Shown: in pieces, positions 1 to 64,000 of the stretch
Layout: each line of letters starts with the position of its first letter
Numbering within the stretch: position 1 is the stretch's first letter
Origin: Thermoanaerobaculia bacterium
Lineage (GTDB): Bacteria > Acidobacteriota > Thermoanaerobaculia > Multivoradales > J023
Direction: 5' to 3'
Assembly (NCBI GenBank): GCA_030431255.1
Contig: JAUIJL010000001.1
Location: forward strand, 62,001 to 126,000
DNA: 64,000 nt
Position numbers and translations under genes: made by a program
The notes under the pieces: generated by a model
The model's database searches: none
The model's input: the letters and a program-made list of their open reading frames with translations, nothing else
What the model was told of the DNA's origin: nothing

Positions 1-58
1 CACAGACAAAGAAGTCCAGAAACAAGCTTTTTGGGCGGTCGGCCGCATCGCCGACTGA
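1..58 (+). CDS. C-terminal end of a HEAT-repeat protein (partial)
   Basis: Only the last 18 codons are inside the window, read in the second frame and ending at TGA 56-58. The residues (K-E-V-Q-K-Q-A-F-W-A-V-G-R-I-A-D) match the end of a HEAT-type helical repeat and resemble the V-R-K-Q-A-L-W-A-L segment at the end of the next gene. The two are probably neighbouring members of one repeat family in one operon or tandem pair. In related bacteria such proteins often follow BlaR1-like M56 membrane peptidases, but nothing upstream is visible here. An intrinsic terminator follows directly. Confidence 0.7.
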   Translation, partial: TDKEVQKQAFWAVGRIAD

Positions 59-71
59 ATCATCCGAGGTG

Positions 72-100
72 AAGGGCCGGGGAGACACCGGCCTTTTCTT
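72..100 (+). terminator. Intrinsic terminator after the first HEAT gene
   Basis: A perfect 6-bp GC stem (GGCCGG 75-80 with CCGGCC 88-93) and a 7-nt loop are followed by TTTTCTT. Flanking AAG and TTT add three weaker pairs. It separates the partial gene from the next HEAT gene. Confidence 0.8.
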
Positions 101-193
101 TGGCTTGTAAGTGTTAATTTTTTAACAGCATGTCGTTCAACAGCAGGTCGTTTTGCTCCCACGAAGCGTCCGCTCCCATAGAAAGGAAATTCC

Positions 194-1519
194 ATGACCA
201 CTCCCTCGACCCATCCCATGAGCCGATATTTTGAGCTTTCCATTGCGGGCCTGATCGCCGTCGCTTTGGTTTCGCTCTTCCTTGCCGTCACGTCCACGGC
301 GAGCCCGCCCAGGAATCTGGAGCAGCTGATCGTCCAGCTGACCTCGGTGGATGCCCACGACCGAGCCATGGCCGCTTGCGAGATCGGTCAGTTGGAAGGT
401 GTGGATATCAGCAAGGCGGCTCCCACGCTGCTCGCCATGCTCGGCGACGATATTGAGGTAGAAGGCCGTCTTTGCCGGAATTGGAAGAGCTCGGGGAATT
501 GGCAGCCCGAGCCGAGCTCGCCGGGTCGGGAGGCGGCTATCGCCCTCGACTCCATCGGTGAGCCGGTGGTCGATCCCTTGATCGAGACCCTGCGCTCGGC
601 AAAGCCGGCGGCCCGTGAGCACGCCGCCTTCGCCCTGGGTTTGATCGAAAGCGGCCGTGCGGTTCAGCCGTTGATCGCGGTGCTGAATGACACCGTGGCC
701 GCCGTGCGCGCCCGGAGCTCTTGGTCTTTGGGCATGATCGAAGACCCCGCGGCGGTCCAGGCCCTGTCTCGGATCGTCCAAGGGGACGATGACGAAGAAA
801 CCCGGGAGCAGTCGGCCTGGGCGTTGGGCATGATCGAGCATGCCGACGCCGTTCCCGCCTTGACCCGAGCCGCCGACGACCGGTCGGTGGCCGTACGTCA
901 ACAAGTGGCTTGGGCATTGGGCATGATCGAGCACAAAGATGCGGTGCCCGCGTTGAGCCGTTTGATCGAAGACAGCGCCGCCGAGGTCCGGGAGCAGTCG
1001 GCTTGGGCATTGGGCATGATCGAGGATCCGAGCGCGGTTCCCGCCTTGGCCGAGGCGATCGAGGATTCTTCGGAAGTGGTACGCGAGCAGTCGGCTTGGG
1101 CCCTGGGCATGATCGAGGACGCCGATGCCGTGGATCCGCTGGTCAACGCCCTACAAGACGACCATTCGGGGGTTCGCAAACAGGCGGCCTGGGCGTTGGG
1201 CATGATCGAAAGCCCGTCGGCCCTGGCCGGTTTGATGCGGTCTCTCCAGGATTCGGATTCGGGCGTCCGTGAGCAGTCGGCCTGGGCGCTGGGCATGATC
1301 GAAAGTGGGCGAGCCGCCGAAGCCCTGACCGAAGCCCTCAACGATCCGGACGCCGGAGTGCGCAAACAGGCGCTCTGGGCCTTGACCCGTTGTGTCGACG
1401 GTGACGACGCCGACGTAGATTATTCGGCGATCGCCGATCAGATTCGTAAGTCCATTCGGGTCGACAAAGAGGTGTCGGTGGAGGTGAGGAAGGCGGTGCA
1501 GGAGAGGGTCGAGCCTTGA
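194..1519 (+). CDS. Membrane-anchored HEAT-repeat protein with near-identical 31-residue repeats
   Basis: 441 aa. ATG follows an A/G-rich site (GAAAGGAAA, 181-189). Residues 14-32 form one hydrophobic segment, so the protein is anchored in or exported across the inner membrane with the repeats on one side. From about residue 148 to 400 it is a chain of helical HEAT/PBS-lyase-like repeats. Seven carry L-G-M-I-E (M at about 181, 213, 244, 275, 306, 337, 368), nearly all 31 residues apart, with the consensus V-R-E-Q-S-A-W-A-L-G-M-I-E. HEAT solenoids bind proteins and I see no catalytic motif. The repeats are far more alike than ordinary HEAT repeats, at DNA level too (93-bp period), which points to recent tandem duplication. 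The binding partner is unknown. Confidence 0.85.
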   Translation: MTTPSTHPMSRYFELSIAGLIAVALVSLFLAVTSTASPPRNLEQLIVQLTSVDAHDRAMAACEIGQLEGVDISKAAPTLLAMLGDDIEVEGRLCRNWKSSGNWQPEPSSPGREAAIALDSIGEPVVDPLIETLRSAKPAAREHAAFALGLIESGRAVQPLIAVLNDTVAAVRARSSWSLGMIEDPAAVQALSRIVQGDDDEETREQSAWALGMIEHADAVPALTRAADDRSVAVRQQVAWALGMIEHKDAVPALSRLIEDSAAEVREQSAWALGMIEDPSAVPALAEAIEDSSEVVREQSAWALGMIEDADAVDPLVNALQDDHSGVRKQAAWALGMIESPSALAGLMRSLQDSDSGVREQSAWALGMIESGRAAEALTEALNDPDAGVRKQALWALTRCVDGDDADVDYSAIADQIRKSIRVDKEVSVEVRKAVQERVEP

Positions 1520-1558
1520 GCCGGGTCCCCGCCGAGCTTCCGCGACGATGGCGCTCGC

Positions 1559-1675
1559 GCAGACCCTATATAGATGCAGACCCTCTAGATGCAGACCCTG
1601 TTAGATACAGACCCTGTTAGATACAGACCCTGTTAGATACAGACCCTGTTAGATTCAGACCCTGTTAGATTCAGA
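1559..1675. repeat. Tandem array of a 16-bp repeat between two convergent genes
   Basis: About seven head-to-tail copies of GATNCAGACCCTGTTA. The first copies are slightly degenerate (CTATATA, CTCTA). The next five are nearly perfect and differ mainly at the fourth base (G, A, A, A, T), and the last is truncated (GATTCAGAAAATG). Each junction reads CTGT-TAGAT-ACAG, a small inverted repeat. The array lies after the HEAT gene stop and before the stop of the opposing small secreted-protein gene. It is too short and spacerless to be CRISPR. Confidence 0.9.
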
Positions 1676-1729
1676 AAATGGCGGGAGCCCATTGGGGCTG
1701 CCGCCTCTGCCCGATCTTCACCCGAAGAC

Positions 1730-2038
1730 CTAGTTGATGGCATAGGTCTCGGATTTCGAAAAACAAGTCGTGGAAATCCACGGCCCCCAATCGTAACCCG
1801 GCAGCTTCTTCCGCCAGCAGGGACGCCCACACGGCAGATTCGACCACGCCTGGCCTTTGGTGAGATCTCGCTGACCGACCAGATCGCGGTCGGTGCAGGA
1901 GGCTTCGCTGCCCTCGCGAACCTCAACGGAAACGCGGTCCCAATGCAAGTTTACTAAGGTGAGCTTGTGCTCCGCAGCCACGACCCCGAGGGCTGCCAGC
2001 GTACAGAGAGTGACGATGATCCAAACGCGAGCTTTCAT
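1730..2038 (-). CDS. Small secreted protein of unknown function
   Basis: 102 aa. ATG at 2038 is preceded on the minus strand by CCAGGAG, a good ribosome site. Residues 1-22 are a clear signal peptide ending near V-V-A-A. The mature part (about 80 residues) has four Cys and several Trp, including C-G-R-P-C-W, which suggests a small disulphide-bonded periplasmic or secreted domain. I do not recognise the family. It is the downstream partner of another small secreted protein (2132-2719) on the same strand, with a gap of about 90 bp. Confidence 0.65.
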   Translation of the reverse strand: MKARVWIIVTLCTLAALGVVAAEHKLTLVNLHWDRVSVEVREGSEASCTDRDLVGQRDLTKGQAWSNLPCGRPCWRKKLPGYDWGPWISTTCFSKSETYAIN

Positions 2039-2131
2039 TTCGCTTCTCCTGGAGAGTGGAAGGATCGGCCCCGATCGGCTCTAGAGCGGCGCCGGGGCCG
2101 ATCCCTCATCTGTTTGGGTTGGAGTCCGTGA

Positions 2132-2719
2132 TCAACAGCCGAAGAGGCAGCGGATCGGACGAAGAGGGTCGCGAATGACCTTTGCGATGTCGTTGTTCTT
2201 GCCGCCGATTCCGAGGAATTTCAAGGCATCCTCACGCGCTTTCGGAATCAGGGCATCCTTGCCGCCAAGGGGGTAGCCCGCCAGGATATCCGACGCGTCG
2301 ACATGACCCATCTTGCCGGGCAAGGCGCCGGCCAGACCGCCGGTGAGCACGTCCGCGAACGCATCGACCACATCCTGATAGGGCTTTACGCCGTCTTTGC
2401 ACTCGTCCACACTGGAGGCCACCGAGGCCAGGCTGTTGCGTTGGTCCTGCTTCAGCCGTGCCTCGATTTGAGGCAAAGTGAGGAGCTCGTCGCCGACTCG
2501 GATCGCGATGTCGTTGGGGTTGCCCCCGGCGTCTTTGATGTCTTGAATCGCGCTGGCCACTTGATCGATGCGACCTTTGTAGTAGCCGTTGACCGAGGCT
2601 TCGGCTTTGTCTTTTGCGATCGCGCATTGGTTCGGCAAATCACCGGCTGCGGCCGGGCTGCCCAGGCAAAGGAGTCCCGCTAGGGCGACCAAAACGAGGA
2701 TGAAAGTAGGTTTGGGCAT
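2132..2719 (-). CDS. Secreted protein of unknown function
   Basis: 195 aa from ATG 2719, which has GAGAGGAAG upstream. An in-frame ATG 41 codons earlier lacks both a ribosome site and an export signal, so I prefer the shorter form. Residues 1-25 are a signal peptide (hydrophobic stretch, then S-P-A-A-A-G). The mature part is mostly helical with a Gly-rich middle and ends in R-C-L-F-G-C. Four Cys could form disulphides. I see no known domain. It is divergent from the sigma factor gene and shares a control region that holds an inverted repeat. Confidence 0.7.
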   Translation of the reverse strand: MPKPTFILVLVALAGLLCLGSPAAAGDLPNQCAIAKDKAEASVNGYYKGRIDQVASAIQDIKDAGGNPNDIAIRVGDELLTLPQIEARLKQDQRNSLASVASSVDECKDGVKPYQDVVDAFADVLTGGLAGALPGKMGHVDASDILAGYPLGGKDALIPKAREDALKFLGIGGKNNDIAKVIRDPLRPIRCLFGC

Positions 2720-2804
2720 GGTTGGCTTCCTCTCGCGGCTGCTGGGGCTCGGTTTGTTCCGGCCCGTTTGTCCGCGTTCGATGGGATAATCGTTCTGAGA
2801 GCAA

Positions 2805-2872
2805 AAAACGTTAATGGCATCGATCAGCTTTATTTCCGCCACAAACTGGTCGAAATTTCTTTTTAACGTTTT
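2805..2872. promoter_or_regulatory. Widely spaced inverted repeat in a divergent promoter region
   Basis: AAAACGTTAA (2805-2814) and its exact complement TTAACGTTTT (2863-2872) flank 48 bp between the secreted-protein gene (minus, start 2719) and the sigma-factor gene (plus, start 2910). The half-sites are AT-rich in GC-rich DNA. This could be an operator or looping site for autoregulation; nothing binding it is known. Confidence 0.4.
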
Positions 2873-2909
2873 GAGGGCTCGAACCGTTCATCATGGCAAG
2901 GAGGGTCTG

Positions 2910-3524
2910 ATGCCGGACATAGCCCACAGTGATCGACAACCCAAGAAGATCCCGGAGCCCGATTGCGCGGCGGTGGCGGGAAAAGATTGGGGGCCGGATG
3001 AATTCGCCGAGCTGGAAGTGCTGCTCAAGGAAGAGCTCACCCCGCTGTGGCTGGGGCAAACACGAAAAAGAGGCGCCCTGGCCGACAAAGCGGAAGACGT
3101 GGTCCAAGGTTTCCAACTCAAGATCCGGGAAAGCCTGATCGACAAATACGAGCCCGAGGTTTCCGAATCGGGTGCGACCTCGTTGATCCCCTACCTCGGA
3201 ACTTGCTTCAACCGTCATCTAGCGGACGAGTGGAGAATCCATCAACGCGAAAGCGGCAGAGCTCAGCCTTTGGACGACGACGCTCGTCAAGGTCTGGTGG
3301 TGCACATTCATGCCGAGCGTCAAGCGGAGCTGATCGCATTGCGCGACGCGATCGCGGCGTTGCCGGAGCGGCGTCGAAAAGTGATCCGTCTTTCGACAGA
3401 AGGCTTTTCGTACGCCGAGATCGGCAAGGCCTTGGGGATCAAGGCGAATCATGCTCGGGTCGAGGCGCATGCGGCGCGCCAGCAGCTGAAGAGGATTTTG
3501 GAGAAAGGAAAAGCCGATGTCTGA
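2910..3524 (+). CDS. ECF-like sigma factor
   Basis: 204 aa. The start is ATG 2910, directly after a strong AAGGAGGG (2898-2905); the longer open frame from 2814 has no ribosome site. The N-terminal half is a weak region-2-like helical domain (core RNA polymerase and -10 contact). The C-terminal half is a typical region-4 helix-turn-helix: L-P-E-R-R-R-K-V-I-R-L-S-T-E-G-F-S-Y-A-E-I-G-K-A-L-G-I. Its stop overlaps the start of a zinc-finger anti-sigma gene by 8 nt, the usual arrangement for co-translated sigma/anti-sigma pairs. The divergent inverted repeat upstream may be its own control site. The exact ECF group is not assigned. Confidence 0.8.
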   Translation: MPDIAHSDRQPKKIPEPDCAAVAGKDWGPDEFAELEVLLKEELTPLWLGQTRKRGALADKAEDVVQGFQLKIRESLIDKYEPEVSESGATSLIPYLGTCFNRHLADEWRIHQRESGRAQPLDDDARQGLVVHIHAERQAELIALRDAIAALPERRRKVIRLSTEGFSYAEIGKALGIKANHARVEAHAARQQLKRILEKGKADV

Positions 3525-4317
3525 TTGGAACCATCGACAATTGGGTGATCTGCTGGACGAGGTCCACGGGCTCGAGCTATCCGATCCGAGCACGGTGGAG
3601 CACCCGTCCACGGTTGAGCTGGAGGCCTATCTCGAAGAAGAGCTTTCGCCGTTCATGCAAGCCTCGGTGGACCATCACTTGCAGAGCTGCGAGCGTTGCG
3701 TCACCTATCTCTCGGAAGCCTACGAGCGAGAGGAGAGCCGTCCATCTTCTCGCCCTCTGCCTTTTGTCCAAAGGGCGCGTTCGGCGGTATCACCGTGGCT
3801 GGCTGCCGCCGCGATGTGGGTCTTGGCGATTCCATCCGGAGCTTGGCTTTCGAGCTATTTTTTGGCTGAGCCCGTGATCGTCCAAACCCGGATCGACGGT
3901 GGACCCACGCGCTCGGCAGCGGATCTTGGGGCGGTCTCGGGCGCCCAGGGATTCGATTCCGCCAAAGACGCCACCTATGTGTTGACCCAGTCCCAAATGG
4001 ACCAGTGGGCTCAGAGCATCAAGACCGCGGTGGTCGACGAGCTCGGCGAGGCACGAGCCGACACGGCCGATAGATCGGGAGCGCGGCTCGCGATGCTTTC
4101 CCCAGAGGATCGGCTCGGATTGATTCAGCCTTACCTCGACGAATTTATTGAGCTGGCTTCGGATAGGCTGGTCCAGATCGCTCATCCGCAATTGGAAGAC
4201 GAGATTCGAAAGGTTTTCCATCAGATGAGCCGAGGCTCTGAAGGCACCCGGTCGGTGTCGACCGCCGAGGATTCGGTTTCCGGCACATCTGGACCTCAAG
4301 ACTTTATGGCGGACTGA
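3517..4317 (+). CDS. Zinc-finger transmembrane anti-sigma factor
   Basis: 266 aa. Cytoplasmic N-terminus with the zinc anti-sigma signature H54-x3-C58-x2-C61 in V-D-H-H-L-Q-S-C-E-R-C, preceded by the usual L-E-A-Y-L-E-E-E-L-S helix. One membrane segment lies near residues 90-115, followed by a periplasmic domain of about 150 residues with a long helical part. It overlaps the sigma gene by 8 nt. The expected role is to hold the sigma factor at the membrane until an envelope signal releases it. The signal is unknown; the exported TonB-C-like protein downstream is a candidate output or sensor. Confidence 0.8.
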   Translation: MSDWNHRQLGDLLDEVHGLELSDPSTVEHPSTVELEAYLEEELSPFMQASVDHHLQSCERCVTYLSEAYEREESRPSSRPLPFVQRARSAVSPWLAAAAMWVLAIPSGAWLSSYFLAEPVIVQTRIDGGPTRSAADLGAVSGAQGFDSAKDATYVLTQSQMDQWAQSIKTAVVDELGEARADTADRSGARLAMLSPEDRLGLIQPYLDEFIELASDRLVQIAHPQLEDEIRKVFHQMSRGSEGTRSVSTAEDSVSGTSGPQDFMAD

Positions 4318-4339
4318 GGACCGTTTTTAGGAGCACATC

Positions 4340-5164
4340 ATGGAAAGACTACTGAATCTGAAATTGGGACTCTGGCTCGCCGCTTTTCTGTTCTTCTGCC
4401 CGGCACTGCTCGCCGACTCCTGGGTGGAGAAGTCGGGTGTTTCGCGCATGACCGACCAGGATTGGTTCACCCTTAGGGTCGAAGGGCAGCCTGGGACGCG
4501 GGCAGAGTGCCCGGTGTTGGCGGTTTCTTGTTTGGACTACAAAAACGTGGTGGCAGTGTACTCGCCGTGGTCGGTTCAGCCGTCGGTGGGATTACAAAAA
4601 GAGCATCTGGTGCGACTGCGTTTCGACGACGCACCGCCGCAAGAAGTGCTCTGGCTGGTCGACGACGACCGCCATACCTTGAGGGCCCCGAACCCGGTTG
4701 AGCTGGCGACCGTGCTGGAGGAGAGTGATCGACTGCTGATGGAGCTGACCACCGTCGACGCCGGCCGAAAGGTGATCGAAATCCCGGTATCCGGCTTCAG
4801 CACCGATCGGGGCAACCTCGGCCGCAACTGCTCCTGGTCGAAGGGCTTCCGTGAAGAAATCGAGGTTGTGGTTGAGCCGATTGAAGGCTGCTCCCTTCGA
4901 AACCCGACCTTCCCGGATCCTCTGCGGCGAAGATTGCAGGCGGTCCCGACGCAATTTCACGTCATCGTGCACGCCACCGTCGACGAGCGGGGGCGATTGA
5001 TCCAGCCGTCCGTGGTCGGCGGTGAGAATCCGCCCGACGACCACATCCTTCGGGAGCTATTCCGAGCCGCCGAGCTCAGCTCGTGCGACGGCCGAGCCGC
5101 GGGAGAGAGTGTCCGAATCCCCTATCGTTACTACCCGACGGGTGGATCGGGTAGCGGTCGGTGA
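4340..5164 (+). CDS. Secreted protein with a TonB C-terminal-like domain
   Basis: 274 aa. Ribosome site AGGAG (4329-4333). Signal peptide 1-25 ending A-L-L-A-D. Residues about 205-270 fit the TonB C-terminal fold: beta strand F-H-V-I-V-H-A-T-V-D-E-R-G-R, then G-G-E-N, a helix, and V-R-I-P-Y-R-Y-Y-P. It lacks the N-terminal anchor and Pro-rich spacer of true TonB, so it is a free periplasmic protein with that fold and not an energy transducer. It sits 22 bp behind the anti-sigma gene, apparently as third gene of the operon. Confidence 0.65.
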   Translation: MERLLNLKLGLWLAAFLFFCPALLADSWVEKSGVSRMTDQDWFTLRVEGQPGTRAECPVLAVSCLDYKNVVAVYSPWSVQPSVGLQKEHLVRLRFDDAPPQEVLWLVDDDRHTLRAPNPVELATVLEESDRLLMELTTVDAGRKVIEIPVSGFSTDRGNLGRNCSWSKGFREEIEVVVEPIEGCSLRNPTFPDPLRRRLQAVPTQFHVIVHATVDERGRLIQPSVVGGENPPDDHILRELFRAAELSSCDGRAAGESVRIPYRYYPTGGSGSGR

Positions 5165-5454
5165 TCGCGGTATCTTCCCTGCGCCGAGAGATTTAATACT
5201 TTTTACCGTTCCTCTAATTTGCTCTCATCCGCGACGCGACCGATTGCCTGAAGGCTTGGATCGGTCGGGTTGAAACCGGTCGATCGGTGTGCCGAGCCGC
5301 CGGTGTCGCTTTTTCATTCAAACTTTCAACAATTTTCCTCGCCAGGATCTTTACAAGAGTAGGTCTCTGCGCTAGCCTGTCTGAACGGTAACTCAAGTGT
5401 ATTTGTGGGCCTCCTTTCTGGCCTATCTGTCAACGTGTTGATTGGAGCAGAGCA

Positions 5455-7395
5455 TTGAACATTAAGAGTCTAGTGGCAGTATCCCTGTCTCTCACGGTCG
5501 CGGGCAGCCTGGTTGCCCAAGAGCGCCTCGTCCCCAAGCAACTTTCCGGACCCATCGACGAAATCCGTTCCGGCGTCATGGCCGAGGTCGCGCCGATCGA
5601 AACCGGTGTCCATTCCAAGAGCGCCATGATCCCGGTGAGCCTGCAGCAGACCAAGCGCGGCGATTGGCGCTGGCAAGGCCAAGTGGCGGTCGACAACGAC
5701 CGTTTCAACATGGTGATGTTCTCGGGGCAAGACAGCTGGAACGTGGAGCTGCAGCATCCCCACGCCAAGAGCGCGGTTGCGGCTCGCATGTTGGCCACCG
5801 AGCTCGATCGCTCGAGCCTGAGCCTGGGTAATAACGCTTTTGAAGGCGACTACTACCAATTTACCGAAGCGATGCCCGGCACCTGGAATATTTCTGTAGC
5901 CGCGGACGCGCCGGTCGGCGACAAGGGTTACCTGCTCTACAGCAGCGACAGCGCCTATCGTCTTCTGTCTTACCAAACCTCCAAGGCCCAGCTGGTGGGT
6001 CAGGACATCGGCTTCGTCAGCTACGGCTACGAGAAGGTCAGTGAAGGGCCCCAAATCGAGGCCAATTTGGGCATGGTGGAGCAAGCTTGGCTCCGGGTCA
6101 CTACCCCCGACGGCGACACGCTGCGATATGCCATGTTCGACGACGGTCTGCACGGGGACGGTCTGGCCGCCGACGGCATCTTCGGGGGTCACTTCACCGC
6201 CACCATGTCCGGTGAGTACCAAGCTCAGGTGATCGCCCACGGCACGACGCCGGAAGGTCTTCCGTTCGTGCGCACCGCCGAGCATCTGGTGCCGGTGATC
6301 GCCCAACCCATGGAGCTGGCCCTCGATTTCGCCAACGCCGAGCTGGTGGACGGCAAACGCCTCGAGGTGCAGCTGGCGGTCAACAACTACCCCGGTGCCC
6401 CGGAGAAATACCGTGTATTCGCCGAGGTTTGGGGTGCCGATGCGGAAGGCAACATGCGTCCCGTGAACTGGATCGGCGGTTATTCCTACGTCGACAACGG
6501 TCGGCTGAGCCTCGGTCTCGACCTTCGCTGGATCGGCTTGTCCAAGGCGTCCCACAGCTTTGAGCTGCGCAACCTGCGGATCGAGGATCCCGACACCTTC
6601 ATCCCGGTAGTGCGTGCCGAGAGCATGTCCCTGACCACCCCGAGCCTACCCGCCGTGGCGCGTTTGGTGCCCAAGGCCATGGACGCGGAGATGTTCGTCG
6701 GTCCGCGGCCCGCCCCGCGGGCGACCGCCAAAGCCGGCTCCCGCCTGCTCCTGGTTCACGGTTATTGCTCGGGTGACGCCTGGGGCCCGGTCAGCGGTCA
6801 ATTCAGCAACGCTTCGGTGTTCTTGGACACCAATAAGAACCGCTCTCACGATACCTTCGCGAATTTGATCGCTAGCTTCGGCAGCTCTTATTCGTCCTAC
6901 GGTATCGTCGCCCACAGCCAAGGCGGAGCCGCCTCCCTGCACCTCTACACCTACTATTGGAGCGGTCTCGACTACGCCACCGGCGGTCGCCTGATCCAAA
7001 GCGTGGGCACGCCGTACCAGGGCACGGCCTTGGCGGGCAACGCGGCGGTGCTGGGTCAGATCTTCGGCGCCGGCTGCGGCTCCAACTACGACCTCACCTA
7101 CAGCGGCGCGGCCAACTGGTTGTCGGGCGTCCCCACCTGGGCGCGCAACGCGGTCAACTACTACACCACGTCCTTCACCGACAAATGGTGGCGTTACGAC
7201 TACTGTCACTTGGTCACCGATCTGCTGCTGAACGATCCGGACGACGGCACCACCGAAAAGTCCTATGGTCAGCTGTCGAGCGGCGTCAATCGCGGTCACA
7301 AGACCGGCTGGTGCCACACCACCGGTATGCGTGACGCACCCCAAGTGCGGGACAGCGGTCGCAACTCGACCATGAACAGCAACGCGGCCCGGTGA
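5455..7395 (+). CDS. Secreted alpha/beta-hydrolase (lipase/esterase-like) with beta-sandwich N-terminal region
   Basis: 646 aa. Starts at TTG 5455 with GGAGCAG upstream; the first residues form a signal peptide ending V-A-Q-E. Residues about 25-400 look like beta-sandwich modules, including a choice-of-anchor-X-like segment (M-F-D-D-G-L-H-G-D-G-L-A-A-D-G-I-F). From about 430 an alpha/beta-hydrolase begins: strand L-L-L-V-H-G-Y-C with oxyanion region, then the nucleophile elbow A-H-S-Q-G-G (Ser488, Ala in place of the first Gly of GxSxG), then G-T-P-Y-Q-G-T-A-L-A as in triacylglycerol lipases. Catalytic Asp and His are likely in the D-x-x-D-D-G and Gly/His-rich tail but I cannot fix them. Substrate unknown. 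A strong terminator follows. Confidence 0.8.
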   Translation: MNIKSLVAVSLSLTVAGSLVAQERLVPKQLSGPIDEIRSGVMAEVAPIETGVHSKSAMIPVSLQQTKRGDWRWQGQVAVDNDRFNMVMFSGQDSWNVELQHPHAKSAVAARMLATELDRSSLSLGNNAFEGDYYQFTEAMPGTWNISVAADAPVGDKGYLLYSSDSAYRLLSYQTSKAQLVGQDIGFVSYGYEKVSEGPQIEANLGMVEQAWLRVTTPDGDTLRYAMFDDGLHGDGLAADGIFGGHFTATMSGEYQAQVIAHGTTPEGLPFVRTAEHLVPVIAQPMELALDFANAELVDGKRLEVQLAVNNYPGAPEKYRVFAEVWGADAEGNMRPVNWIGGYSYVDNGRLSLGLDLRWIGLSKASHSFELRNLRIEDPDTFIPVVRAESMSLTTPSLPAVARLVPKAMDAEMFVGPRPAPRATAKAGSRLLLVHGYCSGDAWGPVSGQFSNASVFLDTNKNRSHDTFANLIASFGSSYSSYGIVAHSQGGAASLHLYTYYWSGLDYATGGRLIQSVGTPYQGTALAGNAAVLGQIFGAGCGSNYDLTYSGAANWLSGVPTWARNAVNYYTTSFTDKWWRYDYCHLVTDLLLNDPDDGTTEKSYGQLSSGVNRGHKTGWCHTTGMRDAPQVRDSGRNSTMNSNAAR

Positions 7396-7420
7396 TCTGA
7401 TCCCCATCGGGTGAAGCTGA

Positions 7421-7446
7421 GACGGCCTCCTTCGGGAGGTCGTTTT
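7421..7446 (+). terminator. Intrinsic terminator with UUCG tetraloop
   Basis: ACGGCCTCC (7422-7430) and GGAGGTCGT (7435-7443) form a 9-bp stem with one G-U pair and a TTCG loop (7431-7434), followed by TTTTC. It ends the hydrolase transcript. Confidence 0.9.
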
Positions 7447-7607
7447 CGCATGGGGCCGTTTTCTCCTGGCGGCAGGCTGAAGCGGACCGGAGCATGGGGG
7501 ACGCGGGGTTGCGCGGGGCTTACACATTGCGAGAGCAGCCGGATATGCTGTGCGCACAGGGAGATCCCACAAGAAGCCCTCATAGGGAGATCGGCAAGGT
7601 CATCACG

Positions 7608-8495
7608 ATGAATACTGACGACGCGCTGAGTTGGCAAGAATCGTTGGCTCGCACCTTCGAAGCTCTGATGGATCGATGGGTGGTTTTTGCCCCGCAGCTG
7701 CTCGGGGTGTTGGTGCTGTTGATCGTCGGCTTTGTGATCGCCTATCTGCTGCGGGTGCTCACCGCCAGACTGGTCCGCGGTCTCGACTCCATTTTTCAAC
7801 GGGTCGCCAAATCCGATAGCGCCCGTCGGGAGAGAATCAAGGGATCTTTCGCCGAGATCATCAGTCGGATCGTTTTTTGGACGGTCTTGATCTTCTTCTC
7901 GGCGGTGGCCGCCAATATGTTGGGTTGGCAGCTGTTCTCGGGATGGATGGACAGCCTCATCGCCTACTTGCCGAGAATGATCACCGGTGTGCTGATCATT
8001 CTCGCGGGATTCCTTTTTGGGGGTGCCGCGCGAGCAGGCGTTGCCGGTGCGGCGCATTCCGCGGGTGTGGAGCAGGCGGAGATGTTGGCGCGGTTGGCCC
8101 AGGTGGTGATTCTTTTCACCACTTTCGTCGTCGGCATCGAGCAAATCGGCATCCAGGTGCATTTCCTGTCCGACGCGTTGATCGTGGTGTCCGGGGTATT
8201 GCTGGCGGGGGGCGCCTTGGCCTTTGGGCTCGGTGCCAAGAACCTGGTCGCCAACGTGATTGGGGCCCAATACGTCCGCAAACATTGCCGGATCGGCGAG
8301 CATTTGCACATGGGGAACGTGGAAGGCAACGTGGTGGATGTCACCGGGACCACGATTGTGATCGAAACGGAATCCGGTCGGACCCTCATTCCCGCAAAGC
8401 TGTTTCAAGAGCAGATCAGCAGCTTCTCCGCCGGCGAGATCTCGACCAAGGACGAAGGCTCGGGACCGCGAGCCGAGCCGGGAGCCGAATCGTGA
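7608..8495 (+). CDS. MscS-family mechanosensitive channel (short, TM-helix type)
   Basis: 295 aa from ATG 7608; an earlier in-frame ATG (7494) would add 38 polar residues and is less likely. About four to five membrane helices (roughly 25-50, 85-110, 120-150, 165-185, 190-215) are followed by the MscS beta domain: G-L-G-A-K-N-L-V-A-N-V-I-G then a strand-rich part with E-G-N-V-V-D-V-T-G-T-T and the E-S-G-R-T-L-I-P element. This fits small MscS relatives with conserved TM-helix repeats (CmpX-like). The role is probably ion or osmolyte release. Its stop overlaps the next GTG start, making it first gene of a four-gene ion-transport operon. Confidence 0.8.
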   Translation: MNTDDALSWQESLARTFEALMDRWVVFAPQLLGVLVLLIVGFVIAYLLRVLTARLVRGLDSIFQRVAKSDSARRERIKGSFAEIISRIVFWTVLIFFSAVAANMLGWQLFSGWMDSLIAYLPRMITGVLIILAGFLFGGAARAGVAGAAHSAGVEQAEMLARLAQVVILFTTFVVGIEQIGIQVHFLSDALIVVSGVLLAGGALAFGLGAKNLVANVIGAQYVRKHCRIGEHLHMGNVEGNVVDVTGTTIVIETESGRTLIPAKLFQEQISSFSAGEISTKDEGSGPRAEPGAES

Positions 8496-9340
8496 GCCGT
8501 CAAAAACTCGACCTCGCGTTGGCGTTTTTGGTCTCGCAGCCCGCGGCGGCGGCGGCGGTGCTGGAGCTTGTCTCGGCGTCGGAAGCCGCTCGATTCTTGC
8601 GCGAAGCGCCTCCGGGCTCGGCGGCTGTCGTGTTGCAAAAGATGCTGCCGTCATATGTGGCAAGCCTTTGTGCGCACCTGGAGCCCGCCGTGGCCGCGGA
8701 GCTGCTGAAGGATATGGACACCGACTTCTTGGTGGCGGTCTTGAGGTGTCTCGATCGACGCCAGAGACGCCGGGTGCTCGAGCGCTTGCCGGAGCGGGTG
8801 AGGGTGACTTGTCGTCTATTGCTGCACTACTCCGAGGAAGCGGTGGGGGCGTGGATGGTGGCGTCGATCCGGGTGCTGCCCGAAGATTGCTCAGCGGCGG
8901 AAGCCCAAACACGATTGACCTCCGAGTTGGAAGGCCCGGATTCGGAGGGGGTGTATGTGGTCGATCGCGATCGCAAGCTACGTGGATTCGTGGGATTCGG
9001 CACCTTGTTGAGCGCCGCGTCCGACGCCTCCGTGAGCTCGATCATGGAAGCGGACGTGGAGTCTGTGTCGGGTCGGGCTTCCCTTGTCTCCGTGGCCGAT
9101 CATCCGGTTTGGGCCCATCGAGATTCGGTGGCCGTGGTCAATCGAAAGCAGCAATTGGTCGGCATGTTGCGTCACGTGGACTTGCGAAAGGGTTTGGGGG
9201 CGAGCGCAAAGACCATTGAGAAGTCCCGTGGGGCCGGATCCATTTCGGGCGCCGTCGAGATCTACGGCCAGAGCTTCTTGGCCCTGTTCGGCACGGTGTG
9301 TGAGGCGGTCTCCCAGAGTGGCGGCCGGGGAAATCGCTGA
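8492..9340 (+). CDS. MgtE N-domain plus CBS protein without a membrane domain
   Basis: 282 aa from GTG 8492, which overlaps the channel stop; GGAG lies upstream. Residues about 10-125 match the superhelical MgtE N domain (L-L-K-D-M-D-T-D-F-L, L-E-R-L-P-E-R-V-R). Residues about 130-245 match a CBS pair (G-V-Y-V-V-D-R-D-R-K-L-R-G-F-V; S-V-A-V-V-N-R-K-Q-Q-L-V-G-M-L). In MgtE these parts sense Mg2+ and gate the channel. Here the five-helix pore is missing; the rest is a short soluble tail. It ends in TGATG, overlapping the start of a complete mgtE. It may associate with MgtE as a regulatory subunit or be a degenerate duplicate; a coding role is supported by its intact frame and tight coupling. 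Confidence 0.8.
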   Translation: MSRQKLDLALAFLVSQPAAAAAVLELVSASEAARFLREAPPGSAAVVLQKMLPSYVASLCAHLEPAVAAELLKDMDTDFLVAVLRCLDRRQRRRVLERLPERVRVTCRLLLHYSEEAVGAWMVASIRVLPEDCSAAEAQTRLTSELEGPDSEGVYVVDRDRKLRGFVGFGTLLSAASDASVSSIMEADVESVSGRASLVSVADHPVWAHRDSVAVVNRKQQLVGMLRHVDLRKGLGASAKTIEKSRGAGSISGAVEIYGQSFLALFGTVCEAVSQSGGRGNR

Positions 9341-10665
9341 TGGGCACCCCGAACACGGACCTGAATCCGGCGGTGGAAGCCCTCAACAGAGCTTTCCTGC
9401 TGAATCATCCCAAGGATGCGGCGCGCAAGTTGGAGTCGATGCCGCCGGAAGACGCCGCGTCGGTCCTGGAGGATCAGCCGATCTCGGTGTCTCGAGCGGT
9501 GTGGAAAAACCTGCCCCCAGGGGTGATCGACAATGTCTTGGAACGGCTCTCGGATGCGTCGGCCATCGGCCTGCTGAGCTCGATGGATCCCGGCTCGTGT
9601 GCGGCATTGTTGGGTCGTCTCGAGGATGAGGAGCAAGAACGTCTCTTTGCGCTCTTGGACGACGGCTTGGAGGTCGAGCTTCGGGAGCTGCTCGAATACC
9701 CCGCCGACAGCGCCGGCGCGCTGATGAGCACGGACATCACGGCGTTCAGTGAGCAGATGACCGTCCGAGAAGCGGTCGCGCAGCTTCGGAACCAAAAGGT
9801 CAGGGATCTGAATCACCTATTCTTGCTCAACGAAGACATGTTTCTGACCGGCAGGGTGCCGGTCCAGCGATTGGCTCTCGCCGACGGCCAGGAGCATCTA
9901 GGGGCCATCGCAGTGCCCATTCAGTCTTACGTCACTGCGCTCGACCCCGGGAGCGAGGTGGTGAAGAAGCTGGAGGAGCTGCGCATCGACACCATGCCGG
10001 TGCTCGACGGCAACGGCTATTTTGTCGGCGTGATCCGGGGCCGAAACGTTCTCGATGCGATGAAGGATTCCCTGGCCGCGGAAATGCTGACCATGGTCGG
10101 TGTGAGCAAAGACGAACGGGCCCTTTCCAGCAGTTGGTTCGCGGTGAAGAAGCGCTTGCCTTGGTTGCAGATCAACCTCATGACCGCGTTTTTGGCGTCT
10201 GCGGTGGTCGGCATGTTCGAGGCGACCATCGCTAAATACACCGCCTTGGCGATCCTGTTGCCGATCGCCGCGGGGCAATCCGGCAATACCGGCGCCCAAG
10301 CTCTGGCGGTCACCATGCGCGGGCTGACCTTGCGGGAGATCACCGTCCGGCATTGGTTCCAAGTGTCGCGCAAAGAAACCGTCGCCGCGTTGATCAACGG
10401 CGTCGCCATTGCCGTCACCTGCGGAGGCGGCGTTTACTTCTGGAGCGGCAGTCTCGGCTTGGCGCTGATCATCGCCCTGGCCATGATCTCGTCCATGACC
10501 ATAGCCGCCGTGGCCGGCGCCCTGGTGCCGTTGGTGCTGAAAAAGCTTGGGCAAGATCCGGCTTTGTCGTCGTCGATCATCCTCACCACCATCACCGACA
10601 TCGCCGGTTTCATGTCCTTCCTCGGCATCGCCACCCTGCTCTCCGGCATGTTGGAGCCCGGATGA
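9340..10665 (+). CDS. mgtE: Mg2+ transporter MgtE
   Basis: 441 aa, normal length. Order: N domain (about 15-125), two CBS domains (about 130-255), connecting helix, five membrane helices (about 285-440). Pore signatures are present: P-I-A-A-G-Q-S-G-N-T-G-A-Q in place of the usual G-M-G-G-N-x-G-x-Q, and near the end T-D-I-A-G-F, whose Asp is the conserved Mg2+ site of the pore. Known function: a Mg2+-gated inner-membrane channel for Mg2+ (and Co2+) uptake. Its ATG overlaps the stop of the preceding MgtE-like protein, so translation is coupled. Confidence 0.9.
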   Translation: MGTPNTDLNPAVEALNRAFLLNHPKDAARKLESMPPEDAASVLEDQPISVSRAVWKNLPPGVIDNVLERLSDASAIGLLSSMDPGSCAALLGRLEDEEQERLFALLDDGLEVELRELLEYPADSAGALMSTDITAFSEQMTVREAVAQLRNQKVRDLNHLFLLNEDMFLTGRVPVQRLALADGQEHLGAIAVPIQSYVTALDPGSEVVKKLEELRIDTMPVLDGNGYFVGVIRGRNVLDAMKDSLAAEMLTMVGVSKDERALSSSWFAVKKRLPWLQINLMTAFLASAVVGMFEATIAKYTALAILLPIAAGQSGNTGAQALAVTMRGLTLREITVRHWFQVSRKETVAALINGVAIAVTCGGGVYFWSGSLGLALIIALAMISSMTIAAVAGALVPLVLKKLGQDPALSSSIILTTITDIAGFMSFLGIATLLSGMLEPG

Positions 10666-10738
10666 TCAGGGGCCGTAGGCCGCTGGGTCACCGACGACAC
10701 CCAGTGGGTGGCTTCAACGGTTTGAAGGAGCGATACCT

Positions 10739-12514
10739 GTGGATCTGATGATCGTCTTCGGGATTCTCGTGGTCGCCTTGGTGCTCTTCGTCACGGAGCT
10801 GATTCCCATTGACGTCACCGCGCTGCTCATCATGGTGGCGCTGGTCACCACCGGTGTGTTGAGCCCGGAGGAAGGGGTCCGAGGTTTTTCCAACCCGGCT
10901 CCGGTCACGGTGGCGGCGGTGTTGGTGCTCTCCGCGGGATTGATGAAAACCGGCGCCATCGCCAAATTCGGGGCCAAAATCGCCGGCCTCGGTGGCTCCT
11001 CGGAGGTCGGACAGCTGGCGGCGATTTTGGTCAGCGTCGGCGTGCTGTCGGCGTTTATCAACAACACGGCCGCGGTCGCCATGTTCATCCCCGTCGTGCT
11101 CGGGCTAGCCCGCGACAAGAAGATCAGCCCTTCGAAGCTGCTGATTCCGCTCTCGTTCGCTGGAATCCTCGGAGGTCTGTGCACCTACATCGGTACCTCG
11201 ACGAATATCATCGTCGGCTCGATTCTCGAAGAGCACGGCCATTCCCCGTTCAGGATGTTCGAGTTTACGCCCCTCGGCGGGCCGTTCCTGGTGCTCGGAG
11301 TCGCCTACTTGCTGATCTTGGGTCGGCGGTTCCTTCCCGCCCGGCGTAGCCAAGACGACCTCACCAAGGACTATCGGGTGCGCGAGTATCTGACCGAGCT
11401 GGTGATTCTGCCGCGGTCTCGGCTGATCGGCCAAAATTTGAAAGAGACCAATCTCAGCGCCGGCGGCGATATTCAAGTTCTCGAGATCCTTCGTGAAGGC
11501 GAGATGATCGACCCTCTCCTCTCCGAGGTCGGCCTTCTGGAGGGCGACTACATGACGGTGAAGGGAAATATAGACGACATCGTGCGGGTGCAGGATCAGC
11601 TGGGGGTGGCGATCCGGCCGAGGCATAAATTCAGCGATGAGGATTTGCAGTCCCCCGACGTGATGCTCGCCGAGTGCGTGATTTCCGCCAATTCGGGTCT
11701 GATCAGCCTCAATCTGGAGCAAATCGATTTCCGCAAACGGTTTCAAGCGACGGTGCTGGCCATTCGGCGCCACGGTGGCGAGATCAGAAATAAGCTGGCG
11801 GGTGTCAAGCTGCAATACGGCGACACCCTGCTGATTCAAGGTCGGCGGGATCGTCTGCACAGCTTGAGCGATAGCCAGGACTTCATGTTGATCATGGAAG
11901 ACACGCGGGTGCCGCGTTATCGCAAGCGCAAAATGGCGATTGCCGGGCTGATCTTCGCGGCCGTGGTGACCCTAGCCGCCACCGGCGTCTTTCCGATCAT
12001 GGTGGCGGCGACCCTCGGCGCTTTAGCCATGGTGCTGACCCGCTGTTTGACCATTCAGGAGGGATATGAAGCCCTTGATCTGCGAATCATTTTCTTGATC
12101 GCGGGTACCCTCTCCCTCGGTTTGGCCCTGCAGAAAACCGGTGGCGCCGAGCTGATCGCCAGTCAGATCATTCGGGTTGCCGGTCCGTTCGGCCCCCACG
12201 CGGTGCTCGCCGTGCTCTATTTGGTGACCCTGATTTTGACCGAGCTGATGTCGAATAACGCCACCGCGGCGTTGTTGACGCCCATCGCCATCGAGATCGC
12301 GTCGGGACTTGGGGTGGACGTGCGTCCCTTCGCATTTTGCATCGCCTTCGCGGCCTCGGCGAGCTTTCTTTCACCCATCGGTTATCAAACCAATACCCTC
12401 GTTTACGGTCCCGGCGGTTATCGTTTTTCCGACTACCTGAGAGTGGGTCTGCCGATCAGTGTTTCGACGTGGGTGCTATCGACTCTCTTTATTCCCATTC
12501 TGTGGCCATTCTGA
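10739..12514 (+). CDS. SLC13/DASS-type permease with two RCK_C (TrkA-C) domains
   Basis: 591 aa from GTG 10739 behind GAAGGAG (10723-10729). N-terminal membrane half (about 1-200) with the family motif F-I-N-N-T-A-A-V-A-M-F and Y-I-G-T-S-T-N-I-I-V-G. Two cytoplasmic TrkA-C-like domains follow (about 215-385; strands such as L-I-G-Q-N-L-K-E and G-D-T-L-L-I-Q-G). The second membrane half (about 398-591) repeats the motif as L-M-S-N-N-A-T-A-A-L-L and I-G-Y-Q-T-N-T-L-V. This architecture belongs to sodium-coupled dicarboxylate, sulfate or citrate permeases; substrate cannot be read from sequence. Last gene of the MscS-MgtE cluster, 73 bp after mgtE. Confidence 0.85.
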   Translation: MDLMIVFGILVVALVLFVTELIPIDVTALLIMVALVTTGVLSPEEGVRGFSNPAPVTVAAVLVLSAGLMKTGAIAKFGAKIAGLGGSSEVGQLAAILVSVGVLSAFINNTAAVAMFIPVVLGLARDKKISPSKLLIPLSFAGILGGLCTYIGTSTNIIVGSILEEHGHSPFRMFEFTPLGGPFLVLGVAYLLILGRRFLPARRSQDDLTKDYRVREYLTELVILPRSRLIGQNLKETNLSAGGDIQVLEILREGEMIDPLLSEVGLLEGDYMTVKGNIDDIVRVQDQLGVAIRPRHKFSDEDLQSPDVMLAECVISANSGLISLNLEQIDFRKRFQATVLAIRRHGGEIRNKLAGVKLQYGDTLLIQGRRDRLHSLSDSQDFMLIMEDTRVPRYRKRKMAIAGLIFAAVVTLAATGVFPIMVAATLGALAMVLTRCLTIQEGYEALDLRIIFLIAGTLSLGLALQKTGGAELIASQIIRVAGPFGPHAVLAVLYLVTLILTELMSNNATAALLTPIAIEIASGLGVDVRPFAFCIAFAASASFLSPIGYQTNTLVYGPGGYRFSDYLRVGLPISVSTWVLSTLFIPILWPF

Positions 12515-12733
12515 GGGGCGGGTCGTCAGGAGCGGCGAGTCGAGGTCTCGCCATCGAACCCGCGGACGTATACACTCGACGCGACTGAAGCTGGAGCGTC
12601 TTTTTGCTCCATCGCTTCCCGCGGCTGCCGAGCCCCTCGACCGCTTTCGGCGATTCGGCGCGCATCCCCCTTTACGTTCCCATCCATTGGGCAACCCCAA
12701 CTTGGACTCGTTCGGATCGAGAGTGCTGTTTGA

Positions 12734-15001
<2,268 letters not shown>

Positions 15002-15052
15002 CGGACGCTGACCATCTTCGGGTAAATCAGCGGCAGAAGCGTGTTGGATCAG

Positions 15053-15082
15053 CGGCCCTGGGCGACTCGCTCGGGGCCGTTT
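15053..15082 (+). terminator. Possible weak terminator after icd
   Basis: CGGCCC (15053-15058) can pair with GGGCCG (15074-15079) around a 15-nt loop, followed by only TTTC. The position, about 50 bp after the icd stop, is right, but the short T run makes it uncertain. Confidence 0.35.
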
Positions 15083-15237
15083 CGCGTCAGGACCCCATCG
15101 GCCGGCCTGGGGACGGCGCTTTGACCCTATCTTTACAACCCCAGGGCGAAATTCTGCCGTATCTTGGGTCGGAGCTAGTAGACACTGCCGGTTCTCGCCG
15201 GCCCGAAAACAAGAGATGGACGACAGGGGAGAGCTGC

Positions 15238-16560
15238 ATGTCTCATGAAGCAAGGAATGCGCCGCGATCACGGGCGACGGCGAAAGGGCAATGGCGAAGG
15301 GCCCTTTGGATCGGAGGCCTCTTCTGGAGCTTGGGTTTCGCCGCGGTGATGCCCGCGACGGCTTCGGATTGGGAGCAATTCAGGGGGCCCGCGCGGGACG
15401 GCATTTCCTCGGAAAAGGGTTTGGCCACGGAATGGGGGGATGAAGGTCCCGTCGAGCTGTGGCGTCGGCCGGTGGGCCCGGCTTTTTCGACCATTGCCGC
15501 GGTTGGGGATCGCCTCTACACCCTGGACTCGGACCCCGCCGACGCGGAGAATCCGGGCGAATACGCCTTGGCCTTGGACGCCGCCGGCGGCGAAACCCTG
15601 TGGCGCCGGCGGATCGGTGACCTCTTCACCGAAGGATTCGGCGACGGCCCTCGCTCGGGGCCGTCCTGGCACGATGGCCGGCTCTATGTGTTGTCGTCAC
15701 GGGGTGATTTTCATGCCCTCGACGCCAAAGACGGCAAGGTGCTCTGGTCGGTGGATTTCAAGCAACAATTCGGCGCCGAGGTCCAAACCTGGGCTTTCAC
15801 CTCCGCGCCGTTGGTGATCCCCGATCTGAAACGCGTCTTGGTGGAAACCGGCGGCACCGAAGGCCGAGCCGTGGCTGCCTTCGAGCTCGACCAAGGCAAG
15901 CTCATCTGGACGGCGATCGACGACACGGTGGTGTATTCCTCGCCCGTGGAAATGAAGATTCACGGGCAACGCCAGTGGGTCTTCCTCACCCAAACCGGGC
16001 TGTGGTCTCTGGACCAAGACGGAAAGACTCTATGGCGCGCGCCGTTCGTACCCAAGCTCAACATCAAGCCGGCACCGCCGGTTTTCGTCGCACCGGATTT
16101 GGTCTTCGCTTCCGCGTCCTACGAAGCAGGGGCCAAGGTGGTGCGGGTCAAGAAGACCGAAGCGGGATTCAAGGCCGAAGACGTCTGGCAGCATCAATTG
16201 ATGCGCAACCATTTCAACGGCTCGGTGGCCCTCGGTGATCACCTGATCGGTTTCGACAAAGCGACCCTCAAAAGCATCGATGCCGGAACCGGTGAAAAAA
16301 CTTGGGCCGCCCGTGGCCTCGGCATGGGCTCGTTGATCCGCACCGAGGAGTTGCTGATCATCTTGTCGGAACGGGGAAAGCTGGTGTTGGCGGAGGCGTC
16401 GACGGAATCCTACAAACCGTTGGCCCAGCACCAGGTGCTGACCGGCCGTTGTTGGACCCAACCGACCCTTTCTGACGGACGGCTCTACCTGAGAAACGGC
16501 AGCGAAATCGTCGCTCTGGACCTGCGCGCAGGTGCGACCGCGGCGGGAGGCAAATCATGA
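15238..16560 (+). CDS. Exported PQQ-like beta-propeller protein
   Basis: 440 aa from ATG 15238 with AGGGGAGAG just upstream; the open frame extends much further 5' but that part overlaps icd in another frame. An N-terminal export segment (about 20-45) ends near T-A-S-D-W. The rest shows repeated propeller blades ([48 protein letters not shown]) as in PQQ-binding-like and BamB-like proteins. PQQ-enzyme active-site residues are not evident, so it may be structural or binding only. It overlaps the next gene by 4 nt (ATGA), so the two likely work together in the periplasm. Confidence 0.8.
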
Positions 16561-17312
16561 ATCGCAATGTGTGGATCGCGTCCTGGATCGTGCTTTTGTC
16601 GACGGGTTGGATGGGGCCGTTCACCGGTGGGCTCGCAGCCCAAGAACCGACCGAGAAGGTCGCTTCTATTCTGGAGCAGCATCGTCGGGCCGTGGGAGAG
16701 GGTTGGGACAAGGTGCGTTCCTTGAAGGCGGAAGGGATCTACGCCTACAACGGCTTGGATCACCCGTTTGTGGAATATCGAGCCCGCCCGAACAAGCTAC
16801 GGCGGGAGATCGACGGCCTTCAGCCATACGGTACCGAGCGCAAGGCCGGGGAGATGGCCGTTCGTGCCCACGGTGAGGGAGGCGCTTGGGTACAAGGCCC
16901 GGAAGGCGTTAAGAGCATGGACGAGAACGCGACCCCGGCCTTCGTCGCTGAATCGTGGATGGGCGGGCTGCCCTTCGTCGTCGAGGCCGAGGGCTTGGCC
17001 GTGGAGCACGTGGCGAGCCCGGAGCTTGAAGGGGTGCCGACCCACCACTTGAAAATCACCGTCTCCGATGGGCAGGTCGAGGAGTGGTGGCTGGACGCCG
17101 AGACCTACCGTCCGATCCGCCGTGCCGTGCCACCCGCCGACGATTTCCTTTCGCCCCACACCTGGCATTTCGACGATTGGCGTCAAATCGGTGACGTTTG
17201 GTGGCCGTTCTACGTGATGGCCGAAGAGAAGGTCTTCTCCAGGGAGTACCTCTACGAAAAGGTCGAGCTGGAGGTGGAGCTGGATCCCAACATCTTTGAA
17301 CGCAAGGAATGA
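16557..17312 (+). CDS. Periplasmic LolA/LppX-like lipoprotein-carrier-fold protein
   Basis: 251 aa. Signal peptide 1-29 ending G-L-A-A-Q. The body begins with a helix ([13 protein letters not shown]), then alternating strands typical of the LolA-like half-barrel seen in outer-membrane-lipoprotein-sorting proteins: [41 protein letters not shown]. Function is inferred from fold only. Translationally coupled (ATGA) to the propeller protein upstream and convergent with the alkylsulfatase gene 6 bp away. Confidence 0.6.
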
Positions 17313-17318
17313 CCCCCT

Positions 17319-19388
17319 TCAGTCCGGTGTGACAATGGCGAAGGTGCCCGAAGGTTTGTCGAAGAGTCTCATGAACCTGAGCAGGGCGATGCGGCTGCCG
17401 TCGACGTCGAGCTGGTCGGAGAAGAGGGTGTCTTTGAGGCCCGCGGTGCCCATGTTGAGGCGCAGGTAGAGGTCGAAGGTAATCTCGAGGCCGGCGTCGG
17501 CTTCGGGATCCGGGGGCAGCTCTCGGTGGTGCAGCACGGACCGCTCGAGACGCAGCACGAAGGATCGCCGTAAGTCGGTGAACGTCAGGTTGACGGTCAT
17601 GTCCAATCCCGTCGCCGCCTCGGCGTCCAACCGGGCGGCCATGGCGTCGAGGAAGCGTTCCACCGGCGCGTGGCGGGCGAGGTCGATGGCTTGTTTCTGG
17701 TCGAAGCCGGTCTCCGGAGGACCGTGACGCAGCTCCAAGGCGCCGGTGAGGTAGGTATCTCGCCAGGCCGCGGATTCCGCTTGGTATCCCAGCTGATCGT
17801 AAACTTGGGCCAAGCTTTCGCGGGCTTCGGCGTTCTCGGGATGGGCGAAGACCAAGTGGTTGAGCAGCTCGGCGGCCCATCGATACTCCCCGCGATCATA
17901 GGCCGCCCGGCCTTCTTTCAGAACCCGATCCGCACCGCCCAACAGCTCCACATATTTGGCCGCGGATTGGGCGGCGGGCAGCGGGTCGAGGTGGGCCGGA
18001 TTGCCGTCGAACCAACCGAAAAAACGCTGGTAGACGGCCCGGGCGTTGTGTTTGACCGTGCCGTAATAACCCCGGACGGAAAACGACGATCGCAGCTCCT
18101 CGGGCAGCTCCAGGGTTTCGGCGATTTCGTCGGGAGTGAAACCTTGCAGGCTGAGTCGCACGGTTTGATCGTGGATGAACTTATAAACGTCCCGCTGTTT
18201 TTCCAGAAAGTCGAGGATCCGCGCTCGGCCCCAAATCGGCCAATGGTGGGAGCCGAAGTAGATCTCGGCGTCGGCGTAGAGTCGGATCATCTCGTCGATG
18301 TAGGCGCTCCAAGCCAAGGCATCACGGACCTGGGCGCCGCGCAGGGTGTAGAGATTGTGTTGGGTGCGGGAGACCACCTCAGCCCCGCAGAAGGCCTTCA
18401 GCTCCGGTACGTGGAAGGTCAGCTCAGCGGGTGCCTCGGAGCCGGGCGCGTTTTGAAAGATGAATTCCAGGCCGTCGATCCGTCGGCGCTCGGGGGTGGA
18501 GGTGATGACGTCCGTGGGCGGCAAGATGCCCAGCTTGCCATAGGCCGGAGCTTTGCCCAGGCCGCTGTCCACATGGCCGCGGGGACCGCGGGGTAGGCGA
18601 GGACCGAACATGAACATGGAACGTCGCGCCATGGTTGGTCCGGCCAAAATGTTCTCGCTGGTGGCTTCAGCGAGAAAACCTCCAGGGGCGATGATCGGTA
18701 TGCGCTTCCCCGTGGCCTCTTCCGCGGAAATCAGGCCGAGCACGCCGGCGAAGTGGTCGGCATGGCTGTGGGTGAAGATCACGGCGCTGATCGGTGCCGC
18801 CTCATCGCCAACGGCAGAGCCGTGCTCAGAACCCAGGTGCTCCATAGCGAAGGCGAAAGCGGCCCGGGCGGTTTGCTCGGCGGTGAGAGGGTCGACCACG
18901 ATCCAACCGCTCTGACCGCGGATCAAGGTCATATTGGCCAGATCGAAACCCCGCAGCTGATAGATCCGATCACTGACCCGATAGAGCCCGATCTGGTGAT
19001 TGAGCTTGGCCTGTCGCCACAGACTGGGGTTGACCGTGGCGGGAGCGTCGTCCTCCTGGAAGTCACCCTCGAGGAATTGGTAGTGGCCCAAATCCCAAAG
19101 CACTCGACCTTCATCGTCCTCGATGCGCAGCTTGCCCGGCCGAGCGATCAAACCGCGCTCGGCGTCGAAGAGATCCTGAGGATCTTGCAGGTCGAGGGAT
19201 GCCTTGACTTGGGCGTGGGCAGCTCGTGTGGCTTCGGAGGCCGAGGTGAAACCCGCCGGGTCGACGGGAGCATCGTCATCTGGAACGTAGGTGGTTTCAA
19301 GGGGCGGGGGCTCCCCGCATCCCCACGACCCCAGGGTGATCGCACCGGTTAGAAAACAGATCCAGAGGCGATTTTTCCGAGAACGCAC
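17319..19388 (-). CDS. Alkylsulfatase (metallo-beta-lactamase fold, SdsA1-like), lipoprotein
   Basis: 689 aa from GTG 19388 with AGGAGAG upstream. Signal with lipobox L-G-S-W-G-C (Cys24). The metallo-beta-lactamase domain has T-H-S-H-A-D-H (206-212), which binds two Zn2+, and later S-H-H-W-P-I-W-G. An alkylsulfatase dimerisation domain follows (Y-D-R-G-E-Y-R-W-A-A-E-L-L-N-H-L-V-F), then a C-terminal SCP2-like domain (about 555-689) that holds alkyl chains. Known reaction: hydrolysis of primary or secondary alkyl sulfates such as SDS to alcohol plus sulfate. The length fits the family. Lipidation would tether it to the outer membrane or periplasm. It is separated from the upstream minus-strand gene by about 76 bp. 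Confidence 0.9.
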   Translation of the reverse strand: MRSRKNRLWICFLTGAITLGSWGCGEPPPLETTYVPDDDAPVDPAGFTSASEATRAAHAQVKASLDLQDPQDLFDAERGLIARPGKLRIEDDEGRVLWDLGHYQFLEGDFQEDDAPATVNPSLWRQAKLNHQIGLYRVSDRIYQLRGFDLANMTLIRGQSGWIVVDPLTAEQTARAAFAFAMEHLGSEHGSAVGDEAAPISAVIFTHSHADHFAGVLGLISAEEATGKRIPIIAPGGFLAEATSENILAGPTMARRSMFMFGPRLPRGPRGHVDSGLGKAPAYGKLGILPPTDVITSTPERRRIDGLEFIFQNAPGSEAPAELTFHVPELKAFCGAEVVSRTQHNLYTLRGAQVRDALAWSAYIDEMIRLYADAEIYFGSHHWPIWGRARILDFLEKQRDVYKFIHDQTVRLSLQGFTPDEIAETLELPEELRSSFSVRGYYGTVKHNARAVYQRFFGWFDGNPAHLDPLPAAQSAAKYVELLGGADRVLKEGRAAYDRGEYRWAAELLNHLVFAHPENAEARESLAQVYDQLGYQAESAAWRDTYLTGALELRHGPPETGFDQKQAIDLARHAPVERFLDAMAARLDAEAATGLDMTVNLTFTDLRRSFVLRLERSVLHHRELPPDPEADAGLEITFDLYLRLNMGTAGLKDTLFSDQLDVDGSRIALLRFMRLFDKPSGTFAIVTPD

Positions 19389-19464
19389 AGCAGCTCTCCT
19401 CAGTTACGAGCTTCAGCGGCGGGTCGAAGACCTTTTGATTCTAGATGAGCCCTCCGGCTGAGGG

Positions 19465-20652
19465 TCAGGTCTCGCTCGGCAGGTAGCCGACCAGCTCGAC
19501 GTAGCCCCGGCCCTGGACGGCTCGGCCGTCGGCGGTGCCGTCGACGTCGACCGCGCCTTCCCAATAGCGGAAGGCGATCTCGAGCTCTTGGTCTTCGAGC
19601 ACGGGGATGACCTCGAGATCCAGCCCGTGCTCGGGGATTCTCAGGCGCCATCGCGAGGGGTAGACGCTGCCGCCCTTGGGGCTGCGCCATCGATCCAGCA
19701 CCTCCAGCTCGGCTTGGTCGAGGGGGATGTGGATCTTCTTGCCGTCGACATCGATCAAAGAACCCGCCGACATGGGGTGAGGGGATCCATCGCTCTGACG
19801 CAGCTGGTAAAACATCAGCTCCCGACCGTCGGAGAGTTGGAGGGAGAACCAATCCCAACCGCTTTGCTCCGAATCCAAGGTGCTGGTGGACCACTCGCGA
19901 TCGAACCAAACCTGGCCTTCGACCTCGAATCGTCGACCGTCGAGCTCGATGTGGCCTCGGGCTCCGATGCGCGTGAACGCGTAGTAGTACGAAGCTCCTC
20001 CCTCGTGTTTTTGCGACAGTCCTCGATCCCCTTGCAACACCATGGGCTTCTCGGTTTCGAGCATCAGCTCCACGCGGAAGTCGCCGGCCTTCGTGCTCGC
20101 GCCGGAGGTCAGGGTCAGAGGCCAGAGACCGTCACCCTCAGAGGTCGCGCTCCAATCTTCGAGCCACACCCGGAAAGGGCGGATCTCAGCACCCGCCAAA
20201 CCGGCCGCGCCGCGGGCGAAGCGCTCCGCGGCCAGATGACGTTCGCTTTCGACGTCGGTCAGAGCCATATGCCCCATGTAGAGCTGACGGGTTGCCCACG
20301 CGGACTGCGGCTCGGGGGTGTCCGGGGTTTCAGGGTCGGGCTCCGGGGCCAGAGCCCGGCGGAAGATCGTCCATTGGATGCCGAATCGACGACCTTCTGC
20401 GCTGATCAGGTTGCCGGTGAAATACCACCATTCGGTGAGAAACTCGGGGTGGGGTCCGTGGTCCTCGGGAAAGACGAATTCGCGGACCGTCTCGGCGCGG
20501 GCGAATCCTTTGGCGCCGCCATCGACGGTCAGGGCATCGATGGGCGAGGAGAACGCGGGGACGTCTTGCTCGGACGGCGGGTTGCCACAAGCCGACACCA
20601 GCAGCACGACAGCGGTGTAGACGAGGCATCGAAGCGGTGCGCCGGACATCAC
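19465..20652 (-). CDS. AttH/CrtC-like lipocalin-fold lipoprotein
   Basis: 395 aa. Lipobox L-L-V-S-A-C (Cys22). The family signature H-P-E-F-L-T-E-W-W-Y-F-T-G-N-L is clear, followed by Q-W-T-I-F-R-R and W-F-D-R-E-W-S-T and S-G-W-D-W-F-S-L-Q-L-S-D-G. These belong to the carotenoid 1,2-hydratase/AttH family (two lipocalin-like barrels). Start overlaps the permease stop by 4 nt, so it is the third gene of an ABC transporter operon, like attH beside attEFG in Agrobacterium. The role is probably handling a hydrophobic substrate moved by the transporter; carotenoid hydration is unlikely since no carotenoid genes are near. Confidence 0.85.
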   Translation of the reverse strand: MMSGAPLRCLVYTAVVLLVSACGNPPSEQDVPAFSSPIDALTVDGGAKGFARAETVREFVFPEDHGPHPEFLTEWWYFTGNLISAEGRRFGIQWTIFRRALAPEPDPETPDTPEPQSAWATRQLYMGHMALTDVESERHLAAERFARGAAGLAGAEIRPFRVWLEDWSATSEGDGLWPLTLTSGASTKAGDFRVELMLETEKPMVLQGDRGLSQKHEGGASYYYAFTRIGARGHIELDGRRFEVEGQVWFDREWSTSTLDSEQSGWDWFSLQLSDGRELMFYQLRQSDGSPHPMSAGSLIDVDGKKIHIPLDQAELEVLDRWRSPKGGSVYPSRWRLRIPEHGLDLEVIPVLEDQELEIAFRYWEGAVDVDGTADGRAVQGRGYVELVGYLPSET

Positions 20653-23231
20653 TCTTCCCTCAGGGCGGACGCGGGATTACGTTGGAGCAGGCGGCGAGCG
20701 GGTAGCCAGCCGGCGAGCAGGGCGGAGCCGACGGCGAGGGCCAAGCTTTGGAGCAGGGCCGTCGGCTCGACCGTCAGTTGCAGGGTCCAGCCGAATGAGC
20801 GTTTGTTGATCACGAAAACCAGCATGGCCGCCATGGCCACCCCGAGAGGGGCGGCGAGCACCCCCGCGAGAGCACCCAAAAGGGCATTCTGGGCGGTCAA
20901 GAGACGACGCACCTGCTTGGGCTCGAGGCCGAGGGCCCGCAGGACCGCCAGCTCGCGACCCCGTTCCAACTGCAAGGCCATCAACGCCGAGAACACACCG
21001 AAGAAAGCGACGGCGACGGCCAGGGCGCGCAGCACGTCGGTGATGCGAAACGTGCGGTCGAAAATCGCCAGGGAGATTCGGCGCAGCTCACGATTGGGCC
21101 GAATTTGGACGTCCTCGTCGGCGAACCGGGATCGCAGGTCGGCCACCACACGATCCGCGTCGGACCCGGGCTTCAAGTACAGGCCGACGCTCTGGATGCG
21201 GTCGTCGCGCCAAAGCTGCTGATAGAGGCCGCTGTCGATCATCACCAGGCCCCGATCGGACGCGTAGTCGTAAAAGACCGCCAGCACCTCGAAGGCTCGG
21301 CTCTGATCCTCGGCGAGCAAGTCGAAAGTGTCTCCGGGGCGGAGGCCGTGGCGGTAGGCGAAAGGCTCTGAGATCACCACTCCGTCACCGGCGCGAAATC
21401 GCGGGAAGATGTCGGCGGGAGTCGCGTCTTTGAACGAAAAGACCTCAAAGGCAGGAGCCTCGGCGTGCAAGGCATGCAATTGGACGCTGCCCAGGGACGA
21501 CATGGTCTCGACCCGCCGGTAGGTCGAAACGTGCTCCACCGCCGGATGACCTCTGAGAGCCGCCAGCTGGGCGGGGGAGAGGGGAGGACCGGAGCCGCGG
21601 CCGTCCTGGGCGGTCGGGCTGGCGTAGAGATCCGCCTTGAGGGTGATCTCGAGCCAGTCCACCAGGGTAGCCCGAAAGCTCGACACCATGATCGCCACAC
21701 CCAGAGTGGTGGCGACAGCGATGGTCAGGGCGGCCACGGCGATGCCCGTGCGGCTGATCGCCGCGCCCACATCCCGGGCGGCCATGCGTCCGAGGTGGCC
21801 GAAGAGGCGACCGGCTACCGGGGTCAGCAAGCGGCTCCCCGCTAGGGTGGCGAGAGGAATCAGGGCGGCGAAACCCAGGGTGCCGATGAATACCGCGGCG
21901 AAGCCCAAGCCGAGACTTCGCCCCGGTAAGGCGACCAGAAGCCCACCGGCGGCGATGAGCACCAGCCCGAGCAGGGCGGAGCCTGCGGCCCGTCGACGTT
22001 CTTTGCCTTCGATCGCGGAGCGTCGAAGGGCCGATTGGGGCTGGACCCCCGAGGCCTCCAGGGCGGGTCCGAGGGCGGCGAGCACGGCGCCGCCGATGCC
22101 CAGGAGGCTGCCCAGGGCGAGGGAGGCGAAGGGCCGGCTGACCTCACGCACGGACAAGACGAAGTAGAGATCGTTGATGGTCTGGGTGATGAGCTGGAGA
22201 AGGCCCCGGGCCAGGACCTGGCCGAGCACCAAACCCAAGAGGCTGCCGACGACTCCGAGCACCGCTGCTTCGAAGAGGACCATCACCAGAATCTGACGCC
22301 GTCCGACTCCCATGGCTCGAAAACGACCCAGGAGCGGGCGTCTCTCCACCACCAGGAACGACATGGCGTTGTAGATTAGGAACATGCCCACTAACATGGC
22401 GAGCATGGAGAGGGCGGTGAGGTTGAGGCGGAAGGCTTGGGTCATCTCCTCCAGAGCCCCGGCCCTTGCCGAGGCGGTCCGCAGCCGGACGCCTTCCGGC
22501 AGCAGCGCCGCGATCTGTGACGAGCCGTCGTCAGAGAGCACCAGGTCGATGCGATCCAAGCGGCCGTGTCGACCCAGCGCGTCTTGGGCGGTGGAGATGT
22601 CCACCAGCAGCAGGTCCTCCCAAGCGCGACGTTGACGCTCGTCCGCCGGCTCGAGCACGGCGATCACCACCAGCTCTGTGCTCGGCTGGAGACCGTCGGC
22701 GCCCTGTGGGGCGAAGGTGAAACGATCGCCTTTTTCCAAGCCCCAGCCGGCCGCCAACTGGGAGGATACGGCCACGGCGCCGCTTTCCGTGAGGAAGCCG
22801 GTCAAGGTTTCAGCGCCGCCGGCCGGGCCGGTGGTGAAGGACCGAACGGGTGCTTCGGCCCATGGATCCACTCCCAGCATGCGCACGGAGCGTCCCTTGG
22901 CGGTATCCGGAGCCGGATCGATCCGGCCTCGACCTTCGATCACCGGGGCGGAGCTCCTGGCGTCGGCGATTCCGGATCGTCTCAGCTTGCCGTAGACCTC
23001 TTCGTCGACACCCATGGGTCCGGCGACGATTTGGTGGGTCGCGCGGCCCGCCACATCGTCGACGCTGAGCCGAAACGCGCGCTCGGCGCTGGCGTTGGCC
23101 AAGTCGATGCCCACCACCACCGCCACCGCCAGGGCGACTCCGGCGGTGGTCAGACCCGCCAACCAAGGTCGTCGCTTCAGGTGGCGCAGGGCGGCCCGGC
23201 GCAGCAGGGGAGTCGGCCAGAAGTCTCTCAT
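20649..23231 (-). CDS. ABC transporter permease, double FtsX-domain type
   Basis: 860 aa. N-terminal membrane helix (about 25-50), large periplasmic region with MacB-core-like features, then three helices (about 270-380) forming the first FtsX domain, a short pair of helices near 415-465, a second periplasmic region, and a final three-helix FtsX domain (about 735-845). The family phrases [12 protein letters not shown] and [11 protein letters not shown] are seen after each FtsX start. This size and double FtsX plan fit permeases that extract lipophilic molecules or lipoproteins from the inner membrane. Overlaps by 4 nt with both the ATPase gene and the AttH-like gene. Confidence 0.85.
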
Positions 23232-23971
23232 CGGGCCCCTGGCGCGTTCGCGGTCGCGGTTTCACCCGCGGCATCCGATTGGGTCGTAGACGCCGGACCG
23301 CCGGCAACTCGGCCGTTGCGAATCCTCAGCACGCGATCGGCGATGGCCGCGGCTTCCCGGCTGTGGGTGGCCATCACCAGGGTGACGCCGGCTTCCCGCA
23401 CGGCCGAGTCCAGAAGCTCCAAAACCCTTTCCGCCGCTTGCTCGTCGAGGTTGCCGGTGGGCTCGTCCGCGAGGATCAGAGACGGTCCGTGGATCATCGC
23501 TCGGGCGATGGCGACCCGCTGTTGCTGGCCGCCGGAAAGCACGTCGGGAAAGCTGCCGTGACGGTCCTGCAAGCCGACCCTTTCCAACAGGTGAAATGCG
23601 CGGTCTTTGGAGTCGGATTGGAGTCGGCCCGCCAGCTCGAGGGGCAGAAGCAGATTCTCCAAGACGGTCAGGGTGGGCACCAAATTGAAGAATTGGAAGA
23701 CGAAACCCACGAGCCCACGGCGCAGCCGTGCCCGTTCGGTTTCGTCGAGCGCGGTGATGTTTCGGCCGTCGACCTCGATGTGTCCGTCGGTCACCGAGTC
23801 CAGGCCGGCGATCAAGTTCAGCAGGGTGGATTTGCCGCAGCCGCTGGGGCCGAGCAAGGCCACTCGCTCACCGGCTTCGATATCGAGATCGACGGCGTCC
23901 AAGACCCGATGTCGACGCTCGCCTTCAACGTAGGTTTTGGTCACTTGGTGGAGGTGAATCAGGGGTGCCAT
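23228..23971 (-). CDS. ABC transporter ATP-binding protein (LolD/MacB type)
   Basis: 247 aa from ATG 23971. The open frame runs 62 codons further upstream, but that part is the translated GTGCC repeat and no homologous sequence. Walker [10 protein letters not shown] (41-49), signature L-S-G-G-Q-Q-Q-R, Walker [14 protein letters not shown], and the H-loop A-T-H-S-R-E-A are all intact. It powers the FtsX-type permease encoded 4 nt into its 3' end. First gene of the ATPase-permease-AttH operon. Confidence 0.9.
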
Positions 23972-24065
23972 CCTCAGGAGCTTTCTTCCGGCGTGCGGGT
24001 TATGGGTGGATTCGAGTCTTCGTCGTCGAGCTCGAAGCCGATTCAACCCCAACACTTTATCCGGC

Positions 24066-24155
24066 GAAGTGCCCGTCAACGCCTGAAAAGTGCCCGGCAC
24101 CGCCGGGAAAGTGCCCGGCACCGTGTGCGGCACCGTGTGCGAAGTGCCTGGCACC
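24066..24155. repeat. Cluster of GTGCCYGGCACC short repeats
   Basis: Three clear copies of (A)AAGTGCC[C/T]GGCACC at about 24086-24102, 24108-24122 and 24141-24155, plus partial copies (AAGTGCCCGTCAAC near 24067 and GTGCGGCACC near 24126). The core GTGCCYGGCAC is almost self-complementary. It sits between the divergent ABC ATPase and M28 peptidase genes. Confidence 0.75.
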
Positions 24156-24276
24156 ACGACGCGTCATCACGATTCGGTGGCACCGCGAATCCGCGGGTGT
24201 CGGCATGATAGAAAGCGGACATAGGTGATGGCCGAGCCCTGACATGACCCTGATTTTGCAGTGAGGATAGATACCG

Positions 24277-26100
24277 ATGCCGACTCTTTTGCCGACTTCC
24301 TTGAGATGCGATTCCAAAGCTCAACGACGCCCTTCGCAGCGCTTTCTCGGTCTGTGGACGGCGGTGCTGGTGCCGTTCGCCCTATGGTCCGGGCCGGCAG
24401 CAGGCGGCAACGGGCCACAGGGGGAGACGCCCTTGGATCGGTCCGCGGAGCGCGTTCAGCATGCCGTCGATTGGTTGGCGGCGGACGAGCGGCAGGGACG
24501 CGGAGTCGGCACGGAGGGGCTGACCCAGGCCGAGCATTGGCTGGCCGAGCGTTTCGCGGAGCTGAAGGTGCAACCGGCGGGCGACGACGGATATTTCCAC
24601 AGCTTCGAGGTGCCCCTGGCGATCGAGGTGTTGGAGCCCACGAGCCTGCGGATCGACGGTGAGCCGGTGGAACGGGATCTCTTTGTTCCGGCTTCCTTCT
24701 CGTCGTCCGGCTCGGTGTCCGGTGAGGTAGTGGCGGTGGGTTACGGCATCACCGCCGAGGACCTGAGCCACGATGACTATGCCGACCTAGACGTCGGCGG
24801 CAAGATCGTGGCCATCCGTCGCTACACGCCGCCAGGAGCGCGATTCGACGATGCCACCGTCCAACGCCGCTTCGGGGATCTGCGTTATAAGGCGTTCAAC
24901 GCCCGCGAGCACGGCGCCGCCGGGGTGATCATCGTCGACTGGCCGGAGGTCGCGGCAGGGGAGGAGATGTCCGACGAGACCCCGCTGCCGGGTCTGAAGG
25001 TGGATGCCAAGGGAGACGCGGGAATTCCGGTGATCGCGCTCAAGCGCTCGGCCGGCGCGAGGCTCTTCGAGGGAGATGCTCGGGCCGAGCTGAAGGTTGC
25101 GGTGCGGGTGGAGAAGGCCAAAGCTCGAAATGTGGTCGGCTTGCTCCCGGCGACTCTGCCGAAGACGGATCCCCAGCCGACAATTCTGGTAGGCGCCCAC
25201 TTCGATCACCTCGGCTTCGGCGGCCGGGGCTCTTTGACTCCCGATGTGACCGAGCCCCACAACGGAGCTGACGACAACGCGTCGGGCACCGCGGCCGTGC
25301 TGGAAATCGCGGCGGCGTTGTCGGCCCGTCCGGAGCGATCCGCCGATGTCTGGCTGGTGGCCTTTTCCGCCGAGGAGTCGGGCCTGCTGGGCTCGACGGC
25401 CTTGACCCGCCGGCCGCCCGCAGGTTTGGTGGTCGAGGAGCTGCGGGCGATGATCAACCTCGACATGGTGGGCCGTCTCGAAGATTCGCGGGTGCAGGTG
25501 CTCGGGGCAGCTTCCGCCGAGGAGTGGGAGTCCGTGGTGTCGCCGATTTGTGAGCGAGCGGATCTGAGCTGCAAGCTCGGAGGAGACGGCTACGGCCCGT
25601 CGGATCAGACGCCGTTTTATGCCGCCGGGGTGCCGGTGCTGCATTGGTTCACGGGCACCCATGAGGACTACCACAAGGTGTCCGACGACAGTGAAAAGGT
25701 CAACAGCCGGGGAGTCGCCCGCATCGCCGATGCGGTCACCCAGGTCGTGATCAGCCTGGCGGGTCGCGAGACGGATTTGACGTACGTACGGACCGAGGCA
25801 CCGGTTTCCGGCGGCGACACCCGCTCGTTCGGTGCTTCCCTCGGCACCATTCCGGATTACGCCGGTGACGACCGGGCCGGAGTTTTGCTGGCCGGCGCCC
25901 GTCCGGGCACCCCGGCCGATCTAGCTGGGGTGATCAAAGGAGATCTGCTGGTCGGCTTGGGCGGCCGCGAGATCCGCAACATCTACGATTTCGTCTACGT
26001 GCTGCGATCCGCCAAACCCGGCGAAACCACCACCATGGCGATCATGCGCGGCGATCAACCCCTGGAGCTCGAGGTGACCTACGGCAAGAGCAGTCGGTAG
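24277..26100 (+). CDS. Exported M28 aminopeptidase-like peptidase with PA and PDZ domains
   Basis: 607 aa. GAGGAT upstream of ATG 24277. Export signal about 20-43. A PA-like insert (about 130-275) precedes and interrupts the catalytic fold. M28 zinc ligands and catalytic residues are in order: H308 in G-A-H-F-D-H, D332 in N-G-A-D-D-N-A-S-G, E366/E367 in F-S-A-E-E-S-G, D396 in N-L-D-M-V-G, and a final His in H-W-F-T-G-T-H-E-D-Y-H. A PDZ domain ends the protein (about 515-600; G-V-L-L-A-G-A-R-P-G-T-P-A-D-L-A-G). Expected: periplasmic or secreted metalloaminopeptidase. Confidence 0.9.
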   Translation: MPTLLPTSLRCDSKAQRRPSQRFLGLWTAVLVPFALWSGPAAGGNGPQGETPLDRSAERVQHAVDWLAADERQGRGVGTEGLTQAEHWLAERFAELKVQPAGDDGYFHSFEVPLAIEVLEPTSLRIDGEPVERDLFVPASFSSSGSVSGEVVAVGYGITAEDLSHDDYADLDVGGKIVAIRRYTPPGARFDDATVQRRFGDLRYKAFNAREHGAAGVIIVDWPEVAAGEEMSDETPLPGLKVDAKGDAGIPVIALKRSAGARLFEGDARAELKVAVRVEKAKARNVVGLLPATLPKTDPQPTILVGAHFDHLGFGGRGSLTPDVTEPHNGADDNASGTAAVLEIAAALSARPERSADVWLVAFSAEESGLLGSTALTRRPPAGLVVEELRAMINLDMVGRLEDSRVQVLGAASAEEWESVVSPICERADLSCKLGGDGYGPSDQTPFYAAGVPVLHWFTGTHEDYHKVSDDSEKVNSRGVARIADAVTQVVISLAGRETDLTYVRTEAPVSGGDTRSFGASLGTIPDYAGDDRAGVLLAGARPGTPADLAGVIKGDLLVGLGGREIRNIYDFVYVLRSAKPGETTTMAIMRGDQPLELEVTYGKSSR

Positions 26101-26493
26101 AGACTTACTGAAGCCTCTTTCTCCACAGGTGAGTGATTCGCCCTTGATCGCGGCAGGTCTGGCGTAGGGGTGGGGCTTGTCCCCACCCTGAGGCGAGGCA
26201 AAGCCGAGCTATTTTATGCCGGTCGGGGGCAAGCCCCGACCCTACGTCCGGAAGGGTAATTCACCGGCTAGCCCCGATTCCTCACCAGCCTTCTGCTGCG
26301 ACACCGTATCCACCTGAATCTACGGCGTCAGAAGCCGTTTCTGCTCCTCAACAGATTACAAGTATGCCCGGGGCGCGCAGCCTGCGTCGCAGAATGCGTC
26401 TTCTTCCTTGTATCTCCAGGCGTCTCCGGCGTCTCGCGACGAAGTTGGTGAGAAATCCGGGCTAGGGCGATTCACCCGCGTTCCGAGCGGGAT
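26101..26493. other. Gene-free stretch with a paired-hairpin intergenic repeat
   Basis: 393 bp between the M28 gene (plus) and the OmpA gene (minus), both ending here. It holds the two-hairpin element at 26163-26246, listed separately. The rest (26247-26493) shows no open frame with a ribosome site and no clear terminator. Confidence 0.6.
26163..26246. repeat. REP/BIME-like double hairpin
   Basis: Hairpin 1 is GGGTGGGGCTTGTCCCCACCC (26168-26188) and hairpin 2 is GTCGGGGGCAAGCCCCGAC (26222-26240). The outer arms CGTAGGG (26163-26169) and CCCTACG (26240-26246) are exact complements, so the whole unit can fold as one cruciform. Similar GTAGGGGYGGGGCTTGTCCCC elements are common between genes in environmental genomes. 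Confidence 0.7.
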
Positions 26494-27129
26494 CTATTTC
26501 AAGACCACCAGGACCACCCGGCGATTGCGGCTGCGAGACTCCCGGTCGGTGCCTTCGGTGACCGGGACGGTTTCGCCGTAGGAAATGGCCGACATGCGAT
26601 GCAGGGGCAGGGAGTGCTTGAGGTGCAGATATTGCTGCACGGCACGGGCGCGTTCCTCGCCGAGCTCGAAGTTGTACTTGCTCGGCCCGAGGGTGTCCGT
26701 ATGCCCCTGGATTTCAATGTAAACCGACTCGTTGCGCTCCTTTAAATCCTGAGCGAAGGTATCGAGAGCGGCTTTGGCGGAGTCGTCGAGCTCGGCGCTT
26801 TCGAAGCCGAAGCGGACGTCGGCCTCGGAGAGCACGGTTTCGTAGAGCAGCTTGCCTTCTGCCAGCTTGCCGGCAGCCACTGCCCGTTCCAGGGCTTGGC
26901 GAGAGGTGTCGGAGAGCTTGGCCAGCTCTTCCTCCTGCTGCTCAATGGCTTTGTCGTGCTCGGCGAGCCGGGTTTGATTGGCCTCGACCTGACTTTCCAC
27001 ATCGTCGACCCGGGAATCGACCGAGCTGACCTGATCGTCGACATAAGTCTTCATGGATTTCTGCGACACACAGCCGACCAGGGACGGTACGAGCAAGACA
27101 CAGGAGAGCAAGAGGTTGATCTTTCTCAT
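26494..27129 (-). CDS. OmpA-family lipoprotein (Pal-like)
   Basis: 211 aa. AAGGAAA upstream of ATG 27129. Signal with lipobox S-L-V-G-C (Cys20), then a coiled-coil-like helical stretch (about 28-95, V-D-D-Q-V-S-S-V-D-S-R-V), then the OmpA peptidoglycan-binding domain (about 105-211) with I-E-I-Q-G-H-T-D-T-L-G, N-F-E-L-G-E-E-R-A and R-N-R-R-V-V-L-V. It is expected to link outer membrane and cell wall. Last gene of a minus-strand group behind a VWA protein. Confidence 0.88.
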   Translation of the reverse strand: MRKINLLLSCVLLVPSLVGCVSQKSMKTYVDDQVSSVDSRVDDVESQVEANQTRLAEHDKAIEQQEEELAKLSDTSRQALERAVAAGKLAEGKLLYETVLSEADVRFGFESAELDDSAKAALDTFAQDLKERNESVYIEIQGHTDTLGPSKYNFELGEERARAVQQYLHLKHSLPLHRMSAISYGETVPVTEGTDRESRSRNRRVVLVVLK

Positions 27130-27258
27130 GGTATTTCCTTCGTTCTATGCAGTGTTTGACTGAGTGGCTCGCCGATCTGGGGGCGGGATCCGGAGCCGCG
27201 AGATCCGGGGGGACGGTCGGGAAGGGGCCCGTCCGTCCGGTCCGGGATGAGCAGCCTG

Positions 27259-28254
27259 TTACGGATGAGGCGCCGTGCCCGTGTAGCCGGACCGATGCCG
27301 AAGATGGAGAGGTTTACCGGGGGCGGTGACCTCGATGGAGTGATATCCGGCCCGGCCGTCGCCGGCCAAGCGGAAGGCGAGAGAATATCGATTGTGTAGG
27401 GCATGCTGCACCACCGAGCAGGCGGCTTCGATGTGATCGACGCCGGTTTCCACGTATTTGCCGCCCGTGGCTTGGGCCAGCTTACGCAAAAGCTCCCCAT
27501 AGAGCCAGGGGCCTTGGTCGGTGCGGGCGGTCTGCGAAGTGACTTTCCGATGGGCGGGCCGGAGGGCGATCACATAGACCGGAACCTCCGCGGATTTCAC
27601 CATTTGCCGGGCCTTATCCGCGGGGATCTCGCTGGCGTTGTCGATGCCGTCGGTGATCAAGATGACGGCCGGCGCCGTGCGCGCGGTCAGACGGACCTGG
27701 GGGATCCAAGTGACGGCGTCGTGAAGGGCGGTGAGGCCGTAGGCATGCCAGGTGTCCAGATGCTCGCCGATGACTCCGAGCTCGGGGGTGATGGGCACGT
27801 CCACATAGGTGCCGCCCGAGGCGAAAGTGGTGAGGGCGGCTTCATCGTCCGGGCCCGCCTTGTCTAGGAACCAGCGGACGATGCGCCGGCTGGCTTCGAG
27901 CTTGCCCGAGTTGGCCATGCTGCCGGAGAGATCCTGGAAAAAGAGCAACGTATGAGGATTCTGAAATGGCGAAAGGAAATCGTCGAAAGGCACGGGTCGG
28001 TTGTCGACCTTCAGGGTGACATCGTCCGCGTCGAGCTCTACCGCTCTCTCTGGGTGTGTGGGCTCGACGGTGATGGGCACCAGCACCCAGCTGATGGAGG
28101 TGACCTCATCGAAAACCGCCACCGGCTGCTGTGCCGAAAGTCGGCCGGCCGAGGGATCTTCTTGGGCAGCGCTCACGGTCGCCAAACCCGTCAGCAGGAC
28201 GATGGCGATGGGGCCGAGAGCACATAGGCGCCGTGAAGGTGGAAATCCATTCAT
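27259..28254 (-). CDS. Exported von Willebrand factor A-domain protein
   Basis: 331 aa from ATG 28254, which gives a clean signal peptide (I-A-I-V-L-L-T-G-L-A-T-V-S-A-A-Q); a TTG 26 codons upstream overlaps the preceding gene but has no ribosome site. The VWA domain covers about 105-290 with the MIDAS motif D-L-S-G-S-M-A (D-x-S-x-S), a Thr in G-L-T-A-L-H-D-A, and I-L-I-T-D-G-I-D-N-A. It would bind a partner through Mg2+ in the periplasm or outside. It lies directly downstream of a small membrane protein and upstream of the OmpA-lipoprotein gene. This VWA form (VWFA-related) is common in Acidobacteriota. Confidence 0.85.
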   Translation of the reverse strand: MNGFPPSRRLCALGPIAIVLLTGLATVSAAQEDPSAGRLSAQQPVAVFDEVTSISWVLVPITVEPTHPERAVELDADDVTLKVDNRPVPFDDFLSPFQNPHTLLFFQDLSGSMANSGKLEASRRIVRWFLDKAGPDDEAALTTFASGGTYVDVPITPELGVIGEHLDTWHAYGLTALHDAVTWIPQVRLTARTAPAVILITDGIDNASEIPADKARQMVKSAEVPVYVIALRPAHRKVTSQTARTDQGPWLYGELLRKLAQATGGKYVETGVDHIEAACSVVQHALHNRYSLAFRLAGDGRAGYHSIEVTAPGKPLHLRHRSGYTGTAPHP

Positions 28255-28328
28255 AGCCAAAAGTGTATATGAAGCTGGGCAACGATTCAAAAAAGACGAA
28301 AGCGGTGGATCCCCGTGATGATCGGCGA

Positions 28329-28733
28329 TCAACGGAAAAAGCGCCAGTAGACGACGATAAAGCCCACCGCCAGCACCAGGATGCTGAAGACGGTACCGTT
28401 GAGGAATAGCCCCAGGCGAGAGGCCCCTCGACCGATTTCTTTGCCGCTGGGGTCACGGCGAGCCGCCCGCAGCCCGAGCCAAGCGACGATCATGCCGACG
28501 GTGGATAAGCCGAGGGTCGCGAGCACCATATAACCCGGTCGATACCAATATTGATAGGGATGCCAGGGGAGAAAGTGGAGCCAGTAGCGGATGGGTAGGC
28601 TGAAGGCGAAGATGAAGATCGACAACAGTCCCCACGACAGGCGGAGCTGCACCACTCGATATTCGCCGCTTGGATCGTGCTCTCCGGTGAGGGGATCGTA
28701 GCGTCGTTGACCGGTTTCGGTGCTCGAGGTCAT
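28329..28733 (-). CDS. Small three-helix inner-membrane protein of unknown function
   Basis: 134 aa. Cytoplasmic N-terminus of about 30 residues rich in polar groups, then three hydrophobic segments (about 33-55, 66-88, 108-130). No recognised family. It is between rtcB (20 bp upstream) and the VWA gene on the same strand. Confidence 0.65.
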   Translation of the reverse strand: MTSSTETGQRRYDPLTGEHDPSGEYRVVQLRLSWGLLSIFIFAFSLPIRYWLHFLPWHPYQYWYRPGYMVLATLGLSTVGMIVAWLGLRAARRDPSGKEIGRGASRLGLFLNGTVFSILVLAVGFIVVYWRFFR

Positions 28734-28753
28734 GGTGCGTCGATTCGAGAGGG

Positions 28754-30190
28754 TCAGTCTTCCGCCCGCTCGCCAGGAGGAGCCATCTTGACGAGAGCGG
28801 GAAAGAAACGCGCCAGAGGCTCGACGAGATCTCTTTGCGCGGCCATGACGTTTTCGATGTTGCGGTAGGCCATAGGCACCTCATCGAGGCCCGCCGACAG
28901 CACCTCGACTCCCCGGTCGTTGAGCAATTTCTTGGTCTCGGACCAGGTAAAGCTCTGCTTGGCTTTGGTGCGGCTCATCACTCGCCCGGCGCCATGGGAC
29001 GCGGATCTCAGGGATGTCTCCACCCCCAGGCCACGAACGATGAACGCCGGATCCGCCATCGATCCCGGAATGATGCCCAGGTCGCCCACGCCCGCCGGCG
29101 TCGCGCCTTTGCGGTGCACGATCAGCTCCTCGCCGTCGTGAAGCTCCTTCCAAGCGAAGTTGTGATGATTTTCCACATCGAGCAGGACGTCGACCCCGAG
29201 CGCTTTGGCGATGTGGTGATGGATCAACGCATGATTCGCTTCGGCATAGCGACCCATGAGGTTCATGGCGTGCCAATACTCCTGCCCCTCTTCTGATTCC
29301 AGGTCCAACCAAGCGAGGTGTTTCAGCTCTTTGGGCAGCTCAGGGTGTTGTTGCCGCGCGATCTTGCTGTAGTGGGAGCAAACGTTGGCCCCGGTGCCCC
29401 GGCTTCCGCTGTGGGACAACAGGGCGAGGTAGGTGCCGGGACCGAGATCCAGGCCGCTGGGCTCGCTGCGGGAGAAGACTTCCAGGCGACCGTATTCCAC
29501 GAAGTGATTGCCGCTGCCGGAGGTGCCCAGCTGCTTCCAGGCCTTGTCCTTGAATCGTTGGGTGACGGGGGAGACGGACCAATCGTCATCGAGCACGTCG
29601 TGCTGCCGCCGGTCACGGAATTCCGCGCCGATGCCGAAGCGGGTCTCACGTTCGAGGGTCTTCTTGAGCTGATCCCGGCGTCCACCGAGGGCGGACACGG
29701 GAAGGTCGAGCACGGTCAGCTTCATGCGACAGGCGATGTCGACCCCTACGGCGTAGGGAATAACCGAGCTCCGGGTCGCCAAGACACCGCCGATCGGCAG
29801 GCCGTATCCCAAATGCGCGTCGGGCATCAGCGCTCCGCGCACAGCCACCGGCAGCTTGCAAGCGTTTTCCATTTGCTGAACGGCGGAGGGATCCACATCC
29901 TCCGCACCCCATCCGTGGTAGGGGGCGTCCTGCTTGCGCGGAACGAATTGCGGGCGTCGGGGCTTCTCTCCGTATCCCATCCGGCGGGCCTGCTCTCGGG
30001 CAAGGTCCGATAGGTGAGGGTCCTGGAAAAATTGCGCGGGTCGTTCCTTCAGGTCTTGAAATTTACGTCGAAGGGGGGCTTTTTTGATCCCGGCCTCGGT
30101 AGCGGCGGCGGCGGCCTCCATGGCCAAATTGATCAGCCCACGGTCACCGAATCCCAACTTGATCAGCTCTCTTTTCTTCATCCCAGCCAT
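28754..30190 (-). CDS. rtcB: RtcB family RNA-splicing ligase
   Basis: 478 aa. All family landmarks are present: P-D-A-H-L-G-Y-G-L-P-I-G-G-V, V-G-V-D-I-A-C (the metal-binding Cys), S-G-S-G-N-H-F-V-E, L-S-H-S-G-S-R-G-T-G, E-N-H-H-N-F-A-W, H-R-K-G-A-T-P-A-G and S-A-S-H-G-A-G-R-V-M-S-R; the last His is the guanylation site. It joins RNA 2',3'-cyclic-phosphate and 5'-OH ends using GTP and Mn2+. No archease, rtcA or rtcR gene is next to it. Start ATG 30190 has a weak ribosome site (AAGAGC); the second Met (codon 4) is possible. Divergent from fhs across 277 bp. Confidence 0.93.
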   Translation of the reverse strand: MAGMKKRELIKLGFGDRGLINLAMEAAAAATEAGIKKAPLRRKFQDLKERPAQFFQDPHLSDLAREQARRMGYGEKPRRPQFVPRKQDAPYHGWGAEDVDPSAVQQMENACKLPVAVRGALMPDAHLGYGLPIGGVLATRSSVIPYAVGVDIACRMKLTVLDLPVSALGGRRDQLKKTLERETRFGIGAEFRDRRQHDVLDDDWSVSPVTQRFKDKAWKQLGTSGSGNHFVEYGRLEVFSRSEPSGLDLGPGTYLALLSHSGSRGTGANVCSHYSKIARQQHPELPKELKHLAWLDLESEEGQEYWHAMNLMGRYAEANHALIHHHIAKALGVDVLLDVENHHNFAWKELHDGEELIVHRKGATPAGVGDLGIIPGSMADPAFIVRGLGVETSLRSASHGAGRVMSRTKAKQSFTWSETKKLLNDRGVEVLSAGLDEVPMAYRNIENVMAAQRDLVEPLARFFPALVKMAPPGERAED

Positions 30191-30467
30191 TTTATGCTCT
30201 TCATCTCACGGTTCCACCGCCGCGAGGGCGTTTTGACGTTGGGTTTTGAGCCGGCGTCGTTTTGCATGAAGCATTTGGGGACTTCGAAAGAAGTCGGTAA
30301 GATGCACGCCACTCGGAAATTCCCGAATGAGAATTTCACGCGCGCTGCTCGTTCCGAGTTGCCCGCGTCGAGCTTCGTCGGTCTTTTCGCGACCCTTTGA
30401 GGTGTCGCGACCCATTCACCTGAGGACCCATCGCTGGAGCGTCCGCGATTTTTGATCGGAGGTAGCC

Positions 30468-32126
30468 TTGTCCCCACCGTCCAACAGCACTGAGCTTCGC
30501 CCCATTCGTGAGATCGCAGACGGCCTCGGGATTCCCGAGCAGCATCTGGTGCCCTACGGCTATGACCGCGCCAAGGTGCGCCTGGAAGCCCTCGACTCCG
30601 GTCGCCAACCCGGCAAGCTGGTGCTGGTGACGGCGATCACGCCGACACCCGCGGGCGAAGGCAAGACCGTCACCTCGATCGGCTTGTCCCAAGGCCTTGC
30701 CCACATCGGCGAGCGGGTCTGTTTGGCTCTGCGGGAGCCGTCCCTCGGGCCGGTCTTCGGCATGAAGGGGGGCGCCACCGGTGGTGGTGGCTCTCGGGTG
30801 GAGCCGCGGCACGACATCAACCTCCACTTCAACGGCGACTTCCACGCCATTTCGAGCGCCAACAATCTCTTGGCCGCGATCCTGGACAACCACATGCAGC
30901 AGGGCAATGCCCTGGGTATCGACCCTCGTCGGGTGGAATGGCGCCGGGTGTTGGATTTGAACGACCGCTCTCTTCGCCGGGTGTTGATCGGTCTCGGTGG
31001 ACCGACGGAAGGGATGCCACGGGAAACCGGATTCGACATCACACCGGCTTCCGAGATCATGGCCATTCTCTGCCTAGCCCAAGACTACGAGGATCTGCGC
31101 CGCCGATTGGGGCGGATTCTAGTGGCCTTCACTTACGACCGCCAACCGGTGACCGCCGACGACTTGAAGGCCGTCGGGGCCTTGATGGCGGTGCTGCGCG
31201 ACGCCCTCTTGCCGAATTTGGTGCAGACCTGCGAAGGCGTGCCGGCATTCATCCACGGTGGGCCGTTCGCCAATATCGCCCACGGCTGCAACTCGATCCT
31301 GGCGACCAAGATGGGCTTGGCTTGGGGCGATTGGCTGGTGACCGAGGCGGGCTTCGGTGCCGACTTGGGCTGCGAAAAATTCCTCGACATCAAATGCCGG
31401 GTCGGCGGTTTGGATCCCGCGGCGATCGTCATCGTGGCGACGGTCAAAGCCCTCAAGATGCACGGCGGCGTGAAGGTCAAGGATCTGGGCAGCCCCAACG
31501 CCGGAGCAGTGGAAAGAGGGCTCGACAACCTCCGGCGTCACGTCGAGAACGTGCGTCAATTCGGCCGGGATCCGGTGGTGGCCATCAACCGATTCGAAGC
31601 CGACTCCGATGAGGAGCTCGAAACCATCCGCAAGGCTTGTGAGGAAATGGGCGTGGCTTCCGCGCTTTCCGAGGTCTTTGCCAAGGGCGGCGAGGGCGGT
31701 GCCGAGCTGGCGCGCAAAGTAGTGGAGCAAGCGGCCAAGGCCACCGAGCCCTACCAGCCGATGTATCCGCTCGACGCGCCGATCGAGGAAAAGGTCGAAG
31801 CGATCGCCAAAAAGATCTACCGCGCCGATTCCGTGGCCTGGACCGCGGAAGCCGCCAAGGATCTGCGGATTTTCAGGAAGAAAATCGGTTGTGACGATCT
31901 ACCGGTATGCATGGCCAAAACCCAGAAATCCATTTCCGACAACCCCAAGCTGCTCGGAGCGCCCGAGGGTTTCGAGGTCACGGTGCGCCGCTTGGTGCTC
32001 TCGGCCGGTGCGGGTTTTGTGGTGCCGCTCTTGGGCGAGATGGTGCGCATGCCCGGTCTGCCCAAGACACCCCAATCCGAAAACGTGGACTTGGTGGACG
32101 GCGAGATTATCGGCGTCGCCGACTGA
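30468..32126 (+). CDS. fhs: Formate-tetrahydrofolate ligase
   Basis: 552 aa, family length. Starts at TTG 30468, fixed by GGAGGT at 30459-30464. Nucleotide-binding loop P-T-P-A-G-E-G-K-T-V-T (58-68). Other family stretches: M-K-G-G-A-T-G-G-G, H-F-N-G-D-F-H-A-I-S-S-A-N-N-L, G-G-P-F-A-N-I-A-H-G-C-N-S, E-A-G-F-G-A-D-L-G-C-E-K-F. It makes 10-formyl-THF from formate, ATP and THF in the cytoplasm (one-carbon metabolism). Convergent with the next gene, 6 bp apart. Confidence 0.96.
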   Translation: MSPPSNSTELRPIREIADGLGIPEQHLVPYGYDRAKVRLEALDSGRQPGKLVLVTAITPTPAGEGKTVTSIGLSQGLAHIGERVCLALREPSLGPVFGMKGGATGGGGSRVEPRHDINLHFNGDFHAISSANNLLAAILDNHMQQGNALGIDPRRVEWRRVLDLNDRSLRRVLIGLGGPTEGMPRETGFDITPASEIMAILCLAQDYEDLRRRLGRILVAFTYDRQPVTADDLKAVGALMAVLRDALLPNLVQTCEGVPAFIHGGPFANIAHGCNSILATKMGLAWGDWLVTEAGFGADLGCEKFLDIKCRVGGLDPAAIVIVATVKALKMHGGVKVKDLGSPNAGAVERGLDNLRRHVENVRQFGRDPVVAINRFEADSDEELETIRKACEEMGVASALSEVFAKGGEGGAELARKVVEQAAKATEPYQPMYPLDAPIEEKVEAIAKKIYRADSVAWTAEAAKDLRIFRKKIGCDDLPVCMAKTQKSISDNPKLLGAPEGFEVTVRRLVLSAGAGFVVPLLGEMVRMPGLPKTPQSENVDLVDGEIIGVAD

Positions 32127-32132
32127 ATCGAG

Positions 32133-35100
32133 CTAGGGCGCCACACCGAATCGTTTCAGGTCTTTTTTGGCGCCTCCCAGGGCCTTGAGCGCGGGGTTGA
32201 TTTGGGCCTTGGCCTCGGCCATGTTGCCCGCCCCGCAAGCTTGGGCCAGATCGAGGAAGAGACCGTAGCCTTTCTTCAAGGATGCTTCGGTTTTGGCGGT
32301 CGGAGCTTGTAGCGCCGCGGGGTCGCGGATCAGCCGGCGTAGGGCGCCCTCCAAACCTCGGCACTCCGCGGTCAGATCGCCTTTTTGTTTGCCCTGAATC
32401 ATCGCCATGGTGCGTCGGAGCCGTTTTTTGACCGGCAGCGCCTTGGCCGTGTAGGTCTCGTGCCACGACTGCACCCTGACTTCCAGGCTGAGACCCCGCA
32501 CGGAGGCGGTTTCCAGGGTCGCGGATTGTTGCCCCCTCGCCTCGGTCAACGCCGCGATTTCGGATCGGCTCAAGCCGTCGTTTCCGGCCAGGTCCAGGAT
32601 GTTGTCGAAGGCTTGCTCGTAGTGCACCAATTGGGTCGGCCAAATGGCCGGGGCACGGCTCAGGCACCAATTGCGCCAATCGGCGTCGAATGTCTCGACG
32701 TCCTGACGGAAGGCCCGTTGCAGGGCGGCCTCGGTATCGTCGCCCTGGCGAAAGGCGTCCAGCAAGCGATGGATGCCCTTCACGCCGTGGCGGCTCTCCA
32801 CATAGTGAATCGCCCAAGTGGCGTGGCTGTAGGCGAGCTCCACCAATTGGGGCTCGCTGAATCCGGCCAGCACGGGGTCGATGATCGAAAAGGTCAGGTC
32901 GCGTCCGGCCCGGTGCATGTCCGGGATGGGATTGATGCCGGGTTGCTCCATCTCGATGTGGCTGGCCAATCCTTCGTGCAGCCATTTCGGGGCTTTGCCC
33001 TCGGTCCGGATGTCGATCATGGCGTGGGCCAGCTCGTGGGAGAGGATGCCGACCAGGAGCGGATCGAGGCTTCGCAGATCCGCCAAGGGAACCCGAACGC
33101 GGCCGTCGTAAATGCCCACCACGGTCACTCCCCGAGAGTAGGCGCTCATGAATTCCTCAACCGGAATGAGATGAATCTCGATCTTCTGCCCGGCCTCCAA
33201 GCGGGTAGGGATCCACCGTTGGAGCCGTTTCCACTCCGCCTCCAGCACCCAGCCCACGTGTTTGGGGTATTTGGAGCCGGTCAGCTCTGGGTAGAGCAGC
33301 AGGAAGTGCTCGGTTTCCCGGGAGATGTATTGCTCGGAGAGGTCGCGATCCAGCTCCAGCTGTTTGATCCTGCCGGGGTTGACCGGATACGGCGTGAGGC
33401 GGTTTGCCTTTTTGAGCAGACGCAGCGCGAGCTCGTAATCCTCGGTCTTGGCAAACATCTCCGCGAGCTGGTAGTAGGTCGCGGGGTCTCGGCGGCTATT
33501 GGCCAGATCGCTTTTGGCCAAACCGATCATCAGATTCTTTGCCTCTATTTCCTCGTCTTGCTCCATCAGGGCTCGAGCCCTGAGCTTGATCAAATCCGGA
33601 GGCGCCAGCTGGGGCTCGTCACCGACCGCCTGGGTCAGCTCTAAGACCTCGGGCCAGCGGTGGCGGCGCGCCAAAGCGTTGGCCGCGACGGCGGTCATTT
33701 GTTGGCGCGCGGGGTGGGTGAGCCCGCCAGGGCGCGAAGCCTCTTCGATCAGCATCTCCAGCTGAGCAAGGGCTTGATCCTCTTGGCGTTGCTCGTCGAC
33801 CTCCGCGCTTTCGACTGTGGTGTCGGCGGGGGCGAGCACCGCGCCACCCGGGATCACCAACTGCTTGGTTACGGTGCCCGGAAGAAGGCCGTTCACAGTG
33901 TCTTTGGTGTCGGTGGTCTGGGTGCCGGTCGCGTCCACATGCTCAGGATCGAGCTCCATGGAAAGGGTCAAATGCTCGCCGAGGGATCGCGAAACGATCT
34001 TGAAGCGGCCTTCGGTGGGCTGCGGGATCCGCAGAGCCCGGTTGCCGAGATTCGTCGGCTCGACCAACGGCTCGTTCACGGAGGAGAAGTTGAAAAGCTT
34101 GAAGACTCTCGGCCGGGTGGCGCTGTGGGAAAGCAGTGGATCGGAGAAGAGCTGGTCGCGGGAGAGCGGCTGGAGATGCCAACCGGTGATGAAGAGCTCA
34201 TCGGCTTGATCGTGATGCTCGGCCAACGTGGCGAAGCGGCTGCCGTAGTAGTAGACCTCGGCGAAACGGCTACCGGACTGAATCAAGGTCTCGAACACCG
34301 TTTCCGCCCGCGAATCGTCGCCGCCGGCGATGTACGCGGTCGCCGCTTCCAGCCGCAGATAGTCTTGAAAAGGGGCCCGGGCGAGGGCGGTTTCATAGGC
34401 CGAGAAAACGGCCTTGCGGCGGGATTGCAACCAGGCCAAACGGGCCCGCAGGAGCTCGGTGATCGGCAAGGCGCTAGGGGACGGCTGAGCTTTGAGAATC
34501 TCCCGTGCTTCCTTGAGGCGCCCGAGCAGCATCAACCGCTGGGCGAGCCACGAGGAGCCGGCCTCCAGGGCCGGACCTTGGAGGTCCAGTCGATTCAACA
34601 AGGTTTCGAGGGATCGGTCGTCGGCTTGGTCGGCGCAAAGGGCCATCTTAAGGGGCAGCAAATCGGCCATGCTTCCAAGACCCTCCGGCGCCGTCGCGGT
34701 GGTGGGCTGGTCGCGATGGAGGAGGTTTTCGAGCTCCAGGCGATCACAGCCCACAATCCCCCAAGCGATAGCCGGCAATGAGATCCAGAAGGCCGCGGAG
34801 CGTTTTGAGGTGATCCGGATGAATCTTGGGCGATACACCTCGTTACGGCGAGCTCGCACGAAGAAAATCGACCCCAGCATCAGTGTCGCCAGCAACATCA
34901 GTGTCGCCAGCCCGATCGAGCCTCGGATGTAGGGGCTGAAGCGGTTGAGACTCGAGCGAAACCAGGGCGTGGGACGGGCGCCCGTACCGGCCGGCGGAGC
35001 TACGACGGATGCCAGCTGGTCGCTGATGGAGCCTTGAATGGCCCGTGGGTCGGCCAGGCTGAGGAGGTTTCGAAGGCGCCAGGTCTCTTCTTCTTTCACC

Positions 35101-35504
35101 AGCTCCAGCTCGATGAGCTCTTCGATCCCGGAGCTGTATTGAATGGAAAAGAGGGCCACGTGCCCTTCTTGGTCGGGGCTCGGGGTCAAGAGCGTCCACC
35201 TCGCCCCCTCGCTCGGCCCGAGGCGAGCTGAGATCTCAGCCTCGGCCACCGTCTGACCGAGACCACGCAGGGGTGCATCGTCGGCCAGATGAGCCCACCA
35301 GGCGGAGGCTCCACCTTGGAAAAACTCCAGAACCAGCTCGGCTGCGAATTTTTCCGCTTTTGAGATGGGTTGGGCTTTGCCGGCCGAAGCCGGTGCCGAC
35401 CCGTTCGGACGCGAGTCCGCGGTGAGGTCCTGTGGGCAGATCAGAAGCCACGGGAGCAAGATCAAGCAAAGAGCGGTGCTGTGCTTACGAGAATTTCTGA
35501 GCAT
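32133..35504 (-). CDS. Large membrane-anchored TPR protein with MA-type (gluzincin) peptidase domain
   Basis: 1123 aa. GGAGGG precedes ATG 35504. Signal segment 10-28, a small N-terminal domain (about 45-165), then two hydrophobic helices (about 195-220 and 238-255). A long helical TPR-like region covers about 280-740. The metalloprotease motif S-H-E-L-A-H (HELAH 823-827) with downstream W-L-H-E-G-L-A-S-H-I gives the HExxH...E zinc site of peptidase-MA-like gluzincins. The C-terminal part is helical. Substrate unknown. The catalytic part probably faces the periplasm if the helices pair as drawn, which is inference. Confidence 0.78.
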   Translation of the reverse strand: MLRNSRKHSTALCLILLPWLLICPQDLTADSRPNGSAPASAGKAQPISKAEKFAAELVLEFFQGGASAWWAHLADDAPLRGLGQTVAEAEISARLGPSEGARWTLLTPSPDQEGHVALFSIQYSSGIEELIELELVKEEETWRLRNLLSLADPRAIQGSISDQLASVVAPPAGTGARPTPWFRSSLNRFSPYIRGSIGLATLMLLATLMLGSIFFVRARRNEVYRPRFIRITSKRSAAFWISLPAIAWGIVGCDRLELENLLHRDQPTTATAPEGLGSMADLLPLKMALCADQADDRSLETLLNRLDLQGPALEAGSSWLAQRLMLLGRLKEAREILKAQPSPSALPITELLRARLAWLQSRRKAVFSAYETALARAPFQDYLRLEAATAYIAGGDDSRAETVFETLIQSGSRFAEVYYYGSRFATLAEHHDQADELFITGWHLQPLSRDQLFSDPLLSHSATRPRVFKLFNFSSVNEPLVEPTNLGNRALRIPQPTEGRFKIVSRSLGEHLTLSMELDPEHVDATGTQTTDTKDTVNGLLPGTVTKQLVIPGGAVLAPADTTVESAEVDEQRQEDQALAQLEMLIEEASRPGGLTHPARQQMTAVAANALARRHRWPEVLELTQAVGDEPQLAPPDLIKLRARALMEQDEEIEAKNLMIGLAKSDLANSRRDPATYYQLAEMFAKTEDYELALRLLKKANRLTPYPVNPGRIKQLELDRDLSEQYISRETEHFLLLYPELTGSKYPKHVGWVLEAEWKRLQRWIPTRLEAGQKIEIHLIPVEEFMSAYSRGVTVVGIYDGRVRVPLADLRSLDPLLVGILSHELAHAMIDIRTEGKAPKWLHEGLASHIEMEQPGINPIPDMHRAGRDLTFSIIDPVLAGFSEPQLVELAYSHATWAIHYVESRHGVKGIHRLLDAFRQGDDTEAALQRAFRQDVETFDADWRNWCLSRAPAIWPTQLVHYEQAFDNILDLAGNDGLSRSEIAALTEARGQQSATLETASVRGLSLEVRVQSWHETYTAKALPVKKRLRRTMAMIQGKQKGDLTAECRGLEGALRRLIRDPAALQAPTAKTEASLKKGYGLFLDLAQACGAGNMAEAKAQINPALKALGGAKKDLKRFGVAP

Positions 35505-35637
35505 ATTCCCTCCGGCGCTGAGATTGTGAGAGTTTATCTCTCCGTGCCGGATATCTCAAGAATTCGAAAGGTAATGCCTTATTTTGTGTCGAGCTGGGCT
35601 CAGGGCGTTGCTGGGCCGGAAAATTGACCCTAGCGAA

Positions 35638-35673
35638 AACACCCGATCGGCACGAGGGTGCCGGCCGGGTGTT
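35638..35673 (-). terminator. Terminator for the Mrr-like/Clp-N gene
   Basis: AACACCCG and CGGGTGTT (ends at 35638 and 35673) enclose CGGCAC/GTGCCG with one 2-nt internal mismatch and a GAGG loop (14 paired positions). On the minus strand the stem runs into GTTTTC. It lies 74 bp beyond the stop of the gene at 35747. Confidence 0.7.
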
Positions 35674-35746
35674 GCTTCGAGCCGCGTGTGGCGACGGCCG
35701 AAAATCCAACGTAGGGATTTGATCGGCTGCTAGGAATGATCGGCTG

Positions 35747-36907
35747 CTAGGAAGAGGTCTGCTTTTCCGAGGATTTCAACATGGCGACGTCGGGCAAGGT
35801 GAAGGAAGCGGTCTCTTCAAAGAGACCGTCCTTGGAGTTGTCCTCCGAGGCTTCGAATTTGTCCCAGAGGGCCTCGACCTGCTCAGTCCCCAAAGCTTCC
35901 AAGCCTTCGCCGAAGGCTCCCAGCAGCATTTCTCGCTCTTGGGACGAGTAGTAGGTCTCGAGCAGGGTGTTGAGAATCACTTGCTCGCCTTCCTCGCGGG
36001 CGCAGAGCTGGTTCAGGGCATTGACCGACACGCTGGTCGGGTGCATGAGGATGGCCAGCAGCAGGCTGCGCTCGGTCAGAATCTGATTGTCGAAGAGCTG
36101 GGTGATGATGATCGCGGTGTCCAGCACCGAGCGGAACGAGCTGCTCAGGCTGAGACCGGTCAGCTTCAAATCGATGCGATTCTGGCCGCGGGCGACCAGG
36201 GTCTCCAGGTAGCCGGCAATTTCCGTCGGATCCAGGTCCTGGCTCTTGAGCAGGGTCTGGGTGAATTCTTTGTCGAGGCGAATCAACGCGACCAGCAGGT
36301 GGGCGATGGTGACCCGGGTCGACTTGTTGATCGCGATCCGGCAGGCCTCTTCGAAGAACTCGTTGATGGTGTCCCGTTTGAAGAGGCGGTTGAAATCGAC
36401 GAATTGACGTTCTCTGTCCGTCAAGTGGCGGACGAAGAAATATGGAGACGGCGGAACCTCGAACAGTCGGAGCCGGAGATCTTGATGGTTTTCCAGCAGG
36501 TTGACCAGATCGGAACGGTCCCAGACGATGACTTCTGTGTCCTCGCTGGGTTTCATCTCGGCCATCGACTGTTTCTGGGCCGCGGAAACCACCGAAGGAG
36601 TGACCAAGACGAGTCGGTTGGGTTGATAACCGGAGTTTTCGAGCAACTCTTCTTCCAGCTGGGCCTTGGTCGGCTTTTTGTCGTGTTGACGGCATTGCAC
36701 GACGTAGCTCAGGACTTCCAACGTGGCCCCAGAGAAGTGGGTGCGCTGGCAAATCATGACCCGATTGCCGGTGCCTGCGGAGTCGCCGCGCCAAGACATG
36801 TTGAAAAAGCCTTCGCGGTGCAGCATCCAGGTAATCAGGAGCTCGAAGTTCTCCGGTGAGAGCTTTGCCCACGGGGCAGGGGTGTTGAGCGCTTTCTTAG
36901 AGGGCAT
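35747..36907 (-). CDS. Mrr-like PD-(D/E)XK-fold domain fused to Clp-N-like repeats
   Basis: 386 aa from ATG 36907 (a TTG five codons earlier is possible; neither has a clear ribosome site). Residues about 10-150 match the Mrr_cat/restriction-endonuclease-like pattern: L-S-P-E-N-F-E-L-L-I-T-W-M-L, then G-T-G-N-R-V, Y-V-V-Q-C-R-Q-H, L-V-L-V-T-P-S-V-V-S-A-A-Q, and V-I-V-W-D-R-S-D-L-V-N-L-L. The usual catalytic Asp (GxxD) and the Lys of Q-x-K look replaced (Asn/Gly and Arg), so nuclease activity is doubtful. Residues about 185-330 hold two helical units like the Clp N-domain repeat (A-I-N-K-S-T-R-V-T-I-A-H-L-L-V-A-L-I; I-L-T-E-R-S-L-L-L-A-I-L-M-H). There is no AAA+ domain. It stands alone, downstream of the CHAT/subtilase locus. 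Both domain assignments are by motif pattern only. Confidence 0.6.
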   Translation of the reverse strand: MPSKKALNTPAPWAKLSPENFELLITWMLHREGFFNMSWRGDSAGTGNRVMICQRTHFSGATLEVLSYVVQCRQHDKKPTKAQLEEELLENSGYQPNRLVLVTPSVVSAAQKQSMAEMKPSEDTEVIVWDRSDLVNLLENHQDLRLRLFEVPPSPYFFVRHLTDRERQFVDFNRLFKRDTINEFFEEACRIAINKSTRVTIAHLLVALIRLDKEFTQTLLKSQDLDPTEIAGYLETLVARGQNRIDLKLTGLSLSSSFRSVLDTAIIITQLFDNQILTERSLLLAILMHPTSVSVNALNQLCAREEGEQVILNTLLETYYSSQEREMLLGAFGEGLEALGTEQVEALWDKFEASEDNSKDGLFEETASFTLPDVAMLKSSEKQTSS

Positions 36908-37376
36908 CTTTTGCAATATCAATTTCGGAGCGTCAATCGGTCCGAGCGAGCTCGAACATCACAGGGAATCGGAATCGAGGCGCCGATCCACCAAGAAAAA
37001 CAAATGGGAGTCCAACATGGAATCGGGATGGAATGGGATGTGCCCTCGGGGGCTGAGGCACTGCTGCAAAACCATACCGAAATCCGTAGTCCAAGGCTAA
37101 TGATAGTGGAGAGGACCCCATTAGGGAAAGACTGATTGAGCCTCTTTTTGATTTTCTTGAGCTGATTCAACCTTGTAATGCGTCTCTATTGCTGAATTTC
37201 CATGGTGCTACCATAAATGCTTATCTTTTTATCTGTCGCCTGCCGAGCGTGCATCCAGAAACCTTGGACAAGCGGGGCGTGGCTACTTTCGGATCGTTCC
37301 CGCCGGGCCGGAACGAAATCGGCTTAGGCCCAACCACGGCCCAGCTCACCTCCCTGCGAGCCGGGCTCGGGCAAGG
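36908..37376. other. Gene-free, AT-richer stretch
   Basis: 469 bp between the subtilase stop and the Mrr-like gene start, less GC-rich than its surroundings. Two tiny frames have marginal starts: 27 codons from ATG 37017 with GGGAG upstream, and 44 codons from ATG 37004. Neither resembles a known protein, so I do not call them. The promoter of the Mrr-like gene should lie near 36920-37000 on the minus strand. Confidence 0.5.
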
Positions 37377-39110
37377 TCAGTGATTGTGGTTGGCGATCGG
37401 TATGGAGATGGTGAATTGGGAATTCAGAATTTTCGAATCGGGAATCTTCACGCTCAGCTGAAAGACCAGGTGACCCTGGTCGGTGGCGAATCCGACCGGC
37501 GGGTTGGTGATCTCGAGACTCGAGACTTTGCCCAGCTCGAGATCTTCGAGCAGTCGGCTGTTGTTGGAATCGGAGAAGCTGTACACGTTGTCTCCGACTT
37601 GCAGATAGATGCCCATCAGATCGTAGGCCTTGGTGTCGATTCCGTGGGATTCGGTGAGGTCGATGAGGATCGGCGGAGAAATCGGCGGGCTGGGGGGAGA
37701 GGGGACGCCCGCATCGTCCGAGTCTTCAAAGCCGGTCGCTTTCGTGGCAGCCGTCATCAAGGGATTTCCGTCCGGGTCTCCGGGCAGATCGTGACAGGGA
37801 ACGCAAGGCCGACTCTCCGGACAAGGATGGCTGGCCAGGGACTGGAGGTCGTCGAAGGTCAAGCTCGGCAGGGTGGGAGCGGGGGACGACACCGTGAGCT
37901 GATGAAGGGCTCGATATTCGAGCGCGGGGCAGGACTCGGGACGCCAGCCCAAGGAGGTCTTGAGCAGCTCGTCCGCGGCGGCGGACGTGGATCCGGGAAG
38001 GGCTTCGCCGTCTATTTCGAGGTAGAAGGGGCCGGGGTAGATCCTCGCCGGATAGATGCGGGTGTGAGTGTCCGCGTTTGCCAACCGACTCCAAGTCGCG
38101 AAGCTGCCGCCGATGGAAGTCGTCAGCCAACCGGTGGCGAGAGCCGCGGCATAGGACGACCCCGGGGGTGCCGACCAGATCGAGCTGCCGACTCGCAGGA
38201 ACAGACCGTAACCGGGAACCAGCACATTCGAATTGACCGGGGTTTGGGCGGCGGGTTTGACCGTGCTGCGATGGCGCATAGAGGCGATTTCGATAGAGCC
38301 TGCGGAGAGCACGGCACCGGAGTCCGCGGGGAAGAGCATATTCCCGTGATTGCCGGCCGCGGCGACCAGAATGACTCCCAGATCGTCGCGCAGATGGTGC
38401 AAGATTCGATCGATCTCGCACTCCAAGCTGTGCTCGGAGTCGCAACGTGAAACATGGCTTTTGCGGCCGAAGCTCATGTTGACGGTGATCGGCAGCTGGG
38501 ATTCCGGCAGCTCGGCGATTTTGCACAGCTGAGCGATGACCTCCGGATCTCCGACGCCGTCGTAGCCGAGATCGAATCCGGAATCCTCGAGATCGAGCAA
38601 CCCCACCTTCAGTGATTCTGCCTTCACGTCCGCGGACTGGTCGAGGACCGTATCGATCACGCCCGCGACCGACCAGCCGTGGGCGTTTCGCCAATCGACC
38701 ACCAGCACGTCCGCATCCAAAGCGTTCTCCGTGAGGCAGGAGCCTTGATCGCAGGGCATGGCCTGTTGGCCGCCTTGGGATCGAGAGCCGTATAGACCCA
38801 CCGGCGAGGCGCCTTGGGAAAGGACCATGGGCGACTGGCAGCTCGCTTTGTTGAGCCCATGGCTTACGGTCTGCTGTTGGAAGGGATCGAATGGTGTCGA
38901 GCTGAAGATGAATTGACCGACTTCGCCGCAGGAGATGACGATCTCAGATCCGCACGGGGGGCCGGAGAGCCGCTTCCAGTGGATCTTCCCATCGGCCGCG
39001 TGGGCCGTAGGCACCGAGAGCAGAATAGCGAGGCATCCCATGATGAACGCCGTGGCGAGTGGGCTCGGAATCGCAGAGGCAGACCAGGAGGAGATCCTTG
39101 AGGTGTTCAT
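37377..39110 (-). CDS. Secreted subtilisin-like (S8) serine peptidase
   Basis: 577 aa. AAGGAAA precedes ATG 39110. Signal peptide about 18-39 (V-P-T-A-H-A-A-D). S8 landmarks: H144 in N-A-H-G-W-S-V-A-G-V, N254 in A-A-A-G-N-H-G (oxyanion), S319 in P-P-G-S-S-Y-A-A-A-L (as G-T-S-M-A). The likely Asp is D139 in L-V-V-D-W, only five residues before the His where classical subtilases have about 30. Ten or more Cys suggest disulphides. A C-terminal beta domain (about 480-577) follows. Fourth gene of the sigma-CHAT-anti-sigma group, probably its effector or signalling protease. Confidence 0.75.
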   Translation of the reverse strand: MNTSRISSWSASAIPSPLATAFIMGCLAILLSVPTAHAADGKIHWKRLSGPPCGSEIVISCGEVGQFIFSSTPFDPFQQQTVSHGLNKASCQSPMVLSQGASPVGLYGSRSQGGQQAMPCDQGSCLTENALDADVLVVDWRNAHGWSVAGVIDTVLDQSADVKAESLKVGLLDLEDSGFDLGYDGVGDPEVIAQLCKIAELPESQLPITVNMSFGRKSHVSRCDSEHSLECEIDRILHHLRDDLGVILVAAAGNHGNMLFPADSGAVLSAGSIEIASMRHRSTVKPAAQTPVNSNVLVPGYGLFLRVGSSIWSAPPGSSYAAALATGWLTTSIGGSFATWSRLANADTHTRIYPARIYPGPFYLEIDGEALPGSTSAAADELLKTSLGWRPESCPALEYRALHQLTVSSPAPTLPSLTFDDLQSLASHPCPESRPCVPCHDLPGDPDGNPLMTAATKATGFEDSDDAGVPSPPSPPISPPILIDLTESHGIDTKAYDLMGIYLQVGDNVYSFSDSNNSRLLEDLELGKVSSLEITNPPVGFATDQGHLVFQLSVKIPDSKILNSQFTISIPIANHNH

Positions 39111-39322
39111 GGTGTTTCCTTTTTTTCAGCCGAGCCCGATCGTGTGCATTCTTGGTGAGGCTCGGTGGTTCTGTGCCGGATGTTGACTGAAAGAGAGACG
39201 ATAAGAAGTCGGCCCCTTGATGTTTGGGCCGTTCAGAAGAGGGGGAGTGCTCCGACGATGGATTTGCCCCCACTGGGTCGAAAACTTCGGAGCCGGTGGC
39301 TCGGTGTGCTCGAAGAAGGCGA

Positions 39323-40345
39323 TCAGGAATCCGTCAGCTCATAGGCAATGGAGTGGGCGCGCCAAAGCGGGCGCACTACCGTATTTCCGGAGGCTTGGCT
39401 CGTATCGCCGGAGACTCGACCGGGGCCCGATGATCGAAGGGCCTGCCCAAGCTCCTCGGCAGAGGGCTCAGCCCCGGGACGGCTGAGCACCAGGATCAGC
39501 CAACCCGATTCAGACTCGGATCCGAGCAGGTCGGAAGTCGTCGCCTCGATACGAGCGGCGCCACGATCCAGGGTCAGCATGGAGTCGGTAAGCCCCAACC
39601 GTTGTGGAGTTTCTCCGGCCCTGAGTCGAAAGAGTGAGACGTCGAGCTCGGCGATGGCCCGACTCGGGCTGGCATCCAAACGCAGCACGGTCGAGGGATC
39701 CAGCCGCAGGGGATCGACGTCGGGAGTGGCTGGATCGACAGGGTGACTATCGACAGGGTGACTGCGGACCTCCGCCGCTCCCTGGGCCTGAACCTGCCAA
39801 TGCAGACCCTCCGGCAAGGGCTCGGTCGATGGCGAGCCGATCCAAACCAGAACCGCCAGCATGGCGGCCGCCAAGGCGGCCCAGGCGGGACGAAGCGAGC
39901 GCGCTCTCGAGGACGGCGAGCCCACAGCTTCCAGGTCCCGTGAGCGCCGCCAGGGCAGCACCCTGGCCCCTTGCTCGGTCGCTCTCGCGCGGGAGGAATC
40001 CTCGGAGGAATCCTGGGTAGCAAATTCTCGGTCGAACGCGGCCAGGGCCCTTTCTCGGCTGGCGCTGGGAGCGACTTGTGGATCGAGATCGCTGAGGGCT
40101 ACCAGGCGCGCGCGGGTCGCCGGATCCCGCAGCAGGGCTTCTTCCACCGCTTCACGCTCCAGAGACTTGAGCTCTGAGCGGCGATACGCCTCGAGCTGCT
40201 CCGTGGACGGCTCGACCCAGCTCTCGGGCTCTTCTTCGGTGACCGCTTCGCCGAGAAACGATGCATCGTCGAGCTTGCGGCCGGGTTGCCAGAGCAGCTC
40301 GGAATGGGGATCACGGGTCTCTTCGTTGGCATTGTCGGTGGCCAT
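39323..40345 (-). CDS. Single-pass membrane protein, anti-sigma-factor-like
   Basis: 340 aa. GAAGGAC lies 5' of ATG 40345. The cytoplasmic N-terminal 160 residues contain L-E-A-Y-R-R-S-E-L-K-S-L-E-R-E-A-V-E-E-A-L-L (split here) then D-P-A-T-R-A-R-L, which follows the anti-sigma pattern 'YldGeLs...veahLaaDp.lra' but without the zinc HxxxCxxC. One membrane helix lies at about 162-180 (A-A-M-L-A-V-L-V-W-I), followed by a periplasmic domain of about 160 residues, partly beta. It is encoded two genes behind the sigma factor at 43392. Role inferred: membrane tether for that sigma factor. Confidence 0.55.
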   Translation of the reverse strand: MATDNANEETRDPHSELLWQPGRKLDDASFLGEAVTEEEPESWVEPSTEQLEAYRRSELKSLEREAVEEALLRDPATRARLVALSDLDPQVAPSASRERALAAFDREFATQDSSEDSSRARATEQGARVLPWRRSRDLEAVGSPSSRARSLRPAWAALAAAMLAVLVWIGSPSTEPLPEGLHWQVQAQGAAEVRSHPVDSHPVDPATPDVDPLRLDPSTVLRLDASPSRAIAELDVSLFRLRAGETPQRLGLTDSMLTLDRGAARIEATTSDLLGSESESGWLILVLSRPGAEPSAEELGQALRSSGPGRVSGDTSQASGNTVVRPLWRAHSIAYELTDS

Positions 40346-40485
40346 CGGTCAGTCCTTCATCCTACGGAAATGCGCGATCGAGAGCGGATCTCTCCGACGG
40401 ACTTGCTGAGCCGTCGGGGCCGCTAATCCAGGGGGAGTCGTCTGCGCAGGATTTTGCCCTCGGTGTGGATGAGATGGCAGCGAGC

Positions 40486-43395
40486 TCATGGTCGAGGGCT
40501 CCTCTGGGGGGATGAATTCAGGGATGAGGTCGGCGGGCCGGCGGCTCGGAGCAGCATCCAACCCGCCCATTGGGGGACCGGGAACTCGGCCGACACTTTG
40601 AGGATGCCGGTGCGGAAAGCCTCCGCGGGGGATTGTCCCTCTCGAATTGCTCGGTAGAACGCCTGATTCAAGGACGCCGCCACGCGATCGGGCAGGTCCA
40701 CCCTGCTGCCGACCGCCCAGGGCGTCCCCAAGCGGGTGAAGAGGCCGGCGATGCCGTAGGCGCCGCTGTCGGCGGTCACCGGCCAACGGCCGGTTTGGCA
40801 GCCGCTCAAGTTGACGAAGCGAGCTTCGGGTGCCAGACCGGTGAGCTGCAACCAGTGGAGAGGACCCTCGGCGAGCATCAGGCTCGACAGCTCGGGCATG
40901 GCGGGGTCGAAAGAGCCGTGGGTGTCGAAGTGGATCCATTCCGCCTGGCTCAAGCGGGCAAGCACCTGCTCACGGGTGGCCTCAGCGCCTTTGAGCACCC
41001 GGGCTCGGGGGAAGAGGGATTCGAGCTCCGCGCTTTGGCGACGTGCCGCGGTGAGATTGCCCGTCGGGTCGACGACGAAGAGAGCCGCCTCCCGAGCAGC
41101 GGAGCCGGTGTCCCGAGCGAAGGCCCCCGCGGTTAGCAAAGCCACGCCGGCTCGTCGGCCCAACCAATCCGCGGGCTCGCCGATTCCGTCCAGGGGCAAG
41201 GCGACCATGGGCACCGCCTGCAAGGCGCCGTGCAAAGCGTAGGTGACGGTCGTCGGTAACGGTGTTTCCGGCAAGAGCGCGGTCGCCAGGGGGGCCGCGG
41301 CTCGACGCCAAGCTTGCTCGTCGGTGCCCAACGGCGTCATGGCGCCGAGCTGCTCCAACGCATCGAGCAGCTCGGCACGGCCCACGGGGGTTCGCCGTGC
41401 CAGCTGGATCTGTCCGTCTTCGGCTCGGCGCAAGAGCAGGATTTCGTCGTCCAAGGCGAAGGCTCGGTAGTCGAGCCCTTCGTCCGGAGCGTGGGTCGGG
41501 GCTTCACATCCCGGCCATTGGCGCCACAGCTCCCGCAGTCGGGCTTTGAGATCTCGCGATAAACGTTCTTGATCCTGCCGACGGTCGAGGGAAGCCGGGC
41601 CGGCAAACGAGCTGAGGGTTGTGTAGATCTCGGCTGCTTCGCGATCCAGCTCTTGCCACCGGTCTCGATCTTCCGGCGATAAGTCCCCCTGTCGACAGCG
41701 ACGGCGCGCGGCCTCAGTAATCGATAGGCGGTCCAATCGCTGCAGCAGCTGCCAAGCGACATCCGGCCGGCCGAGCTCGACCTCGATCCGCGCGGCGCGG
41801 GAAAAATCGTCCGCCCGCTGATCCAGCCCCAGGGGCAGCTTGCGCCCCATTTCCCAATCGAGCAGCAGCTCATGCCGCGCCAAGGCTCGGCGGAACGAGT
41901 CGGCCGCGGCTTGACCCCGACCCATCTGGCGGTCGGCGCGGCCGATGCAGCTGGCGGCCCAAGCGGCGATCAAGGGGTCGTCGCCTTCGGCCAACGGTGT
42001 GCAAAGCTCAACGGCTCGGGCCGAGCGGTGATCGCGCACCGCCGCCAACCCCTCGATGAGGTCGCGCCAGCGGGCTAAATGGAGATGCCTGGCACCGTCT
42101 TGGGGGGCGCCGTCTTGGTCGCCCGCGGTGTTGCGCTCCAGCACCTCGTCCGCCGCCTTCAATGGAGCATCCACGTCCTGCCCCAACCGCAGGCTCAAAT
42201 AGGCCAAGTCCAGGCGTCTATTCGCGACCTCCAGGGGATCCCAGTCGTCCGAAGAGCCGAGGGCCTCGGTCAAGAAACGCTCGGCGGCTTGAAGCTCCGG
42301 CTTGCGCGACGACCCGTCCAGCAGGCTCATCCAGGCGAGGGTGCCCCGGGCGTTGGCTTCGAGGGCTGGATTGCATCGGGAGTCGGTGCCCGGCGGTAGG
42401 GGGGCGCATTCCGCCAGGGCGCTGCGCAGGCGTTCCTGCGCTTCGTTGACGGCGCCGGCGGCTGCGACGATCTGGGCCATGGCGTGAGCGGCATAGAGCC
42501 GGGGCCGAGCGATGCGTCCGTAGAGCGCCTCGGCTTGCTTGAGGGCGGCCCAGGACTCGGCAGGCCGGGCGCCGCTATCTCGCAAGAACATGGCTTTCTG
42601 GTAGAAGGCGGTGGCCGCGGTGTGCTCGCTGAAGGGTTGGCCGAGCCACGGCGGTAGATGGTCCAGCCGCCGTTGCGCCTCCTCCAGGCTGGCTTGGGAG
42701 CCGTCACGGGATAGGAAGTGCACGGCGGTCATTTCCACGTTGACCCGAAGCTGAGGAAATCGGTGCTGCTCGAGCTCCGAAGCCAAGCCGTCCAACTTGG
42801 GCAGCAGCTCGTCGATGGGTCGGTCCCAAGAGGTCTGCAGGATCTCACGCCGTTTGGTCTTGAGCGCTTCGAGGGTGTCGTCGGGCCGGACGAAGGCTTG
42901 GACGCAGCCGGCGTTCCGCTCGGTTTGGGAGAATTGGTCGATCAGTCGGCCACAAACCGAAATTTCGACCCCAGGGCTCTCGCTTGCAAGTGCCTCCTCC
43001 TTTTCCTCGAGCCCTTCAGCCCAAGATGCCGTTGGAGTGCCCTTGAAGCACAGCACCACGTCGGAGCGCTCGGTCGCCGCCCGGGGACCTTCCTGGGCAG
43101 GCTCGCCGTCGAAATGGATTTCGAGGGTCCAAGTGCTGGTGTCCACTGACGGATCCGTCGGATAGCAGAGGCCGAAGCTGCGAGAGGTGTCGAGAATGAG
43201 TGGAGCCAAGGATCCGTCGGCGAGCACGACCACCTCTTGGTGGCCTTTGGTGGTGGTGGGAGCGAGGGCCGGCTCGGTCGGCGAAGGGGGGGCGCAGGCG
43301 GTGGCTCCGAGCATCAAGACCAGGGCGGCGACCCCGGCCGACCGTTGCAGGGGCCGTCGACCCGGCCTTCGCGGGACGCTGGCCCCCACCCTCAT
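40486..43395 (-). CDS. CHAT-domain (caspase-like) lipoprotein with TPR region
   Basis: 969 aa from ATG 43395, overlapping the sigma stop (ATGA) with GGGAGCGC upstream; the longer open frame runs inside the sigma gene and is rejected. Signal and possible lipobox A-T-A-C (Cys34). Residues about 230-600 are helical, TPR-like. The C-terminal CHAT domain (about 690-955) has the dyad H826 in I-H-F-D-T-H-G and C866 in N-L-S-G-C-Q-T-G, then G-A-Y-G-I-A-G-L-F-T-R-L-G-T-P-W-A-V-G. CHAT enzymes are clan CD cysteine peptidases (separase/caspase relatives). An exported CHAT protein under sigma control suggests an envelope-stress or signalling protease; targets unknown, the subtilase two genes on being a candidate. 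Confidence 0.88.
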   Translation of the reverse strand: MRVGASVPRRPGRRPLQRSAGVAALVLMLGATACAPPSPTEPALAPTTTKGHQEVVVLADGSLAPLILDTSRSFGLCYPTDPSVDTSTWTLEIHFDGEPAQEGPRAATERSDVVLCFKGTPTASWAEGLEEKEEALASESPGVEISVCGRLIDQFSQTERNAGCVQAFVRPDDTLEALKTKRREILQTSWDRPIDELLPKLDGLASELEQHRFPQLRVNVEMTAVHFLSRDGSQASLEEAQRRLDHLPPWLGQPFSEHTAATAFYQKAMFLRDSGARPAESWAALKQAEALYGRIARPRLYAAHAMAQIVAAAGAVNEAQERLRSALAECAPLPPGTDSRCNPALEANARGTLAWMSLLDGSSRKPELQAAERFLTEALGSSDDWDPLEVANRRLDLAYLSLRLGQDVDAPLKAADEVLERNTAGDQDGAPQDGARHLHLARWRDLIEGLAAVRDHRSARAVELCTPLAEGDDPLIAAWAASCIGRADRQMGRGQAAADSFRRALARHELLLDWEMGRKLPLGLDQRADDFSRAARIEVELGRPDVAWQLLQRLDRLSITEAARRRCRQGDLSPEDRDRWQELDREAAEIYTTLSSFAGPASLDRRQDQERLSRDLKARLRELWRQWPGCEAPTHAPDEGLDYRAFALDDEILLLRRAEDGQIQLARRTPVGRAELLDALEQLGAMTPLGTDEQAWRRAAAPLATALLPETPLPTTVTYALHGALQAVPMVALPLDGIGEPADWLGRRAGVALLTAGAFARDTGSAAREAALFVVDPTGNLTAARRQSAELESLFPRARVLKGAEATREQVLARLSQAEWIHFDTHGSFDPAMPELSSLMLAEGPLHWLQLTGLAPEARFVNLSGCQTGRWPVTADSGAYGIAGLFTRLGTPWAVGSRVDLPDRVAASLNQAFYRAIREGQSPAEAFRTGILKVSAEFPVPQWAGWMLLRAAGPPTSSLNSSPQRSPRP

Positions 43396-44027
43396 GCGCT
43401 CCCGGACGGCAAGAGACCGAGCTCGCCCGCGCACAGCTCCACGGCTCCCCGGAGCGCTTGTTTGAGCTTGTACGTGGCCTTCATCGGCCAGCCGGTGATG
43501 CCGGCGATCTCGGTCGGTGAATAACCGTCCCAATAGCGTAGGCGGTAGTAGACGGCCAAACGACGTCCCCGCTGGACCAGGCAGCGGTCGAGCCGTCTGA
43601 GGTGGTCGCGGTCCACGGTAGCCTCCTCGATGGAGCTCTCTTCGTCCACCAGACGGGCCTCTTCGCCTTCCTCGAAGGCCTCGGTTCCGGATCGCACCTT
43701 GGCAGCCCGGCGGTGGTTCGACGCCACGCCGCAAGCGAGGTCCCAGAGATGGCGGCTCAGGCGGCTCGGAGTGTGATGGGTGGCAGGAACTCGATCCAGA
43801 AAATCTCTGATGACCTTGGCCTTATTCTGAAAATAGAAGACGAAAGCGTCTTGTAAGAGATCTTCGGGCTCCCCGGGTAGATAGCCGTAGCGGCCCCGGA
43901 TGCGTCGCAAGAGATCGTCGGCGAATTGATCGTAGAGCCAAGCCGCGGCCGTACGGTCCCCAGCCACCAACCGTTGGAGGTTTTCAGTGATCGTAGAGCC
44001 GGGGCGGCTCGACGCTGTGGCGGTCAT
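43392..44027 (-). CDS. ECF-like sigma factor of the CHAT locus
   Basis: 211 aa. Region 2 (about 20-100): A-W-L-Y-D-Q-F-A-D-D-L-L-R-R-I, then P-E-D-L-L-Q-D-A-F-V-F-Y-F. Region 4 helix-turn-helix (about 145-195): R-Y-W-D-G-Y-S-P-T-E-I-A-G-I-T-G-W-P. It is the first gene of a minus-strand group (sigma, CHAT, anti-sigma-like, S8) and overlaps the CHAT gene by 4 nt. Such sigma factors commonly drive their own operon. The 99-bp region up to the divergent M20 gene should hold that promoter. Confidence 0.82.
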   Translation of the reverse strand: MTATASSRPGSTITENLQRLVAGDRTAAAWLYDQFADDLLRRIRGRYGYLPGEPEDLLQDAFVFYFQNKAKVIRDFLDRVPATHHTPSRLSRHLWDLACGVASNHRRAAKVRSGTEAFEEGEEARLVDEESSIEEATVDRDHLRRLDRCLVQRGRRLAVYYRLRYWDGYSPTEIAGITGWPMKATYKLKQALRGAVELCAGELGLLPSGSA

Positions 44028-44126
44028 TTTGGGTGTTTCTCCATGGGCACGATTGCATCAGGTGTATCTTATGGCAACGATTACGGGTCTTAGAGGGTTC
44101 CTGTTTCCCCCGATTGGAGGTTAGAC

Positions 44127-45446
44127 ATGCGATTTAGAATCGACCACACGGCAAACCGTTCCGGCCGACTCGCTAAATTTCTTCTACTGCTATCCCTCGG
44201 ATGGTTCTTTGCCGGCGCGGTGTTTGCCCAGGATGTCGATTCGACGATCGACCAGGTGCTGGCGGACATCCTCGAGCTCCGTCACCGGATTCACCAATAC
44301 CCAGAGCTGAGCAACCGTGAGGTCGAGACCGCGGCGCTGGTGGAGAAACATCTTAGAGGTTTGGGCTTTGACGAGGTCCGAACGGGCATAGCGTATACCG
44401 GTGTGGTGGGAATCCTGAGGGGTCAGGGGCCGGGAGCGGTGGTGGCGGTGCGAGCGGATATGGATGCTTTGCCAGTGACCGAAGCCACGGACTACCCCTT
44501 CAAGTCCGAGGTGCGCACCCAATACCTGGAGCAGGAGGTAGGGGTCATGCACGCCTGCGGTCACGACGTGCACACCGCCGTGCAGCTCGGGGTGGCGTCG
44601 GTGCTGGCCGCCCATCGAGACGTGTGGTCCGGCACGGTATTGTTCATTTTCCAACCCGCGGAAGAAGGGGCGCCTCCGGGAGAAGAGGGCGGGGCCAAGC
44701 TGATGATGCAGGAAGGCGTGCTCGGCGATCCCAAACCGAAGGCGATCTTCGGCTTGCATACTTTCTCTTCCCTAGATGTCGGCAAGCTGGGTTATACCTC
44801 CGGTCCGGCCTTCGCCTCCGTGGATCATTTCAAGATCGATATCCACGGTAAGCAAGCCCACGGCGCCCAGCCCCACACCAGCATCGATCCGGTGGTGATG
44901 GCGGCGCAGGCGATCACCGCCCTGCAGACCATCCGCTCCCGCAATCTGAGCCCCCTGGAGCCGAGCGTGGTGACGGTCGGCATCGTGCGCGGTGGCACCC
45001 GCTACAACATCATTCCCGCCTCAGTGCATCTCGAGGGAACGGTCCGCACCTACAGCAACGAGGTGTTGGACACCATCGAGCGTCGCATGGACGAGATCCT
45101 CGACGGCATCACCCGCGCCGGCGGCGGCACCTACGAGCTGCAATACGACCGCAACGTGCCGCCGACGATCAACGATCCCGAGCTGACCGTCCAAAGCCTG
45201 CCCAGCCTACGAGCGACCGTCGGTGAGTCGAACGTCGAGGAGCTGGACCCGACCATGGGCGGTGAGGACTTCGCCTACTTCGCCGAAGCGGTGCCCGGTT
45301 TCTATTTCCGTCTCGGATCGCGGCATCCCGAGAAGGGCTCCGGCGGTCACCACACGCCGACCTTCGCCGCGGACGACGGCTCCGTGGAAGTCGGCATCCG
45401 AGCCATGACCCGGGTCGTGCTGGATTTCCTCGAGAGGGCTGAATAG
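44127..45446 (+). CDS. Exported M20-family amidohydrolase (aminoacylase/carboxypeptidase type)
   Basis: 439 aa. Strong GGAGGT before ATG 44127. Signal peptide about 15-35 (A-G-A-V-F-A-Q-D). The M20D features are in order: [31 protein letters not shown] (metal site with bridging Cys), F-Q-P-A-E-E-G, F-G-L-H, dimerisation domain, G-G-E-D-F-A-Y-F, and a final G-G-H-H-T-P-T-F. The fold hydrolyses N-acyl amino acids or hippurate-like amides; the signal peptide puts it in the periplasm, unlike most M20D enzymes. Divergent from the CHAT-locus sigma factor. Confidence 0.9.
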
Positions 45447-45528
45447 TCACCTGCCGCCGAGGCGCTTGAGCCCGTTTGTCGATCTTCGGCGCGTTTCCTT
45501 GCCAACACCCAACGCAAGGAGACCCACT

Positions 45529-48456
45529 GTGAATCATTCCGTCGGCAAGCCGACCCGTTTTTTCCACTACCTGATCCTCACCTGTCTGACCTTGACGCTG
45601 AGCAGCGGCGCCGCCTTTGGCGCCTTAACCCTGGTGACCGAGGTCAATCCGGACCCGGCCCAGCCGAATGAAATGCTCGATGTGCAGCTCACGGTAGCGT
45701 CCACCAGCACCACTGGAACCCTCACCTTGAGGGTGTTGTGGCCGAATGAGATCGATCAATTTCCGGTCACCACCGGGGGTGGAAGCTGCCCGGGCAGCTG
45801 TGACACCGGCGAGTATTTGACCTGGAATCTGGGCACCCTCGGACCCAACGCCAGCATCACCGTGAGCTTCAATGAGCACGTGGAGTCTTTCGCCGCCGAC
45901 GGAACTTTCATGCTCGAGATCGATTTGCTCGAAGGCGGCTCCGTGGACCAATCGGTGTCCGTGCCGGTGGAGGTGCAGGCCGATTCGCCCTTAGAAATCT
46001 TTGTCGACCCACTGGCGGATCCAGTGGCCGCCGGTGACACCTTCGAATACGAAATCGTCTACGGCAATCGATCGGCGTCGGTGGCACAGGACGGCGAGCT
46101 GGCCTTTCCGGTGCCTACCGGCACCCAATTTATGTCTGCAACCGGCGGCGGCACGTTTTCCGGCGGCACCGTGACCTGGGATTTGGGGCCGGTGCCCGCC
46201 GGGGACGGCGGTCGCGAGCGGGTCAAAGTCTCGGTCAACGCCCTGGCGACCGGCACGCCCCTGGTGGTCGATGCCGCGACCATCAGCGGGGAGCTGGACT
46301 TCCAGCCGAAGGAAGCCCGGGCGACTGCGGTCAGCCGGATAGGCACCAGCGACCTGGACCTGGCTTTGGAGCTCAATCCGGATCCACCCGCCGCCGACGA
46401 GATGCTCGACGGCCAGATTTCGGTCCACAACGGCGGCGGCTCGGCGACGGGCAGCTTGACCCTGAGGGTCTTGTGGCCGAATGAGATCGACCAATTTCCG
46501 GAGACCACCGATGGCGGAAGCTGTCCCGGCAGCTGCGATACCGGTGAATATTTGGTTTGGAATCTGGGCGTGCTCGGCCCAGGGGTCACCCGCATCGTGA
46601 GCTTCAATGAGCATGCCGAGAGCTTCTTGGAAAACGGTCAGCTGATTCCCGTGGAGGTGGAGCTGTTGGAAGCGGGTTTGCCGAGCCGCAACATCAGCCA
46701 TACCGCGCGCACCAAGACCGGCTCGCCCTTTGAGGTCTACGTGGATCCCCTGAGCGACCCGGTGATCGCCGGCGAGAAGTTGGTGTACGAGGTGATCTAC
46801 GGCAATACCGGCAGCGACGCCGCTGACGACACCGTCTTGAGCTTTCCCGTTCCCGTGGGTAGCTCCTTCCTGTCCGCCACCGGCTCCGGCGTCCACGCCG
46901 GCGGCATGGTGACCTGGGACCTCGGCAGCTTGGCTCCGGGTGCCGGCGGGCACGAACGGGTGACGGTCGTCGTCGGCTCGCCGGCCGCTTCAGGGCTTTT
47001 AGTGGTGGATTCGGTGGTGATCTCGGGCACGGCTGCCTTCCTGAGCCGCAAGAGCCGGTCCATGGCGGTGAGCCGAGTGGGCGTCGGGGAGCTCGAGCTG
47101 GCGTTGGAGATCGGCCCCGATCCAGCGGCGGCGTCGCAGCTGCTCGACGGTCAGATCACGGTCGGCAATCCCACCGCTTCGGTCACCGGCGATTTGGTCC
47201 TCAGGGTCTTGTGGCCGAATGAGATCGATCAATTTCCCGAGGCCACCAGCTCCGGCTCTTGCCCGGGCAGCTGCGATACCGGTGAGTATTTGGAGTGGAA
47301 TCTCGGCCTGCTCGGACCGGGCACCAGCCACACCGTGAGCTTCAACGAGCACGCGGAGTCGTTCTTGGTCGAGGGCCAGCTGATTCCCGTGGAGGTGGAG
47401 CTCTTGGAAGGCGGCTTGCCGGCCCGCACCGTCAGCCGGACCGTGCGCACGCGCACCGATTCTCCCCTCGCCGTGTTGGTGGATCCGTCGGTGGACCCGG
47501 TGGCGCCTTCGGGCACGGTGACCTACGACATCGTTTACGGCAACAACGGCAGCAACAGCGCCGACAACACGGTGATGAGCTTCCCGCTGCCTGCGGGTAG
47601 CCAATTGCTGAGCACCACGGGCACTGCCAATGCCGGGGGAAGCTCGGTGTCGTGGAATCTCGGAGCGTTGGCGCCCAACAGCGGAGGCTTGGAGCAGGTG
47701 ACGGTGCAAATCGATCCCTTGGCCTCCGGCAGCCTGCTGACGGTCGACACCGTCGAGCTGTCGGGCGAGGTGGGCTTCCAATCGAGAAGCGCCCGCGCCC
47801 GAGCGGTCAGCCGGGTGGCGAGCCAGGATCTGGGTCTGACCATGGACCTCAATCCCAATCCGGTGCTGGCCGGCGGGCTCTTGGACGTCGACTTGATGGT
47901 CGAGAATCCCGCCGGCGGCGGCCCCTCCGGCAGCTTGACCCTCCGCGTGCTCTGGCCCCACGAAATCGATCAATTTCCCACCACCACCGGCGGTGGCTCA
48001 TGCCCGGGCAGCTGCGATTCCGGCGAGTATCTAACTTGGGATCTCGGCGTCCTCGGGGCGGGGGCCAGTGTGTCGGTGGATTTCAACGAAAACGCCGAAT
48101 CGTTCTTGAATCAAGGCACCTTGATTCCGGTAGAGGTCGAGCTGCTCGAAGCGGGGCGATCCGCCCGCACCGTCAGCACCACGGCCCTGGTCCATCCGAC
48201 GTCCGACAGCGACAGCGACGGCATCGCCGACGTGCTCGACCCCGACGACGACAACGACCAAATGCCCGATTGGTGGGAGACGTTTTACGGCCTGAATCCG
48301 AACAACGCCGGGGACGCGGGTCTGGATCCCGACATGGACGGTCTCACCAACCTCGAGGAATTCCAAGCGGGCACCAACCCCAACGTCTCGGACTTCATCT
48401 TCACCAACGGCTTCGAGTCCGGAAACACCAGCGCTTGGTCGCTGACTGTGCCGTGA
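45529..48456 (+). CDS. Secreted protein of four long repeats with TSP3-like tail
   Basis: 975 aa from GTG 45529, fixed by AAGGAG (45515-45520). Signal peptide about 12-36 (S-S-G-A-A-F-G-A). Four repeats follow, the first three about 245 residues each and the fourth shorter. Each half resembles a DUF11/CARDB-type beta-sandwich. A conserved core reads [13 protein letters not shown] then [12 protein letters not shown]; the Cys pair probably makes a disulphide. A Ca2+-binding TSP3-like segment ([18 protein letters not shown]) and an EF-hand-like stretch precede the tail [11 protein letters not shown]. It looks like a surface or biofilm-type structural protein. Function unknown. Confidence 0.8.
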
Positions 48457-48969
48457 GATTCGTTAGCCTGGGGTAGCTTTGCAGCCCCAGGCTAATGCTG
48501 GGAACGCCTCCGGCGTGCTGCGTTTGCTGTGGCTGACCCGCAGATCATCCGAGCCACGAAACAGTGGCTGCTTTCAGCCCATGCGGCCTGAGTAGGGCGG
48601 CCCGCGTAGGGCGCCCCGCGCAGGGCTGGGGGCGCAGGGGGTCAGCAGGGCTGTGCGCACGCGCTGAATGGCGCCCTACGCAGCTCCGGGAGCACTTTTT
48701 TCGGCTCCGGACATCGAGTCCGTGCTGCCGCCCACCGGAAATGTCTTGCTTCCCAAGCGCCTAAAGCGTTTTCAACCCGAGTGGCTCGAAAAAGATGGCA
48801 CCGAGGTCCTCAGAAGCGTCGAGAACAAGATGATCGAGGACCCACTTGGGCCCAGGCTGGGGAGCGAGACGCTTTAGCAGTGAATACGAACATGGATGTG
48901 TTCTTCGTGGAATCAGAACCGTAAGTCTCCGCGAAGCCCGGGCGGCCCGCGCAGGGCGGTCCGCAACGT
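48457..48969. other. Gene-free stretch with hairpin and GGCGGCCCGCG repeats
   Basis: 513 bp between the repeat protein and the AhpD-like gene (both ending here). It holds a perfect 11-bp hairpin at 48463-48495 and two copies of a GGGCGGCCCGCGYAGGGCG motif at 48595-48613 and 48940-48958, about 345 bp apart. A 69-codon open frame at 48668 has no ribosome site and no recognisable product. I see no real gene. Confidence 0.6.
48463..48495 (+). terminator. Perfect hairpin after the repeat protein gene
   Basis: TTAGCCTGGGG (48463-48473) pairs exactly with CCCCAGGCTAA (48485-48495). It starts 6 bp after the stop but has no T run, so it is either a factor-assisted 3' end or part of a dispersed repeat. 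Confidence 0.5.
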
Positions 48970-49545
48970 TTACTCCTCCCCTTGGTGGATGGCTTCGAGC
49001 TCCACGCCCAAGCCGTCCGCCAGCCGGTTGACGAAGGCGTAGTAGGACGCGACTTGGCAGATGTCGAGCACGGCGTTGTCGTCGAAACCGACGGATTTGA
49101 GGGCGTCGACATCTTCCTTTTGCATCGACCACGGCTCAAGGGTCAGCTTGGAAACGTAGTCGAGCATGGCTCGATCGGCCGGGTTGAGCTCGAGCCGGCG
49201 GTAGTCGTCGAGCAGGTGTTGGACCCCGTCCTCGGTCAGGTGGGGATTGGAAGGCTGTTCCGCGATCAAGCGACGAAGACCCGCCGCGTGATGGGTCATT
49301 CAGTAGTGGCAATGGTTGGCGGTCGATACGGTGACCGCGATCATTTCCCGTTGGATGCGGGAGAGCGGTGAGCGGCCGCGCATCAGGGTGGTGTAGAGAC
49401 TGAAATGTCCCTCCATGGAGCGGGGGTTGAGGCTGTGGATCTTGCCGATATTGTCCACGCCGCCCCAGGGCTCCTGATACCGCTCGTAGAGCTTCGCCAG
49501 CTTTCCCTGTGCGTCTTCCTCGTCGATCATGTGAATCCAAGCCAT
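48970..49545 (-). CDS. AhpD-like peroxidase-related selenoprotein (CxxU), UGA read through at codon 82
   Basis: 191 aa including one predicted selenocysteine. AAAGGAG precedes ATG 49545. Codons 1-81 run to TGA at 49302-49300 and continue in the same frame to 48970. The junction reads A-N-H-C79-H-Y-U82-M-T-H-H; the peroxidase-related/CMD (AhpD-like) family has C-x-Y-C-x-x-H-H here. After the UGA the family pattern continues without a break: L-D-Y-V-S-K-L-T, D-V-D-A-L-K-S-V-G-F-D-D, and Y-A-F-V-N-R-L-A-D-G-L-G-V. A hairpin 3' of the UGA has SECIS geometry. Known AhpD-fold enzymes reduce peroxides or disulphides through this CxxC pair. Alternative: a nonsense-mutated gene, unlikely given intact sequence on both sides. 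SelB/SelC are not in the window. Confidence 0.85.
49265..49302 (-). promoter_or_regulatory. Predicted bacterial SECIS element
   Basis: Directly after the UGA (U = 1), bases 16-21 (GCGGCG) pair with 28-33 (CGUCGC) around the loop GGUCUU. Bases 11-14 pair with 35-38 below a single C-U mismatch. The loop G23-U24, needed by SelB in E. coli fdhF, is at the identical position, 18 nt of spacer lying before GGUC in both. Confidence 0.8.
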
Positions 49546-49778
49546 GGGGCTCTCCTTTGGGTCGGTCTTCCTTGCGGTCGGGGCTCAAGATCTCGATTTT
49601 GTCCGAAAACCGACGGATTTCTCCAACAAGCCCCGACTCTCCGAGCTCATTCGGCCTCAGGGGATGGGGGAGATCATTGGGAGAAGCGGCAGATGTGTTA
49701 GAGTTTTCGGATTCCGAAAGAAGGCCCCCGGCCGCCGTGGAAGGTGTTGGCCGGCTCAGACCCCTCCCCGAGGTGCCG

Positions 49779-50639
49779 ATGTCCCGCATCGATCAATTCG
49801 AGTCCGTTTTCAAGGCGGCCTCGCGCACTAGCTTCGAATATCGTCCGCAAAAGTTGAATAGGGTCCTGCTGGTCAGCGACCTGCCGGAAAAGGACGCCTG
49901 GCTCTATGCGGCCGGGATCAAGCGATTCCTGGCTTCCATCGATCCGGAGCAAGAGATCGAGTGGACCTCCGCGGCCGAGGATCGTGGACGTCGGGTCGGT
50001 GACCTCTTAGAGGTGGTGGAGCAGGAGCGCCCGGATTTGATCTGCACCTATCGCAGCCTCTACAGCGAAGGTTGGCGCTGGCCGTTCAGCTTGGGCGAGC
50101 ATTTGGACGTGTTGACCCAGGCGACCACCACGCCGGTGATGGTGATGCCCCGGCCCGATTCCGACTACTGGCAACGGGAGACTTTGGACACCCGCTCGGT
50201 GATCGCCATGACCGACCACCTCGACGGCGACGAGGCCCTGGTGCGCTGGTCGGTGAGCTGCACCGCTCCGGGGGGCGTCTTACGTCTGGTGCATGTGGAG
50301 GACGACAAGACGTTCCGGCGCTACGTGGAGGAGGTGATCGGTAAGATTCCCGAGATCGATACCGACCGCGCCCGAGAGCTGATCGCTCGCCAGCTGCTGA
50401 AGGATCCCGCTGAGTATATTGAGACCGTCTCCACCGGCTTGGCCGAAGCCGGGGTCGAGATCCACATCGAGAAAGTGGTGGAATTCGGTAGCCGTCTGGA
50501 TCGGGTCAAGCAGTGGGTGGAGGAGAGCAAAGCCGACCTGCTGGTGGTGGAAACCAAGGACGACGACCAATTGGCCATGCACGGGCTGACCTATCCGATG
50601 GCGGTGGAGCTGCGGTCGGTACCGCTGCTGATGATTTGA
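49779..50639 (+). CDS. Universal-stress-protein-like (tandem UspA) protein
   Basis: 286 aa from ATG 49779 with CGAGGTG upstream; the open frame extends 5' but without any ribosome site and over the AhpD-like promoter. Two alpha/beta halves: the first begins N-R-V-L-L-V-S-D-L-P (about 27-125), and the second begins R-S-V-I-A-M-T-D-H-L (about 138-286), ending D-L-L-V-V-E-T-K then S-V-P-L-L-M-I, the usual last Usp strand. The ATP-binding G-x2-G-x9-G is not evident, so it is a non-nucleotide or divergent type. It is 18 bp before a permease gene and probably regulates or serves that transporter, as Usp partners of NhaD/SLC transporters do. Confidence 0.7.
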   Translation: MSRIDQFESVFKAASRTSFEYRPQKLNRVLLVSDLPEKDAWLYAAGIKRFLASIDPEQEIEWTSAAEDRGRRVGDLLEVVEQERPDLICTYRSLYSEGWRWPFSLGEHLDVLTQATTTPVMVMPRPDSDYWQRETLDTRSVIAMTDHLDGDEALVRWSVSCTAPGGVLRLVHVEDDKTFRRYVEEVIGKIPEIDTDRARELIARQLLKDPAEYIETVSTGLAEAGVEIHIEKVVEFGSRLDRVKQWVEESKADLLVVETKDDDQLAMHGLTYPMAVELRSVPLLMI

Positions 50640-50657
50640 AGAGCTGATGAAACGGGC

Positions 50658-52118
50658 ATGATGGTATCCAACCTATTCACATCTCTAGTCGCTCTTTCCG
50701 CCGATTTCATGACCGGCTCGGGCGGCGGAGAAGCGGCCAAGGCCGCCGGCCACAGTCACCAAGTCGCCACCGAGACCACCCTCCTTTTTGCCGGCCTTCT
50801 GGTCGCGATGATCCTGTGCCTGGCTTTGGAAGAGAAGCTGCACGCCAAGAAATCGGTGATCGTCGGTCTCTTCGCCGTGGTTTGCCTATTCGTGGGTGAT
50901 GCCTTTCACCTGCTGCCCCTGGGGCCGATCGTCAACGCTTTCGGCGAGCAGCTCCATGTGCCGGTCTACATCCCGGCCATCGATTGGGGGGTGATCGCGA
51001 TCATCCTCGGCTCGAGCCTCTTCGTCGACATCACCTCCCGCTCGGGTCTCTTCACCTGGATCGCCATCAAGCTCACCAAGGGGTCCGGTGGTGATCCCCT
51101 CAAGCTGCTGTGGGCCTACGGCCTCATGACGGTGGTCTTCTCAGCGGTGCTCAACAACGTCACCGCGATGATCATCGTCGGCTCCTTGACCGCGGTCTCT
51201 CTCGATAAATTGGGCCGCAACCGACAGCTCTTAGGGTTTTTGATGGTCGAAGGCCTGTTGACCAACATCGGTGGCCTGCTGACCCTGATCAGCTCCGTGC
51301 CCAACATCATCGTGGGGCAAACCGCGGGCATCAGCTTCGTGCGTTTCTTCGTGGTGGCGTCGCCGTTTGTGGCGGTGGCGACGGTGGTGACCCTGCTGAT
51401 GGGCGCGCGTCTTTTCGGTATTCGCCGTTTGGATTCTGAGGAAGAGAAGGCGGAGGCCGCCCGATTGGTGGCCGGCTTCGACGAAAACGACGGCATCGAA
51501 AGCCGTGGCTTCTTCGTCTTCGGTGCAGTGATGACCCTGCTCTTTATCCTGGCTATCGCCATGACCTCGATCACGCCGGTACTGCAGGATCTAGGCATGG
51601 GGTACGTGGCCATGGCCTTCGCGGCGATCATGTTGATTCGCTACAAGGCCGTGGCCGACAAATTTTACGAAGCATTGGATTGGGATTTGCTGGCGTTTTT
51701 CGCCGGTCTCTTTGTGGTCATCAACGTCATGGAGCACGCCCAAGTGTTGGCGTTGATCGGCTCGGGCCTAGAGCTGATCATCGGCTTGGGTGACGTCGCC
51801 GGGCCGGGTGCCGTGCTCTTGTCGTCGGCATTCTTCAGCTCGGTCACGGACAATATTCCCTTGGCCGCCATGTTGGCCAAAATTCTGGCCGGCTTAGGCA
51901 CGGCGTCCGATTCGCCCCTCTGGTGGGCGGTGATTTTCGGCGCCAACTTGGGCGGCAACCTGACCCCGATCGGCTCGGCATCGACCCTCGTGGCGGTGAC
52001 CATCATGCATAAACACAAGCTATCTATGTCGTTTGGCGGATTTATCGCCAAAGCGTTGCCCTACGCGGCGGTGCAGATTGTGTTGGCTGTGGCCTACGTG
52101 TTGATTTTTCTGAGATGA
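50658..52118 (+). CDS. NhaD/ArsB-type ion transporter
   Basis: 486 aa with about 11-12 membrane helices. Family motifs: W-G-V-I-A-I-I-L-G-S-S-L-F-V-D-I-T-S-R-S-G-L-F, A-V-L-N-N-V-T-A-M-I-I-V-G, L-I-S-S-V-P-N-I-I-V-G, then in the second half V-T-D-N-I-P-L-A-A-M and A-N-L-G-G-N-L-T-P-I-G-S-A-S. This matches the ion-transporter superfamily of NhaD Na+/H+ antiporters, ArsB and SLC13/P-protein. A His-containing N-terminal loop (G-H-S-H-Q) may face the periplasm. It is probably a cation/proton or anion transporter; the ion is not determined. Co-transcribed with the Usp-like gene. Confidence 0.85.
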   Translation: MMVSNLFTSLVALSADFMTGSGGGEAAKAAGHSHQVATETTLLFAGLLVAMILCLALEEKLHAKKSVIVGLFAVVCLFVGDAFHLLPLGPIVNAFGEQLHVPVYIPAIDWGVIAIILGSSLFVDITSRSGLFTWIAIKLTKGSGGDPLKLLWAYGLMTVVFSAVLNNVTAMIIVGSLTAVSLDKLGRNRQLLGFLMVEGLLTNIGGLLTLISSVPNIIVGQTAGISFVRFFVVASPFVAVATVVTLLMGARLFGIRRLDSEEEKAEAARLVAGFDENDGIESRGFFVFGAVMTLLFILAIAMTSITPVLQDLGMGYVAMAFAAIMLIRYKAVADKFYEALDWDLLAFFAGLFVVINVMEHAQVLALIGSGLELIIGLGDVAGPGAVLLSSAFFSSVTDNIPLAAMLAKILAGLGTASDSPLWWAVIFGANLGGNLTPIGSASTLVAVTIMHKHKLSMSFGGFIAKALPYAAVQIVLAVAYVLIFLR

Positions 52119-52392
52119 GCCGGCTGATGACCCTCGGGTACGGACCCTTTGGGCTTAGACCTTCCGAGACCGGATACCTTGGCAAGCTCTCCAAGCTCTC
52201 CAAGCCATGCCAGTTCTTTTGAGGTTTACACAATCTTTCTATTCGAGGTGTAAGACTACTGATTCCCCAGCCGGCGATGACCCACCTACCTGGTTACTCG
52301 CTCCAAGCGAATCGCTCTGACCGCCATCGCGGCCCCCATTCGAGCGGCGCGCTTTAGGCCCTGCCTCCCACAGCATCCACAGGAGATCCCCC

Positions 52393-55300
52393 GTGACGTC
52401 TCATTTTCGCTTCGTTCTTTCACTGCTTCTCATCGGCTCGTCATTCATTTGGCCCGCGACCACCGAAGCCTGGATTCTCAACGAGGTCCAAGCCGACCCC
52501 GACGCCACCAACGGCGACGCCAACGGAGACGGCACCTCCAGCACCACCCAAGACGAATTCGTCGAGATCTACAACGACACCGGCGCCGCGGTCGACATCT
52601 CCGGCTGGACCTTGGCCGACGGCGCCCAGGTGCGGCACACCTTCCCCATGGGCACGGTGGTGGCGGACCAATGCGCGATTGTCGTCTTCGGGGGTGGCAC
52701 GCCCACGGGCATTTTCGGCAACGCCATCGTGCAAACCGCGTCCACCGGTAATTTGGGCCTCAACAACGGCGGCGATGACGTCATCCTGAACGACGGTGGG
52801 TCGGACGTGCTGAACGAGACCTATCCCAGTGCCGGCAATAACCAGAGCATTACCCTGGATCCCGACCTCACGGGTTTGAGCTACGTCGACCACACGGGCG
52901 CCACCGGCTCCGGCGGCACGCGTTTCTCGCCGGGCACACTGATCAACGGCACGGCTTTCGCCGGCTGCACCCCGCCGCCCCCGCCGCCGATCCAGTTGTT
53001 GTTGACCGAGATCGCCGTCACCCCCACAGCCGGCGAGATGGTGGAGATCCACAATCCCACGCCCTTGCCCATCGATTTGACGGATGTCTACCTGACCGAC
53101 GCCACGTTCGCCGGCGGCTCCACCTACTACTACAACATCGTCACCGGCATGAACGCCGGCGGTGGTGGTTTTGCCGACTTCCTGGCCCGTTTCCCCACGG
53201 GCGCCATGATCGCCCCGGGCGAATACCAAACCGTGGCTTTGAACGGCTCCGACAATTTCATGACCACCTACGGCGTCCTGCCCACCTACGAGCTCTATGA
53301 GGACGCCATGGCCGCCGACGCCGTGCCCGACATGCTCGAAGGCCTGCCCGGCTCGATCAACGATCAAGGCGGTTTGTCCGACGGTGGCGAGGTGGCGATT
53401 CTCTTCACCTGGGACGGCATGTCCGACTTGGTGCAAGACATCGACTACGCCATTTGGGGTGATACCGCCGAGGCCGTCGACAAAACCGGCGTGATGATCG
53501 ATGGTCCCGACGGCGACGCCACCGATTCCACCTACGCGGCGGACACGGCCATCGGCTCCCAGGTGTTGATCACCAACTCGACCCACGCGGGCGGCTCGAC
53601 TTGGCAGCGCATCGACCTCGCCGAGGGCACCGAGACCCAAGCGGGCGGCAACGGCACTGCCGGTTCCGACGAGACCTCCGAAAACTTGAACCAGACTTGG
53701 GCCGAGATCGCCGGGCCGACCCCCGGCAATCCCTCGCCGCCCCAGTGGATCCTGAATGAGGTCCAGGCCGATCCCGACGCGGCCCTCGGCGACGCCAACG
53801 GTGACGGCTCCTCGAGCACCACCGAGGACGAGTTCGTGGAGATCTACAACAACACGGGCGCGCCTATGGACATCTCCGGCTGGACCTTGGCGGACGGCGC
53901 GAGCACCCGCCACACCTTCCCGGCGGGCACGGTGGTGCCGGCGGATTGCGCGGTGGTGGTCTTCGGCGGGGGATCGCCCACGGGCGCCTTCGGCAATGCC
54001 GTGGTGCAGACCGCGTCCACGGGGGGGTTGGGGCTCAATAACGGTGGCGACACGGTGACCCTCAACAACGGCTCCAGCGACGTGCTGTCGTTGATGTATC
54101 CCAACGCCGGCAACAACCAGAGCATCACCCTCGATCCCGACCTCACGGGTTTGAGCTACGTCGACCACACCGGCGCCACGGGCTCCGGCGGCACGCGTTT
54201 CTCCCCGGGCACTTTGATCGACGGCACGGATTTTTCGGGCTGCATGGCGCCGCCCGCTCCGAGCGTCGAGCTGCTGCTCACCGAGATCGTGATCGTGCCC
54301 GACACCGGTGAGTTCATCGAGATCTACAACCCGTCGGCCATGGCGGTGGATCTCACCGACGTCTACCTGACCGACGCCACCTTCTCCGGCGGCGGCGTGT
54401 ACTACTACAACCTGCCCACGGGAACGGACGCGGGAGGTGGCGGCTTCGGCGACTTCTTCGCCCGCTTCCCGACCGGCGCCATGATCTCCCCGGGTGAATA
54501 CCAAACCGTTGCGCTCAACGGCTCGGACGACTTCATGGCCGCCTACGGCTCGTTGCCCGACTACGAGCTCTACGAAGACGGTGCCGCCGACGCCGTGCCC
54601 GACATGCTCGAAGCCTTGCCCGGCTCGATCAACGGTCAAGGCAGCTTGACCGACAACAGCGGCGAGGTGGTGATCCTCTTCACCTGGGACGGCATGTCGG
54701 ACTTGGTGGAAGACCTGGACTACGTGGTTTGGGGCGACAAGGTGGAGGCGGTCGACAAAACCGGCATCTCCATCGACGGTCCCGACGGCGACGGCACGGC
54801 CACCGCCTACCAGAACGATACGCCCATCGCCACCCAAATCGTGATCTCCACCACCAGCCATGCCTCCGGTAGCGCCTGGCAGCGGGTGGACTTCGCCGAG
54901 GGGGCCGAGGATCAATTCAACGGCAACGGGGCCGGGGGCTCCGACGAGACCTCCGAGAATCTGAACATGACCTGGGTGGAGACCATGGTGCCCACGCCGG
55001 GTAGTCCCGGAAGCTCCGTGTGGGTGCTGAACGAGGTCCACGCCGACCCGAGCAACAACGCCAACGACGGCGACGCCAACGGCGACGGCACCGGTGATTT
55101 CTCCCAGGACGAATTCGTCGAGATCGTCAACAACAGTCTCGTGGCGCTCGACATCAGCGGCTGGACCCTGGCGGACGGCGCTCAGGTACGCCACACCTTC
55201 CCCGCGGGCACGGTGGTGCCGGCGGGATGCAACATCGTGGTCTTCGGTGGCGGCACGCCCACGGGCACCTTCGGCGACGCCGTGGTGCAGGTGGCGTCCA

Positions 55301-58300
55301 CCGGCAGCCTGGGGCTCAATAACGGCGGCGACTCGGTGATTCTGAACGACGGCGTGGCCGACGCGTTGAACGTCACCTATCCGGCGGCCGGCAACAATCA
55401 GAGCATCACCCTCGATCCCGACATCACCGGCGGCAGCTACGTCGACCACAGCGGCGCCACGGGTTCCGGCGGCACGTTGTTCTCACCCGGCACCATGATC
55501 GACGGCAGCCAATTCGCCGGCTGCGCGCCGCCCATGGCCAGCGGTTGGATCATCAACGAGATGCACGCCGATCCGAGCAACAACGGCAATGACGGCGACG
55601 CCAACGGTGACGGCTCCAACGATTTCAGCCAAGACGAATTCGTCGAGATCGTCAACGCCACGGGCGGGGCGGTGGACGTCAGCGGTTGGACCCTGGCCGA
55701 CGGCGCCCAAACGCGTCACACCTTCCCCGTAGGCACCGTCATTCCCGACGGCTGCGGTGTAGTGATCTTCGGCGGCGGCACGCCCACGGGCAGCTTCGGC
55801 AATATGTTGGTGCAGACCGCGTCGTCCGGCGCCCTGGGCTTGAACAACGGTGGCGACTCCGTGAGCCTCAACGACGGCGTGATGGACGTGGCGCTCGAAA
55901 GCTACGGCGCCGAAGGGGGCAGCAACCAGAGCTTGACCCGCGATCCGGATCTGTTGGGCGCCTTCGTGCAACACAGCGGAGCCACCGGCTCCGGCGGCGC
56001 GTTGTTCTCGCCCGGCACCACGATCGACGGCAGCCGATTCGTCGGCTGTCCCACCGACTGGGTGATCAACGAAATCCATGCCGACCCGAGCAACAACGGC
56101 AACGACGGCGACGCCAACGGCGACGGCACCAACGACTTCGGCCAAGACGAATTCGTCGAAATCCTGAATCGCAGCGGCGCCACCGTCGACATCGGCGGTT
56201 GGACCTTGGCGGACGGCGCCCTGGTACGCCATACCTTCCCGCCCGGCACTCTGGTCGAAAACGGCTGCGGCATCCTGGTCTTCGGCGGCGGCATGCCCAC
56301 CGGTGACTTCGGCGGCATGCCCCAGCAGACCGCGTCCACGGGCACGTTGGGTCTCACCAACGGTGGCGACACGGTGACCTTGAACGATGGCGGCATGGAC
56401 CAGGCATCGGTGACCTACGGCGCCGAGGGAGGCAACAACCAAAGCCTGACCCGCGATCCCGACATCACCGGACCGTTCGTCGAGCACACCACGGCCACGG
56501 GTGCCATGGGCGCCCTTTTCTCTCCGGGTCAAACGGCTTCGGGTGGATTCTTCACCGGCTGTCCGATACCGCCCCAACCGGCGGAGATCTACGAGATCCA
56601 GGGCAACGGCGATACCTCACCGCTCAACACCCTGCCGGTGATCACCACCGGCAATGTGGTGACCGCGGTGGGTCCGGAGGGTTTCTTCATCCAGACCCCG
56701 GACGCGTCGACCGATGGCGATATAGAAACGTCCGACGGTATCTACGTCTTCACCATGAGCGCGCCGGCGGTCTCCGTGGGCGACACGGTGGAAGTCACCG
56801 GCACGGTGGAGGAGTTCTTCGGCTTCACCCAAATTTCCGGCTCGCCCATCGTCATGGTGACTCCGTTTGGCGCGCCGGTGTCGGAGAGCCTCTTCGCGGG
56901 CTTGGATTACCCCGCGGCTCAGGCGCTCATCGAAGAGAACGGCTGGCGCAAATCCGCGCTGCCGCCGAAGATTCGGGTGCTGCGAAAGGCCGAAGAGCAA
57001 GAGGGCCAGAGGAATCAAAGGGGCGGCTTGCTGCCCACCGCGATCGTCTTCGACGCCACGTTGCCGTCGCCCAACCAGCCCCAGAGCGCCAACGAATACG
57101 AGCGCTTCGAAGGTATGCGCATCTCGGTGCCCAGCGGCATCATCTGCAGCGGCAATCAGGGCTTCGGATCCGATCCCATCGCCGAGGTCTTCGCCACCTC
57201 CGGTACCAGCCGGTGCTTCCGTGAGCCGGGTATCGAGTATCCGGGCATCATGGGCCTTCCGGTGTGGGACGGCAATCCCGAGATCTTCGAGATCGACCCC
57301 AACGCCCTCGGCGGGCCGAATACCCTGATTCCCGGTGGCTCCACCTTCTCGGCGGAAGGCGTGCTCGGTTTCGAGTTCGGCGGATACGAGATCTTCCCGA
57401 CGATGTTGAACATCAATCCGGTGACCTTGCCGCGGCCGGTCCGCGCCAAGAACGCCGGCGAGATGACCATCGCCTCGTTGAATCTCTTCCGGCTCTTCGA
57501 CGATGTGGACGATCCGTCGTCCACCAGCTCCACCGGCGGCCCGCGGGACGACACTGTCGTGTCCACCGCCGAATGGGATCGTCGTCGGGTGAAATTCGCC
57601 GACTACATCGTCAACGTGCTCGGCTCCCCGGACATCCTGGGGGTTCAAGAGGCCGAGAGCCTGACGGTGTTGCAAGCCCTGGCCACCGAGATCCAAAGCG
57701 TGGACGGCTCGGTGACCTACACGGCCTACTTGGAGGAGGGCAACGATCCCGGCACCATCGACACGGGCTTCTTGGTTCGCGCCACGGTGACCGTCGATTC
57801 GGTGACCCAAATCAACCGCGACTCCACCATGGTCTTCAGCCCGGGTAGCGTCTTGCACGACCGTCCGCCGCTGCTGCTCGAAGGCTCCTACAACGCCAAC
57901 GGCGCGCCGTTCCCGATCGCGGTCATGGTCAACCACATCCGATCCCTGATCGGCGTGGACGACCCCGGCCCGAGCGGTGACTTCCCGCGCAACAAGCGTT
58001 TGGAGCAAGCCCAGGACGTTGCCCAGCTGCTCCAGGACTTCCAGACCACGAATCCGACGGTGCCGCTGGTGGTGGTGGGCGACTTCAACGCCTTCCAATT
58101 CACCGATGGCTTCGTCGACGTCACGGGTCAGATGCGCGGTGTGGTGAATCCGGCGGACAATTTGCTGTCCGGCCCGGATTTGGTCACCCCGGATCTCACC
58201 AATCTGGCGACCACCGTCGCGGCGGAGGAGCAATACTCCTTCAACTTCGACGGCTCGGCCCAAATCCTGGACCACGCCCTGTCGACCACCGCCACGGACG

Positions 58301-59313
58301 TCTTCTTCCGCGAATTCCAATACGCCCGCGGCAATGCCGACGCGGCCGAGGAATTCATCGAGGACGACATGACGCCGGTGCGTTCGTCGGATCACGACGG
58401 CTTCGCGGTCTTCCTGATGACCGATCGTGACGCCGACGGCGAGCCCGACGACACCGACAATTGTCCCGACACCCCCAATGCCGACCAAGCGGACGGCGAC
58501 CTGGACGGCATCGGCGACGTCTGCGACAACTGCGCGGCGACGCCGAACGCCGACCAAGCGGATGGTGACCTGGACGGCGTCGGCGACGTCTGTGACAACT
58601 GTGTGGCGACGCCGAACGCCGACCAAGCGGACGGTGATCTGGACGGTGTCGGCGATGTCTGCGACAACTGCGTGGCGACGCCGAACGCCGACCAAGCGGA
58701 CGGTGACATGGACGGCTTCGGCGATGTCTGCGACAACTGTCCGGTGACCCCGAACGCGGATCAGGCGGACGGTGACCTGGACGGCGTCGGTGACGTCTGC
58801 GACAACTGCGTCGCCACCCCGAATATGGACCAAGCCAACGGCGACGCCGACAGCTTGGGTGACGTCTGTGACAACTGTCCGATGGACACCAACGAAGACC
58901 AAGCCGACATGGACATGGACGGCATCGGTGATGTTTGCGATCTGTGCGACGATCAGGAAGGACCCATGTTCACGGTGCTCTCCCAGACCGACCTGCTGAT
59001 CGTGGTGCAGATCGACGATTGCGCCGGCATCCTGAGCGTGGATTTAGACCTAGGCTCGGAGAATATGGCGATCAACGTGGTCAGCGGCATGCCCGGAGAT
59101 GCTCAGTGGATCGTAGAGATCACACCGATCAATCCGGACCTGCCGGCCGTCGGCAGCATCACCGCCAACGGCACCAACCTGTCCAACACGTTACAGATCG
59201 ACTTCCAAGGCACCGTCATCGGCATTCCGACCCTGGACTCCATGGGTCTGATGTTGATGATCCTGCTGCTCTTGGCGGCGGCCTGGAGGATGCGAGCTCG
59301 CCTCGCGGCCTGA
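52393..59313 (+). CDS. Giant surface protein: lamin-tail domains, ExeM-like nuclease, TSP3 repeats, IPTL-CTERM
   Basis: 2306 aa from GTG 52393 behind AGGAGA (52380-52385). Signal peptide 1-25. Lamin-tail domains of form W-[IV]-[LI]-N-E-x-x-A-D-P start near 52471, 53745, 55021, 55544 and 56059; two longer LTD-like units (L-L-L-T-E-I) start near 52993 and 54268. An OB-like segment (about 56570-56880) precedes an endonuclease/exonuclease/phosphatase domain (57463-58420) with V-Q-E-A-E-S, V-V-V-G-D-F-N-A-F and S-S-D-H-D-G, like ExeM/NucH extracellular DNases. Seven TSP3 Ca2+ repeats (D-N-C-x-x-T-P-N-A-D-Q-A-D-G-D) occupy 58427-58950. The end is I-P-T-L-D-S-M-G, a hydrophobic helix and R-x-R, an exosortase-type IPTL-CTERM tail. 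Likely role: surface-bound DNase for nutrient or biofilm DNA. Confidence 0.9.
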   Translation: MTSHFRFVLSLLLIGSSFIWPATTEAWILNEVQADPDATNGDANGDGTSSTTQDEFVEIYNDTGAAVDISGWTLADGAQVRHTFPMGTVVADQCAIVVFGGGTPTGIFGNAIVQTASTGNLGLNNGGDDVILNDGGSDVLNETYPSAGNNQSITLDPDLTGLSYVDHTGATGSGGTRFSPGTLINGTAFAGCTPPPPPPIQLLLTEIAVTPTAGEMVEIHNPTPLPIDLTDVYLTDATFAGGSTYYYNIVTGMNAGGGGFADFLARFPTGAMIAPGEYQTVALNGSDNFMTTYGVLPTYELYEDAMAADAVPDMLEGLPGSINDQGGLSDGGEVAILFTWDGMSDLVQDIDYAIWGDTAEAVDKTGVMIDGPDGDATDSTYAADTAIGSQVLITNSTHAGGSTWQRIDLAEGTETQAGGNGTAGSDETSENLNQTWAEIAGPTPGNPSPPQWILNEVQADPDAALGDANGDGSSSTTEDEFVEIYNNTGAPMDISGWTLADGASTRHTFPAGTVVPADCAVVVFGGGSPTGAFGNAVVQTASTGGLGLNNGGDTVTLNNGSSDVLSLMYPNAGNNQSITLDPDLTGLSYVDHTGATGSGGTRFSPGTLIDGTDFSGCMAPPAPSVELLLTEIVIVPDTGEFIEIYNPSAMAVDLTDVYLTDATFSGGGVYYYNLPTGTDAGGGGFGDFFARFPTGAMISPGEYQTVALNGSDDFMAAYGSLPDYELYEDGAADAVPDMLEALPGSINGQGSLTDNSGEVVILFTWDGMSDLVEDLDYVVWGDKVEAVDKTGISIDGPDGDGTATAYQNDTPIATQIVISTTSHASGSAWQRVDFAEGAEDQFNGNGAGGSDETSENLNMTWVETMVPTPGSPGSSVWVLNEVHADPSNNANDGDANGDGTGDFSQDEFVEIVNNSLVALDISGWTLADGAQVRHTFPAGTVVPAGCNIVVFGGGTPTGTFGDAVVQVASTGSLGLNNGGDSVILNDGVADALNVTYPAAGNNQSITLDPDITGGSYVDHSGATGSGGTLFSPGTMIDGSQFAGCAPPMASGWIINEMHADPSNNGNDGDANGDGSNDFSQDEFVEIVNATGGAVDVSGWTLADGAQTRHTFPVGTVIPDGCGVVIFGGGTPTGSFGNMLVQTASSGALGLNNGGDSVSLNDGVMDVALESYGAEGGSNQSLTRDPDLLGAFVQHSGATGSGGALFSPGTTIDGSRFVGCPTDWVINEIHADPSNNGNDGDANGDGTNDFGQDEFVEILNRSGATVDIGGWTLADGALVRHTFPPGTLVENGCGILVFGGGMPTGDFGGMPQQTASTGTLGLTNGGDTVTLNDGGMDQASVTYGAEGGNNQSLTRDPDITGPFVEHTTATGAMGALFSPGQTASGGFFTGCPIPPQPAEIYEIQGNGDTSPLNTLPVITTGNVVTAVGPEGFFIQTPDASTDGDIETSDGIYVFTMSAPAVSVGDTVEVTGTVEEFFGFTQISGSPIVMVTPFGAPVSESLFAGLDYPAAQALIEENGWRKSALPPKIRVLRKAEEQEGQRNQRGGLLPTAIVFDATLPSPNQPQSANEYERFEGMRISVPSGIICSGNQGFGSDPIAEVFATSGTSRCFREPGIEYPGIMGLPVWDGNPEIFEIDPNALGGPNTLIPGGSTFSAEGVLGFEFGGYEIFPTMLNINPVTLPRPVRAKNAGEMTIASLNLFRLFDDVDDPSSTSSTGGPRDDTVVSTAEWDRRRVKFADYIVNVLGSPDILGVQEAESLTVLQALATEIQSVDGSVTYTAYLEEGNDPGTIDTGFLVRATVTVDSVTQINRDSTMVFSPGSVLHDRPPLLLEGSYNANGAPFPIAVMVNHIRSLIGVDDPGPSGDFPRNKRLEQAQDVAQLLQDFQTTNPTVPLVVVGDFNAFQFTDGFVDVTGQMRGVVNPADNLLSGPDLVTPDLTNLATTVAAEEQYSFNFDGSAQILDHALSTTATDVFFREFQYARGNADAAEEFIEDDMTPVRSSDHDGFAVFLMTDRDADGEPDDTDNCPDTPNADQADGDLDGIGDVCDNCAATPNADQADGDLDGVGDVCDNCVATPNADQADGDLDGVGDVCDNCVATPNADQADGDMDGFGDVCDNCPVTPNADQADGDLDGVGDVCDNCVATPNMDQANGDADSLGDVCDNCPMDTNEDQADMDMDGIGDVCDLCDDQEGPMFTVLSQTDLLIVVQIDDCAGILSVDLDLGSENMAINVVSGMPGDAQWIVEITPINPDLPAVGSITANGTNLSNTLQIDFQGTVIGIPTLDSMGLMLMILLLLAAAWRMRARLAA

Positions 59314-59324
59314 ACCGGAGCTAA

Positions 59325-59351
59325 CCGGCGCCGACCCCGAGTCGGCGCCGG
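59325..59351 (+). terminator. First of two tandem hairpins after the giant protein
   Basis: CCGGCGCCGAC (59325-59335) and GTCGGCGCCGG (59341-59351) form a perfect 11-bp stem with a CCCGA loop. There is no T run; it probably adds to the terminator 40 bp on, or protects the mRNA end. Confidence 0.5.
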
Positions 59352-59388
59352 GAATCAGACTTCAGGGTCTACATCCCTGGACATCTCA

Positions 59389-59415
59389 CCCCGCCGAAAC
59401 ATCGGCGGGGTTTTT
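59389..59415 (+). terminator. Strong intrinsic terminator
   Basis: CCCCGCCG (59389-59396) and CGGCGGGG (59403-59410) form an 8-bp GC stem with loop AAACAT, followed by TTTTT. It ends the transcript of the 2306-aa protein. Confidence 0.93.
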
Positions 59416-59536
59416 CCTTGAGGGGCGATCGAAACGGGAGCCGTTCTTTTCCGCGGGTTTAATGACTTTCTTTATCTTCTGCGGCTAGGCTCCGAAGAGT
59501 GCCCGATCCACAGTCGTTCGATCCCAAGAGCAAGCC

Positions 59537-60211
59537 ATGGAATCCGAAGATCGTCACAGAGATTCTCTGAAAGAAGGCATCGCGGCCGCCATCGCCGAGC
59601 AGTGGGAAGACGCTCGTCGGCATCTTTGGCGGGCGGTGAACGATAGCCCACAGAAGGAAATCGCCTGGATGTGGCTGTCGAAGGTGTCGGAGAATTTGGA
59701 CGAGCATCAATTCAGCTTGGCCCGCGCCCTGGCGATCAATCCCGACAATCGACGGGCCCGGCTTTCTCTTGAAATCAGCCGGGCGGATCCCGAGGCCGCG
59801 GCGCGGCCGCCGGCCCGGGGGCGGTGTTTGATCTGTGGTTTGGCTTACGCCCAGCCCTCCGAATCTTGCGCCCGATGCCGTTGTGTCACCCGATTGGACA
59901 TCCCGGAGATGTTCCTGCAGCCCCTCGGTGTGGAGCGAGCCCTGGTGCGAAAAGCCCTTCGCCGAGTGGAGTCCGGGGCGGTGAAGAACGAAGAGAAGCG
60001 GATGTGGATTCTCGCCCTGGCGCATTTGAACCTGGGAGAGCCGTGTCAAGCCCAAGCCCCCCTCCGTGCGTTGGCCAGGCTTCGACCCAATGATCGCGTC
60101 GTGTGCCGAGCGATCGAGGTGATCTGCGGCCAGCTGGCGGATATCCAGGTCGACTCATCCTTCGAAACGGAAGCTGTGGACCGTCCGACCCCGGAACAGC
60201 TGTTGTCTTAG
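59537..60211 (+). CDS. TPR-like protein with a central zinc ribbon
   Basis: 224 aa. ATG 59537 has AAGAGC upstream (weak). Residues about 8-80 form TPR-like helix pairs (G-I-A-A-A-I-A-E-Q-W-E-D-A-R-R-H-L). A zinc ribbon follows with C97-x2-C100 and C111-x2-C114 (C-L-I-C-G, C-A-R-C). A second TPR-like part (about 135-205) follows. No export signal, so cytoplasmic. No named family; probably a protein-protein adaptor. Its stop overlaps the stop of the opposing GNAT gene by 4 bp. Confidence 0.65.
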   Translation: MESEDRHRDSLKEGIAAAIAEQWEDARRHLWRAVNDSPQKEIAWMWLSKVSENLDEHQFSLARALAINPDNRRARLSLEISRADPEAAARPPARGRCLICGLAYAQPSESCARCRCVTRLDIPEMFLQPLGVERALVRKALRRVESGAVKNEEKRMWILALAHLNLGEPCQAQAPLRALARLRPNDRVVCRAIEVICGQLADIQVDSSFETEAVDRPTPEQLLS

Positions 60212-60687
60212 CCGGCGCCCACAGTCCAAGTAAAACGCAACTTGTCCTTGGAGACGGCGCCGTGGCGTCGGTAGAAGCGGATGGCGCCTTCGTTCCAAGT
60301 TGGGGTTTGCCATTGGATTTCCGTCAAACCCAGGGATCGGGCATGGTCGGCGATGGTTTGCAGCAGCTTTTCGCCGAGACCTCGGTTGCGGGCTTCGGGG
60401 CGCAAGTAGAGACAATCCATGTGCAAATAGTCTCGGGCCTGCCAGGTGGACGCTTCTCGGCCGACGCTGACGAAACCCACGGCGCCCCGGCCGTTGTCGA
60501 CTACCCAGATCTCGAGGCGGGGCTTGAGATCCGGGCCGGGCGGGTGGATCATTCGGGCCAAGGCCTCGGCTTTTCCCTGTGGGTCGAAGTCGGCTTTTTC
60601 GAAGGCGGCGTGCTCGGCGCAGAGCTCCACCAGCCGATCGAGGTCGGCGGGGCGAGCCCTGCGGATGGAGAAGCAAGGCTCGGTCAT
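60208..60687 (-). CDS. GNAT-family N-acetyltransferase
   Basis: 159 aa from ATG 60687, overlapping the rhodanese stop by 4 nt (ATGA); GAGGAT upstream. It opens I-R-R-A-R-P-A-D-L-D-R-L, keeps motif A (L-Y-L-R-P-E-A-R-N-R-G-L-G-E-K-L-L, acetyl-CoA binding R-x-x-G-x-G) and ends with A-I-R-F-Y-R-R-H-G-A-V. The substrate is not predictable; these small GNATs act on polyamines, amino acids or antibiotics. Translationally coupled to the rhodanese gene. Confidence 0.9.
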   Translation of the reverse strand: MTEPCFSIRRARPADLDRLVELCAEHAAFEKADFDPQGKAEALARMIHPPGPDLKPRLEIWVVDNGRGAVGFVSVGREASTWQARDYLHMDCLYLRPEARNRGLGEKLLQTIADHARSLGLTEIQWQTPTWNEGAIRFYRRHGAVSKDKLRFTWTVGAG

Positions 60688-61121
60688 TTCGAGGCATCCT
60701 CTTCCGCGTGACCGGCTCCGCGCGCCTTCTCCAAAGCGAATCCTTCGTCCTTCCAGCCCTCGATGCCGCCGATCATTTCTTTCACCGGTCGACCCATTTT
60801 CGCCAGCTTGATGGCGGCTTTGGCGGCGCCGTTGCAGTGGGGGCCGGCGCAGTACACGACGAAGAGGGTTGGTGGCGGATACACCTCCATGCGTTTGGGC
60901 CGGATCTCCGGATGGGGGAGGGAGACGGCTCCCGGCACGTGGCCGGCGGCGAAGAGCTCGGGGGATCGAACGTCCAGAAGGACAAAACCCGGGTCGGTCC
61001 GTTGCAGGCTGTCGTGCACGTCCCAACAATCGGTTTCTACGGTGAATCGCCGCTCAAAGTGGGCTAAGGCGGCGGCGGGATCGGCGGCCGGCACGCGAGT
61101 TACGGCGCTACGTATTTTCAT
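60684..61121 (-). CDS. Rhodanese-domain sulfurtransferase-like protein
   Basis: 145 aa from ATG 61121 with GGAG upstream. One rhodanese domain: F-V-L-L-D-V-R-S-P-E-L-F-A-A-G-H-V-P-G-A-V, and the active-site loop Y-C91-A-G-P-H-C-N-G-A with the catalytic Cys91 and a second Cys96, then G-R-P-V-K-E-M-I-G-G-I-E-G-W. Single-domain rhodaneses carry sulfane sulfur. The C-x4-C loop differs from the common C-R-x-G-x-R and fits the small family often encoded beside GlxA/FtrA-type regulators. First gene of the rhodanese-GNAT pair. Confidence 0.88.
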   Translation of the reverse strand: MKIRSAVTRVPAADPAAALAHFERRFTVETDCWDVHDSLQRTDPGFVLLDVRSPELFAAGHVPGAVSLPHPEIRPKRMEVYPPPTLFVVYCAGPHCNGAAKAAIKLAKMGRPVKEMIGGIEGWKDEGFALEKARGAGHAEEDASK

Positions 61122-61216
61122 GGTTCTGCTCCGTGGCTCTTCCGGTGGTTTCTTGGGATCGCGGTCGGTATCGGATCGACCCAGAAATCCTAGAAGCCGA
61201 CGCCTTCCAAGTTGAG

Positions 61217-61251
61217 TGGCAGGAATGACAATATTCGATATGATCCTGCCA
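61217..61251. promoter_or_regulatory. Inverted-repeat operator between rhodanese and FtrA/GlxA-type regulator genes
   Basis: TGGCAGGA (61217-61224) and TCCTGCCA (61244-61251) are exact 8-bp complements separated by 19 bp in the 132-bp divergent promoter region. TATGAT (61239-61244) could be a -10 box only 10 bp before the regulator ATG. Half-site spacing suits an AraC-family dimer. Confidence 0.55.
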
Positions 61252-61253
61252 TC

Positions 61254-62297
61254 ATGGTGAGCCAAACCGATGCACCGGTCCATTCAGCGGAGATCGACCC
61301 ATCGTCCGAAGCCGGAGCTTCCGAATCCGGATCTAGGGGGCATCGTGTGGTGGCGGTGGTTTATGACGGCTTGTGCACGTTTGAGCTGGGGATCGCGGTC
61401 GAGATCTTCGGGCGACCTCGACCGGAGCTCAGGTCTTGGTATGCGTTTTCTTTGGCGTCGGTCGATTCTCCACCCTTGCGGGCGAACGGCGGGATGTCGG
61501 TTTGGGCGCCGGAAGGATTGGGGCCGTTGGAAGATGCCGACACCATCATCTTGCCGGGCTGGCGGGATGTCGCGGATCCGCCGCCCCAGCCGTTGATCGA
61601 CGCTTTACGGGCGGCCCATCGGCGCGGGGCACGGTTGTTGTCCATTTGCAGCGGGGTCTTCGTGTTGGCGGCGGCGGGTTTGTTGGACGGTCGCCGGGCT
61701 ACCACCCATTGGCGTTATGCCGAGGCCTTGGCCAAGGAATTTCCCGAGGTGCGGGTGGAGTCCGAGGTGCTCTATGTGGACGAGGGCGACATTCTTACCT
61801 CCGCCGGTAGCGCGGCGGGTATCGATTGCTGCCTGCATTTGGTCCGGCGGGACTACGGCGCCGCCGTGGTCAATCGGGTGGCTCGTCGATTGGTGGTCCA
61901 GCCCCACCGGGAAGGAGGACAAGCGCAATTCATCACCGGTGCCGTGGTCGATCCGGAAGAGGGCGGTTTCGCGGACTTCTTGGACTCGATTCGAGCTCGG
62001 CTCGACGAAGAGCATTCCGTCGCCGGGCTGGCGGCGGAGGCGGCGATGAGCCCGCGAACCTTGGCTCGACGTTTTCGCCAGGTTCTCGGCACCACTCCCC
62101 ATCGATGGTTGGTAGAGGAACGGGTGCGCCGATGCCAAGAGCTGCTCGAGACCACGGATTTGGATATGGACGAAATCGCTTGCCTGAGCGGGCTCGGCAG
62201 CGCCCAAGTCATGCGGTTGCACTTCCGGCGCCGAGTGGGCACCACGCCCACCACCTACCGCAAGAGCTTCCAGGGGACGCCCGGAGGTGTGGGCTGA
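61254..62297 (+). CDS. AraC-family regulator with DJ-1/PfpI-like domain (FtrA/GlxA type)
   Basis: 347 aa from ATG 61254. No Shine-Dalgarno; the putative -10 box so close suggests a leaderless mRNA, or a TTG start at 61212. DJ-1/PfpI-like domain about 30-200 with the elbow Cys C132 in [10 protein letters not shown], and T-T-H-W-R-Y. Two helix-turn-helix motifs form the AraC domain (about 245-340; [20 protein letters not shown], split from [15 protein letters not shown]). The family member FtrA/GlxA usually controls the divergent operon, here rhodanese-GNAT. Confidence 0.88.
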
Positions 62298-62439
62298 GTC
62301 CGGGTTTTGTCATCCGCTTGACAAGGCTCTGCGTCCGCTCCAGACTTCGCCGCCGGCTGGCTTCTTCGTGCCGTCGGCAAAGTTTGTTGAATCCGTTCGT
62401 TTTGCATCTCCGACGATCCGCTTTTTCAGGAGCCATCCC

Positions 62440-63819
62440 ATGGCGGTCAGCGTTTTCGACCTCTTCACCATCGGCATCGGGCCTTCCAGCTCCCACACCG
62501 TCGGTCCCATGCGCGCCGCGGTGCGCTTCCTCCACAGATTGGAGGAGGCCGACACCTTCGATCGCGTCGCGGCGGTGGAAGCGCGCCTCTACGGCTCGCT
62601 GGCTCTGACCGGCAAGGGGCACGGCACCGACGTGGCGGTGCTGATGGGTCTGGAAGGGGAAGAGCCCGAGACCATCGATCCGTCGCGGGTGCCGGAGCGC
62701 ATGGAGCGGATCCGCGAGACCCGTCGCCTCAACCTTTGGGGGCGCCGTGAGATTCCCTTCGATGCCGATCGGCAGGTGAAGTTTCTCAAGCGCGAAAAGC
62801 TTCCTTATCACGCCAACGGCATGCGGTTCACCGCCTTCGACGAAGCCGGCGAGGTGTTGGGCTCGCGGGAGTATTACTCCATCGGTGGTGGCTTTGTGGT
62901 CAATGACGACATGGCCTCCGAAGATCGCGTCGTGGAGGATTCCACCCGGCTGCCTTTGGAATTCCACAGCGGTGCCGAGCTGTTGCAGCTGTGCCGCGAG
63001 CACGATCTGGCGATTTGGCAGGTGGTGCTGGAAAACGAAAAGGCCTGGCGTGAGGAGCAGGACATCAAGGACGGATTGCTGGGAATCGCCGCGGCCATGC
63101 GCGCGTGCGTCGAGGCGGGGTGTCGCAACGAAGGTGTGCTGCCCGGTGGCTTGAAAGTGCAACGGCGGGCGCCCAGGTTGTTCCGTGAGCTGACCTCCAT
63201 GCCCGAGGCGGGCTTGCGCGATCCATTGACCGTCTTGGATTGGGTGGGCTGTTTCGCCATCGCCGTCAACGAGGAGAACGCCGCGGGCGGCAGGGTGGTC
63301 ACGGCGCCGACGAACGGTGCGGCGGGCATCATGCCGGCCGTGCTCGAATACTACCGACGATTCGTCAACGGTGCCGATGACCACGGCATCATTCGATTTC
63401 TGCTCACCGCCGCCGCCATCGCCACCCTTTTCAAGAAGAACGCGTCGATCTCCGGCGCCGAGGTGGGTTGCCAGGGCGAGGTGGGTGTCGCATGCTCCAT
63501 GGCCGCCGGCGCCCTCTGCGAGGTCGGCGGTGGATCGCCGATTCAGGTTGAGAACGCGGCTGAGATCGGCATGGAGCACAATCTAGGTTTGACCTGCGAT
63601 CCGGTCAATGGCCTGGTCCAGATTCCTTGCATCGAGCGCAACGCCATGGGGGCAGTGAAAGCGATCAAGGCCGCCCGCTTGGCCCTGCGGGGGGACGGCG
63701 GGCATAAGGTGTCGCTGGATAAGGTGATCAAGACCATGCGCGACACGGGCCGCGACATGAAGAGGAAGTATAAGGAAACCTCTCGCGGTGGATTGGCGAT
63801 CAATGTGATCGAATGCTGA
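62440..63819 (+). CDS. sdaA: L-serine ammonia-lyase, iron-sulfur type, single chain
   Basis: 459 aa from ATG 62440 behind AGGAG; length and start ([24 protein letters not shown]) match SdaA. The beta domain comes first, then the catalytic alpha domain with [18 protein letters not shown], and the Fe-S cysteines in [16 protein letters not shown] and I-P-C-I-E-R-N. It converts L-serine to pyruvate plus ammonia using an oxygen-sensitive [4Fe-4S] cluster. 142 bp after the regulator gene; probably its own promoter. Confidence 0.95.
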
Positions 63820-63935
63820 GGCCGCGTTCCTCTCCCGTCGGCGCTTGTCTGGGCAGGCTTCCGCCCCAGGCTGTTAAGATGAGCAAAACGCACGTCTCGC
63901 CCATCGCCCACGGTGCCGACCCTAGGATCCCCTAG

Positions 63936-64000
63936 ATGCAAATGCCGCCCCGGAACATCGCCATCCTCCTGCTGCTGACGGTCTTCGCCTTGCCGGCCTA
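63936..64000 (+). CDS. Start of an exported or membrane-anchored protein (partial)
   Basis: The last 65 bp read M-Q-M-P-P-R-N-I-A-I-L-L-L-L-T-V-F-A-L-P-A, a typical signal/anchor segment, cut by the window end. TTAAGAT about 60 bp upstream could be its -10. The start may be ATG 63936 or 63942. S41-type peptidases of related bacteria often begin similarly, but this is too little to name it. Confidence 0.45.
   Translation, partial: MQMPPRNIAILLLLTVFALPA

Follow-up and report, generated by a model that had tools for sequence, protein, structure and literature searches.

An AhpD-like, peroxidase-related bacterial gene split by one in-frame UGA very probably encodes a selenoprotein of a known family

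AhpD-like proteins with selenocysteine (Sec) at the second position of a CxxC redox motif have been described in selenoprotein surveys since 2005. Passages of the 2005 Sargasso Sea survey describe 27 AhpD-like COG2128 selenoproteins with a CXXU motif (PMC1088965), a section of the GOS survey counts 299 AhpD-like 1 (COG2128) CxxU sequences (PMC2398784), and an entry in a 2026 review, which cites the Sargasso Sea work, reads 'AhpD-like protein, TIGR01926, CxxU' and gives the accession MCB9421940.1 (PMC13188914). An excerpt of PMC9312934 places the AhpD-like protein of that review under COG2128. In full-text searches of the literature, selenoprotein and TIGR01926 occurred together only in PMC13188914, and no text was found that combined 'peroxidase-related enzyme' with selenocysteine.

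The gene described here lies on the minus strand of a 64,000-nucleotide stretch of Thermoanaerobaculia DNA, referred to below as the window. Because TIGR01926 CxxU selenoproteins are already catalogued, it adds a member to a known family, and the original prediction, which took no Sec protein to be known in the peroxidase-related subgroup, is corrected on this point by the review's entry. The catalogued family (TIGR01926 / COG2128) and the window protein have in common the NCBIfam family, the CxxU motif, and the replacement of the second Cys by Sec; judged by family and motif as these excerpts describe them, there is no difference in kind. The gene is real and conserved, very likely a selenoprotein, and ordinary in kind, one more representative of a catalogued antioxidant-type bacterial selenoprotein family. 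What this locus and its relatives add is modest: Sec predominates in the subfamily, and there are two Sec paralogue types with differently placed hairpins, types that the literature passages cited above do not mention. A gene that the standard code splits in two is very probably a single selenoprotein, one of a large subfamily in which Sec is predominant over many little-studied phyla, with no new kind of system involved.

The features on which the reading frame rests are as follows.

48970..49545, minus strand: predicted AhpD-like (TIGR01926) selenoprotein gene of 191 residues, called from a frame running through one TGA, TIGR01926, Pfam CMD, PDB relatives, and the predicted fold
49300..49302, minus strand: in-frame TGA, predicted Sec codon of residue 82 at the second CxxC position, called from the frame and from the codon kept in relatives
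49552..49556, minus strand: AGGAG ribosome-binding site 6 nt upstream of the ATG, read from the sequence

An 81-amino-acid open reading frame (49545-49300) stops at the TGA at 49302-49300, and a second of 109 amino acids (49299-48970) continues in the same frame. With TGA read as U, positions 49545-48970 yield 191 residues without any further stop, and the active-site motif becomes C79-H-Y-U82-M-T-H85-H86, with the TGA at the second Cys position. These readings agree with what had been proposed from the sequence: that the two frames form one 191-residue protein split by a single TGA, that this codon falls exactly on the second Cys of CxxCxxHH, that a good ribosome site precedes the gene (AGGAG at 49556-49552, 6 nt from the ATG), and that the window gene carries no other lesion in the form of a second in-frame stop.

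Two adjoining frames separated by a TGA mean little by themselves, because a count over both strands of the window under loose criteria gives 135 in-frame TGAs that have a possible start and are flanked on either side by 50 codons or more. Such interruptions being common in a GC-rich window, the codon could be a true nonsense mutation in a former CxxC gene, a pseudogene reading that also draws on the lack of a close orthologue in the one same-genus genome. The TGA at 49302-49300 nonetheless stands out from the others, because homology spans it (residues 2-181) and because relatives carry the same TGA. When the read-through protein was searched against profiles with Sec written as Cys, it matched TIGR01926 ('peroxidase-related enzyme') across the TGA over residues 2-181, at 125.2 bits against a curated cut-off of 81.8, and Pfam CMD at 41.7 bits. 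The proposed alignment with TIGR01926-like proteins thus gave a score above the cut-off, and the claim that conservation is intact on both sides of the TGA holds, with the motif in alignment A1 unbroken. The window protein is 67-39% identical to 21 hand-chosen A1 relatives, the motif being intact either side of the codon, which argues against decay, as does the absence of any other stop.

Other family models fit less well. No match to TIGR00777, the model for AhpD proper, was found at E 0.001. NF041238 (AhpD_rel_CFYUT), in whose name CFYUT resembles the CHYU of the window protein, has a homologous part, but the window protein scores 61.8 bits, below the cut-off of 175, and covers only positions 151-338 of the 357 in the model. 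Sequence searches identified 3c1l, 2pfx, 6k40, 2oyo, 2prr, and 2ouw as solved relatives. A structure model built with 33 relatives (mean pLDDT 93.0, pTM 0.89) has 6k40, 3c1l, 2pfx, 2prr, and 2oyo as its best fold matches; the predicted fold is all-helical and AhpD-like, with CHYU as its CxxC-type active site. These five have the fold and a similar length in common with the window protein, and structures of peroxidase-related AhpD-like proteins are 23-31% identical to it. At the second motif position 3c1l and 2pfx have Cys in two alignments, whereas the window protein is predicted to have Sec. More distant fold matches include the debrominase Bmp8 (6ohi and 6ohj, E about 4e-6) and sestrin-2 (5t0n and 5dj4).

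Further evidence on the codon comes from relatives, surveyed in a close-relative set of 59 genomes, the source genome included, and in a phylum sample of 297 genomes. Forty of the 59 related genomes had a match at E <= 0.001. Counted by hand, TGA was present in 49 of the 52 matches at E <= 1e-20 in these genomes and absent from 3; among weaker matches (E 1e-20 to 1e-3) it was present in 9 of 27 and absent from 18. In the phylum sample, 76 of the 85 matches at E <= 1e-20 contained TGA and 9 did not. For matches of either set that were not fetched as loci, these counts come from the column of stops and take in a TGA anywhere within the match. Relatives broken beyond this codon would point to a pseudogene; what was found is that 46 of the 49 TGA matches have no other in-frame stop, while three also have a TAG: L033 and L037, in both of which it falls at the very end of the match, and G018:C185.

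Where the codon itself was read, it was TGA at the CxxU position in 71 of 76 loci (L021-L096, window included), with Cys in L051-L053, L055, and L094, and in 80 of 80 further loci (L097-L176), 9 of which are copies of loci in the first group, so that 71 are additional. The loci read are the best matches and no random sample, L051-L053 and L055 having been chosen for their lack of TGA, and L097-L176 are the best 80 of 573 confirmed stretches, obtained with a search pattern that leaves out the Sec/Cys position. Those 573 stretches came from a scan of database contigs with an alignment; the same scan with the single protein found no relative. As deposited, and with misassignment possible, the titles of L097-L176 name Acidobacteria, Chloroflexi, Gemmatimonadetes, Planctomycetes, Marinimicrobia, KSB1, SAR324, Calditrichaeota, and others. 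A codon held as TGA in 71/76 and 80/80 loci (9 shared), in records of many phyla, is hard to reconcile with a nonsense mutation, and together with the complete Sec machinery described below it makes a pseudogene very unlikely.

Homologues that lack the TGA mostly have the conventional residue: Cys stands at this position in 14 of the 15 that were read, and Ser in one (L179). The nine non-TGA matches of the phylum sample comprise 8 with Cys, two of which (L182 and L184) lack the first Cys, and the one with Ser. In L179 (G134:C68) the motif reads CTYS, with Ser at the Sec/Cys position. Two other loci, L104 and L131, have a second TGA in the read-through stretch, which could precede the true start or could itself encode Sec. 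A point against the Sec reading is that G001, the sole same-genus genome, lacks a close orthologue; its homologues are an AH-type Sec paralogue (type defined below) with 40% identity and two Cys forms, and G002, of the same family, has one weak match only, without TGA.

The codon that follows the window TGA happens to be ATG, and the resulting TGAATG could allow termination and restart, giving two polypeptides with the second beginning right after the TGA. Relatives have CTG, CTC, ATT, ATC, GTG, ACG, ACC, CGG, and others after their TGA, so a restart is not conserved. It would also leave Cys79 and His86 on different polypeptides, split where one active-site helix begins (H80-96 in the model), and we regard this arrangement as highly improbable. 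Equally hard to maintain is a reading of UGA as an amino acid other than Sec through a variant code or a suppressor tRNA, for which no supporting point was found. UGA serves as the terminal stop in relatives L082, L084, L085, and L086, long window genes are normal under table 11, and the codon occupies the place of a redox Cys and is found together with selA.

The source genome (10.19 Mb, 98.83% complete) encodes the full set of Sec genes: selA at 458.7 bits (cut-off 267.9), a full-length selB at 358.7 bits (cut-off 242.25), the tRNA-Sec gene selC at 72.7 (gathering score 47), and selD at 359.6 bits (cut-off 125). The original prediction had named these four genes as a check on its claim and an absence of selB or selC as grounds for doubting it; all four are present, and such an absence is ruled out. 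The selD gene (L019, G000:C48:70921-71844) has its own in-frame TGA, in CGUAAK, and is a selenoprotein gene too; CGUAAK in selD is a well-known Sec site.

Across genomes, the TGA copies go together with selA. A selA match was found in 57 of the 59 close relatives (54 above the cut-off) and in 193 of the 297 phylum-sample genomes. In the latter, 60 of 65 genomes with a TGA copy had selA, compared to 133 of 232 others (Fisher p 2.3e-8, with genomes taken as independent of kinship). The five genomes that have a TGA copy and no selA match (G114, G137, G160, G192, and G310) are 72-91% complete. Among the seven genomes with non-TGA copies only, selA was present in five and absent in two. With the same TGA in relatives and all the sel genes in the genome, the claim of a selenoprotein stands, and we infer with near certainty that the UGA at 49302-49300 specifies Sec82 and that the gene encodes a bacterial AhpD-like, peroxidase-related (TIGR01926, CMD superfamily) selenoprotein.

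Bacterial SECIS elements, according to rules in a passage of the 2026 review (PMC13188914), have a 3-9 nt loop, a 4-16 bp stem, a G in the first two loop positions, a distance of 16-37 nt from the UGA, and an energy of <= -7.5 kcal/mol. One hairpin downstream of the window TGA fits them.

49265..49292, minus strand: candidate bSECIS hairpin, +8 to +35 after the TGA, -12.5 kcal/mol

Its loop, GUCU, lies at +20 to +23 (49280-49277), a spacing of 19 nt. Taken alone, the window hairpin gives a weak signal: compared with synonymous recodings it does not reach significance (p 0.135 to 0.30), z against dinucleotide shuffles ranges from -0.09 to -0.66, and 69 of 200 synonymous recodings of the window sequence also conform to the bSECIS rules. 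At the level of the family the signal is strong. We distinguished two paralogue types by their motifs, an HH type (CHYUxxHH), to which the window motif conforms, and an AH type (CHYUTxAHxxDLR; L044, L049, L056, L065, and other loci). In a set of 118 distinct HH-type sequences, from which duplicates and sequences with N were left out, 116 fold better between +10 and +30 than their respective synonymous recodings do on average (mean z -1.83; p <= 0.05 in 56/118), and 113 have GG in the apical loop or closing pair.

The stems themselves were named by hand from folds of the same sequences, a choice that favours them over slid versions in the comparisons that follow. For the HH type, 80.9% of cells are paired in the named stem, against 27.3-51.8% in slid versions; for the AH type, the figures are 96.9% and 26.7-49.7%. 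In the HH stem, 6 cells out of 708 show two-sided changes, confined to 2 of the 6 pairs, and 5 of the 6 slid versions have more such cells; covariation proper therefore lends the HH stem no support, which comes instead from pairing and codon choice. In the AH-type stem, 2 of the 7 pairs contribute 14 two-sided cells, as opposed to 0-2 when slid. The rules as coded here agreed with 39 of 48 HH, 19 of 23 AH, 35 of 79 L097-L176-set, and 2 of 5 Cys sequences (L055 was left out of the SECIS rows), and with 47 of 144 HH and 31 of 69 AH recodings.

The AH-type hairpin loop lies about 8 nt further downstream than that of the HH type. Both types coexist in several genomes, for example G003, G006, G016, and G025; in the source genome, the search turned up the window gene and, besides it, just a distant homologue with Cys. 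The window protein also has an 8-residue insertion after the CHYU helix (residues 97-104, 49234-49257) that is absent from HH-type A1 relatives, and AH-type rows have part of it. A quick, midpoint-rooted tree of 155 proteins (147 Sec and 8 Cys, some Cys branches being very long), built without rows under 150 residues, L055, L097, L098, and L133, and also without L179, L181, and L183-L186, places the window protein in a 51-row all-Sec group with an SH-aLRT of 95. On this quick tree the Sec/Cys label needs four changes, and the starred branches force at least one change. One could read all of this jointly: Sec would be a standing feature, perhaps ancestral across many phyla, the Cys forms rare and either derived or distant, the two Sec paralogue types set apart by their hairpin registers, and Sec retained for chemistry that Cys does poorly. 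As a whole we think this combination improbable. If true, it would point to a chemistry that favours Sec, for instance a reductive dehalogenation, or catalysis when oxidant stress is strong.

What the protein does can be approached through the active-site relays of AhpD proteins. Passages of PMC3141380 give Glu118, Cys130, His132, Cys133, and His137 for Mycobacterium tuberculosis AhpD and Glu36, Cys48, Tyr50, Cys51, and His55 for PA0269. The same spacing in the window protein picks out Glu67, Cys79, Tyr81, Sec82, and His86, and three of these codons complete the feature list.

49345..49347, minus strand: Glu67 codon, by spacing the counterpart of Glu118 in M. tuberculosis AhpD
49309..49311, minus strand: Cys79 codon, counterpart of Cys130 and predicted partner of Sec82
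49288..49290, minus strand: His86 codon, counterpart of His137

All five columns are invariant in alignments A1 and A2, with Sec written as Cys, and Glu and His occur at the relay spacings in 156 of 156 rows (L021-L176). As far as those passages describe M. tuberculosis AhpD (TIGR00777), its pair of active-site helices, which carries Glu, Cys, His, Cys, and His, has a counterpart in the window protein, which differs in having Sec for Cys133 and Tyr81 where AhpD has His132.

With Sec in place of Cys133, the protein is likely to be a Sec-based reductase of peroxides or disulfides. SelB, bound to the hairpin just downstream of the UGA, would deliver Sec-tRNA(Sec), so that the UGA at 49302-49300 is read as Sec82. 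This residue would stand where CxxC has its second Cys and where M. tuberculosis AhpD has Cys133. The Glu67/Tyr81/His86 relay would then activate the selenolate, which could attack a peroxide or another oxidised substrate; Cys79 would resolve the product as a selenenylsulfide, and a dithiol donor would presumably reduce it. Peroxide is the most likely substrate. A selenoprotein with a different reaction, either dehalogenation like Bmp8 or disulfide/adaptor reduction like AhpD for AhpC, has a smaller though still appreciable chance of being correct, given that the AhpD fold spans several chemistries and that the fold search returned Bmp8 and sestrin-2. The nearest structures, by their titles, are peroxidase-related, antioxidant, or alkyl hydroperoxide reductase proteins, and the relay residues are those given for AhpD peroxidase activity in a passage of PMC3141380; both favour peroxide reduction, although a title is no proof of activity.

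The surroundings of the gene were also inspected. Four neighbouring window ORFs, a USP-like one, a CitMHS-type transporter, an M20 peptidase, and one that is sigma-factor-like by eye (no Pfam match), gave no hit by tblastn at 1e-6 across loci L022-L186, a result that says little about synteny because the locus flanks are short. A promoter scan of the gene found none, and one terminator-like site was at chance level. Another plus-strand frame, split at 19459, was dropped as antisense to normal ORFs. At 49509-52118 the divergent neighbours are the universal-stress-protein-like ORF and the CitMHS-type transporter; the GTG start listed for the former, which makes it overlap the selenoprotein gene, is probably placed too far upstream. 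Further along, 52393-59313 encodes a 2306-residue protein with six lamin-tail stretches, an endonuclease/exonuclease/phosphatase domain, and thrombospondin type 3 repeats, and 45466-48456 encodes a 996-residue protein in whose translation long internal repeats are visible by eye.
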